Virus record (IMG/VR): IMGVR_UViG_3300046167_000282
Span: 1 to 32,432 of that record
Length of the DNA stretch: 32,432 nt
Strand: one strand, 5' to 3'
DNA from: a virus
The position numbers and the translations under genes were made by a program. Each line of letters opens with the position of its first letter. Position 1 is the stretch's first letter. Under the pieces are notes generated by a model. The model saw only the letters and a program-made list of their open reading frames with translations, was not told the DNA's origin and did no database searches. Positions 1 to 32,432 of this stretch are shown here, in pieces.

Positions 1-1
1 T

Positions 2-151
2 AACCAAACAAAAAATTATACAGTAACTAATAGTTCTTACGGATCAATGACTGCAAATCAAATTATCGATCAAGCAATGCAACTTAATCCAGGAAGTACA
101 AGAGAAGGTGTTATAAAAAATTTAATAAATAATAAAATAATATCAGAGTAA
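2..151 (+). CDS. C-terminal end of a phage gene (truncated by window edge)
   Basis: The frame starting at base 2 is open for 49 codons to the TAA at 149-151, four bases before the ATG of the next gene. The tail is polar and ends in an Asn/Ile/Lys-rich stretch (NLINNKIISE). It is too short to assign to a family. Its place directly before a large internal-virion-type gene suggests a virion gene, and it could belong to the same ejection/tail block that is cut off at the right edge of the window. The start lies outside the window. Confidence 0.6.
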   Translation, partial: NQTKNYTVTNSSYGSMTANQIIDQAMQLNPGSTREGVIKNLINNKIISE

Positions 152-155
152 TACT

Positions 156-2993
156 ATGGTAGATTTTATCGTACCACCTCCACCAAACGAAGAAGAGGGT
201 TTGGAATTTAAAGTTCCTCCCCCACCAGTCATTGATGATTTCAATGGTGGTATTAACACAGTTCTTGAGCAATTTGAAAATACACAACCTCAATATGCAC
301 CTTCATCAGAAAAACTATCTGAAGCAGAATTAAGAAAAGATCCAGAATGGATTAGAGCAGCTAAAAGTATTTATGAATGGAATGAAGCTAGATCTGGAAC
401 TATTGGTGGAACTCAAAAAGTAAAACCTCTAAACTCTGATAAAGAATATGCAGACTACGCCCTTAGATACATGGGTTGGTTTAATTACAATATTCCTAAA
501 ATGGCTAATGAAGCCACAGACTTAAAAACAACTGCCAATCAACAACAAAGAGAAGACTTTGTAAGATTGATGGATATGTATGATAACAAAAAAATAAGTG
601 GTGCTGGAGCTGTCAGACTTATAAAAGGACTTGCTCTTGACCCATCAACTTATGTTGGCATTGGTACTTTTGGTGCTGGATTGGCTGCAAGAGAAGCCGC
701 TAAAACTGCCGCTAAAGCTGGTATAAGATCTCTTATAAAACAAGGAGCAAAACAAGGAGCTAAAGTAGGAGCTATAGAAGGTGCTGCTTACTCAACGGTT
801 GATAATGCCTTAAGGCAATCCACTAGAATCATGTCTGGTCAAAGAGAAGGCTTTGACCTTGGTGAGTCAGCAAAAGCTGCTGGAATTGGATCAGTCTTAG
901 GTGGTGCATTAGGTGGCTCAATAGGTGGAGCTGCTTCATATTTTAAAAATAAAGGTAATGTAGTTCCTAACGTAACAGATGAAGCTGAAGAGTTTGTTGT
1001 ACCACCATCACAGGAGGTAGTAGAGACACCTGTTGTAGAGACACCTGTTGCTCCAGAAGTAGTAACTCCTAAAGTAGAAAGATTTAAACAAGAACAACAA
1101 AGAAATAAAAACAAAGAAGAAGCCTTGAATGTTTGGAACAATCTTCCTGAAAGAGAAAAAATAAGAATTATTAACAGAGATGGTTCTCCTTTAAAATTTA
1201 CTGATGACTACATAAATAAAATAGAAGAATTACAATTACCCAAAGCAGAAACAGTTGCTCCAGAAGTAGTAACTCCTAAAGTAGAAACACCGAAGCGTGG
1301 TACTAAGATTCCAGAGATACTGAAAAAACCTGTAAAACCAAAAATAAGAACTGCTAGAGATTACTTTGGTAAAGTATCAGACGATGCTGATACAGAGTTA
1401 AAAGAAATATTTGAAGATTATAAAGGCAATATACAGAGAAAGTTTAAAGTAACTTCTCAAGACGATCCCAATGCTGCCATAAAATCTATTGAAGAGCTGA
1501 ATGACGTACAAGTTAAAATGCAAGAAGACGGTTTTTATAACGAATCACAGACTTTTGCTGGAGAAAATCCAAGTTTTAGAGATGATATTCTTGAAGACCT
1601 ACAAAATGATACTGTTCACAGAGATGATAAATTACTATTAGATGTATGGGAAAGAAAAACCGAGGAAGCAATAGAACTTAGAAAAACTTTAGATGATAAC
1701 AATATTAACTATAAAGGAATGTCTGATGAAGAAGTCCTTGTTGCTTACGATGATGTTGTTAATAATAGGATTCCACCAGCCAGAGATGAAGTACCTTTAG
1801 AGTTATATGCTGATGATATAGAAGCTGCTAGTGGCGGTAACATAAACAATGTAAGAGTAGATGATATTGTTGACCCTACACCAGATGGTAAAGACTTTCA
1901 AACCGATACGACTGTAGACCTAAACGATAAATTGGTTGAGGTTGGTGTTAAAATAATGGATGACTTACAAATACCAAGAAATCCAGCAATTAGAATATCG
2001 GATCAGTTAGAGGAAGTATTATTCCAGGCAGAAGGAAATCCAGTTGCAAGAGAAAAATTAGATTCAGTTCTCAAAAAAAATGATATTACTCTTCCACAAT
2101 TATCACAATTATTTAGAGGAAGTATTTCTGATTCAGCAAGACGTATGCAGAAACTAAGCTCTGTAAGTAAATCAATAGAAAAATTAGCAGAAAAAATAGG
2201 CAAGACAGCAAAGCCAGAAACTTGGACAGCAAAACTTTATAATTTTATTAAACAAGCCGATAACATAAGAAGAGGTTTATTGGTTAGCCAGATAGCTACC
2301 GCTATGCGTAATAACACAGCACAGCTTGGTAGGGTGACTATGAAAACATTAATAGATGTTTACGATAACACCTTAAAACAAACTTTTAATCCTGTAAGAA
2401 GAGCTTTTGGTGCTGAAGAAACTCCTGTTAATTATGCTAGATCATTTGAGCTGATTTTAAATTTAACAAAGAACAAGAAACAGGCAAAAGATTTAACAGA
2501 TTTATTAACAAAGTATTATGTAAAAGATGCAGAAAATTTATTTACCAGATACTCTTCCGATGTAGCAGATTCTACAAAAACATCTAATGCAGCAAGAGTA
2601 ATAAAAGTTGGTCAAAGTGTTACTGATGCATTAAATATATTTAATAGGATGCAAGAGTTTTGGTATAGAAGAGCAGTATTTGCAAACACCATTACTGATG
2701 CTTTACTAAAAAAAGGTATAGATATAAAAGAAGTTGGCATAAGTGATGACCTTTTAAAATATGTAAACAAAGCTGATATTGAAAAAGCTGTCGATGATTC
2801 TTTGTATTTTACTTATGCAAAAACCCCAGATAATAAAATTATTAAGCCATTGGTTGATTTTGTTAATAATCTTCCATTTGTTTTAACTGGTGTAATACCT
2901 TTTCCTAGGTTTATAGCTAACGCTTTAGCTTTTCAATTTAGACATAGCCCTCTTGGATTTGCTTCTCTATTAACTCACCAAAGAGATTGCTAA
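156..2993 (+). CDS. Large internal virion / DNA-ejection-type protein, N-terminal part (frame broken)
   Basis: This 945-residue frame starts at ATG 156, four bases after the previous stop. The N-terminus carries two VPPPP motifs in acidic context (residues about 6-24). Two Gly/Ala-rich segments follow, at about 148-215 (GAGAV, GIGTFGAG, Ala/Lys-rich helix) and about 242-262 (GIGSVLGGALGGSIGG). These resemble glycine-zipper segments that could insert in membrane. Pro/Val/Thr linkers then lead into long charged helical regions. Such size and composition are typical of podovirus internal virion proteins ejected into the cell, but I see no catalytic motif. The last residues (HQRDC) look out of frame, and the protein seems to continue in the +1 frame as the next entry, giving about 1,300 residues in total. 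Function is inferred from composition and position. Confidence 0.7.
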   Translation: MVDFIVPPPPNEEEGLEFKVPPPPVIDDFNGGINTVLEQFENTQPQYAPSSEKLSEAELRKDPEWIRAAKSIYEWNEARSGTIGGTQKVKPLNSDKEYADYALRYMGWFNYNIPKMANEATDLKTTANQQQREDFVRLMDMYDNKKISGAGAVRLIKGLALDPSTYVGIGTFGAGLAAREAAKTAAKAGIRSLIKQGAKQGAKVGAIEGAAYSTVDNALRQSTRIMSGQREGFDLGESAKAAGIGSVLGGALGGSIGGAASYFKNKGNVVPNVTDEAEEFVVPPSQEVVETPVVETPVAPEVVTPKVERFKQEQQRNKNKEEALNVWNNLPEREKIRIINRDGSPLKFTDDYINKIEELQLPKAETVAPEVVTPKVETPKRGTKIPEILKKPVKPKIRTARDYFGKVSDDADTELKEIFEDYKGNIQRKFKVTSQDDPNAAIKSIEELNDVQVKMQEDGFYNESQTFAGENPSFRDDILEDLQNDTVHRDDKLLLDVWERKTEEAIELRKTLDDNNINYKGMSDEEVLVAYDDVVNNRIPPARDEVPLELYADDIEAASGGNINNVRVDDIVDPTPDGKDFQTDTTVDLNDKLVEVGVKIMDDLQIPRNPAIRISDQLEEVLFQAEGNPVAREKLDSVLKKNDITLPQLSQLFRGSISDSARRMQKLSSVSKSIEKLAEKIGKTAKPETWTAKLYNFIKQADNIRRGLLVSQIATAMRNNTAQLGRVTMKTLIDVYDNTLKQTFNPVRRAFGAEETPVNYARSFELILNLTKNKKQAKDLTDLLTKYYVKDAENLFTRYSSDVADSTKTSNAARVIKVGQSVTDALNIFNRMQEFWYRRAVFANTITDALLKKGIDIKEVGISDDLLKYVNKADIEKAVDDSLYFTYAKTPDNKIIKPLVDFVNNLPFVLTGVIPFPRFIANALAFQFRHSPLGFASLLTHQRDC

Positions 2994-4056
2994 ATTAAAA
3001 GGTGGTGATTATAAAACCTTATCTCAAGCAGTAGTAGGAACAACCTTATTGCTTACAGCTGTAGAGATGAAAAGAAAAGGATCAGAAGATCACAAATGGT
3101 ATGAGGTGGAAACATCATCTGGAAAGACAATAGACATGAGGCCATACTTTCCATTAACTCCTTATTTATTAGTTGCTGATATGATTGTAAGAAGTGAAAG
3201 TGGAAGAGGAGCTCCAGATGCTAAAGATGTTTTACAAGGATTAACAGGTGCACAGTTTAGAGCTGGTGCTAGTATTCAGTTAGTACAAAATGCATTAGAT
3301 GGAATGGCTGGTTTAGATACTAAAGAAAAATTAAACAAATTTTTCTCTGAATATACATCTAATGTTCTTGGTGGTTATTTAACACCGATAAGAATGTTTG
3401 GTGATTTTATAGATGCTGGAAGATTTTACCTAGATGATGATTTTGAAAAACAAAAATTCAGAAGACCATTGCCAACAGGTGAATTTATAACTGACACAAC
3501 TAATCAATTAAAATCTAATATACCCTTTGTAAAAGAAAATTTCCCAGAATCAGAGTCACCAACAAGAGAAGCTACACCTGGAAGACCAGAAACAGTACAA
3601 ATACCTTTTACCGATATTCAAGCTCCAGGCCCTTTAGTAAGACAGCTTACTGGTGCTACAGTTAGAGAAGAAAAAAATGCAGCAGAAAGAGAGTTTGATA
3701 GATTAGGATTTAAAAGAAGAGATATATTACCTTACTCTGGTAATGCTGTTGTAGACCAAACCAGAGCAAAATATTTAGGGCCTTATATTGAAAAATCTAT
3801 ACCTGTAATAATACAAAGCGAACAATATCAGTCTGCATCAAACCAAGTTAAATCAGCTATTTTACGAAAAACACTTACAAAATTAAGAAGTGCCGCTAAT
3901 GATTACATAAAAGAAAATAGGATTAATGAAGAGCAATTTGCAAAAGCTGCATTTAATAGACAGCCTAAATATATAAAGGCTATACTTAATTCAAAAGGTA
4001 TTACCTCTGAAACATTCTTACAAGATTATGACACGCAGATCGGAGAGGATAGGTAG
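2983..4056 (+). CDS. C-terminal continuation of the large internal virion protein, in the +1 frame
   Basis: This frame is open from 2974, just after a stop at 2971-2973, and runs to 4056. It gives a smooth continuation (KEIAKLKGGDYKTLSQ, then a hydrophobic AVVGTTLLLTAVEM segment) of the preceding protein. It has no well-placed start: the first candidates are a TTG at 3049 and an ATG at 3066, neither with a convincing ribosome binding site. The rest is charged and helical with Pro-rich turns, and there is no recognisable enzyme motif. The simplest reading is a single gene, 156-4056, with one surplus base near the AAA run at 2980-2982. A real frameshift mutation or a separate downstream gene cannot be excluded. 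Confidence 0.65.
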   Translation, partial: EIAKLKGGDYKTLSQAVVGTTLLLTAVEMKRKGSEDHKWYEVETSSGKTIDMRPYFPLTPYLLVADMIVRSESGRGAPDAKDVLQGLTGAQFRAGASIQLVQNALDGMAGLDTKEKLNKFFSEYTSNVLGGYLTPIRMFGDFIDAGRFYLDDDFEKQKFRRPLPTGEFITDTTNQLKSNIPFVKENFPESESPTREATPGRPETVQIPFTDIQAPGPLVRQLTGATVREEKNAAEREFDRLGFKRRDILPYSGNAVVDQTRAKYLGPYIEKSIPVIIQSEQYQSASNQVKSAILRKTLTKLRSAANDYIKENRINEEQFAKAAFNRQPKYIKAILNSKGITSETFLQDYDTQIGEDR

Positions 4057-4447
4057 GAGTGGTGAATACTTAACCTGCTCAGTACTGGCGAGAGAATCAG
4101 ACACCGTTACAGTAATGCCTCATACATCCCATGCCGATGTAATCTTTGAATGGGAACACAAACTCTATAGATGCCAAGTTAAAACAGTTACACATATAGA
4201 ATCTAAATATAAGAACTGGCGATTTGATTTACGCAAAGGCATTACCACTACAGGAAGACATTATAAAAAAGATCAAATAGATATAATCGCAATGGTTAAT
4301 CTTGAATACCAGACTGTATGCTTCAAAGCCTTTTCTGATTGTAAAACAACACAAATCACGATAAAGGACGAAATTATGAAATCAACCAATTCTGTTGAAA
4401 GTTTAAAAGAAGCTATGGCATCAATACTATCTGGCTCTGTCAAATAA
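4028..4447 (+). CDS. PD-(D/E)XK nuclease-like protein (PDDEXK/resolvase type)
   Basis: This is a 139-residue protein. The start at ATG 4028 overlaps the end of the previous gene by 29 bases. That start is needed to keep the N-terminal GRSGEYL motif (about residues 9-15), which matches the conserved Glu-containing helix of PD-(D/E)XK nucleases. Further candidates for the active site are the Asp in HADVIFEW (about 36-43) and the QVKT strand (about 51-54), the position where the family has (D/E)xK. Here Q replaces the acidic residue, which may weaken or shift catalysis. The closest description is the PDDEXK group of Holliday-junction-resolvase-like or homing-type endonucleases. It lies between the virion genes and the integrase and could act in DNA processing or be a mobile passenger. 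Confidence 0.6.
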   Translation: MTRRSERIGRSGEYLTCSVLARESDTVTVMPHTSHADVIFEWEHKLYRCQVKTVTHIESKYKNWRFDLRKGITTTGRHYKKDQIDIIAMVNLEYQTVCFKAFSDCKTTQITIKDEIMKSTNSVESLKEAMASILSGSVK

Positions 4448-4465
4448 TACTATCTGGCTCTGTCA
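4423..4465 (+). repeat. 20-bp exact direct repeat, 23-bp period, at the stop codon upstream of integrase
   Basis: The 20-base unit AATACTATCTGGCTCTGTCA occurs at 4423-4442 and again at 4446-4465, separated by AAT. The first copy is within the last codons of the PDDEXK gene and the second lies beyond its stop. Position just upstream of the integrase makes it a candidate integrase/excisionase arm site or part of attP. A simple slippage duplication is equally possible. Confidence 0.85.
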
Positions 4466-4481
4466 GTAAAAAATAAAACTC

Positions 4482-4511
4482 TTGTTTTCTTTACAGGATT
4501 CAACTTATAAT
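4482..4511 (+). promoter_or_regulatory. Candidate sigma70-type promoter for the integrase
   Basis: TTGTTT at 4482-4487 and a perfect TATAAT at 4506-4511 are separated by 18 bases. They stand about 80 bases before the integrase ATG at 4593. No other promoter-like match of this quality is seen in the 4448-4592 gap. Prediction from motif only. Confidence 0.5.
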
Positions 4512-4592
4512 CTACTTAATAGGTAATTAAAATACACGTCATTGCGATAAAAGGTATTGGCTGTATGGCGACTCTGCTTGGAGGTACGAGTT

Positions 4593-5459
4593 ATGGCTAG
4601 ATATAAAAGAGATACAAAGGTAAACAATTTATTAATCACAGAAAAAACTTATAGAGTTTTCTATCGCATTAATGGAAGGAAGAGAGAACTTACTCTTGGT
4701 ACTAGAGACATACCAATCAATGTAGCAAGAAACAAAGCACAACAAATACTTGGTGAAGTTGCACAAGGTATTGATCCGTTAAATACCAGAGGTGGGGAAA
4801 CTTTAAATCAAGCGTTTGAATATTACATTGATAAGTTAATACAAAATAAAAGAAGAGTTGCTATGCCTAACAAGAACGGTAAGCCTGGCGAGTATGTAAG
4901 AATGTGGGATAAAGATGTTAAGAATGATTTAGGTAAAAGAATTCTAACAGATATAAACAGGGGTGATATTACAAGATTACATTTAGAAATATCTAAAAGA
5001 GGTTCTTATGCTGCTAACAGAGTTGTCCAGATGATATCTGGTTGTTATAACCATGCGATAGCATTATCACTGGTAGAAATAAATCCTTGTAAAATTAAAC
5101 TAAACAAAGAGCTGATTAGTGAGAATGAAATATCAGACAAAGAGTTTGCTGAATTACAAAGACAAATAAACATCAAGAGACAAACTGTTCGACCTAACTT
5201 TGTTAGCTCTTTAGATTACATAGAACTTTGTATGCACTCTGGCGGTAGATGTAAGAGTGAGATAGGCAGTGCCAAGTGGTCTGATTTAAAAGATAACAAG
5301 ATAGTTCTAAGCGAACATAAGACCGACCATGAAACTAATGAAGATAGGGTCATCTATCTAAGCAATCAAGCTATGATGGTTATTAATAAGCTAGAGAGAA
5401 AAGGGAGAATACATCTTAGATGTAGATTACCCTGTAAAGATGTGGAAACAACTAGCTAA
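4593..5459 (+). CDS. int: Tyrosine site-specific integrase, N-terminal and first catalytic part (frame broken)
   Basis: ATG 4593 is chosen over an upstream in-frame TTG at 4557 because GGAGG at 4580-4584 sits 8 bases before it. The N-terminus (YRVFYRINGRKRELTLG, then INVARNKAQQILGEVAQGIDP) matches the arm-binding/DUF4102-like domain of phage P4-type integrases. A helical core-binding domain follows (about 70-170). The first catalytic Arg is in HSGGRCKSEIGSAKW (about residue 217), and a catalytic-Lys region follows at SEHKTDHETNEDRVIYL. The last about 20 residues (GRIHLRCRLPCKDVETTS) do not fit the family, because the frame is lost near 5399-5405. The remaining catalytic residues lie in the next entry. 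The enzyme would integrate and excise the phage genome. Confidence 0.88.
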   Translation: MARYKRDTKVNNLLITEKTYRVFYRINGRKRELTLGTRDIPINVARNKAQQILGEVAQGIDPLNTRGGETLNQAFEYYIDKLIQNKRRVAMPNKNGKPGEYVRMWDKDVKNDLGKRILTDINRGDITRLHLEISKRGSYAANRVVQMISGCYNHAIALSLVEINPCKIKLNKELISENEISDKEFAELQRQINIKRQTVRPNFVSSLDYIELCMHSGGRCKSEIGSAKWSDLKDNKIVLSEHKTDHETNEDRVIYLSNQAMMVINKLERKGRIHLRCRLPCKDVETTS

Positions 5460-5673
5460 AAAGATTGGTAGACCAGAACTAAGGTTGCATGATCTAAGAC
5501 ATAACTTTTGTACTATGGCTGGTGAGATTATGGAACTACCAGAACTAATGAAACTATCTGGTCATAAAAGTATGTCTGCTGTTTTACGTTACCGTAAAGT
5601 AAGAGAGCCAAGAGCAATCAAAGAAATGCAAAATGTAGGCGACTATATGACCAAGATAATGATGTCTAATTAA
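5401..5673 (+). CDS. int: Tyrosine integrase, C-terminal catalytic part, in the +1 frame
   Basis: Read from AAG at 5401, the protein continues as KGEYILDVDYPVKMWKQL. It then supplies the missing catalytic motifs: HDLRH (about 5487-5501, second Arg and His), LSGHKS (third His region) and a Tyr in LRYRKV (about 5584-5604) as the nucleophile. It ends MTKIMMSN at the TAA 5671-5673. There is no ribosome binding site for an independent start, and an ATG at 5440 would omit part of the fold. The whole integrase would be about 360 residues, normal for the family, so this is one gene with a one-base break and not two genes. Confidence 0.85.
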   Translation, partial: KGEYILDVDYPVKMWKQLAKKIGRPELRLHDLRHNFCTMAGEIMELPELMKLSGHKSMSAVLRYRKVREPRAIKEMQNVGDYMTKIMMSN

Positions 5674-5945
5674 TCTAAAGGATTACCTTCAGGATCAACG
5701 CCATAAACCATTTCTAATTCTAGTTCTATATAGTGAATAGCTTTTCGTAAGTCTTTCACTCTATCTTCTTTTTCTCTAGTTACATACTTAACTACATTAG
5801 TTAAGTTAGGTGTTAGTCCATTGCTATACGCATACTCTAAAGGTTGAATACCTTTATCTTTGTAATGGCTTCCACCAATTTGTTTTTGTGTTGCTTTCAT
5901 TCTAGCTCTATCCCACTCTTGAGGTGTTACATTATCTATACTCAT
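5670..5945 (-). CDS. DUF3310 family phage protein
   Basis: This 91-residue protein carries the DUF3310 signature: QIGGSHYKDKGIQPLEYAYSNGL (about residues 22-44), NVVKYVTREK (about 50-59) and DLRKAIHYIELELE (about 65-78). The family is widespread in phages, is often labelled nucleotide-kinase-like or SaV-like, and has no settled function. The start ATG at 5945 is preceded by a good GGAGGA site (complement of 5949-5954). It is convergent with the integrase, and the two stop codons overlap in the palindrome TTAA at 5670-5673. It is divergent from the excisionase-like gene, with which it shares a 112-base control region. Confidence 0.85.
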   Translation of the reverse strand: MSIDNVTPQEWDRARMKATQKQIGGSHYKDKGIQPLEYAYSNGLTPNLTNVVKYVTREKEDRVKDLRKAIHYIELELEMVYGVDPEGNPLD

Positions 5946-5998
5946 TTATTCCTCCAAATCAATGATTAAATTTATTTACATTATTTTGTTAAAGTAAC

Positions 5999-6028
5999 TT
6001 GCTTTATCAAAATTACATAGAGTAGAAT
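5999..6028 (+). promoter_or_regulatory. Candidate rightward early promoter in the divergent gap
   Basis: TTGCTT at 5999-6004 and TAGAAT at 6023-6028 are 18 bases apart and lie 30 bases before the ATG of the HTH/excisionase-like gene. The extended word GAGTAGAATAT around the -10 recurs at 15887-15897 before the terminase, which supports a phage-used element. On the other strand TTGATA is also present, but with only a weak -10, so the leftward promoter for DUF3310 is not assigned. Confidence 0.45.
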
Positions 6029-6057
6029 ATCACAATCACGAAGTAATAGGTAATAAC

Positions 6058-6240
6058 ATGGAAGAAAAAATATTTTTAAATCAAAACGAACTTGCATCCA
6101 GATGGGGAATGTCTCCAAGAACTTTAGAGAACTGGCGTTCAACTGGCAAAGGCCCAGCTTATGTAAAAATAGGTGGTCAAGTTAGATACAAGTTTGAAGA
6201 CATCAAGAAGCTAGAAGAAACATCACAAGTCGGAGAGTAG
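6058..6240 (+). CDS. Small HTH DNA-binding protein, excisionase-like
   Basis: This 60-residue protein is almost entirely one winged-helix/MerR-like HTH_17 domain. NQNELASRWGMSPRTLENWRSTGKGPAYVKIGGQVRYKFEDIKKL shows the helix-turn-helix (ELASRWGMSPRTLENW) followed by the PxxxxxGxxxRY wing and a final helix. Proteins of this shape act as recombination directionality factors (Xis) or small transcription regulators. It is the first gene of the rightward operon, close to the integrase, which favours a role in excision or in control of the divergent promoters. The next gene starts one base after its stop. Confidence 0.75.
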   Translation: MEEKIFLNQNELASRWGMSPRTLENWRSTGKGPAYVKIGGQVRYKFEDIKKLEETSQVGE

Positions 6241-6241
6241 T

Positions 6242-6661
6242 TTGGTCAACGCTAGAAACAAGGGTAGGCGTGGAGAACGAGAGGTCATTGACGAAATCAA
6301 AGCACTCTTAGGTATTCAATTAGAAGTCAACTACTCACAGACATTTGGTGGTGGCCACGACTTACTTGGCTTAGATGGTTTTGCTATCGAAGTTAAAAGA
6401 AGAAAAGTCATTACACCAGGAGACTTAAAAAACTTCTGGGAACAAACAACCACACAGGCAAGGAAGGTAAGACTCTTACCATGCTTATGGTTTAGAGCTG
6501 ATAGATCAGACTGGCGTGTAATGATTGCTAATACATACGCACTTAAAAATAATTTATTTGAAATGGAAGATTTCAATGTTGCAATGAATATTTCTACAGA
6601 ACTATTTGCATCATTAATAAGAGAGGAGTACGGACTTGTCACACGCGATATTATCTCCTAG
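6242..6661 (+). CDS. Holliday-junction-resolvase-like PD-(D/E)XK nuclease
   Basis: This 139-residue protein probably starts at TTG 6242, with GGAG in the tail of the previous gene as ribosome binding site. The motifs are GRRGEREVIDEI (conserved Glu, about residues 8-19), GGHDLLGLDG (metal-binding Asp, about 37-46) and FAIEVKRRK (ExK, about 47-55). A Gln/Trp-containing helix FWEQTTTQA follows. These fit the PD-(D/E)XK resolvase (Hjc-like) fold in order and spacing. It sits among recombination genes and would resolve or trim branched replication/recombination intermediates. It overlaps the next gene by 26 bases. Confidence 0.75.
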   Translation: MVNARNKGRRGEREVIDEIKALLGIQLEVNYSQTFGGGHDLLGLDGFAIEVKRRKVITPGDLKNFWEQTTTQARKVRLLPCLWFRADRSDWRVMIANTYALKNNLFEMEDFNVAMNISTELFASLIREEYGLVTRDIIS

Positions 6662-7370
6662 TAGTATTAATAGAATTATTCGTTGCCCAGCTAGTGCAAA
6701 GATAAATGCAGTTGCGGAACGTAAAGGTAGCATGGCAGCAGCCAGAGGTACTTCTACACATGAAATGGTAGAAGCCTTACTTAAAAATAGATTAGATGGC
6801 ATATCACTAAAAGACTATTATCTTGGTAGAACTGTAGACGTAGATGGTTTTAGCTTTGATATCACGCAAGATGATATTGATATGGCAGAAATTTATGTTG
6901 ATTATATTAATAGAAGAACTGAAGAACTTAACGGAAAATTACTTGTAGAAGAAAAAGTAAATGCTCCAGATATAAGTGATGACCTTTGGGGTACTGCTGA
7001 TGCAGTCATCCTTGGCGAAGGTAACAGAATGGTTGTTGGCGATTTAAAGTCTGGTGCATGGGCAGTAGATGTTGTGATGAACGAACAGCTAATGTGCTAC
7101 GCCTTGGGTTGCCTATCAAGATGGGGTAACGAAAATACAGTCATTGAAATGACAATCATACAACCAAACAAAAGAGCCTTTCATAAAGATGGGCAAATAA
7201 GAACTTGGGATATTCAAGCAGTTGATCTTGTCGACTGGGGTTTGAATATTTTGAAACCAGCTTGTGATGAAGCAATGGGCGAAGAGCCTAGCTTTAGTGC
7301 TGGAAATTGGTGCAAATTCTGTTCACACAAAGAAGTTTGCGAAACCTATAAATCCATGGAGGATAATTAA
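6636..7370 (+). CDS. DUF2800 / Cas4-RecB-like PD-(D/E)XK exonuclease
   Basis: This 244-residue protein starts at TTG 6636, preceded by GAGAGGAG at about 6621-6627. The N-terminus (LSPSSINRIIRCPASAKI) and RGTSTHEMVEALL are typical of RecB-family phage nucleases. The active-site strands are WGTADAVILG (metal Asp, about residue 123) and MVVGDLKSGAW (DxK, about 133-143), followed by NEQLMCYALG, the conserved Gln/Tyr helix. The C-terminus has WCKFCSHKEVC, a Cys cluster like the iron-sulfur site of Cas4/AddB-type nucleases. With the Sak4-like ATPase and SSB-like protein downstream it would form a phage recombination set. Confidence 0.75.
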   Translation: MSHAILSPSSINRIIRCPASAKINAVAERKGSMAAARGTSTHEMVEALLKNRLDGISLKDYYLGRTVDVDGFSFDITQDDIDMAEIYVDYINRRTEELNGKLLVEEKVNAPDISDDLWGTADAVILGEGNRMVVGDLKSGAWAVDVVMNEQLMCYALGCLSRWGNENTVIEMTIIQPNKRAFHKDGQIRTWDIQAVDLVDWGLNILKPACDEAMGEEPSFSAGNWCKFCSHKEVCETYKSMEDN

Positions 7371-7658
7371 ATGGTAAATGAAAAGAAGAAAGAGCAACCT
7401 CTTTTAAGTTTTCCTGATAAAGACGGAAACCCTAGAGAGATATTTGAAAGAGACTTAACTGATGCAACTGCACCTTTGGTGGAAGAAATCAGCAGAGACT
7501 TACAAGCAGAGCAACAGTTGAATGAAGCATATCAATTAGCAACTAAAACTGTTCATCACATGGAAGCGGTAAGAAAGAATGTAGCTAACACTTTAGAGAA
7601 GTTAGAAAAAGAACTACCGCCTTACAAGAAACCTGTGAACTATAGAAGGTGTTACTAA
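7371..7658 (+). CDS. Small charged, predicted helical phage protein of unknown function
   Basis: This 95-residue protein starts at the ATG directly after the stop of the nuclease gene. It has a polar N-terminal third with a short SFPDKDGNPREIF segment. It is then mostly helical, with heptad-like spacing from about residue 35 to 83 (EEISRDLQAEQQLNEAYQ, HHMEAVRKNVANTLEKLEKEL). No family is recognised with confidence. Tight packing between the exonuclease and the Sak4-like ATPase suggests an accessory role in recombination or replication. Confidence 0.7.
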   Translation: MVNEKKKEQPLLSFPDKDGNPREIFERDLTDATAPLVEEISRDLQAEQQLNEAYQLATKTVHHMEAVRKNVANTLEKLEKELPPYKKPVNYRRCY

Positions 7659-7670
7659 GGAGATTAAGTA

Positions 7671-8453
7671 ATGTCATTAGCAGCAATACAAAAGAAAGCA
7701 AAAGCGAAACCAAGTATTGTTATTATCTATGGCCCGTCTGGTTTAGGTAAGACAACACTGGCAGTAGGTAGTAAGAACCCTATTGTTTTACAAACTGAAG
7801 AAGGACTAGGAATCTTAACTAATAATAGAGACATTCCACACTTTCCTTTAGCAAAAGACTACGATACTTTTTATGGTTATCTAAGGTCTTTAGTTGATGC
7901 AGATGAACTTGAATATAGCACTTTAGTTATTGATAGTTTAGATTGGTTAGAGCCACTCATTCATGCAAAGACCTGTGAAGCACATAAACAACCATCAATA
8001 GAATCTTTTGGTTATGGTCGTGGTTATGCAGAGGCGTTAAAGTATTGGAGAGAGGTTCTTGATTTAGTAAATAGATTAAGAAACGAAAAGAAAATGCGTA
8101 TTGTTATGATTGCTCATAACCAGATTAAAGCATTTCACGATCCATCTACAGAAGCATACGATAGGCATGAACTTAAAATGCACAAAGCAGCAAGTGCCTT
8201 GGTACTTGAAGCAAGTGATATGTGCTTGTTCTTAAACTACAAAAAAGGAACTGTTAAAGTTCAGGGTAGTAAAGGACTAACAAGTAAGACTGTTCAATCT
8301 GGAAGGATATTAGTAACTACTGAATCCCCAGCTTGTGTAGCCAAGAACAGATACGGATTACCAGAACAAATATCAGTCGTAGAAGAAGGCGATGACTTTA
8401 TTGTTAGAGCTGAAAAGACTTGGACTGAAATTGGTAAACTGATTGCGAAGTAA
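7671..8453 (+). CDS. RecA-fold ATPase, Sak4/AAA_24-like recombinase
   Basis: This 260-residue protein has Walker A GPSGLGKTT at residues 20-28, the strand PIVLQTEEGLGIL after it, and Walker B-like LVIDSLDWLEPL at about 84-95. IVMIAHNQI at about 143-151 is a sensor-like segment. This is the layout of the phage nucleotide-binding AAA_24 group, which includes Sak4 single-strand annealing/recombination ATPases. Sak4 proteins usually work with a phage SSB, and a plausible one is encoded two genes downstream. The start at ATG 7671 follows GGAG at 7660-7663. The stop overlaps the next ATG by one base. Confidence 0.8.
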   Translation: MSLAAIQKKAKAKPSIVIIYGPSGLGKTTLAVGSKNPIVLQTEEGLGILTNNRDIPHFPLAKDYDTFYGYLRSLVDADELEYSTLVIDSLDWLEPLIHAKTCEAHKQPSIESFGYGRGYAEALKYWREVLDLVNRLRNEKKMRIVMIAHNQIKAFHDPSTEAYDRHELKMHKAASALVLEASDMCLFLNYKKGTVKVQGSKGLTSKTVQSGRILVTTESPACVAKNRYGLPEQISVVEEGDDFIVRAEKTWTEIGKLIAK

Positions 8454-8647
8454 TGGCAACTCAGCAAGAAAAACTAATCTACTTTATGACTAAAGCTAAA
8501 ATATTAGTTGAAGATTGTATGGATAAAAACGGAGATGATGACCTTATTCTCCCGTTAGGTGCGAACAGAGTCTTAGCAGATATTGTTGATGCACTTGAAG
8601 AAGAAATAAGTCGAGCTAGTGATTACGAGGAATATGATCCTGGGTAG
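8453..8647 (+). CDS. Small acidic phage protein, unknown
   Basis: This 64-residue acidic protein starts at the TAATG junction with the ATPase gene, so it is translationally coupled. Its sequence is helical at both ends (QQEKLIYFMTKAKILVEDCM and ANRVLADIVDALEEEISRA), with an acidic middle (KNGDDDLI) and an acidic C-terminus. No family is recognised. The coupling suggests a partner or modulator of the recombination proteins. Confidence 0.65.
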   Translation: MATQQEKLIYFMTKAKILVEDCMDKNGDDDLILPLGANRVLADIVDALEEEISRASDYEEYDPG

Positions 8648-8685
8648 TCAATTATTAATTGTTAAATTTTTACGGAGGTAACAAC

Positions 8686-9183
8686 ATGGATTTAACAGAA
8701 TTTGGTTTGGATAAAATAGAAGCTGGAGAAAGCTCTGGCGGTGGAGATAGGGTAAAGCCTGGAAGATATAACTTTGAATACGCTGGATCAGAAATGATTG
8801 AGGGTAGGAATGGTTGGAAGGCTTTAAAGATTCACTTTGAAGTAGAAGGCGAGATTATAAAAGTTAGTCATGCTTTCACAATGGCACATAATAATGACAA
8901 GCCTGTTGAGATAGGCAGAGAGTCATTAATGAAAATGCTAAATGCAATGGGAGTAGCATCAATGAAAAACACTGATGAACTTCTGGGCAAAAAAGTAGAA
9001 GGCGAACTAGTCGTTGGCGAGAAGGGTTATTTAGAAATAAAAGATGACTTTGGTAATGGTTGGAAAGCCTATGGCTCTACATCTACTACAGAAAATGCTG
9101 ACCCTAAAGAAGAATTGCCAAAAGAAGATAAAGAGGAAATGTTCCCTAGTGATGTTGAAGACGAAGACGACCTACCTTTTTAG
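8686..9183 (+). CDS. DUF669-like single-stranded DNA-binding protein with DDLPF tip
   Basis: The start is taken at ATG 8686 (165 residues) because GGAGG at 8674-8678 is ideally placed. The core (VKPGRYNFEYAGSEMIEGRNGWKALKIHFEVEGEIIKVSHAFTM) and the helix ESLMKMLNAMGV are typical of DUF669 proteins, which behave as phage SSBs. The C-terminus is strongly acidic (EELPKEDKEEMFPSDVEDEDD) and ends DDLPF, almost the DDIPF tip by which bacterial SSBs recruit repair and replication proteins. It follows the Sak4-like ATPase, the usual partner. The next gene overlaps its end by 32 bases if it starts at 9152. Confidence 0.8.
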   Translation: MDLTEFGLDKIEAGESSGGGDRVKPGRYNFEYAGSEMIEGRNGWKALKIHFEVEGEIIKVSHAFTMAHNNDKPVEIGRESLMKMLNAMGVASMKNTDELLGKKVEGELVVGEKGYLEIKDDFGNGWKAYGSTSTTENADPKEELPKEDKEEMFPSDVEDEDDLPF

Positions 9184-9529
9184 TAATGATGATCTTAAGT
9201 ATCGGAGGCCGAGTCTATGTTCATACTGTCATGGACTTAGCTCTCCGCTACTTCATATCCGTAATGGCAAGATTAAAGGTGCTTGTTGTTACGAACATCT
9301 TAAACTTATTGGAGAAGGTAAAAAAATGGAGCATATTAAAAATTTCGCACAGATTAACGAGGAGCTGTTATCTGTTGCACTCACGGAAAGTAAATCAAAA
9401 TACTTAGAAGTTTCCAAAAAGAATAAATCGTTTGTCCTACATGAATGGACTAAAGAAGACAGGATTAGTTTTATAAGAAGGCTTGTGTCAAGTTATCTCA
9501 ATAACTCCAAGGCACAGGCTGATGACTGA
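9152..9529 (+). CDS. Small zinc-finger-like protein between SSB and helicase
   Basis: The coding frame is clear from about 9182 onward: LCSYCHGLSSPLLHIRNGKIKGACCYEHL carries a CxxC and a CCxxH, a plausible zinc site. A polar helical tail follows, including LHEWTKEDRISFIRRLV. The start is uncertain. ATG 9152 is the nearest in-frame ATG and would overlap the SSB-like gene, with GAGG 14 bases upstream. An ATG at 9326 would lose the Cys cluster. The stop TGA at 9527-9529 overlaps the helicase ATG (ATGACTGA), so expression is coupled. Function is not recognised, and a role with primase or recombination is only suggested by position. Confidence 0.6.
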   Translation: MLKTKTTYLFSNDDLKYRRPSLCSYCHGLSSPLLHIRNGKIKGACCYEHLKLIGEGKKMEHIKNFAQINEELLSVALTESKSKYLEVSKKNKSFVLHEWTKEDRISFIRRLVSSYLNNSKAQADD

Positions 9530-11198
9530 CTTAACAAAATTTTATGGAGACAAGGGTATTGTTCTCGACCAGAACTATGCCTTTAGTAATACAAGTAAAT
9601 CTAATGCTGACTTAATCAATGAGATGCGTTCTCATGGTTTGTTAGTTGATTTCTTAGATACAACAGGCAACTTAGTTAGAGTTCCTGTAAGTGCTGGTGT
9701 AAATCACAGACCAGATAAAGGTGGAGAACGTAGCGGATACTATGTTTATAACCAGTTAGATCAAAACTTTGTATGCGTTTACGGTAACTGGCGTACTAAT
9801 TTAGAGAACAAGTTTACTTCTTACAATCCTAATGAGATGTCTGCCGAGCAAAAAAGGGTATTACAAACCAAGCTCGAGGAGGCACAAAAGCGGAGAGAAG
9901 AGGCTAAGAAAATACAGCACCAACAGGTTGCCATATATGTTAAAGAAAAGTTTGCTAGTGCGAATGAAGTTATAGAGCATAAGTATCTCACAGATAAAGG
10001 TATTAAAAATTATGGTTTAAAAACGATTAATGGAAACCTATTAATCGGGGTGCATTCTATCATAAGAAATAATGATAATGGGTTATTAGTTTCAGAAATA
10101 AAGTCTTTGCAATACATCATGCCAGATGGCAGTAAAAAGTTTGCTGGAGGCGGAGAAGTTAAGGGTAATGTATTCTTAATTGGTTGTAAGGCAGATGAAC
10201 TACCTAGTTTAGAAACGATTATTTTATGTGAAGGATACGCCACAGGAAGCTCTATATACGAAGCTACAGGTCTACCTGTCGCGGTGGTATTCTCTGCAAA
10301 TTTCTGTTTAACAGCGTGTAACAGGTTGCGTTCTATCACTAGTGCAAAGTTTATAATCGCACTTGATAACGATACTTCTGGAATAGGCGAGAAATGTGCT
10401 AATGAAGTTGTTAGCAGTATTAGTAATGCAGTTTCCAGATTGCCTTCTATTGTTGGAGACTTTAACGACCTGTATTTAGAGAAGGGTTTAGATCAAGTTA
10501 AGTTAGAGTTAGTAGAGTCTAAGTTTAATATTAGACAATATGCAATAAGAAACTTTGTTGAAGAACCTAAACCAATAGAATGGTTGGTAGATAGTTTCAT
10601 TCCTTTTGGTAAACCAGGAATCATTGCGGCAGTTGGTGGCGTTGGTAAGTCTTTATCAATGATTCAGTTAGCTCTGGGCATTGCGACTGGCGGTAACTGG
10701 TGGGGTAAAACCATAAAACAAAAAGGGTCAACTGTAATATTCGCGGCTGAAGATGATTTGTCTGAAGTACATAGAAGGATTGATGCACTTGATCCTATGG
10801 GACTTAGGTTTCAATCTGAGTATGACGTTTATGTATTTCCGATTCCAGAACAAAAAGAACCAATGATTTTGTTGAGAGAAGAGGGAGTAACAGCACAAGC
10901 GACAGAGTTAGTAGAAGAATTAAAAGGTATTCCAAACTTAAAACTGGTTGTATTCGACCCATTACAAGCATTTACGACTGGTAATATCAGTTCAAGTAAT
11001 GAAGTTGGCCAGTTATGGGGTAGTTATTGTGCAAATATATCAGCCAGATTAGGTGTTACGACTCTTACAGTTCATCACTTGGCAAAATCTGCCCTTACTA
11101 ATGATTCAGATGATGCACTTTCGCACCGTGCTGAGATACGTGGTGCTTCAAGTATCACTGACAGTGTTAGGTTTCGCGATAGCTATGTGGTTAGCTGA
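9522..11198 (+). CDS. TOPRIM primase-like / RepA-type helicase, main part (frame broken at the end)
   Basis: ATG 9522, overlapping the previous stop, gives the natural start; an in-frame GTG at 9483 lies inside the previous gene. The protein has an N-terminal domain with Trp/Tyr strands and a charged coiled coil (about 115-145). A TOPRIM-like region follows with CEGYATGSSIYEATG (about 235) and ALDNDTSG (about 280). Next is a RepA/AAA_25 helicase domain with Walker A GGVGKS (about 371-376), Walker B LVVFDP (about 475), HHLAKS (about 517) and RGASSITDSV (about 539). The final residues RDSYVVS are out of frame, and the family sequence resumes in +1. It should act as replicative primase-helicase or helicase loader. 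Confidence 0.8.
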   Translation: MTDLTKFYGDKGIVLDQNYAFSNTSKSNADLINEMRSHGLLVDFLDTTGNLVRVPVSAGVNHRPDKGGERSGYYVYNQLDQNFVCVYGNWRTNLENKFTSYNPNEMSAEQKRVLQTKLEEAQKRREEAKKIQHQQVAIYVKEKFASANEVIEHKYLTDKGIKNYGLKTINGNLLIGVHSIIRNNDNGLLVSEIKSLQYIMPDGSKKFAGGGEVKGNVFLIGCKADELPSLETIILCEGYATGSSIYEATGLPVAVVFSANFCLTACNRLRSITSAKFIIALDNDTSGIGEKCANEVVSSISNAVSRLPSIVGDFNDLYLEKGLDQVKLELVESKFNIRQYAIRNFVEEPKPIEWLVDSFIPFGKPGIIAAVGGVGKSLSMIQLALGIATGGNWWGKTIKQKGSTVIFAAEDDLSEVHRRIDALDPMGLRFQSEYDVYVFPIPEQKEPMILLREEGVTAQATELVEELKGIPNLKLVVFDPLQAFTTGNISSSNEVGQLWGSYCANISARLGVTTLTVHHLAKSALTNDSDDALSHRAEIRGASSITDSVRFRDSYVVS

Positions 11199-11379
11199 TA
11201 ACGATACGTGCGAAAAGATATGCATGGAGCAAGGCATAAAGGTAGACAGAATGGCAGTCGTTAAAGCCAGTCTGGTTAAAAGTAACTCTGGAAATGTAGA
11301 CTATGAAACCAAGACTTTGGTTAGACGTGGTGCAGTTCTGGAAATATTAGAAAATAAAACGTCCTTTGATTGGGACTAA
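11173..11379 (+). CDS. C-terminal end of the TOPRIM-helicase, in the +1 frame
   Basis: From TTC at 11173 the frame reads FAIAMWLADNDTCEKICMEQG and completes the RGASSITDSVRF-A-I-A-M motif expected of RepA-like ATPases. A normal C-terminal domain (MAVVKASLVKSNSG, then LVRRGAVLEIL) runs to TAA 11377-11379. There is no separate start signal here. Removing one T from the TTT at 11172-11174 (or the C after it) would restore a single protein of about 618 residues. Confidence 0.75.
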   Translation, partial: FAIAMWLADNDTCEKICMEQGIKVDRMAVVKASLVKSNSGNVDYETKTLVRRGAVLEILENKTSFDWD

Positions 11380-11391
11380 GGAGAAAGGAAA

Positions 11392-11553
11392 ATGAAGTGT
11401 TGGCAATGTAATGAAGAATTAATATGGGGTGGCGACCATACGGGAGAGGACTATGGTAATGAAGATTATGAAATTGTAAGTAATCTATCTTGTCCTAAAT
11501 GTGATGCACTGGTTATGGTTTATCACCAAAAAAAAGAGGAGTCTGAACAATGA
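11392..11553 (+). CDS. 53-residue zinc-ribbon mini-protein
   Basis: The ATG at 11392 is preceded by GGAGAAAGG at about 11380-11388. The protein opens MKCWQCNEELIWGGDH and later has LSCPKCDALVMVYH, so two CxxC pairs about 30 residues apart would bind one zinc. The middle is acidic. Similar zinc-ribbon mini-proteins are common next to phage replication genes, with unknown role. Its stop abuts the ATG of the next mini-gene. Confidence 0.7.
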   Translation: MKCWQCNEELIWGGDHTGEDYGNEDYEIVSNLSCPKCDALVMVYHQKKEESEQ

Positions 11554-11682
11554 ATGGAAAGGGAAGCGACCAGACGACCAAGACAAGTAGATAAAAAAGT
11601 ATTTGAGGATAATTGGGATAGGATATTTGGTAAGAAAAAGACCAAAAAAGAGACCAAAAAGAAGGATGAAAAGAAAAAGTAA
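11554..11682 (+). CDS. 42-residue basic mini-protein with VFEDNWDRIFG motif
   Basis: The ATG at 11554 immediately follows the previous stop (TGAATG). The product begins MEREATRRPRQVDKKVFED and contains DNWDRIFGKK, then a very Lys-rich tail (KKKTKKETKKKDEKKK). The RPRxVDxxxFxxNWDxIFG pattern is a recurrent small phage protein that I recognise, but its function is unknown. It is the last gene before the repeat-bearing control region. Confidence 0.65.
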   Translation: MEREATRRPRQVDKKVFEDNWDRIFGKKKTKKETKKKDEKKK

Positions 11683-11692
11683 TCGGATACAC

Positions 11693-11754
11693 GGGTAGCC
11701 GATTATCGTATATAGGGGTAGCCGATTATCGGCTATATGGGTAGCCGAATATCC
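11693..11754 (+). repeat. Three iteron-like repeats with exact 23-bp period; the middle one is a palindrome
   Basis: GGGTAGCCGATTATCG occurs at 11693-11708 and 11716-11731, and a third copy with two changes (GGGTAGCCGAATATCC) at 11739-11754. Starts are exactly 23 bases apart. Around the middle copy, TAGCCGAT-T-ATCGGCTA (11719-11735) is a perfect 8-bp inverted repeat with a one-base centre. The first copy keeps a degenerate version. The 7-base gaps rule out a CRISPR. This looks like an array of binding sites for a dimeric HTH protein, either operators or replication iterons. Confidence 0.85.
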
Positions 11755-11769
11755 AAGACTAGACTAATA

Positions 11770-11798
11770 GAGAGAGTGAGCCTTGCGGCTCATCTCTC
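11770..11798 (+). terminator. Strong hairpin after the early operon
   Basis: GAGAGAGTGAGCC (11770-11782), loop TTGC, and GGCTCATCTCTC (11787-11798) form a 12-bp stem with a single bulged G. It is followed by AGGGAAAAAG, not a T-run, on the plus strand, so as a rightward terminator it is atypical. It may terminate the early operon, protect an mRNA end, or be part of an origin or control structure with the adjacent repeats. Confidence 0.6.
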
Positions 11799-11850
11799 AG
11801 GGAAAAAGAATCAGTAGGAATTGTATTAATTAAGGTGGAATAAAAGAAGC

Positions 11851-12288
11851 ATGAAAGAGCAGAAGTGGTGGTTAGTTGTTGAAGCGATTGAGAGTCCAGA
11901 GGAAAGCGGATTGATACCTTACGGTCTAGCTATGAAGTATAAGAACTATGCGAAGCTGAAGAAGGTCGTCTGGAAGTGGTATAAGAAACACCTGGGGAGG
12001 ACGGATATAAAGGGTAGGGAGAAGCTCGTTTTGTATGCTCTTTGTGAGAGGTATTCTGCACAGGATTATTCAAGCCATGATGCGGTTAGCTACTTGGCGT
12101 TAATGATTGGCATGAACAGGCATACGGTTAGTAAAGGTATTCAGAATCTAATGGACCAGAATATTATCTGGTGTGCTATTGATAAAGAGAAGAAGGTGTT
12201 AAGAAACTTGAAGGCAGGAGTTCAACATAAGCATTTTTTGTTTGTTGGTTTGGGCGTGATGTTGGAAAGGGAAAGCCAAGACGAGTAG
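11851..12288 (+). CDS. Winged-helix/HTH protein, candidate replication initiator or regulator
   Basis: This 145-residue protein has a basic, Trp/Tyr-rich N-terminal half (MKYKNYAKLKKVVWKWYKKHL). From about residue 60 it has an HTH_36/Rep-like winged helix: GREKLVLYALCERYS, then VSYLALMIGMNRHTVSKGIQNLMDQNIIW. That arrangement is used by phage replication initiators (O/DnaD-like) and by transcription regulators. It lies directly downstream of the 23-bp repeat array, its likely target. Codon use is unusual here: 14 of 18 Lys codons are AAG and many Arg codons are AGG, while neighbours favour AAA and AGA, suggesting recent transfer. An AAGGTGG site precedes the ATG, at a long spacing of about 12 bases. 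Confidence 0.7.
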   Translation: MKEQKWWLVVEAIESPEESGLIPYGLAMKYKNYAKLKKVVWKWYKKHLGRTDIKGREKLVLYALCERYSAQDYSSHDAVSYLALMIGMNRHTVSKGIQNLMDQNIIWCAIDKEKKVLRNLKAGVQHKHFLFVGLGVMLERESQDE

Positions 12289-12451
12289 TTTATACTTTAG
12301 GGGGTTTTAGGATACTCGCCTCAGCCTTCATAATTGGTTTATTGTAGCTTAAAGTTCTTGTTGAAGGTACTTAGTAAGTTTTCAACGTGGGTTATTTGCA
12401 ATCTTAGTATGTTTTTAGCCACAACAAAAATGTATTAAGGTAATTAACCTA
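12289..12451 (+). other. Convergent intergenic region with weak inverted repeats
   Basis: These 163 bases separate the rightward HTH gene from the end of the leftward mini-gene operon. I see no gene. GTTGAA (12360-12365) and TTCAAC (12381-12386) could pair around a 15-base loop. Near the operon's last stop a bulged inverted repeat, GGTAATTAA at 12440-12448 against TTAATTATACC at 12452-12462, reads into ATTTTTG on the minus strand. Either could be a weak terminator. Confidence 0.4.
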
Positions 12452-12619
12452 TTAATTATACCTATCTTTTTGATAAGTTTCCTTAATTTGGTTTTTAGTT
12501 ACTTTAATTACTTGGTTTGTTTCTTCGTCTAGGAAGTCAATCTTGTTTTTGTCTGAGTCTTTATAGTCCTCTCTGACGTATCCAAAAATTGTAGTCCCTT
12601 GTATTTGTACTCTATTCAT
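12452..12619 (-). CDS. 55-residue protein, last gene of the leftward operon
   Basis: The minus-strand ATG at 12619 is preceded by AAGGGG, and the frame runs to TAA at 12452-12454. The product is polar (MNRVQIQGTTIFGYVREDYK, then KIDFLDEETNQVIKVTKNQI). It looks like a small beta-rich domain with alternating hydrophobic residues. No family is recognised. The start overlaps the end of the upstream gene by 8 bases, consistent with translational coupling. Confidence 0.6.
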   Translation of the reverse strand: MNRVQIQGTTIFGYVREDYKDSDKNKIDFLDEETNQVIKVTKNQIKETYQKDRYN

Positions 12620-12890
12620 AATACCCCTTTTTAATTTGAAAGAATTTGTATATGAAATCCATTAGAGGGTAGTTCTTTTCACATTCTGCCCATGCAGTAA
12701 TTTCATCAGTAAAATGTAAAAGTGTTTCTTTGCTCTCAGGTTCATAGCGTTTGATTCTAGCTTTGAAGTTCTTGTTGTCGCTAGATTCTAGATGTTGCTT
12801 TGCCAGTTCCTCTGCCTGTTCATATATGTATTTATTGGTTTCAAGAATATATGCGGTTGCTTGTTCTAATTGGATTGAGTCAATCTTCAT
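12612..12890 (-). CDS. 92-residue helical protein, unknown
   Basis: The product is predicted helical and charged (LEQATAYILETNKYIYEQAEELAKQHLES), with aromatic residues near the C-terminus (WAECEKNYPLMDFIYKFFQ). Its ATG overlaps the stop of the upstream membrane peptide gene as ATGA. No family is recognised. It belongs to the early/accessory leftward operon. Confidence 0.65.
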   Translation of the reverse strand: MKIDSIQLEQATAYILETNKYIYEQAEELAKQHLESSDNKNFKARIKRYEPESKETLLHFTDEITAWAECEKNYPLMDFIYKFFQIKKGYYE

Positions 12891-12976
12891 ATTGCACCGC
12901 CATTAATTAGATAAAGTATCCAAACACAGGTTAATAATCCTATGATTGATATTCGCATCATTAGATCGTGCTTCAT
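12887..12976 (-). CDS. 29-residue single-pass membrane peptide
   Basis: The frame MKHDLMMRISIIGLLTCVWILYLINGGAI consists of a short charged N-terminus and one hydrophobic helix of about 18 residues. Both ends overlap neighbours as ATGA: its ATG with the stop of the upstream gene, its TGA with the ATG of the downstream gene. This exact coupling is the main evidence that such a short frame is real. The role is unknown; a membrane-targeted phage peptide or a coupling leader are both possible. Confidence 0.6.
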   Translation of the reverse strand: MKHDLMMRISIIGLLTCVWILYLINGGAI

Positions 12977-13218
12977 TGTTCATTTACTCCAAAATATTCA
13001 TATTCTATTGTTACGTCTACTTGGTGCTGGTCTTCTAAAGCATACATATCTATTACTGATTTTAATAAGTTATCTTTTGCTTTTTCAAACTTCTTTGCTT
13101 TAGATTCATCACAAGGAACGCTAAATTGTATTTCCGCATGGGTTATCTCTTTAACATTGTCTGGAAAGTCTCCGTATGTTGTTGCTTTAATTTTTACTCC
13201 AATATATTCAATACTCAT
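12973..13218 (-). CDS. 81-residue protein, unknown
   Basis: This product has alternating strand-like segments (EYIGVKIKATTYGDF, AEIQFSVPCDE, VDVTIEYEYFG) around a central helix (KAKKFEKAKDNLLKSVIDMYAL). A small alpha/beta fold is likely. It starts one base inside the upstream gene's stop (TAATG-type junction) and is coupled downstream by ATGA. No family is recognised. Confidence 0.65.
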   Translation of the reverse strand: MSIEYIGVKIKATTYGDFPDNVKEITHAEIQFSVPCDESKAKKFEKAKDNLLKSVIDMYALEDQHQVDVTIEYEYFGVNEQ

Positions 13219-13460
13219 TATTCTTGCACCTCCTCTTTTACGTGCTTAATTAGTTCATGGTAATAGAAGTTATCGTTTTCTATTTCTTGGATTATTGCTC
13301 TGCCTATTTCCTCCCTCGTTGGTGGTTGATGACCAACAAAAGTATTAAACTCGATTGGCTGTAATTGTATTACTACCTTTTGAGGTTCTTCTTGCGGCAT
13401 GGTTTTAATATCGCGTTCTATTTCTATAAGTTCTCTTATTCTGTCTGCATCATTAGACAT
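13218..13460 (-). CDS. 80-residue acidic protein, unknown
   Basis: The sequence has an acidic helical N-terminus (NDADRIRELIEIERDIKT), a Gln/Val strand (KVVIQLQPIEFNTF) and an acidic helical C-terminus. The first ATG at 13460 lies 8 bases inside the upstream gene. No family is recognised. Part of the coupled leftward operon. Confidence 0.65.
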   Translation of the reverse strand: MSNDADRIRELIEIERDIKTMPQEEPQKVVIQLQPIEFNTFVGHQPPTREEIGRAIIQEIENDNFYYHELIKHVKEEVQE

Positions 13461-13707
13461 TTTTATTTCTCCTGGCTTTCGCCTTTTGGTTGGTGTTATC
13501 TCGCACCATTTGTATATCTGGTTGTATGTCTTCCAGAATTAGCTTTTTAACTTCGCTAACTGTAAGACCGTTTAATTCTTTGGTTAAACTTAATATTAAA
13601 ATGTCGCTTAGTTTAGGTATCCATGTTTGATGGTACTGTTTCTCTTGGCAGTCTAAGTTATAGCACCAATCAATGATTAGGCCGTTGATGTTTATTGAAA
13701 ATATCAT
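13453..13707 (-). CDS. 84-residue protein, unknown, start corrected to 13707
   Basis: A longer frame exists upstream to 13821, but ATG 13707 is preferred because it overlaps the stop of a membrane peptide gene as ATGA, as elsewhere in this operon. The extra N-terminal stretch would also run through the two upstream genes. The product (MIFSININGLIIDWCYNLD, later LTKELNGLTVSEVKKLILEDI) is a mixed alpha/beta protein with a basic tail. No family is recognised. Confidence 0.6.
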   Translation of the reverse strand: MIFSININGLIIDWCYNLDCQEKQYHQTWIPKLSDILILSLTKELNGLTVSEVKKLILEDIQPDIQMVRDNTNQKAKARRNKNV

Positions 13708-13790
13708 TGGTCTTTGTCCTTGATGATTAGTGCTACGCCATAAAGACTTATGGCCATCAATATTAGTATTGGTATTAGTTGTATGTCCAT
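13704..13790 (-). CDS. 28-residue single-pass membrane peptide
   Basis: The frame MDIQLIPILILMAISLYGVALIIKDKDQ is one hydrophobic helix with a charged C-terminus. Its ATG overlaps the stop of the upstream zinc-binding gene (TAATG), and its TGA overlaps the ATG of the next gene (ATGA). It resembles the 29-residue peptide at 12887-12976 in size, topology and coupling, although the sequences are not obviously related. Confidence 0.6.
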   Translation of the reverse strand: MDIQLIPILILMAISLYGVALIIKDKDQ

Positions 13791-13996
13791 TAGTTACATA
13801 ACTCCTCAAATTCTTCTTCACTCATTTGACAATTAGGGCATAAATATCCGTCCCTGTATTGTCCGTCTGCAAAGATAGTATTGCCTTTATCATCAAGGCT
13901 TTCATAATCAGCATCAGCTGGAATACGATTGACAAATCTACCACTTCCAAAAGATGTATCTTGATTACAACATACGCAATTATTTCCTATATCCAT
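13790..13996 (-). CDS. 68-residue zinc-binding protein
   Basis: The protein has CVCC near the N-terminus (about residues 7-10) and CPNC near the C-terminus (about 53-56), plus FVNRIPADAD in between. The two Cys pairs would bind a zinc ion in a rubredoxin-like knuckle. The Cys pair followed by RFVNRIPAD is a pattern I recognise from small phage proteins of unknown function. It directly follows the upstream gene with no gap. Confidence 0.7.
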   Translation of the reverse strand: MDIGNNCVCCNQDTSFGSGRFVNRIPADADYESLDDKGNTIFADGQYRDGYLCPNCQMSEEEFEELCN

Positions 13997-14182
13997 TTAG
14001 TCTTGCTCCTCCTTTTCTTCTTCATCAGTCCAATCTAATTCTTCATGGTATGTATCAGAGGCAATTTCTTCTTCTTGCCCTTCTCCATCATGGAACTTAT
14101 CCCATGCTTCATCTTCTGATTTGGCTTTTACTGTTACCTCATGCTCAACGTATGACTTAGTTATAAAAGTATATGTATTCAT
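13997..14182 (-). CDS. 61-residue acidic protein, unknown
   Basis: A short beta-like N-terminus (MNTYTFITKSYVEHEVTVKAKSEDEAWDKF) is followed by an extremely acidic tail (EEIASDTYHEELDWTDEEEKEEQ). The tail could mimic DNA or serve as a protein-binding arm. That is speculation from charge only. Its ATG overlaps the upstream stop by one base. Confidence 0.65.
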   Translation of the reverse strand: MNTYTFITKSYVEHEVTVKAKSEDEAWDKFHDGEGQEEEIASDTYHEELDWTDEEEKEEQD

Positions 14183-14364
14183 TAATCTTGCTCCCTGTTT
14201 GTTGGTTTACCATTTGGAAAGGTTAAGGCTTCGCTAAACTCTTTCCAGTCCTTAGGTGTCATTGCAATTTCTACCTTGTGAATAGGCGTATTATCTTTTA
14301 GTCCGTACTTCTTGCGAAGCTGTCCAATAATGCTTTTACTTGACGATCGATTTTTGTTGCTCAT
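14182..14364 (-). CDS. 60-residue basic protein, unknown, start at 14364
   Basis: ATG 14364 is preferred over an upstream in-frame ATG at 14448 because GGGAGG lies just before it and the longer version would overlap the upstream gene by 80 bases. The product is basic at the N-terminus (MSNKNRSSSKSIIGQLRKKYGL) with a C-terminal helix (TPKDWKEFSEAL). No family is recognised. The basic first half may bind nucleic acid. Confidence 0.6.
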   Translation of the reverse strand: MSNKNRSSSKSIIGQLRKKYGLKDNTPIHKVEIAMTPKDWKEFSEALTFPNGKPTNREQD

Positions 14365-14368
14365 TGGT

Positions 14369-14599
14369 TTAATCCTCCCTCTGTTCCCAGTACGTCCAGT
14401 AATATAAATCAGAATGTCCATCATGCTTATAATCTTCTTCAGCTTCACTAAATCCCTCTTTTCCTAAAACCTGTTCTACACATTTAATTGAACAAACAGA
14501 TTCAGCACCACCAACAATAAACACACCCTTATCTTGGTCAAGTTTATCAATTGTGCTATTACAAGACTCACAAGCTATATTCCATGTTTCTTTGCTCAT
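14369..14599 (-). CDS. 76-residue Cys-pair protein, possible zinc binding
   Basis: CESCN at about residues 10-14 and CSIKC at about 36-40 give CxxC and CxxxC, a plausible metal site. The C-terminus is acidic and aromatic (DLYYWTYWEQRED). The start overlaps the stop of the upstream gene as ATGA. No family is recognised. It is the second Cys-rich small protein in this operon. Confidence 0.65.
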   Translation of the reverse strand: MSKETWNIACESCNSTIDKLDQDKGVFIVGGAESVCSIKCVEQVLGKEGFSEAEEDYKHDGHSDLYYWTYWEQRED

Positions 14600-14781
14600 T
14601 GTTCCACCGCCTCTAGTAATTCTTGTTCTATAAATTCTGCTACTTTGTTTCTTAAAAGACAGATTGCCATAAATTGCGGATGTTCAATATCAATCTTACT
14701 AACTCCGTGCTTTTCTAAAAGATTATAAAAATCATCTTGAAAACTTATAAATTGGTTGTCGCTCATTTCTTTTGCACTCAT
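14596..14781 (-). CDS. 61-residue helical protein, unknown
   Basis: The sequence is mostly helical (FQDDFYNLLEKHGVSKI, then FMAICLLRNKVAEFIEQELLEAVEQ) with no metal-binding or catalytic signature. ATG 14781 abuts the stop of the first gene of the operon. No family is recognised. Confidence 0.62.
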   Translation of the reverse strand: MSAKEMSDNQFISFQDDFYNLLEKHGVSKIDIEHPQFMAICLLRNKVAEFIEQELLEAVEQ

Positions 14782-15087
14782 CTACGCGACCTCTACTTGG
14801 TTATCTTGTAACCATTGATTGCCAACTACTTGCAGTCTTTGATATATTGAAAATGATAGTTGAGCATATATATCTCCCTCTACCTCGTGGTCATTATATC
14901 CAAGCGTTAAATCAGATTGAGCAACTTCTAATAAATCATAGTTATATATTGGTACCCAACTATCGGCATATTCTGAAACAACATCTTCAGGATAACCATT
15001 TTCTAGTATGTCCTCTTTATTGTCGTTTAGTTCTTCAATTAGATTTTGCTCTAATGTGTAGATGTTTTGTTTGTTTGTATCTGTCAT
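14782..15087 (-). CDS. First gene of the leftward operon, 101-residue acidic protein
   Basis: The ATG at 15087 has an excellent Shine-Dalgarno sequence (AGGAGGT, complement of 15095-15101). The product is acidic throughout (NLIEELNDNKEDILENGYPEDVVSEYADSWVPIYNYDLLEVAQSD) with a more hydrophobic C-terminus. Its composition would suit an inhibitor or DNA-mimic type early protein, but there is no direct evidence. It is closest to the promoter and likely the most strongly expressed gene of the operon. Confidence 0.65.
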   Translation of the reverse strand: MTDTNKQNIYTLEQNLIEELNDNKEDILENGYPEDVVSEYADSWVPIYNYDLLEVAQSDLTLGYNDHEVEGDIYAQLSFSIYQRLQVVGNQWLQDNQVEVA

Positions 15088-15131
15088 GTTAGTTACCTCC
15101 TAAAGTAATATAATTTGTTCTAACGTGTAAT

Positions 15132-15161
15132 AGTGTAGCACAAAGAAATCTTAAATATCAA
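15132..15161 (-). promoter_or_regulatory. Candidate leftward promoter of the mini-gene operon
   Basis: On the minus strand TTGATA (complement of 15156-15161) and TACACT (complement of 15132-15137) are 18 bases apart. A TG stands one base before the -10, as in extended -10 promoters. It lies about 45 bases upstream of the ATG at 15087. Confidence 0.5.
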
Positions 15162-15203
15162 ACACTTAATCAAAAATACTTAGGGTTTTCATTAAGTATG
15201 CTG

Positions 15204-15209
15204 TAGAAT
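15204..15209 (+). promoter_or_regulatory. Candidate rightward late promoter -10 (TAGAAT)
   Basis: GTAGAATA at 15203-15210 matches the -10-like word found before the early operon (6022-6029) and before the large terminase (15889-15896). No good -35 is seen at 17-18 bases, so activation by a phage regulator is possible. It stands 33 bases before the small terminase ATG, which lacks a clear ribosome binding site. Confidence 0.35.
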
Positions 15210-15241
15210 AGAGGGATAGAGAGCATAAAAAAAATTCAATT

Positions 15242-15754
15242 ATGGAGCAATTTTTGACTAAAAACGACAAGAAACCACCTAAAAAAGTGGGTAGAAAGTT
15301 AATTAATTTAGATTTGGAGCAAGTAGAAAATTTAGCTTCCAGAGGTTTGGGAACTACTCAAATAGCACGTGCAATGGGCGTTTCATGGTCAACTATAGAC
15401 CGTTCCAGAAAGCGTTCTGCTGAATTTGAGGAGGCTTTAAAAAGGGGGAAGGCGAAAGGACTAGCACAAGTTACCAATTCCTTGTTCACTTCGGCAACTG
15501 ATGGCAACGTGACCGCCCAGATATTTTATCTAAAGAACCAAGATCCTAAAACATGGAAGGATAGAGTCGAAAACGTCCACGCTACTATCAATCTAAATGA
15601 TGTTTTAACTGGTGCAAAAGAACGTATTGGCGACAATATGGCGACAATTAATAAACCTAAAGTTATAAACGCTGTTAAATCAACGTCTACAGACTTGGAC
15701 AAACTGGTAAATAATCAGGACGATATAAAGAACGATAATAATAAGGGCGGATAG
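15242..15754 (+). CDS. Terminase small subunit-like DNA-binding protein
   Basis: This 170-residue protein has a basic N-terminus and an HTH at about residues 30-60: NLASRGLGTTQIARAMGVSWSTIDRSRKRS. FEEALKRGKAKGLAQVTNSLFTSATDGNVTAQIFYLKNQDPKTWKDR follows, a pattern typical of small terminase subunits. The tail is acidic and Asn-rich. The position before the large terminase agrees. It would recognise the packaging site and load the large subunit. No strong Shine-Dalgarno is seen before ATG 15242. Confidence 0.8.
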   Translation: MEQFLTKNDKKPPKKVGRKLINLDLEQVENLASRGLGTTQIARAMGVSWSTIDRSRKRSAEFEEALKRGKAKGLAQVTNSLFTSATDGNVTAQIFYLKNQDPKTWKDRVENVHATINLNDVLTGAKERIGDNMATINKPKVINAVKSTSTDLDKLVNNQDDIKNDNNKGG

Positions 15755-15895
15755 TTCGCTATCAGTAAGGGTTGCCCACAATCTGACAATCAAATGCTCC
15801 GATTTAAAACGATTGACCCCCCCTTACATTTTTTCGCACGGGTATATTACGTGTAACTGTTGAACTAATTTTTTTTAATTTTTTTTGAGTAGAAT
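15755..15895 (+). other. Non-coding gap between the terminase genes with homopolymer tracts
   Basis: This 141-base gap contains a C7 run at 15817-15823, and T8 (15869-15876), AA, T8 (15879-15886) just before TAGAAT (15890-15895). No gene is seen. Such tracts can bend or melt DNA, so a packaging start site or promoter element is possible but not shown. Confidence 0.4.
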
Positions 15896-15985
15896 ATGAA
15901 AGAGGTAATAAAAGGAATAATAGAAATCACCACCATAGCTGGACTTGGTAATTTCCTACTATTCATTATTTTGGTAAATATATGA
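15896..15985 (+). CDS. 29-residue membrane peptide coupled to the large terminase
   Basis: The frame MKEVIKGIIEITTIAGLGNFLLFIILVNI runs from ATG 15896 to TGA 15983-15985, and the terminase ATG at 15982 overlaps it as ATGA. The second half is a hydrophobic helix of about 20 residues. The start has only a weak GAG upstream and follows directly on a TAGAAT element. It may be a real membrane peptide or a leader that brings ribosomes to the poorly preceded terminase start. Confidence 0.5.
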   Translation: MKEVIKGIIEITTIAGLGNFLLFIILVNI

Positions 15986-17514
15986 AATACGGTGCTGAAG
16001 CTGAACAACAACTAATGACCGAAGTTTGGTCGCCTCAAGTTGCTGATGATCCATACAACTTTGTAATGTTTATCTTCCCCTGGGGACAGAAGGACACCCC
16101 CCTCGAAGAATTTACAGGCCCAAGAGAGTGGCAAAAAAATGTTTTAAAAAAATTATCAATAAACATACAGAGAAATAAAGGCGAAATTAATCCAGAGATG
16201 TTTAGACTTGCTGTAGCTTCAGGTCGTGGAATAGGAAAGTCCGCCTTAGTTTCATGGTTAATCCTATGGATGCTGTCAACCAGATTAGGCTCAACCACTA
16301 TTGTAACTGCCAACACCGAGCAACAGCTCCGATCAAGAACATGGGCAGAGTTAGGCAAGTGGCTAACCCTAGCAATAAACAGCCATTGGTTTACTAAAAC
16401 TGCTACCACCATAAAACCAGATGGTTGGTTTGAAGAAGCACTCAAAAGAGACTTAAAAATAGATACAGGTTACTACTACGCCCAAGCTCAACTATGGAGT
16501 GAAGAGAACCCAGACGCTTTCGCTGGTATTCACTCATCCTACGGAGTCTGCCTAATCATGGACGAGGCATCAGGTATTCCCGCACCTATCTATTCTGTCT
16601 CCGAAGGTTTCTTTACAGAGCCTACAGAAAATCGTTTCTGGTGTACCTTTTCTAACCCTAGAAGAAACACAGGGCCTTTCTACGAGAGTTTTACATCCAA
16701 GCGTAAGTTCTGGAACTTAGAACAAATAGACTCACGTACAGTCGAAGGTACTGACCAAAAACTATTCCAGACTATGCTCGAACAATATGGTGAAGATTCT
16801 ACCGTTGCTAGAGTAGAAGTAAGAGGCGAGTTCCCTAACGCTGATGATGATTCAGTCATACCAATGGAACTGGCAAGAAACGCTGTCGATAGAGATGTGG
16901 CACTAACAACCAAAGCACCTATTGTTTGGGGATTAGACGTTGCACGTTTTGGCGGAGACAATTCTGCACTATGTATAAGACAAGGCAACACTGTTCTTGA
17001 AATTAAGACTTTTAAATCGATGGATTTAATGCAATTATGCGGTGCAGTTAAAAACTTATATGACGACAGTACCGTCATGGAACAACCACAAGAAATACTT
17101 ATAGACGTAATTGGTCTTGGTAGTGGTGTTGTAGATAGACTAGCTGAACAAAACTTACCAGTAAGAGGAGTTAATGTTGCAGAAGCACCATCTACTAAGA
17201 AAAACTATTTGAACTTAAGAGCTGAATTATGGTTCGCAATCAAAGATTGGTTGGTGCTGCGTAATTGCCGACTTCCTAATGATGATGAGCTTGTATCAGA
17301 ATTGGCAGCACCTAGTTATAAATATACATCAACTGGAAAAATAAAAATAGAGTCAAAAGACGAAATGAAAAAAAGAGGTGTTAAGTCTCCAGATAAAGCT
17401 GACGCACTTGCACTAACCATGGCAAGTTCCGCTGCAAGTTTTAGTGGTGGCGAGAACTTTTTAGGGTATAATTTCAAGAAACCCTTGACATCAAGAATAA
17501 TCAGAGTGGGATAA
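15982..17514 (+). CDS. terL: Terminase large subunit
   Basis: This 510-residue packaging motor has Walker A ASGRGIGKS (about 78-86) and Walker B CLIMDEAS (about 189-196). The C-terminal RNase H-like nuclease carries WGLDVARFGGD (about 314-324), ILIDVIGLGSGV (about 370-381) and SPDKADALAL (about 467-476) with its acidic metal ligands. It translocates DNA into the prohead at the portal and cuts it to length. Length and motif order are normal and no damage is seen. The start overlaps a membrane peptide gene, and the portal gene follows after 4 bases. Confidence 0.95.
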   Translation: MKYGAEAEQQLMTEVWSPQVADDPYNFVMFIFPWGQKDTPLEEFTGPREWQKNVLKKLSINIQRNKGEINPEMFRLAVASGRGIGKSALVSWLILWMLSTRLGSTTIVTANTEQQLRSRTWAELGKWLTLAINSHWFTKTATTIKPDGWFEEALKRDLKIDTGYYYAQAQLWSEENPDAFAGIHSSYGVCLIMDEASGIPAPIYSVSEGFFTEPTENRFWCTFSNPRRNTGPFYESFTSKRKFWNLEQIDSRTVEGTDQKLFQTMLEQYGEDSTVARVEVRGEFPNADDDSVIPMELARNAVDRDVALTTKAPIVWGLDVARFGGDNSALCIRQGNTVLEIKTFKSMDLMQLCGAVKNLYDDSTVMEQPQEILIDVIGLGSGVVDRLAEQNLPVRGVNVAEAPSTKKNYLNLRAELWFAIKDWLVLRNCRLPNDDELVSELAAPSYKYTSTGKIKIESKDEMKKRGVKSPDKADALALTMASSAASFSGGENFLGYNFKKPLTSRIIRVG

Positions 17515-17518
17515 ATTT

Positions 17519-19666
17519 ATGGAATACGACAAAGATCAAGAAATCGAAGAGTTACAAGTAGAAAATTCTTACAATGAAGAAGAACTACAAGGCGTACTTA
17601 AGTCCGAAATGGATGACGCTAAAGACTTTATCGACCAGATAGACGAGGACAGAGCTGACGCTACTGACTACTATCTTGGAAACTCACCAACATCACAAAG
17701 CTCTATGCAATCAGAGTTTGTATCAACCGATGTTAGAGACAGCGTGTTGTTCATGCTGCCTTCTATCATGCGTACATTTTTTGGTACTACTAAGATAGTA
17801 GAGTTTATACCTCATGGCCCAGAGGACATACAACTAGCCAAACAACAAACAGATTACATCAACTATGTTATCCAACAAAAAAATCCAGGATTCAAAGTTT
17901 TATATGATGCGTTCAAAGACGCACTCATTAGAAAAACTGGTTTTGTAAAAGCCTACTGGGATGACAGCATTACTGCATCAACTCACGAATACACAGACAT
18001 TTCTCCAGAATCATACCAAGCTCTAACACTTGACCCTAACGTAGAAGTCATTGAAGAAAAAATTGAAATGCAAAGCATTACATTTATGAATCCTGAAACT
18101 GGCGAAGAGATGACACAAGAAACTCCAGCTAGTTACGATGTAAAAATTAGAAGAATTAAACCTAAAGACCAAGTGGTAATCGAAGCAGTACCAACAGAAG
18201 AAGTGTTAATTTCAAGACACGCTAGAGACTTAAATACTTCTCCATACGTTGCACACAGAATGGTTAAGACCGTAAGTGACTTGGTTGCTATGGGTTATGA
18301 CAAAGAACAAATGGAAGAGTTCGCTGGTTCTGGAACTACAGTCGATGAAGACTCATACGACATGGAACAAGCAAGAAACCCATACGCAGATTTTACTGGT
18401 GTTGATAGAGCAGACAGTAATAGTAAAAGTGTTCTCTATGTAGAGCATTATGTTTTTTATGATTTAGATGGTGATGGTATAGATGAAAGGATTAGAGTAT
18501 GCACTGTAGGGAATGGATTAAATATTGTTAATTCAACACCCTGGGATGATTTACCTATTACACTCTTCTGTCCCGATCCAGAGCCTCATACCTCCATTGG
18601 CTCATGCCCAGCGGACTACTTGATGCCTATTCAAGCGGCTAAATCTCAGATAATGAGAGACACCCTTGATAGTCTAGGCCACGCCATCTTCCCAAGAATG
18701 GGTATAGTAGAAGGACAAGTCAACATTGATGACGTTCTTAATACTGACATAGGACAACCAATAAGAATGAGAGCACCAGGAATGGTTCAGCCTTTCTCTG
18801 TGCCTTTTGTTGGTAAAGAAGCCTTCCCAGTATTGTCTTACTTAGACGAAGCAAAAGAAAACCGCACAGGTGTTTCTAAGGCTTCCGCTGGACTAAACGC
18901 AGAAGCATTACAATCTACAACTTCCGCAGCTGTATCGGCTACTATGTCTGGAGCTCAAGGAAGAGTAGAACTTATCTGTCGTCACTTTGCTGACGGTATG
19001 AAAGATTTATTTAAACTTGTAAACTCACTTGTTATCAAGCACCAAGAAGGTCAAGACATGATGAGACTTAACAACGAGTTTATTCCTATTGATCCTAGAT
19101 ACTGGGATGCTGATAAAGATATGGTAATTAATGTTGGTATTTCTAAAAACTCTGACGAAGAAAAGTTCCAAGTCCTAACAGCACTATCACAAAAACAAGA
19201 ACAAATATTACAAACTCTAGGCCCTAACAATCCTTTGGTTAATTTACAGCAGTATGCAAACACTTTAACTAAAATGATTGAGATGGCTGGATTTAAAGAT
19301 GCAACAACATTTATAAATACAACTGTACCTCCAATGCCTCCGCAACCACAAGAACCAGCTAAACCTTCTCCAGAAGAAATGTTGGCACAAGCCGAAGCAA
19401 TGAAGGCACAGAACTTAGCACAAAAAGCTATCATTGATGCAGAGACAGATAGAATGAAAATTATTATGGATGACGACAGAAACCGTGATGAACATGAAGC
19501 TGACTTAAAAGTTAAGATTGCAGAATTACAAGCTAAGTATGGTGCTCAAATAAATGTAGCAGAAATAAATGCAATTATGGAAAGAGATAGAGAAGCGATT
19601 AGACAAGTAGCAAAAAACCAATCGCAAGGAATGTTTACTAATGGCAACAACCCACCAATCGGATAA
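17519..19666 (+). CDS. Portal protein (SU10/P22-like)
   Basis: This 715-residue protein matches the large portal type of podoviruses. It has an acidic N-terminus, then DVRDSVLFMLPSIMRTFFGT, ALIRKTGFVKAYWD, a wing region, SCPADYLMPIQAAKSQIMRDTLD and a long helical stem/crown. The end is a charged coiled coil (EAMKAQNLAQKAIIDAETDRM and onward). It forms the dodecameric DNA gate at one capsid vertex and anchors the terminase and adaptor. Its last 26 bases overlap the next gene. Confidence 0.92.
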   Translation: MEYDKDQEIEELQVENSYNEEELQGVLKSEMDDAKDFIDQIDEDRADATDYYLGNSPTSQSSMQSEFVSTDVRDSVLFMLPSIMRTFFGTTKIVEFIPHGPEDIQLAKQQTDYINYVIQQKNPGFKVLYDAFKDALIRKTGFVKAYWDDSITASTHEYTDISPESYQALTLDPNVEVIEEKIEMQSITFMNPETGEEMTQETPASYDVKIRRIKPKDQVVIEAVPTEEVLISRHARDLNTSPYVAHRMVKTVSDLVAMGYDKEQMEEFAGSGTTVDEDSYDMEQARNPYADFTGVDRADSNSKSVLYVEHYVFYDLDGDGIDERIRVCTVGNGLNIVNSTPWDDLPITLFCPDPEPHTSIGSCPADYLMPIQAAKSQIMRDTLDSLGHAIFPRMGIVEGQVNIDDVLNTDIGQPIRMRAPGMVQPFSVPFVGKEAFPVLSYLDEAKENRTGVSKASAGLNAEALQSTTSAAVSATMSGAQGRVELICRHFADGMKDLFKLVNSLVIKHQEGQDMMRLNNEFIPIDPRYWDADKDMVINVGISKNSDEEKFQVLTALSQKQEQILQTLGPNNPLVNLQQYANTLTKMIEMAGFKDATTFINTTVPPMPPQPQEPAKPSPEEMLAQAEAMKAQNLAQKAIIDAETDRMKIIMDDDRNRDEHEADLKVKIAELQAKYGAQINVAEINAIMERDREAIRQVAKNQSQGMFTNGNNPPIG

Positions 19667-19823
19667 GATTTACGACTTAGAATTTCTTGACGGAGATTTT
19701 ATCTATGTTGGCTCTGACATAAAAGCTAAAAACCTAGAAGAAGCTAAGAGAGTGGCTATGATATTTTTACAGATACCACACGACTCAGAGCTTATATCTT
19801 CTAAAGTAACTTTAATACACTAA
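19641..19823 (+). CDS. 60-residue protein overlapping the portal end, unknown
   Basis: The frame starts at ATG 19641 within the portal gene's end and is the only sensible coding frame up to 19823. The sequence has strand-helix-strand character (YDLEFLDGDFIYVGSDIKAKNLEEAKRVAMIFLQI). No family is recognised. It is followed by TAATG coupling to the AT-hook-like peptide. Confidence 0.65.
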   Translation: MATTHQSDKIYDLEFLDGDFIYVGSDIKAKNLEEAKRVAMIFLQIPHDSELISSKVTLIH

Positions 19824-19921
19824 TGAAAAAATATTTAATTAAAACATGGGAATGGCTTGACTCTTTAATGAAACCAAAAAAAATTATTAAAAAAAGAGGA
19901 AGACCAAGGAAAAAGAAATAA
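19823..19921 (+). CDS. 32-residue AT-hook-like basic peptide
   Basis: The frame runs from ATG 19823 to TAA 19919-19921 with TAATG overlaps at both ends. The product begins MKKYLIKTWEWLDSLMKP and ends KKIIKKRGRPRKKK. RGRP flanked by basic residues is the core of an AT-hook, which grips the minor groove of AT-rich DNA. With its position after the portal it could bind packaged DNA in the head. This is an inference from the motif. Confidence 0.6.
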   Translation: MKKYLIKTWEWLDSLMKPKKIIKKRGRPRKKK

Positions 19922-20193
19922 TGGCAATAACTTATAGAGGCGAAAGATTCTCTGGTTACAACAAACCTAAGAGAACACCTAATCATAAAACCAAATCACA
20001 CGCTGTTCTAGCAAAGGTTGGTGATGTCATAAAACTTATTCGCTTTGGTCAACAAGGCGTTAGCGGTGCTGGTAAAAATCCAATGACTGCTAAAGATAAA
20101 GCAAGGAAGAAATCATTTAAGGCAAGACATGCCAAGAATATTTCTAAAGGTAAACTGTCTGCTGCTTACTGGGCAGACAAAGTAAAATGGTAA
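19921..20193 (+). CDS. Conserved basic phage head-region protein, unknown function
   Basis: This 90-residue basic protein has the signature VIKLIRFGQQGVSGAG followed by ARKKSFKARHAKNISKGKLSAAYWADKVKW. It is a family seen repeatedly in marine phages and recognised from that C-terminal pattern, but its role is not known. The composition suggests nucleic acid binding or a small capsid-associated protein. The start is coupled to the previous stop by TAATG, and the next gene follows GGAGA. Confidence 0.7.
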   Translation: MAITYRGERFSGYNKPKRTPNHKTKSHAVLAKVGDVIKLIRFGQQGVSGAGKNPMTAKDKARKKSFKARHAKNISKGKLSAAYWADKVKW

Positions 20194-20203
20194 GGAGATA
20201 AAT

Positions 20204-20360
20204 ATGCCAGGAAAAGGACTATACGCAAACATTAATGCGAAGAGAAAAAGAATTAAAGCTGGATCAGGTGAGACTATGAGAAAGAAAGATAGGAGCAAAA
20301 GGTTCACCAACAAATAAAGCATTTAAACAAGCTAAAAAAACTGCAAAAAAAAGGAGATAA
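20204..20360 (+). pseudogene. Small basic phage protein, frame broken near 20281-20287
   Basis: ATG 20204, after GGAGA, encodes MPGKGLYANINAKRKRIKAG followed by SGETMRKK. The frame then goes off and stops at 20315-20317. In the +1 frame the sequence continues IGAKGSPTNKAFKQAKKTAKKRR to TAA 20358-20360, just before the next gene. The joined product of about 51 residues fits the MPGKxxYANI...GSGExMRKxGxKGxPT family that I know from phages. One surplus A in AAAGAAAG explains the break. Confidence 0.7.
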
Positions 20361-20362
20361 TT

Positions 20363-20452
20363 ATGCCAAAAGGAAAAGGAACATACGGAACTAAAGTTGG
20401 AAGACCTCCAATGAAAAAAGGTAAAAAGAAAGCCACTAAAAAGAAAAAGTAA
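20363..20452 (+). CDS. 29-residue Lys-rich peptide
   Basis: ATG 20363 is preceded by AAGGAG at 20351-20356. The product begins MPKGKGTYGTKVGRPPMKKG and ends in a Lys run (KKKATKKKK). The good ribosome binding site, and the MPKGKGTYG opening that echoes the MPGKGLY of the previous gene, support it. It may be a duplicate-derived DNA-binding mini-protein. Confidence 0.6.
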   Translation: MPKGKGTYGTKVGRPPMKKGKKKATKKKK

Positions 20453-20453
20453 C

Positions 20454-20567
20454 TTGTCTTACTTACTTGGTAAATTTTTAGAATGGTCTTTTAAAAGAAA
20501 AGCAAAGAAACTTAATAAACATTTGCATGAATACAAAAACAAAGAAACAAAGAAAACAGACAGTTAA
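20454..20567 (+). CDS. Possible 37-residue basic peptide (TTG start)
   Basis: TTG 20454 opens MSYLLGKFLEWSFKRKAKKL, then a basic polar tail to TAA 20565-20567. It fills the gap between two accepted genes, and its amphipathic/hydrophobic start followed by a basic helix is plausible. It has no clear Shine-Dalgarno sequence, so confidence is low. Confidence 0.4.
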   Translation: MSYLLGKFLEWSFKRKAKKLNKHLHEYKNKETKKTDS

Positions 20568-20605
20568 TTCTTTGGCTAAAATACAACAACTATATAAAAA
20601 TAAAA

Positions 20606-20977
20606 ATGATAGAAAAACTAATAAAACCAGTAAGCGAACTTCTTGATAAGTTCATTCCAGATGCAGACACAAAGCAAAAGATTGCACATGAAATTGCAAC
20701 CATGTCTGAAAAGCACGTTCACGAAATTGCTAAAGCACAAATAGAAGTAAACAAACTTGATGCTAAAGGCGACTGGTTTCAATCATCATGGCGACCAGCT
20801 ACAGCATGGATTTGTGTATGTGGTTTTGCTGTAAACTTTTTAATCAGTCCACTCGCTGCTCCATTTGGTATTGTCGTACCACAAGCAGACACCTCAACTA
20901 TGTTACCTGTACTCATGGGTATGCTTGGTCTTGGTGGACTAAGATCATACGAAAGGGTCAAAGGCGTAGGGAAATAA
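20606..20977 (+). CDS. Holin-like membrane protein
   Basis: This 123-residue protein has a charged helical first half and two hydrophobic segments, at about 66-92 (TAWICVCGFAVNFLISPLAAP) and about 100-116 (MLPVLMGMLGLGGL). The C-terminus is basic (RSYERVKGVGK). The KGDWFQSSWRPATAW motif before the first segment fits the 3TM holin family of GTAs and phages. It would permeabilise the inner membrane at lysis. Its stop overlaps the endolysin ATG by one base. Confidence 0.75.
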   Translation: MIEKLIKPVSELLDKFIPDADTKQKIAHEIATMSEKHVHEIAKAQIEVNKLDAKGDWFQSSWRPATAWICVCGFAVNFLISPLAAPFGIVVPQADTSTMLPVLMGMLGLGGLRSYERVKGVGK

Positions 20978-21348
20978 TGTCTTGGGTAAACTTTAAAGAA
21001 GAAGAGTTTTCTTGCAAACACTGTGGTAAAAATGGTATTTCACACGAACTAATAAATAAGTTACAATCACTAAGAACAGAGCTGGATTTTCCCTTTATTA
21101 TAACTTCTGGGTACAGGTGTGAAGACCACCCAATAGAAGCAAAGAAGAAAACTCCAGGAACTCATGCAGAAGGCCTAGCAGCTGATATATATGTAAGAGG
21201 AGATAAGGCTCTACAAATAGTATCGAAAGCTAGAGATTATGGATTTACTGGTATTGGCGTAAACCAAAAAGGCGACTCTCGATTTATACACTTAGATATT
21301 TCAGAAGAAAAACCAAACAGACCAAGACCACACATTTGGAGTTATTAA
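20977..21348 (+). CDS. Peptidase M15-type endolysin (D,D- or L,D-carboxypeptidase-like)
   Basis: This 123-residue enzyme shows the M15_3 pattern: FSCKHCGKNGIS, an SGYRCEDHP motif, THAEGLAADI (His63 and Asp70 as zinc ligands) and RFIHLDI (His105). These match the zinc site of phage peptidases that cut peptidoglycan stem peptides. It has no signal peptide, so it needs the upstream holin for access. The start uses TAATG at 20975-20979; a much longer upstream frame runs through the holin gene and is rejected. Confidence 0.85.
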   Translation: MSWVNFKEEEFSCKHCGKNGISHELINKLQSLRTELDFPFIITSGYRCEDHPIEAKKKTPGTHAEGLAADIYVRGDKALQIVSKARDYGFTGIGVNQKGDSRFIHLDISEEKPNRPRPHIWSY

Positions 21349-21584
21349 TGGACAACCCTATTTTATTTTGGAACGCAATCATTACGTTGGTGTATGTTCC
21401 TATTATCTATAGTATCCGTACTAACGCAGCAGATGTTAAACGAGTTGAAATACTTGTTAATAAAACCAGAGAAGAAATCCCAACACGCTACGCAACCAAA
21501 CAAGACCTCCATTTAGACATGCAAAGAATTTTCGATAGATTAGACAAATTAGACGAAAAAATTGATAAACTAATAGCTAACTAG
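21348..21584 (+). CDS. Membrane-anchored coiled-coil protein of the lysis cassette
   Basis: ATG 21348 overlaps the endolysin stop by one base. The 78-residue product has one N-terminal transmembrane helix (ILFWNAIITLVYVPIIYSI). A helical, charged coiled coil follows (about 28-76, VKRVEILVNKT, then MQRIFDRLDKLDEKIDKLI). This topology suits an XhlA-like or i-spanin-like lysis helper. The exact type cannot be decided from sequence alone. Confidence 0.7.
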   Translation: MDNPILFWNAIITLVYVPIIYSIRTNAADVKRVEILVNKTREEIPTRYATKQDLHLDMQRIFDRLDKLDEKIDKLIAN

Positions 21585-21593
21585 GAAATAATT

Positions 21594-22829
21594 ATGCCAA
21601 TAACATACGACCCAGAAGAATATATCGCAGCATTAGGCGACCTAACACCTTTAGTCAATCAACCTGGAGGCTACCAAGGAACGATTGATATCTTAAACCA
21701 ATTTGCAGGGAACAAGGGTAGTGGTAGCTACAACATTCCTAATGGTGGATTTACTATGCCAACAACAGTATCTCCTTTTTCAAGTGGATTAAACTATGCT
21801 CAATCAATAGCTGGTGGCCAAAACATACCTAATATGATTGCACCAGGTATAAGTTATTCAGCAGAACAACCAGGTGGTTATACTCAAGCAGACTTAAATG
21901 GCACACCACCACCGCCACCACCTGTATACAAAGAACCCGATGACCCTAGCTTTTTTGGAACTGGTATCGGTGGCGTAACAATACCTGGCGGCAGAAGAGA
22001 TAAGATGCCTCCACTAAGAAACATCTTTGGTAATAATACTGCTGTTACTGGATATAAAGCTCCAACAGAACAAACACCTCCAGTACAATTACCACCACAA
22101 GAGTTTGATATAGAGCAGATTCGTCAAGATATAGCTGATTCAGGAATAGACTTTGCTAACTTGTTTGGATTGCCACAAGCACCAGACTTATCACAATTTG
22201 TAACTAAAGATGATTTACCTAATGTCAGAGATTTTTCTATAGAAAATTTAGATCTTCCTGACTTCAATGAGTTTGCATTAAGAAAAGATTTGCCTGTTTA
22301 TCAAGAACCTGATTTATCACAGTTTGTAACCAAACAAGACTTACCATCATTAATACCTGATGTTCCTAATGGTAGAGATTTTTCTATAGATCAGTTTGAT
22401 CTTCCAGATTTTAGCGAGTTTGCTCTAAGAAAAGATTTACCAGTATATCAAGAGCCAGACTTATCAGGTTTTGCAAGAATAGAAGATTTACCTACGTTTA
22501 ATCCAGACGAGCTTAGGCAAGATATATTAATGTCTTTACCTGAACAAAAAATGCAAGACTTATCTGGTTTTATGACACAAGATGATATTAACAAAGCTAT
22601 AGCTGGTATAGACATACCTTCTTACCAAGCCCCAGACTTATCTGGTTTTGTGACTCAAGCAGATATTAATAAAGCTATCTCTGGAATTAATATGCCAACT
22701 TATGAACAGCCAGACCTGTCTGCGTATGACACAAGACTTGCTGAATTAGAACAAAGTTTAGCAGCATTACAACAACCAACTGGCGGTAGGTTTTCTATAA
22801 ATCAACCACAAGTAAAAGGGTTGTTTTAA
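21594..22829 (+). CDS. Repetitive, probably structural protein with PDLS-x-F repeats
   Basis: This is a 411-residue protein. The first third is Gly/Pro/Asn-rich and low in charge, with a PPPPPP tract (about 104-109). From about residue 195 come at least five copies of a motif beginning PDLS(Q/G)F followed by a short (V/M)T(K/Q)xD(L/I) helix. Within the first two, FSI...DLPDF(N/S)EFALRKDLPVYQEPDLS is almost exactly repeated. This looks like a beads-on-a-string linker. Its position between lysis genes and scaffold suggests a virion or decoration protein, but no family is recognised. Confidence 0.65.
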   Translation: MPITYDPEEYIAALGDLTPLVNQPGGYQGTIDILNQFAGNKGSGSYNIPNGGFTMPTTVSPFSSGLNYAQSIAGGQNIPNMIAPGISYSAEQPGGYTQADLNGTPPPPPPVYKEPDDPSFFGTGIGGVTIPGGRRDKMPPLRNIFGNNTAVTGYKAPTEQTPPVQLPPQEFDIEQIRQDIADSGIDFANLFGLPQAPDLSQFVTKDDLPNVRDFSIENLDLPDFNEFALRKDLPVYQEPDLSQFVTKQDLPSLIPDVPNGRDFSIDQFDLPDFSEFALRKDLPVYQEPDLSGFARIEDLPTFNPDELRQDILMSLPEQKMQDLSGFMTQDDINKAIAGIDIPSYQAPDLSGFVTQADINKAISGINMPTYEQPDLSAYDTRLAELEQSLAALQQPTGGRFSINQPQVKGLF

Positions 22830-23090
22830 ATGCCATCACAAGAAGATATTTTAAATTCAAACGAAGCAGAGTTAATTCTTAAGTCTGATACTTTCACAAA
22901 CGCAATAGAAGAACTTAAAAATGAATATATAAATTTATGGTTATCATCGAAAGGAGATGATATACATAAAAGAGAAAATTTACACAAAGCAATTAAATTA
23001 CTTCCAGAAGTCGAAAGACATCTACGCATTATCGTAGAGAAGGGTATTATCACAAAATCCCAATTAGGAAGATTGCACAAAGTTGTGTAA
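22830..23090 (+). CDS. 86-residue conserved-looking phage protein, unknown
   Basis: The ATG follows the previous stop directly. The product is helical (AIEELKNEYINLWLSS) and has a second helix (LHKAIKLLPEVERHLRIIVEKGIIT). The LKxxYxxxWxxS...LPEVERHLR arrangement is familiar from marine phage head modules, but I cannot name its function. The gap before the scaffold gene is short and AT-rich. Confidence 0.7.
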   Translation: MPSQEDILNSNEAELILKSDTFTNAIEELKNEYINLWLSSKGDDIHKRENLHKAIKLLPEVERHLRIIVEKGIITKSQLGRLHKVV

Positions 23091-23141
23091 AATTTAGATA
23101 AGTATTGTTAAAATATTACTTTACATTTTTAAGGAATGATT

Positions 23142-24134
23142 ATGACCAACAACGCAAAGCCGATTGGTTTACAAACAAACATGCAAGAGACAGAACAATC
23201 TTTTGAAAGTTTTTTGACTCCAGACGAGCAACCAGAAAACGAAATACAAGAACAAGCATCGGAAGAGCTAGTCAACGAAGATGAAGTTATCGAAGATAAC
23301 GAATCTTACGAAGAAGAGCTTGAAGCAGATGTATATGAAGACGAACCTCAAGAAGATCAAGTAGAAGAAGAGGAGTCCGAGCAACCACAGCTATATACGA
23401 TTAAAGTAGATGGCGAAGATACACAGGTCACGCTTGAAGAACTCCAAAACGGATACAGTCGCCAAAGAGATTATACGAGAAAAACTCAGGAGTTAGCTCA
23501 ACAGCGAAAAGCTATTGAAGCTCAACAACAAGAGGTTTCTCAAAAAGACGCAATTTATTCACAGTTGTTACCAAAAATGGAAGCGACTTTGAAGGGCGAG
23601 TTAGGAAACGAGCCAGATTGGAACGCACTTTACGAAGCTGACCCTATTGCTTATGTCCGTGAAAAAGACATCTGGAATGAGAAAAAGCAAAAGTTAAAAT
23701 CCGTACAGGCTGAATCACAAAGACTGCAACAAGAGTCTTATGTTGAACAGCAAAAGAAACTTCAACAGTTTGTTGAATACGGAAACCAACAATTGCTTGA
23801 ACAAATACCAGAATGGCAAGATAACGAAATGGCATCAAAAGAAAAGATGGCAATTCGTGATTATGGTGTTAATGTTTTGGGGTACACACCTCAAGAGATG
23901 GACAGCGTTTATGACTACCGAGTTTTACTTGGTTTAAGAAACGCATGGCTACAACATAAGACACAACAAGCGACTAAAGTGAAACCAACTGAAAAGAAAG
24001 CGGCAGCTCGAACCGCACGACCTGGCACTTCAAACGTACCCAAGACAACAACTCCTGTGAAGAAAGCACGTCAAAAATTAGCTAAGACTGGAAAGGTTCA
24101 GGATGCAGCTAAATTATTTGAACAATTATTATAA
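23142..24134 (+). CDS. Capsid scaffolding protein
   Basis: ATG 23142 is chosen over ATG 23136 because AAGGA at 23131-23135 is better spaced. The 330-residue product has a very acidic N-terminal region to about 80. A short beta strand pair follows (LYTIKVDGEDTQVTLEELQNGYSRQRDYTRKTQEL). Then comes a long Gln/Lys/Glu coiled coil and a basic C-terminal region (about 280-330, KVKPTEKKAAARTARPGTS). The layout and the place just before the major capsid gene fit a phage scaffold whose basic tail contacts the coat protein. Confidence 0.85.
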   Translation: MTNNAKPIGLQTNMQETEQSFESFLTPDEQPENEIQEQASEELVNEDEVIEDNESYEEELEADVYEDEPQEDQVEEEESEQPQLYTIKVDGEDTQVTLEELQNGYSRQRDYTRKTQELAQQRKAIEAQQQEVSQKDAIYSQLLPKMEATLKGELGNEPDWNALYEADPIAYVREKDIWNEKKQKLKSVQAESQRLQQESYVEQQKKLQQFVEYGNQQLLEQIPEWQDNEMASKEKMAIRDYGVNVLGYTPQEMDSVYDYRVLLGLRNAWLQHKTQQATKVKPTEKKAAARTARPGTSNVPKTTTPVKKARQKLAKTGKVQDAAKLFEQLL

Positions 24135-24161
24135 ACTTTTAAAACATAGGAATTAAATATC

Positions 24162-25097
24162 ATGGCAAAAGTAACAAACGCATTTGATACTTACTCAGCG
24201 ACTTCTGATAGAGAACAACTGAGTGACGTAATTTATAACATCTCACCACAAGCTACTCCATTTATGAGTGCTATTGGTAAAAATTCAATCAAGAACGTAG
24301 TTTTCGATTGGCAAACAGAAACTCTACCTACTGCTTCAGGTGCAGGTCAACTAGAAGGTTTTGAACTTTCAAGAGCAGCTGCTACTGGAACAACTAGAGT
24401 TAGTAACGTAGCACAAATCTCATCAAGAGATGCAACTGTAACTGGTTCACAACAGGCATCAGACCCAGCAGGTAAGAAATCTGAAATGGCTCATCAGTTA
24501 GCTATTATGGCTAAAGCATTAAAAAGAGACATGGAAACTGCTCTTTGTCAAAAAGGTGCTAAGACAACTGGTTCAGCAACAGCTGCACGTGTAACTGGTG
24601 GTTTTGAATCTTGGATTACATCTAATGTATCAAGAGGAACTAACGGTGCTGGTGCTGGTTCAGGTGCTGCTCCAACAGACGGAACTCAAAGAGCTTTAAC
24701 TGAAGCCTTATTGAAAACTGTATTACAATCTTGTTTCTCAAATGGTGGAGAGCCTTCAATGGCAATCTGTGGCCCTGTAAACAAGCAAGTAATTTCTGGT
24801 TTCACAGGTAGAAGTTCAGCTAGACAAATGGTTGATGCAAACACAGTAGAGGCTTCTGTTTCTATCTATGCTTCAGACTTTGGCGAACTAAAAATCGTTC
24901 CATCTAACTTCAGTAGAGAAAGATCATTACTATTAGTTGATCCTGACTATGCAAAAGTTTCTTACCTAAGAGACTTCAAAACAGTCGACATTTCAACAAT
25001 AGGCGATGCTCAGACTAAAATGATTTTATGTGAGTATGGACTAGAAATGAGCAACGAATCTGCTCATGGTATAGTTGCTGACTTAACAACTTCATAA
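24162..25097 (+). CDS. Major capsid protein (SU10/DUF5309-like)
   Basis: This 311-residue protein begins MAKVTNAFDTYSATSDREQL and contains DVIYNISPQATPFMSAIGKNSI (about 23-44), the signature region of the DUF5309/SU10 coat family with the HK97 fold. Central Gly/Ala-rich and aromatic segments and FSRERSLLLVDPDYAKVSYLRDFKTVDI near the end also fit. It assembles the icosahedral shell on the scaffold. A UUCG hairpin follows its stop, as is common after highly expressed coat genes. Confidence 0.92.
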   Translation: MAKVTNAFDTYSATSDREQLSDVIYNISPQATPFMSAIGKNSIKNVVFDWQTETLPTASGAGQLEGFELSRAAATGTTRVSNVAQISSRDATVTGSQQASDPAGKKSEMAHQLAIMAKALKRDMETALCQKGAKTTGSATAARVTGGFESWITSNVSRGTNGAGAGSGAAPTDGTQRALTEALLKTVLQSCFSNGGEPSMAICGPVNKQVISGFTGRSSARQMVDANTVEASVSIYASDFGELKIVPSNFSRERSLLLVDPDYAKVSYLRDFKTVDISTIGDAQTKMILCEYGLEMSNESAHGIVADLTTS

Positions 25098-25112
25098 GTT
25101 AGTTAGAATTCA

Positions 25113-25132
25113 GGGAGAGCTTCGGCTCTCCC
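25113..25132 (+). terminator. UUCG-capped hairpin after the major capsid gene
   Basis: GGGAGAGC (25113-25120), loop TTCG, and GCTCTCCC (25125-25132) form a perfect 8-bp stem with an extra-stable tetraloop, 16 bases after the capsid stop. The downstream sequence ACCCTTATTTAAT has only a weak T-run. It could be a partial terminator or an mRNA-stabilising hairpin that raises coat expression relative to the tail genes. Confidence 0.8.
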
Positions 25133-25145
25133 ACCCTTATTTAAT

Positions 25146-25445
25146 ATGGCAACAAAACGTACAATCACAGACCACAAGACTGGTTACAAATCAGAGTTCA
25201 TTACCGAAGATGACAAGCTGGTTTATCATACGACTCAAGATGTTGCTCCCGTCATTGACCATGTTAAGAAACTAAGAGACAATACACTTAAGCCTGGAAA
25301 AGATATGCGACACATTGCTGAAGTCCCTATGATTATTTGGCAAAAGGCATTACGCGAAGGTTGGTCACAAGATTCTGCAAAATGGAAAGAGTGGCTCAAC
25401 AACCCAGACAACAATGTATTTAGAACTTGGCAAGGTAAAGTATGA
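25146..25445 (+). CDS. 99-residue protein after the capsid gene, unknown
   Basis: This polar protein opens MATKRTITDHKTGYKSEF and has helical segments (IDHVKKLRDNTLKPGKDMR, MIIWQKALREGW) and a Trp-rich end (WKEWLNNPDNNVFRTWQG). It overlaps the adaptor gene by 4 bases (ATGA). A head completion or small virion role is likely from position, but the family is not recognised. Confidence 0.72.
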   Translation: MATKRTITDHKTGYKSEFITEDDKLVYHTTQDVAPVIDHVKKLRDNTLKPGKDMRHIAEVPMIIWQKALREGWSQDSAKWKEWLNNPDNNVFRTWQGKV

Positions 25446-26089
25446 CGTATGCAGAATTAAAAACAGCGATAGCAAATTATCTAAATAGATCAGATTTAAC
25501 CTCTGACCTAGATACGTTTATTGATAATGTCGAGGCGGAACTTAACAGAAGGTTAAGAACCAAAGACATGATTAAAAGAGCAACTGCTACAGCTGACTCA
25601 CAATATTTAACAGTTCCAACAGATTGGATAGAGGCAATTAATGTAGAAATTACATCAAACGATTTCAGTCCTTTATTTCAACAATCTATAGAATCATTAG
25701 ATGTCTATAGAAAATCAAACAACAACTCTACAGGTCAACCAGTTTACTTTGCAATGGTTGATGACTCTATAGAATTAGCACCAACTCCTGATGTAGAATA
25801 TACCCTACAGCTAACTTACTATGCTAAAATATCTGCATTAAGTGATACCAATACAAGTAACTTTGTATCAGTCTCGCACCCAGATGTTTATTTATATGGT
25901 GCATTAAAACATGCTTCTATCTTCTTGATGGAAGATGAAAGAATACCAATGTTCACTCAACAGTTTGAGAAAGCATTAGAAGAAATGAGACTCGAACAAG
26001 AGAAAGCTGCATTTGGTAAAGGTTCTTTAATGATGAGAAGAAGAACTTACGGAAAAAAACAAAAAAGAAATTATTACTACGGTAATTAA
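25442..26089 (+). CDS. Head-tail adaptor protein (gp11/SU10 adaptor-like)
   Basis: This 215-residue protein opens MTYAELKTAIANYLNRSDLTSDLDTFIDNVEAELNRRLR, the helical signature of podovirus adaptors such as T7 gp11 and the SU10 adaptor. Beta strands follow (YLTVPTDWIEAINVEI, DDSIELAPTPD, LQLTYYAKI). A C-terminal helical stretch with a basic Tyr-rich tail (RRRTYGKKQKRNYYYGN) could reach DNA or the portal. It attaches below the portal to build the short tail. Its start overlaps the previous stop as ATGA. Confidence 0.8.
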   Translation: MTYAELKTAIANYLNRSDLTSDLDTFIDNVEAELNRRLRTKDMIKRATATADSQYLTVPTDWIEAINVEITSNDFSPLFQQSIESLDVYRKSNNNSTGQPVYFAMVDDSIELAPTPDVEYTLQLTYYAKISALSDTNTSNFVSVSHPDVYLYGALKHASIFLMEDERIPMFTQQFEKALEEMRLEQEKAAFGKGSLMMRRRTYGKKQKRNYYYGN

Positions 26090-26103
26090 TAAAGGAGAAT
26101 AGA

Positions 26104-26487
26104 ATGGCTGGATTTTCAGATTATTTAGAAAACAAAGTTGTTGGTCATGTATTTGGTGGATCAGCCTATACAGCTCCATCAACATTATATGTAGCATTAT
26201 ATACATCAGCACCATCTGATACTGGTGGTGGAACAGAAGTTTCTGGCGGAGCTTACGCAAGACAAACAGCAGCTTTTACTGTCACTGCTGATACAGCATC
26301 AAACACATCAGCTATAGAATACCCAACAGCTACAGCCGATTACGGTACTGTTGTTGCAGTAGGTGTTTTTGACGCTTCATCATCTGGTAACTTACTTGCT
26401 TATGGTAACTTAACTACAAGCAAAACTGTTTCTACTGGAGATGTATTTAGATTTAATGCAGGTGCTATAGACATAACTGTAGCTTAA
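26104..26487 (+). CDS. 127-residue tail/fiber-associated beta protein
   Basis: The product opens MAGFSDYLENKVVGHVFGG, then STLYVALYTSAPSDTGGGTEVSGGAYARQTAAFTVTA, and ends in a beta-strand pattern (GNLLAYGNLTTSKTVSTGDVFRFNAGAIDITV). This LYVALYT...SGGxYxRQ pattern recurs in phage tail or fiber-associated proteins. I recognise the pattern but not a defined function. GGAG precedes the ATG, and a repeat-rich fiber gene follows. Confidence 0.72.
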   Translation: MAGFSDYLENKVVGHVFGGSAYTAPSTLYVALYTSAPSDTGGGTEVSGGAYARQTAAFTVTADTASNTSAIEYPTATADYGTVVAVGVFDASSSGNLLAYGNLTTSKTVSTGDVFRFNAGAIDITVA

Positions 26488-26491
26488 TAAC

Positions 26492-27145
26492 ATGGCTTCA
26501 GTTGGCTATGGTTTTGGTGGATACGGTAAGTCTTACTGGGGAACACCTCAATTTGAATTAGCTGAAAGCTCAATCACAGCAACATCAAACCTAACTGCGG
26601 TTGGTGTTGTACCTGTAACTGGAGAAGTTTCAATAACAGCTTCTTCTAATGTCACAGCAGTTGGACTCGTACCAATACAAGGTGCATCATCTATAACAGC
26701 AACATCTGGTCTTACATCAGATGCAGTCATAGTTAAGTTTGGTGCGTCAAACATATCAGCAACATCTAACCTAACCGCTGTAGGTACACAAATTGATATT
26801 GGTGGCGTTATCATGGCGGCATCAACAAGTCTTAGTGCAGTAGGCACACAAATTGATGTTGGTGAATCAAATATTACCGCATCTACAAACGTAACTGCTG
26901 TTGGTGTCTTTATCGTATCAGCAGCAAGTCAAATAAACGCTACAACTAACTTAGATGTCACTGGTTCACTGATTCAGTTTGGCACTTCTAGTATTCAACA
27001 AACAAGTGGTTTTTCTGCGATAGGTAGTTTAAAATGGGAAGACCAGACTGTAGCAGATACTATTTACACAGACCAAACACCAGCTACAACAACTTGGACA
27101 GATCAGTCCTCAACAAATACTAATTGGACTGACATTGCAGCATAA
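26492..27145 (+). CDS. Repeat-built tail fiber-like protein
   Basis: This 217-residue protein has a short aromatic/Gly N-terminus (MASVGYGFGGYGKSYWG). From residue 25 it has about seven and a half repeats of exactly 20 residues, of the form (E/A)SxITATSNLTAVGxxxxxG. The C-terminus carries three short TDQ-type modules (IYTDQTPATTTWTDQ and onward). It probably folds as an elongated beta-rich stalk or fiber. No adhesin domain is recognised. Confidence 0.7.
   Translation: MASVGYGFGGYGKSYWGTPQFELAESSITATSNLTAVGVVPVTGEVSITASSNVTAVGLVPIQGASSITATSGLTSDAVIVKFGASNISATSNLTAVGTQIDIGGVIMAASTSLSAVGTQIDVGESNITASTNVTAVGVFIVSAASQINATTNLDVTGSLIQFGTSSIQQTSGFSAIGSLKWEDQTVADTIYTDQTPATTTWTDQSSTNTNWTDIAA
26564..27040 (+). 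repeat. About 7.5 in-frame 60-bp tandem repeats
   Basis: Each unit encodes 20 residues (for example ESSITATSNLTAVGVVPVTG, then EVSITASSNVTAVGLVPIQG). The register is exact in every copy although the DNA has diverged, so selection for the protein spacing is likely. Copy number could change by recombination. Confidence 0.85.
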
Positions 27146-27158
27146 ACAGGAATAAATT

Positions 27159-29603
27159 ATGGCAGATACATTTACAACCAATCTTAACTTAACTAAACCA
27201 GAAGTAGGAGCATCTACAGATACTTGGGGAACAAAGCTAAACGCTGACCTTGATACTGTTGACGGATTATTTAGCTCTACTGGTACTTCGGTAGCTATGA
27301 ACCTAGACGGAGCAGTTATAGACAGCTCTGTTATCGGTGGCACTACAGCAGCAGCTGGATCTTTTACTACCTTATCAGCAAGTACATCTATCACAGGTAC
27401 ACTAGCAACAGCAGCACAACCTAATATTACAAGTGTTGGTACGCTTACAGGATTCACTTCAACAGGTATTGATGATAATGCTACTTCTACAGCTATAACA
27501 ATTGATAGTTCGGAGAATGTTGGAATTGGAACGGATAGTCCTTCTGTTCTTATTGAGGGTCAAACAAGCACAGCTAATTCAGCATATTTAAGATTAGGCA
27601 CTAGCAATTCAGGTTCGTCACATACTGTTGGTCACGATATAGCTGGTTTAGAATTTTATAGTGGAGATGGTTCAGGAGCAGGTGCAGGTGTAAAAGGAAG
27701 TATTAGATACAAATATGGAAGCTCATCAGGTGCTACTACATATATGTCTTTTCATACTGCTGGTACATCTAGTGGTAACGATACAGAACGCATGAGAATA
27801 GATGCAACAGGCAACGTTGGAATTGGAACTGATAGTCCTTCAGGAAAAGTGCATGTTCAATCAGCATCTTCAGGTGCTACAGCTTCAGGTAATGCAGATG
27901 AATTAATTTTAGAAGGTTCAGGAAATACTGGTTTAAGCATTTTATCAGGTGCAACATCTTTAGGTAATTTATTCTTTGCTGATAGTGGCGATGCTGCTGA
28001 TGGCTACATTCAATATGACCAAAATGGTAGGTCTATGAGACTAGGTACAGCAGGTGGAGAGAAAGTTCGTATTGATGCATCAGGCAACGTTGGAATTGGA
28101 ACTGCTAGTCCAGCACAAGCATTAGTAGTCAATCGTTCTAGTGGAAATACATATTTAGATATTAGCAGAGCTTCACAATCACAAGGACAAGTTGCTTTAC
28201 AACTCACTGGTGGTACAGGTGGTACTAACTGGATAATGTATCAAGATACTTCTTCAGATGATTTAAGATTTTTTGGAAACTCAGCTACTAGAATGACCAT
28301 TGACACCTCAGGCAATGTTGGAATTGGTCAGTCAACAATAAATACTTTTTACGACAAAGCACTAGGAATATATGGGGCTAGTAATAGTGTTATCCAATTC
28401 CAAACAAGTAACACAGGCACAGCTTCAGGTGACGGTTTTGCTGTAGGTGTTTTAAACGGAGCCGCAACAGACGCTTATCTTTGGAATCGTGAAAGTAGCA
28501 ATCTTTTGTTTGGTACTGCTGGTTCAGAAAAAATGCGTATTGATTCTTCAGGCAATGTTGGAATTGGAACTAGTAGTCCAAGCTCTCTTGGTACTGGCAT
28601 ACCAACTATTGACTTAAAAGGTAATTCTTCATCTCAATCAGATAGGGCAGGAGGTATTCGTTTTACTAGGTATGATGGTACTTCAGGTATGGCTATATAT
28701 AATGCAGATGGTGCTAGTTATATAGAAAGTCATTCCACATATCCGCTTTTGATTACTACAAATGGCACAGAACGCATGAGAATAGACTCATCAGGCAATG
28801 TTGGAATTAAAAATAATGATCCATCAGATTATAATGCAGCAGCTAGTGACTTAGTTGTTGGTAGTGGTTCAGGGGATGCTGGTATGACCATTGTTGGAAG
28901 TACTGTTAGTAACGGCTCAATAGCATTTGCAGATGGTGGAACTGGTGCCACACATACTAGAGGTCTTATTACTTATGACCATTCTAGTGACCACATGCAC
29001 TTTAATACAGCAGGTGCAGAACGCATGAGAATAGACTCATCAGGTAAGTTATTAGTAGGAACTACAACAGATGGTGCAACTTCCAATATGCGAGTTGTTG
29101 GAACTGTAACAAATGCAAATGTAGGTGTAGCAAGATTTGACAGTGAGGGAAGTAGTGATACAGCTAACACTTGCATCTCTATTGTTAAAGGCTCAACAGA
29201 TACAACCACAAGTCAAGTATTTGTAAAATTTGCAGTTGATGGATATAACTCAGGCAACGGACAAATAAATGCCAACGGTAGCGGTGCTGCAGCCTTTGGT
29301 TCTTTTTCTGATAGAAGACTAAAAGAAAACATTATTGACCTACCATCACAATTAGAAAATATTATTGCTCTACAGCCAAAAGAATTTGACTACATTGAAT
29401 CAGAGGGTGGAGGACATCAAATAGGTTTTATAGCCCAAGAAGTTGAAGAAATTTATCCTGACTTAGTGGGAGAAAGGGAAGATGGTATGAAAACAATTAC
29501 AGGCATGGGTAAAATGGAAGCACGACTAATCAAAGCTATACAAGAACAACAAACACAGATTGATGCCTTACAATCTGAAATTAACTTATTAAAAGGAGAA
29601 TAA
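27159..29603 (+). CDS. Tail fiber/spike with C-terminal peptidase S74 chaperone domain
   Basis: The 814-residue protein starts [20 protein letters not shown], an N-terminal region typical of fibers of this type. The middle is a beta-helix-like series of Gly/Ser-rich repeats, many closing with ERMRID(S/A)SGNVGIGT. The C-terminus from about residue 716 has SDRRLKENI with the Ser and Lys of the S74 self-cleavage dyad. [21 protein letters not shown] and a final coiled coil ([18 protein letters not shown]) follow. The S74 domain helps trimerisation and then cuts itself off. Host-receptor binding is the probable role of the mature part. Confidence 0.88.
27516..29060 (+). repeat. Dispersed internal repeats of the fiber gene
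   Basis: The words GGCAA(C/T)GTTGGAATTGGAAC and CAGAACGCATGAGAATAGA recur several times between 27516 and 29060, for example near 27811, 28081, 28310, 28550 and 28793. They encode [15 protein letters not shown] modules. They are identical enough at DNA level to allow recombination that swaps fiber segments. Confidence 0.75.
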
Positions 29604-29605
29604 TT

Positions 29606-29950
29606 ATGGCAATAGGATATACATGGGACGTTTCAACAGTTGATACTTACCCAACACTAGATAGTAATGCAGACGTTGTTTATAACGTGCATTGGAGATT
29701 AACAGCAGAAGACGATGCTAATCAGGATGCTGATGGCAACAACTGGACTGCTACATCATACGGAACTCAATCTGTAGATACTTCAGACTTGTCAAGCTTT
29801 ACAGCTTTTGCAGATTTATCTGCTTCAGACGTACAAGGCTGGGTTGAAGCAGGTATGGGTAGTGATGCAGTTACAGATTTAAAGTCTGGCTTAGATGCTC
29901 AAATCGCATTACTTATCACACCAACATCCGTTACTAAAACAATAGGATAA
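29606..29950 (+). CDS. 114-residue tail-region protein, unknown
   Basis: This product opens MAIGYTWDVSTVDTYPTLDSNADVVYNVHWRLTAEDD and ends PTSVTKTIG. The YTWDVSxxDTYPTL...DVVxxVHWxL pattern occurs in small phage proteins placed beside fibers. It is probably a beta-sandwich tail accessory protein, but the function is unknown. It starts two bases after the fiber stop. Confidence 0.72.
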   Translation: MAIGYTWDVSTVDTYPTLDSNADVVYNVHWRLTAEDDANQDADGNNWTATSYGTQSVDTSDLSSFTAFADLSASDVQGWVEAGMGSDAVTDLKSGLDAQIALLITPTSVTKTIG

Positions 29951-29952
29951 AA

Positions 29953-31461
29953 ATGGCACTATTGCCTGTAACTCCGCCAGCTGGCATAGTCAATAACGGA
30001 ACTGACTATGCTAACAAAGGTCGTTGGGTTGACGGCAATCTTGTGCGTTTTGAAAATGGCTATCTAAAACCTATTGGTGGTTGGTCTAAACTAAAAACTA
30101 CAGCATTAGACGGAGAACCTATAGGTATGTATGCCTATAAGGACAACCTAGGTGCTTCTATTTTAGCTGTTGGTACAAGACAAAAAGTTTATGTTTTATA
30201 CGACAACACCTGGACTGATATAACACCATCTGGCTTTGTAAATGATGCCTCTAATGATCCTCTTGGTTATGGTGCATACCACTATGATGTAGAAGATTAT
30301 GGCGATGCTAGAAGTCAATCTGGTTTACCTCTTGATACAGGTCATTTCTCCTTTGATAACTGGGGAGAGGATTTAATCTTCTGTTTTTCTGGCGATGGTA
30401 AAATATACAAGTGGAGGCCAGTTTCAGGCGGAACAGCTGATACCATAGGTACAGTTGTAACTAACGCACCTACAGGCTGTCAGGCTGTCCTAGTAACCAA
30501 TGAAAGGCACTTAGTTGCCATTGGTTCTGGTGGAGATCCTAGGAAGATATCTTGGAGTGATAGAGAAGATAGAAACACTTGGACGTCTAAAGCTACCAAT
30601 ACAGCAGGTGATGTACAAATACCTACAGGCGGTAGAGCATTACTAGCAGTTAAATACCAAAACGATGTCATTATCTTTAGTGATACTGGTATAGATAGAA
30701 TGAGCTATGTAGGCTCTCCTTTTGTTTATGGTATAACAGCAGCAGGTGCAAACTGTAAAGCAGTCAGCAGAAGATCAGTAGTACAAACTGGTAACTTCCT
30801 AGCGTGGATGGGAGAAAACTCCTTCTTTGTTTATGATGGCGTTGTGCGTGAAATACCATGTGATGTGCATGATTATGTATATGACCAACTAAACGTACCA
30901 GGAAGGAAAGCGTGCTGGGGTGGACACAACTCTAACTTCAACGAAATATGGTGGGGTTTCCCAAGTGGCGATGGTGTATATTTACCAAATAAATATGTTA
31001 TTTGGAACTATCTAGCAAACACCTGGTCTGTAGGAACAATGGATAGAGGTTGTTGGATTGACCAAGGTGCGTTTGATTTCCCTATAGCTGGAGACTCTCT
31101 TGGTTTTATTTATGAACATGAATCAACAACATTATCTAACTCACCAAACCTAAATAGTGATGTGCCATTTTGTACAAGTGGTCCAATAGAACTAGGTAAT
31201 GGTGATAACTATGTGCAATGTAACCAAATTATTCCAGACGAAGAAGCAAATACATTGCCAGGTGTAACAATAAGTTTTAAAGGTAAGTTTACCCCTCTAG
31301 GCAGCGAGACAGACTTTGGTAGTTTTACCTTTGAGAATGATGGATATACTGATGCTAGGTTTACAGCACGACAAGTACAGATGACTGTAACAGGTAGCAC
31401 AACACAAGATTTTCAAGTTGGTAATATAAGACTAAACTTAAGACAAAGAGGTAGAAGATAA
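29953..31461 (+). CDS. Packaged-DNA stabilization / gp10-like beta-propeller protein
   Basis: This 502-residue protein is rich in beta strands with repeated Trp/Gly blades (RWVDGNLVRFENGYLKPIGGW, DNLGASILAVGT, NTWTDITPSG, RHLVAIGSGGDPRKISWSD, DVIIFSDTGIDRMSYVG, NFLAWMGENSFFVYDG). The order suits the P22 gp10-like tail factor that closes the portal and holds DNA. Length is close to that of P22 gp10 (about 470). A tail hub or receptor-contact role in marine podoviruses is an alternative. The next gene starts one base before its end. Confidence 0.65.
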   Translation: MALLPVTPPAGIVNNGTDYANKGRWVDGNLVRFENGYLKPIGGWSKLKTTALDGEPIGMYAYKDNLGASILAVGTRQKVYVLYDNTWTDITPSGFVNDASNDPLGYGAYHYDVEDYGDARSQSGLPLDTGHFSFDNWGEDLIFCFSGDGKIYKWRPVSGGTADTIGTVVTNAPTGCQAVLVTNERHLVAIGSGGDPRKISWSDREDRNTWTSKATNTAGDVQIPTGGRALLAVKYQNDVIIFSDTGIDRMSYVGSPFVYGITAAGANCKAVSRRSVVQTGNFLAWMGENSFFVYDGVVREIPCDVHDYVYDQLNVPGRKACWGGHNSNFNEIWWGFPSGDGVYLPNKYVIWNYLANTWSVGTMDRGCWIDQGAFDFPIAGDSLGFIYEHESTTLSNSPNLNSDVPFCTSGPIELGNGDNYVQCNQIIPDEEANTLPGVTISFKGKFTPLGSETDFGSFTFENDGYTDARFTARQVQMTVTGSTTQDFQVGNIRLNLRQRGRR

Positions 31462-31823
31462 TGGATCTATCCTCACAAAGACAATATATACAACGTATAG
31501 AAGTAGCACACAGCATACTCACAACTACAGACTTAACAACATTTTATACAGCTCCAAGTGGCGATGACTTTACTTGCGCTGTAATTGAATCTATCTTGGT
31601 ATGTGACCATGATAATCAGCAAACTAAGATTACCTTTACAGTAGATAATGCAGGTACTACTTACACTATATTTAAAGAATATAACATTACTGCTTATGAT
31701 ACAGAGGAGCTTTTAACTAGAAGTCTGTTCTTACATCAAGGCGATGTTGTAAAGATACAAGCAGATCGTGCTGGTAATTTAACTGTTTATGCAAGTATTG
31801 TTGAGTATGGAAAAGGCGACTAA
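31461..31823 (+). CDS. 120-residue tail-region protein, unknown
   Basis: This is a beta-rich protein (SGDDFTCAVIESILVCDHDNQQTKITFTVDNAGTTYTIFKEYNI, then QGDVVKIQADRAGNLTVYASIVEYGKGD). It resembles small tail or fiber-cap proteins of phages, with a jelly-roll-like strand pattern. No named family is recognised. It overlaps the previous stop by one base and the next start by 17. Confidence 0.68.
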   Translation: MDLSSQRQYIQRIEVAHSILTTTDLTTFYTAPSGDDFTCAVIESILVCDHDNQQTKITFTVDNAGTTYTIFKEYNITAYDTEELLTRSLFLHQGDVVKIQADRAGNLTVYASIVEYGKGD

Positions 31824-32214
31824 TACAGTAGTAGACATACAAGAGGCACAAAGAGAGCCTTGGGAACTAGAGTTTGAAAGGTTAGAGCATCATATTATTC
31901 GTGCATTAAAGCACCAAGATATGTATAATTTAAGTGATATTAAAGAAAAAATAAAGGCTGGAGAGATGTTTATTTGGCCCAATACAGATTCAGTAATAGT
32001 GACTGAATTTGCAGAATACCCAAGATACAGAGTTTTAAGTATTAATCTGGTAGCTGGAAACTACAAAGAAGTAATAGAGATGTTACCCAGCTTGGAAGAA
32101 TTTGCCAAACAATGTGACTGCAAGAAAATTATTGGCGGTGGTCGTAAAGGTTGGATAAGAAAATTAAAACCACATGGGTTTGAAGAAATGAACTTATTAG
32201 TAAAGGAATTATAA
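31807..32214 (+). CDS. GNAT/acyltransferase-like phage virion-region protein
   Basis: ATG 31807 is preferred to a TTG at 31789 because the extra residues would only repeat the upstream gene in another frame. The 135-residue product has strand-helix elements (MFIWPNTDSVIVTEFAEYPRYRVLSINLVAG), a helix (YKEVIEMLPSLEEFAKQCDC) and KKIIGGGRKGWIRKLKPHGFEE. The last is a pattern of the acyltransferase-like proteins found in podovirus tail/ejection modules, similar in idea to T7 gp13. Whether it is enzymatic is unknown. Confidence 0.6.
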   Translation: MEKATNTVVDIQEAQREPWELEFERLEHHIIRALKHQDMYNLSDIKEKIKAGEMFIWPNTDSVIVTEFAEYPRYRVLSINLVAGNYKEVIEMLPSLEEFAKQCDCKKIIGGGRKGWIRKLKPHGFEEMNLLVKEL

Positions 32215-32224
32215 AGGAATTATT

Positions 32225-32432
32225 ATGGCAACAGCATTACCATACATTACAGCAGGAGCTACAGCATACGGAGCTTTAAAAGGTAGTGGAGACACACAAA
32301 CATCAAGCGTTGATCCAGCGACACAGGCTCGTTATGATGATTTATACAATAAAGCTAAAGGCGTAGCTAACCAACCTTTCGTTCCTTATACTGGCCCAAG
32401 GGTAGCTGGATTTAACCCAGACCAATTACAAG
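32225..32432 (+). CDS. Virion gene start, truncated at the right edge
   Basis: ATG 32225 follows AAAGGAATT. The 69 visible residues begin MATALPYITAGATAYGALKG and continue with DPATQARYDDLYNKAKGVANQPFVPYTGPRVAGF. The YxGPRVAGFxPxQ pattern is common at the start of tail/ejection structural proteins in marine podoviruses. The C-terminus lies outside the window; it may lie upstream of the partial gene at base 2 in a circular genome. Confidence 0.65.
   Translation, partial: MATALPYITAGATAYGALKGSGDTQTSSVDPATQARYDDLYNKAKGVANQPFVPYTGPRVAGFNPDQLQ

Follow-up and report, generated by a model that had tools for sequence, protein, structure and literature searches.

A three-dyad array that covaries with an adjacent winged-helix protein is a candidate replication origin in related uncultured marine phages

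The window analysed here is the whole of the 32,432 bp virus record IMGVR_UViG_3300046167_000282, and the relatives with which it was compared were drawn from IMG/VR. The family to which it belongs consists of uncultured marine phages. Its TerL shares ~50% identity with podovirus-like records (for example, MW202483) and 36% with epsilon15. The window encodes integrase and excisionase-like genes, the integrase being divided into two overlapping frames (5440–5459); no close prophages of this kind were found in the named genomes searched. Rfam and tRNA scans of the whole window gave no match.

The locus described here follows a recombination and replication block that encodes PD-D/E-XK nucleases, a Sak4-like annealing ATPase (7671–8453, plus strand) and a primase-helicase with Toprim_3 and AAA_25 domains (9483–11379, plus strand), the last broken in the window by a 1-base frameshift. 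Single-base indels relative to L008 disrupt both the primase-helicase gene and a small GKGSDQRP-type gene (window 11195–11379 and 11550–11682); these indels and the split integrase are probably sequencing or assembly errors of the record. The DNA at 11382–11525, which covers a small conserved gene (11392–11553), matches Pelagibacter phage HTVC027P and phage 023Pt_psg01 at ~76% identity; the region has no other DNA match in the phage collection. In some relatives, a gene that resembles a cytosine methyltransferase, as judged by the start of its sequence, is inserted between the primase-helicase gene and the repeat array (G009 13333–14472; L089). On the other side of the array, gene Y (11851–12288, plus strand) encodes a winged-helix protein of 145 aa, which we propose to be an array-binding initiator. 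From Y to the terminase, the minus strand carries small, fast-changing genes (12452–15087) that are largely different even among close relatives; one of these (14782–15087) has a weak Ocr-like anti-restriction match (phrog_2568).

The array follows the primase-helicase gene and adjoins the replication genes. An earlier note on this DNA had described three repeats at an exact 23-bp period, a palindrome with 8-bp arms and a 12-bp hairpin, and our analysis confirms all three features. The sequence GGGTAGCCGATTATCG occurs as exact copies at 11693–11708 and 11716–11731, and a third copy, GGGTAGCCGAATATCC, with two mismatches, lies at 11739–11754. The three starts (11693, 11716 and 11739) give a period of exactly 23 bp, and no further copy with up to three mismatches is found in the 32 kb (0.08 expected by chance). 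The palindrome, TAGCCGAT-T-ATCGGCTA at 11719–11735, is perfect, and is composed of the right arm of one dyad and the left arm of the next. Indeed, the repeat unit is better described as a 22-bp imperfect dyad, ATYG-NNN-A-N6-T-NNN-CRAT, that is present three times on the plus strand at 11682–11749: dyad 1 at 11682–11703 (ATCGGATA-CACGGG-TAGCCGAT), dyad 2 at 11705–11726 (ATCGTATA-TAGGGG-TAGCCGAT) and dyad 3 at 11728–11749 (ATCGGCTA-TATGGG-TAGCCGAA). The arms of the palindrome belong to dyads 2 and 3. A linker, TATCCAAGACTAGACTAATA (11750–11769, plus strand), joins the array to the hairpin (11770–11798, plus strand; GAGAGAGTGAGCC-TTGC-GGCTCATCTCTC), which has a 12-bp stem with one bulged G and starts 15 nt 3ʹ of the third repeat copy. 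The 3ʹ end of the array is 101 nt from the start of Y in the window. We considered the hairpin as an intrinsic terminator and ruled this out: the stem is followed by AGGGAAAAAG, and there is no T-run on either strand.

Over 60 relatives of Y are present in IMG/VR, and all those with a readable upstream region have a three-unit array at the same place. Of 34 distinct arrays, 33 have a best period of 23 bp and the remaining one, L053, has a best period of 22 bp. Over the same 34 arrays, the dyad arms of units 1, 2 and 3 match at a mean of 6.6, 4.9 and 4.6 of 8 positions, as compared with 2.0 of 8 for slid controls and 2.15 for shuffled controls. Since the arrangement is kept in relatives, it is not due to chance. 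The letters of the array fall into the types TAGCC, GGGTA/GGTC and TATA/TACA, and the three units of one phage resemble one another (0.78) more than the same unit does across types (0.68). A comparison of the whole genomes G004 and G009 found most replication genes to be 94–100% identical and the arrays to be different. The DNA 5ʹ of the array also varies among relatives. By contrast with the repeats, the linker and hairpin are almost constant across the three types; the linker is kept in main-family relatives despite their differing repeats, and the hairpin stem is preserved by paired changes in some of them. The earlier note had looked to conservation of the repeats in related genomes as the test of its proposal. 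The layout is conserved and the sequence is not, its letters changing together with Y. With respect to orientation, unit 1 is almost reverse-complemented in L018 relative to L013: the arms of dyad 1 are nearly identical, and the 6-base spacer between them, CCCGTA/TACGGG, occurs either way round.

Which protein recognizes the array? In most relatives, a second small winged-helix-like gene, X, lies between the hairpin and Y. X is missing from the window lineage and from L049/L050, where the array, hairpin and Y persist. Furthermore, L023 and L040/L041 have an identical X and different arrays. We therefore reject X as the array-binding protein on account of identical X beside different arrays. 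Larger replacements are seen in L217, L218 and L220, which have an X of the L042/L046 kind, yet a diverged Y that is ~58% identical to the window Y, an entirely different array of 3 × 23 bp and a different bulged hairpin. L228/L229 have a further version in which Y is diverged and the array and hairpin are replaced, with the same 3 × 23 layout. A motif related to the linker is present in the swapped alleles of L217 and L228. Together, these swapped alleles indicate that the array and hairpin change together with Y, as one set. It is highly improbable that the main role of the array and hairpin is as RNA, in antitermination or processing, and that their covariation with Y reflects linkage. The dyads could form stem-loops, the pairing of the hairpin is preserved by paired changes, and two of 20 Y proteins have weak matches to Phage_antiter_Q; however, simple linkage leaves unexplained an identical X lying between differing arrays and differing Y helices.

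The covariation of Y with the array resolves to individual residues. Residues 89 and 91, at the start of the recognition helix, are N and H with TAGCC arrays (as in the window), N and K with GGGTA arrays, and H and H with TATA arrays; in 46 of the 48 distinct loci, this residue pair agrees with the inner letters of the half-sites. When array labels were shuffled within Y-backbone clades, this level of agreement was reached in 76 of 20,000 trials. Of the 429 nucleotide columns of Y, the most informative is the first position of codon 89, followed by the third and first positions of codon 91. At the amino-acid level, positions 15 and 23 outscore 89 and 91, and are multi-state and follow lineage; they are examples of further Y positions whose correlation with array class comes through lineage. 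Residue 122 agrees with the outer half-site base in 52 of 54 cases: it is R if every half-site reads ATTG and A if ATCG is present (A122 in the window), also inside the TAGCC class. The Y proteins of L013 and L023, which have different arrays, differ only at positions 89, 91, 104 and 122. Y and array are mismatched only in L014 and L037, reciprocally, and both of these come from metagenome 3300046167; they are likely to be chimeric assemblies or products of recent recombination. A tree built from X and the Y backbone has 9 changes of array type and 7 of the helix. None of the independent contrasts on this tree is in the wrong direction, and at most five fall on supported branches, which is short of significance. 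The case for covariation rests on which residues are involved, on pairs that are nearly identical and on replacements of the whole module. These sequence comparisons suggest that Y is very probably the protein that binds the array.

The similarities of Y to described proteins are weak. A Pfam scan detected a weak HTH_36 domain and no RepA_N domain. The family phrog_678, “Replication initiation O-like”, is matched weakly by 19 of 20 Y proteins (best E 9e-4), and hhalign of Y against the N-termini of lambda O proteins gave a weak match (probability 33%, E 4e-4), as compared with a probability of 1% for the X control. AlphaFold models from two runs were poor (pLDDT 43–45), and their Foldseek matches are generic MarR folds. 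Winged helices look alike in general, and the resemblance of Y to O-like initiators is a weak one. Searches of the phage genome collection with Y and X by tblastn gave no match, there are no Y relatives in the genome collection, and the libraries searched hold no described function for the Y family. The C-terminal segment of Y (QHKHFLLVGLGV-like) is nearly invariant among relatives.

The earlier note had proposed either an origin with its initiator or an operator array for an unconventional lysogeny switch. We propose that 11682–11798 is the region that Y binds specifically and that it is most likely the replication origin of the phage, a reading to which we assign a probability of roughly 60%. 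The first of the two earlier proposals is favored by the covariation with Y, by the weak O-like similarity, by the location of the array 3ʹ of the primase-helicase gene and by its occurrence once per genome. The second, in which Y would be an immunity repressor and the array types immunity groups, is quite improbable. The window does have integrase and excisionase-like genes, none of the genes tested was recognizable as a CI-like repressor, and recognition is type-specific. However, control of lytic genes would be expected to involve sites at other promoters, and no second array site with up to five mismatches was found in the 15 scannable genomes; nor is there a conserved sigma-70-like promoter at the array or a link to the integrase. 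Array type is unlinked to integrase type: W/G001 and G007/G011 have integrases that are 95–100% identical and do not share the array. The array is ~6 kb away from int, and we also considered it as an integrase site, attP or an excision site, which we reject given the independence of array type from integrase type.

The main rival to an origin is that Y is a transcriptional regulator, possibly of its own gene, with the dyads as operators for the X-Y genes or for the end of an early operon, and with the hairpin working in the transcript. We consider this unlikely, although dyads that lie 5ʹ of a winged-helix gene and covary with its recognition helix are just as typical of autoregulators, and the hairpin stem is preserved as an RNA stem would be. 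The absence of a conserved sigma-70-like promoter at or next to the array argues against this possibility, with the caveat that the sigma-70 consensus may not be that of the host. Moreover, the DNA 5ʹ of the array differs among relatives, each genome has only one array, and the nearest named families of Y are replication initiators. Two other searches bear on an origin at this site. No low-stability (AT-rich) 40-mer adjoins the array, as judged by duplex stability. Cumulative GC skew, which the earlier note had put forward as a check for origin activity, lent no support: its peak, at 12.5–13 kb, coincides with the switch in gene direction, and a bidirectional origin is unsupported.

If the region is an origin, Y dimers would occupy the three 22-bp dyads next to one another, spaced by the 23-bp period. 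Residues 89 and 91 would read the inner triplet of each half-site, and residue 122 the outer letter that distinguishes ATCG from ATTG. The assembled complex of Y may then open a single strand at the linker and hairpin, and the C-terminal segment of Y may recruit the Toprim-AAA primase-helicase encoded just upstream.

What might be the significance of such variation? We tentatively suggest, as a possibility rather than an expectation, that these phages have interchangeable types of origin specificity set by residues 89, 91 and 122 of Y, and that the types switch repeatedly along with the repeats, leaving other replication machinery unchanged, possibly as an escape from origin decoys, satellites or co-infecting relatives. 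Frequent switching of origins has a plausible driver, since ectopic origin copies block lambda (PMC4488673). If this suggestion is correct, the family is a natural data set of many variants in which joint changes in the specificity of initiator and origin can be followed down to individual residues and bases. It would also suggest origin incompatibility types among phages that occur together, and would account for repeats that seem unconserved in an ordinary sequence search.

Several known systems resemble the locus described here. The Sfi21-type origin is a non-coding region with repeats that follows a primase gene, and by this description it shares intergenic repeats beside a primase gene. 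RSF1010 combines the helicase RepA with an iteron-binding initiator, RepC, and has hairpin initiation sites along with about three iterons of 20 bp. As described, it is similar in its RepA-like helicase, its iteron-binding initiator, its number of iterons and its hairpin sites, although Y is much shorter. In lambda, the O protein binds the iterons of ori-lambda (PMC7466680), which are spaced at 20, 24 and 23 bp; the likeness lies in a winged-helix-like initiator and several short dyad iterons ~20–24 bp apart. In contrast, lambda has four 18-bp iterons inside the initiator gene rather than three 22-bp intergenic dyads, no AT-rich tract or P-type loader like those of lambda was found here, and Y, of only 145 aa, has weak homology to O. 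The PLE satellites of Vibrio cholerae provide a parallel for the covariation: their RepA has a conserved C-terminal part and a DNA-binding part that varies in step with three semi-palindromic iterons, and swap experiments showed that only cognate pairs replicate (PMC8263062). In the phages studied here, likewise, the putative DNA-contacting residues covary with the iterons and the rest is conserved. The PLE initiator is a member of the RepA_N family and is unrelated to Y; unlike in PLE, the covariation here is narrowed to about three residues, and is found in a phage genome, not a satellite. Covarying pairs of initiator and origin are already known, and what is new here is an unrelated-looking, finely resolved case in uncultured phages.
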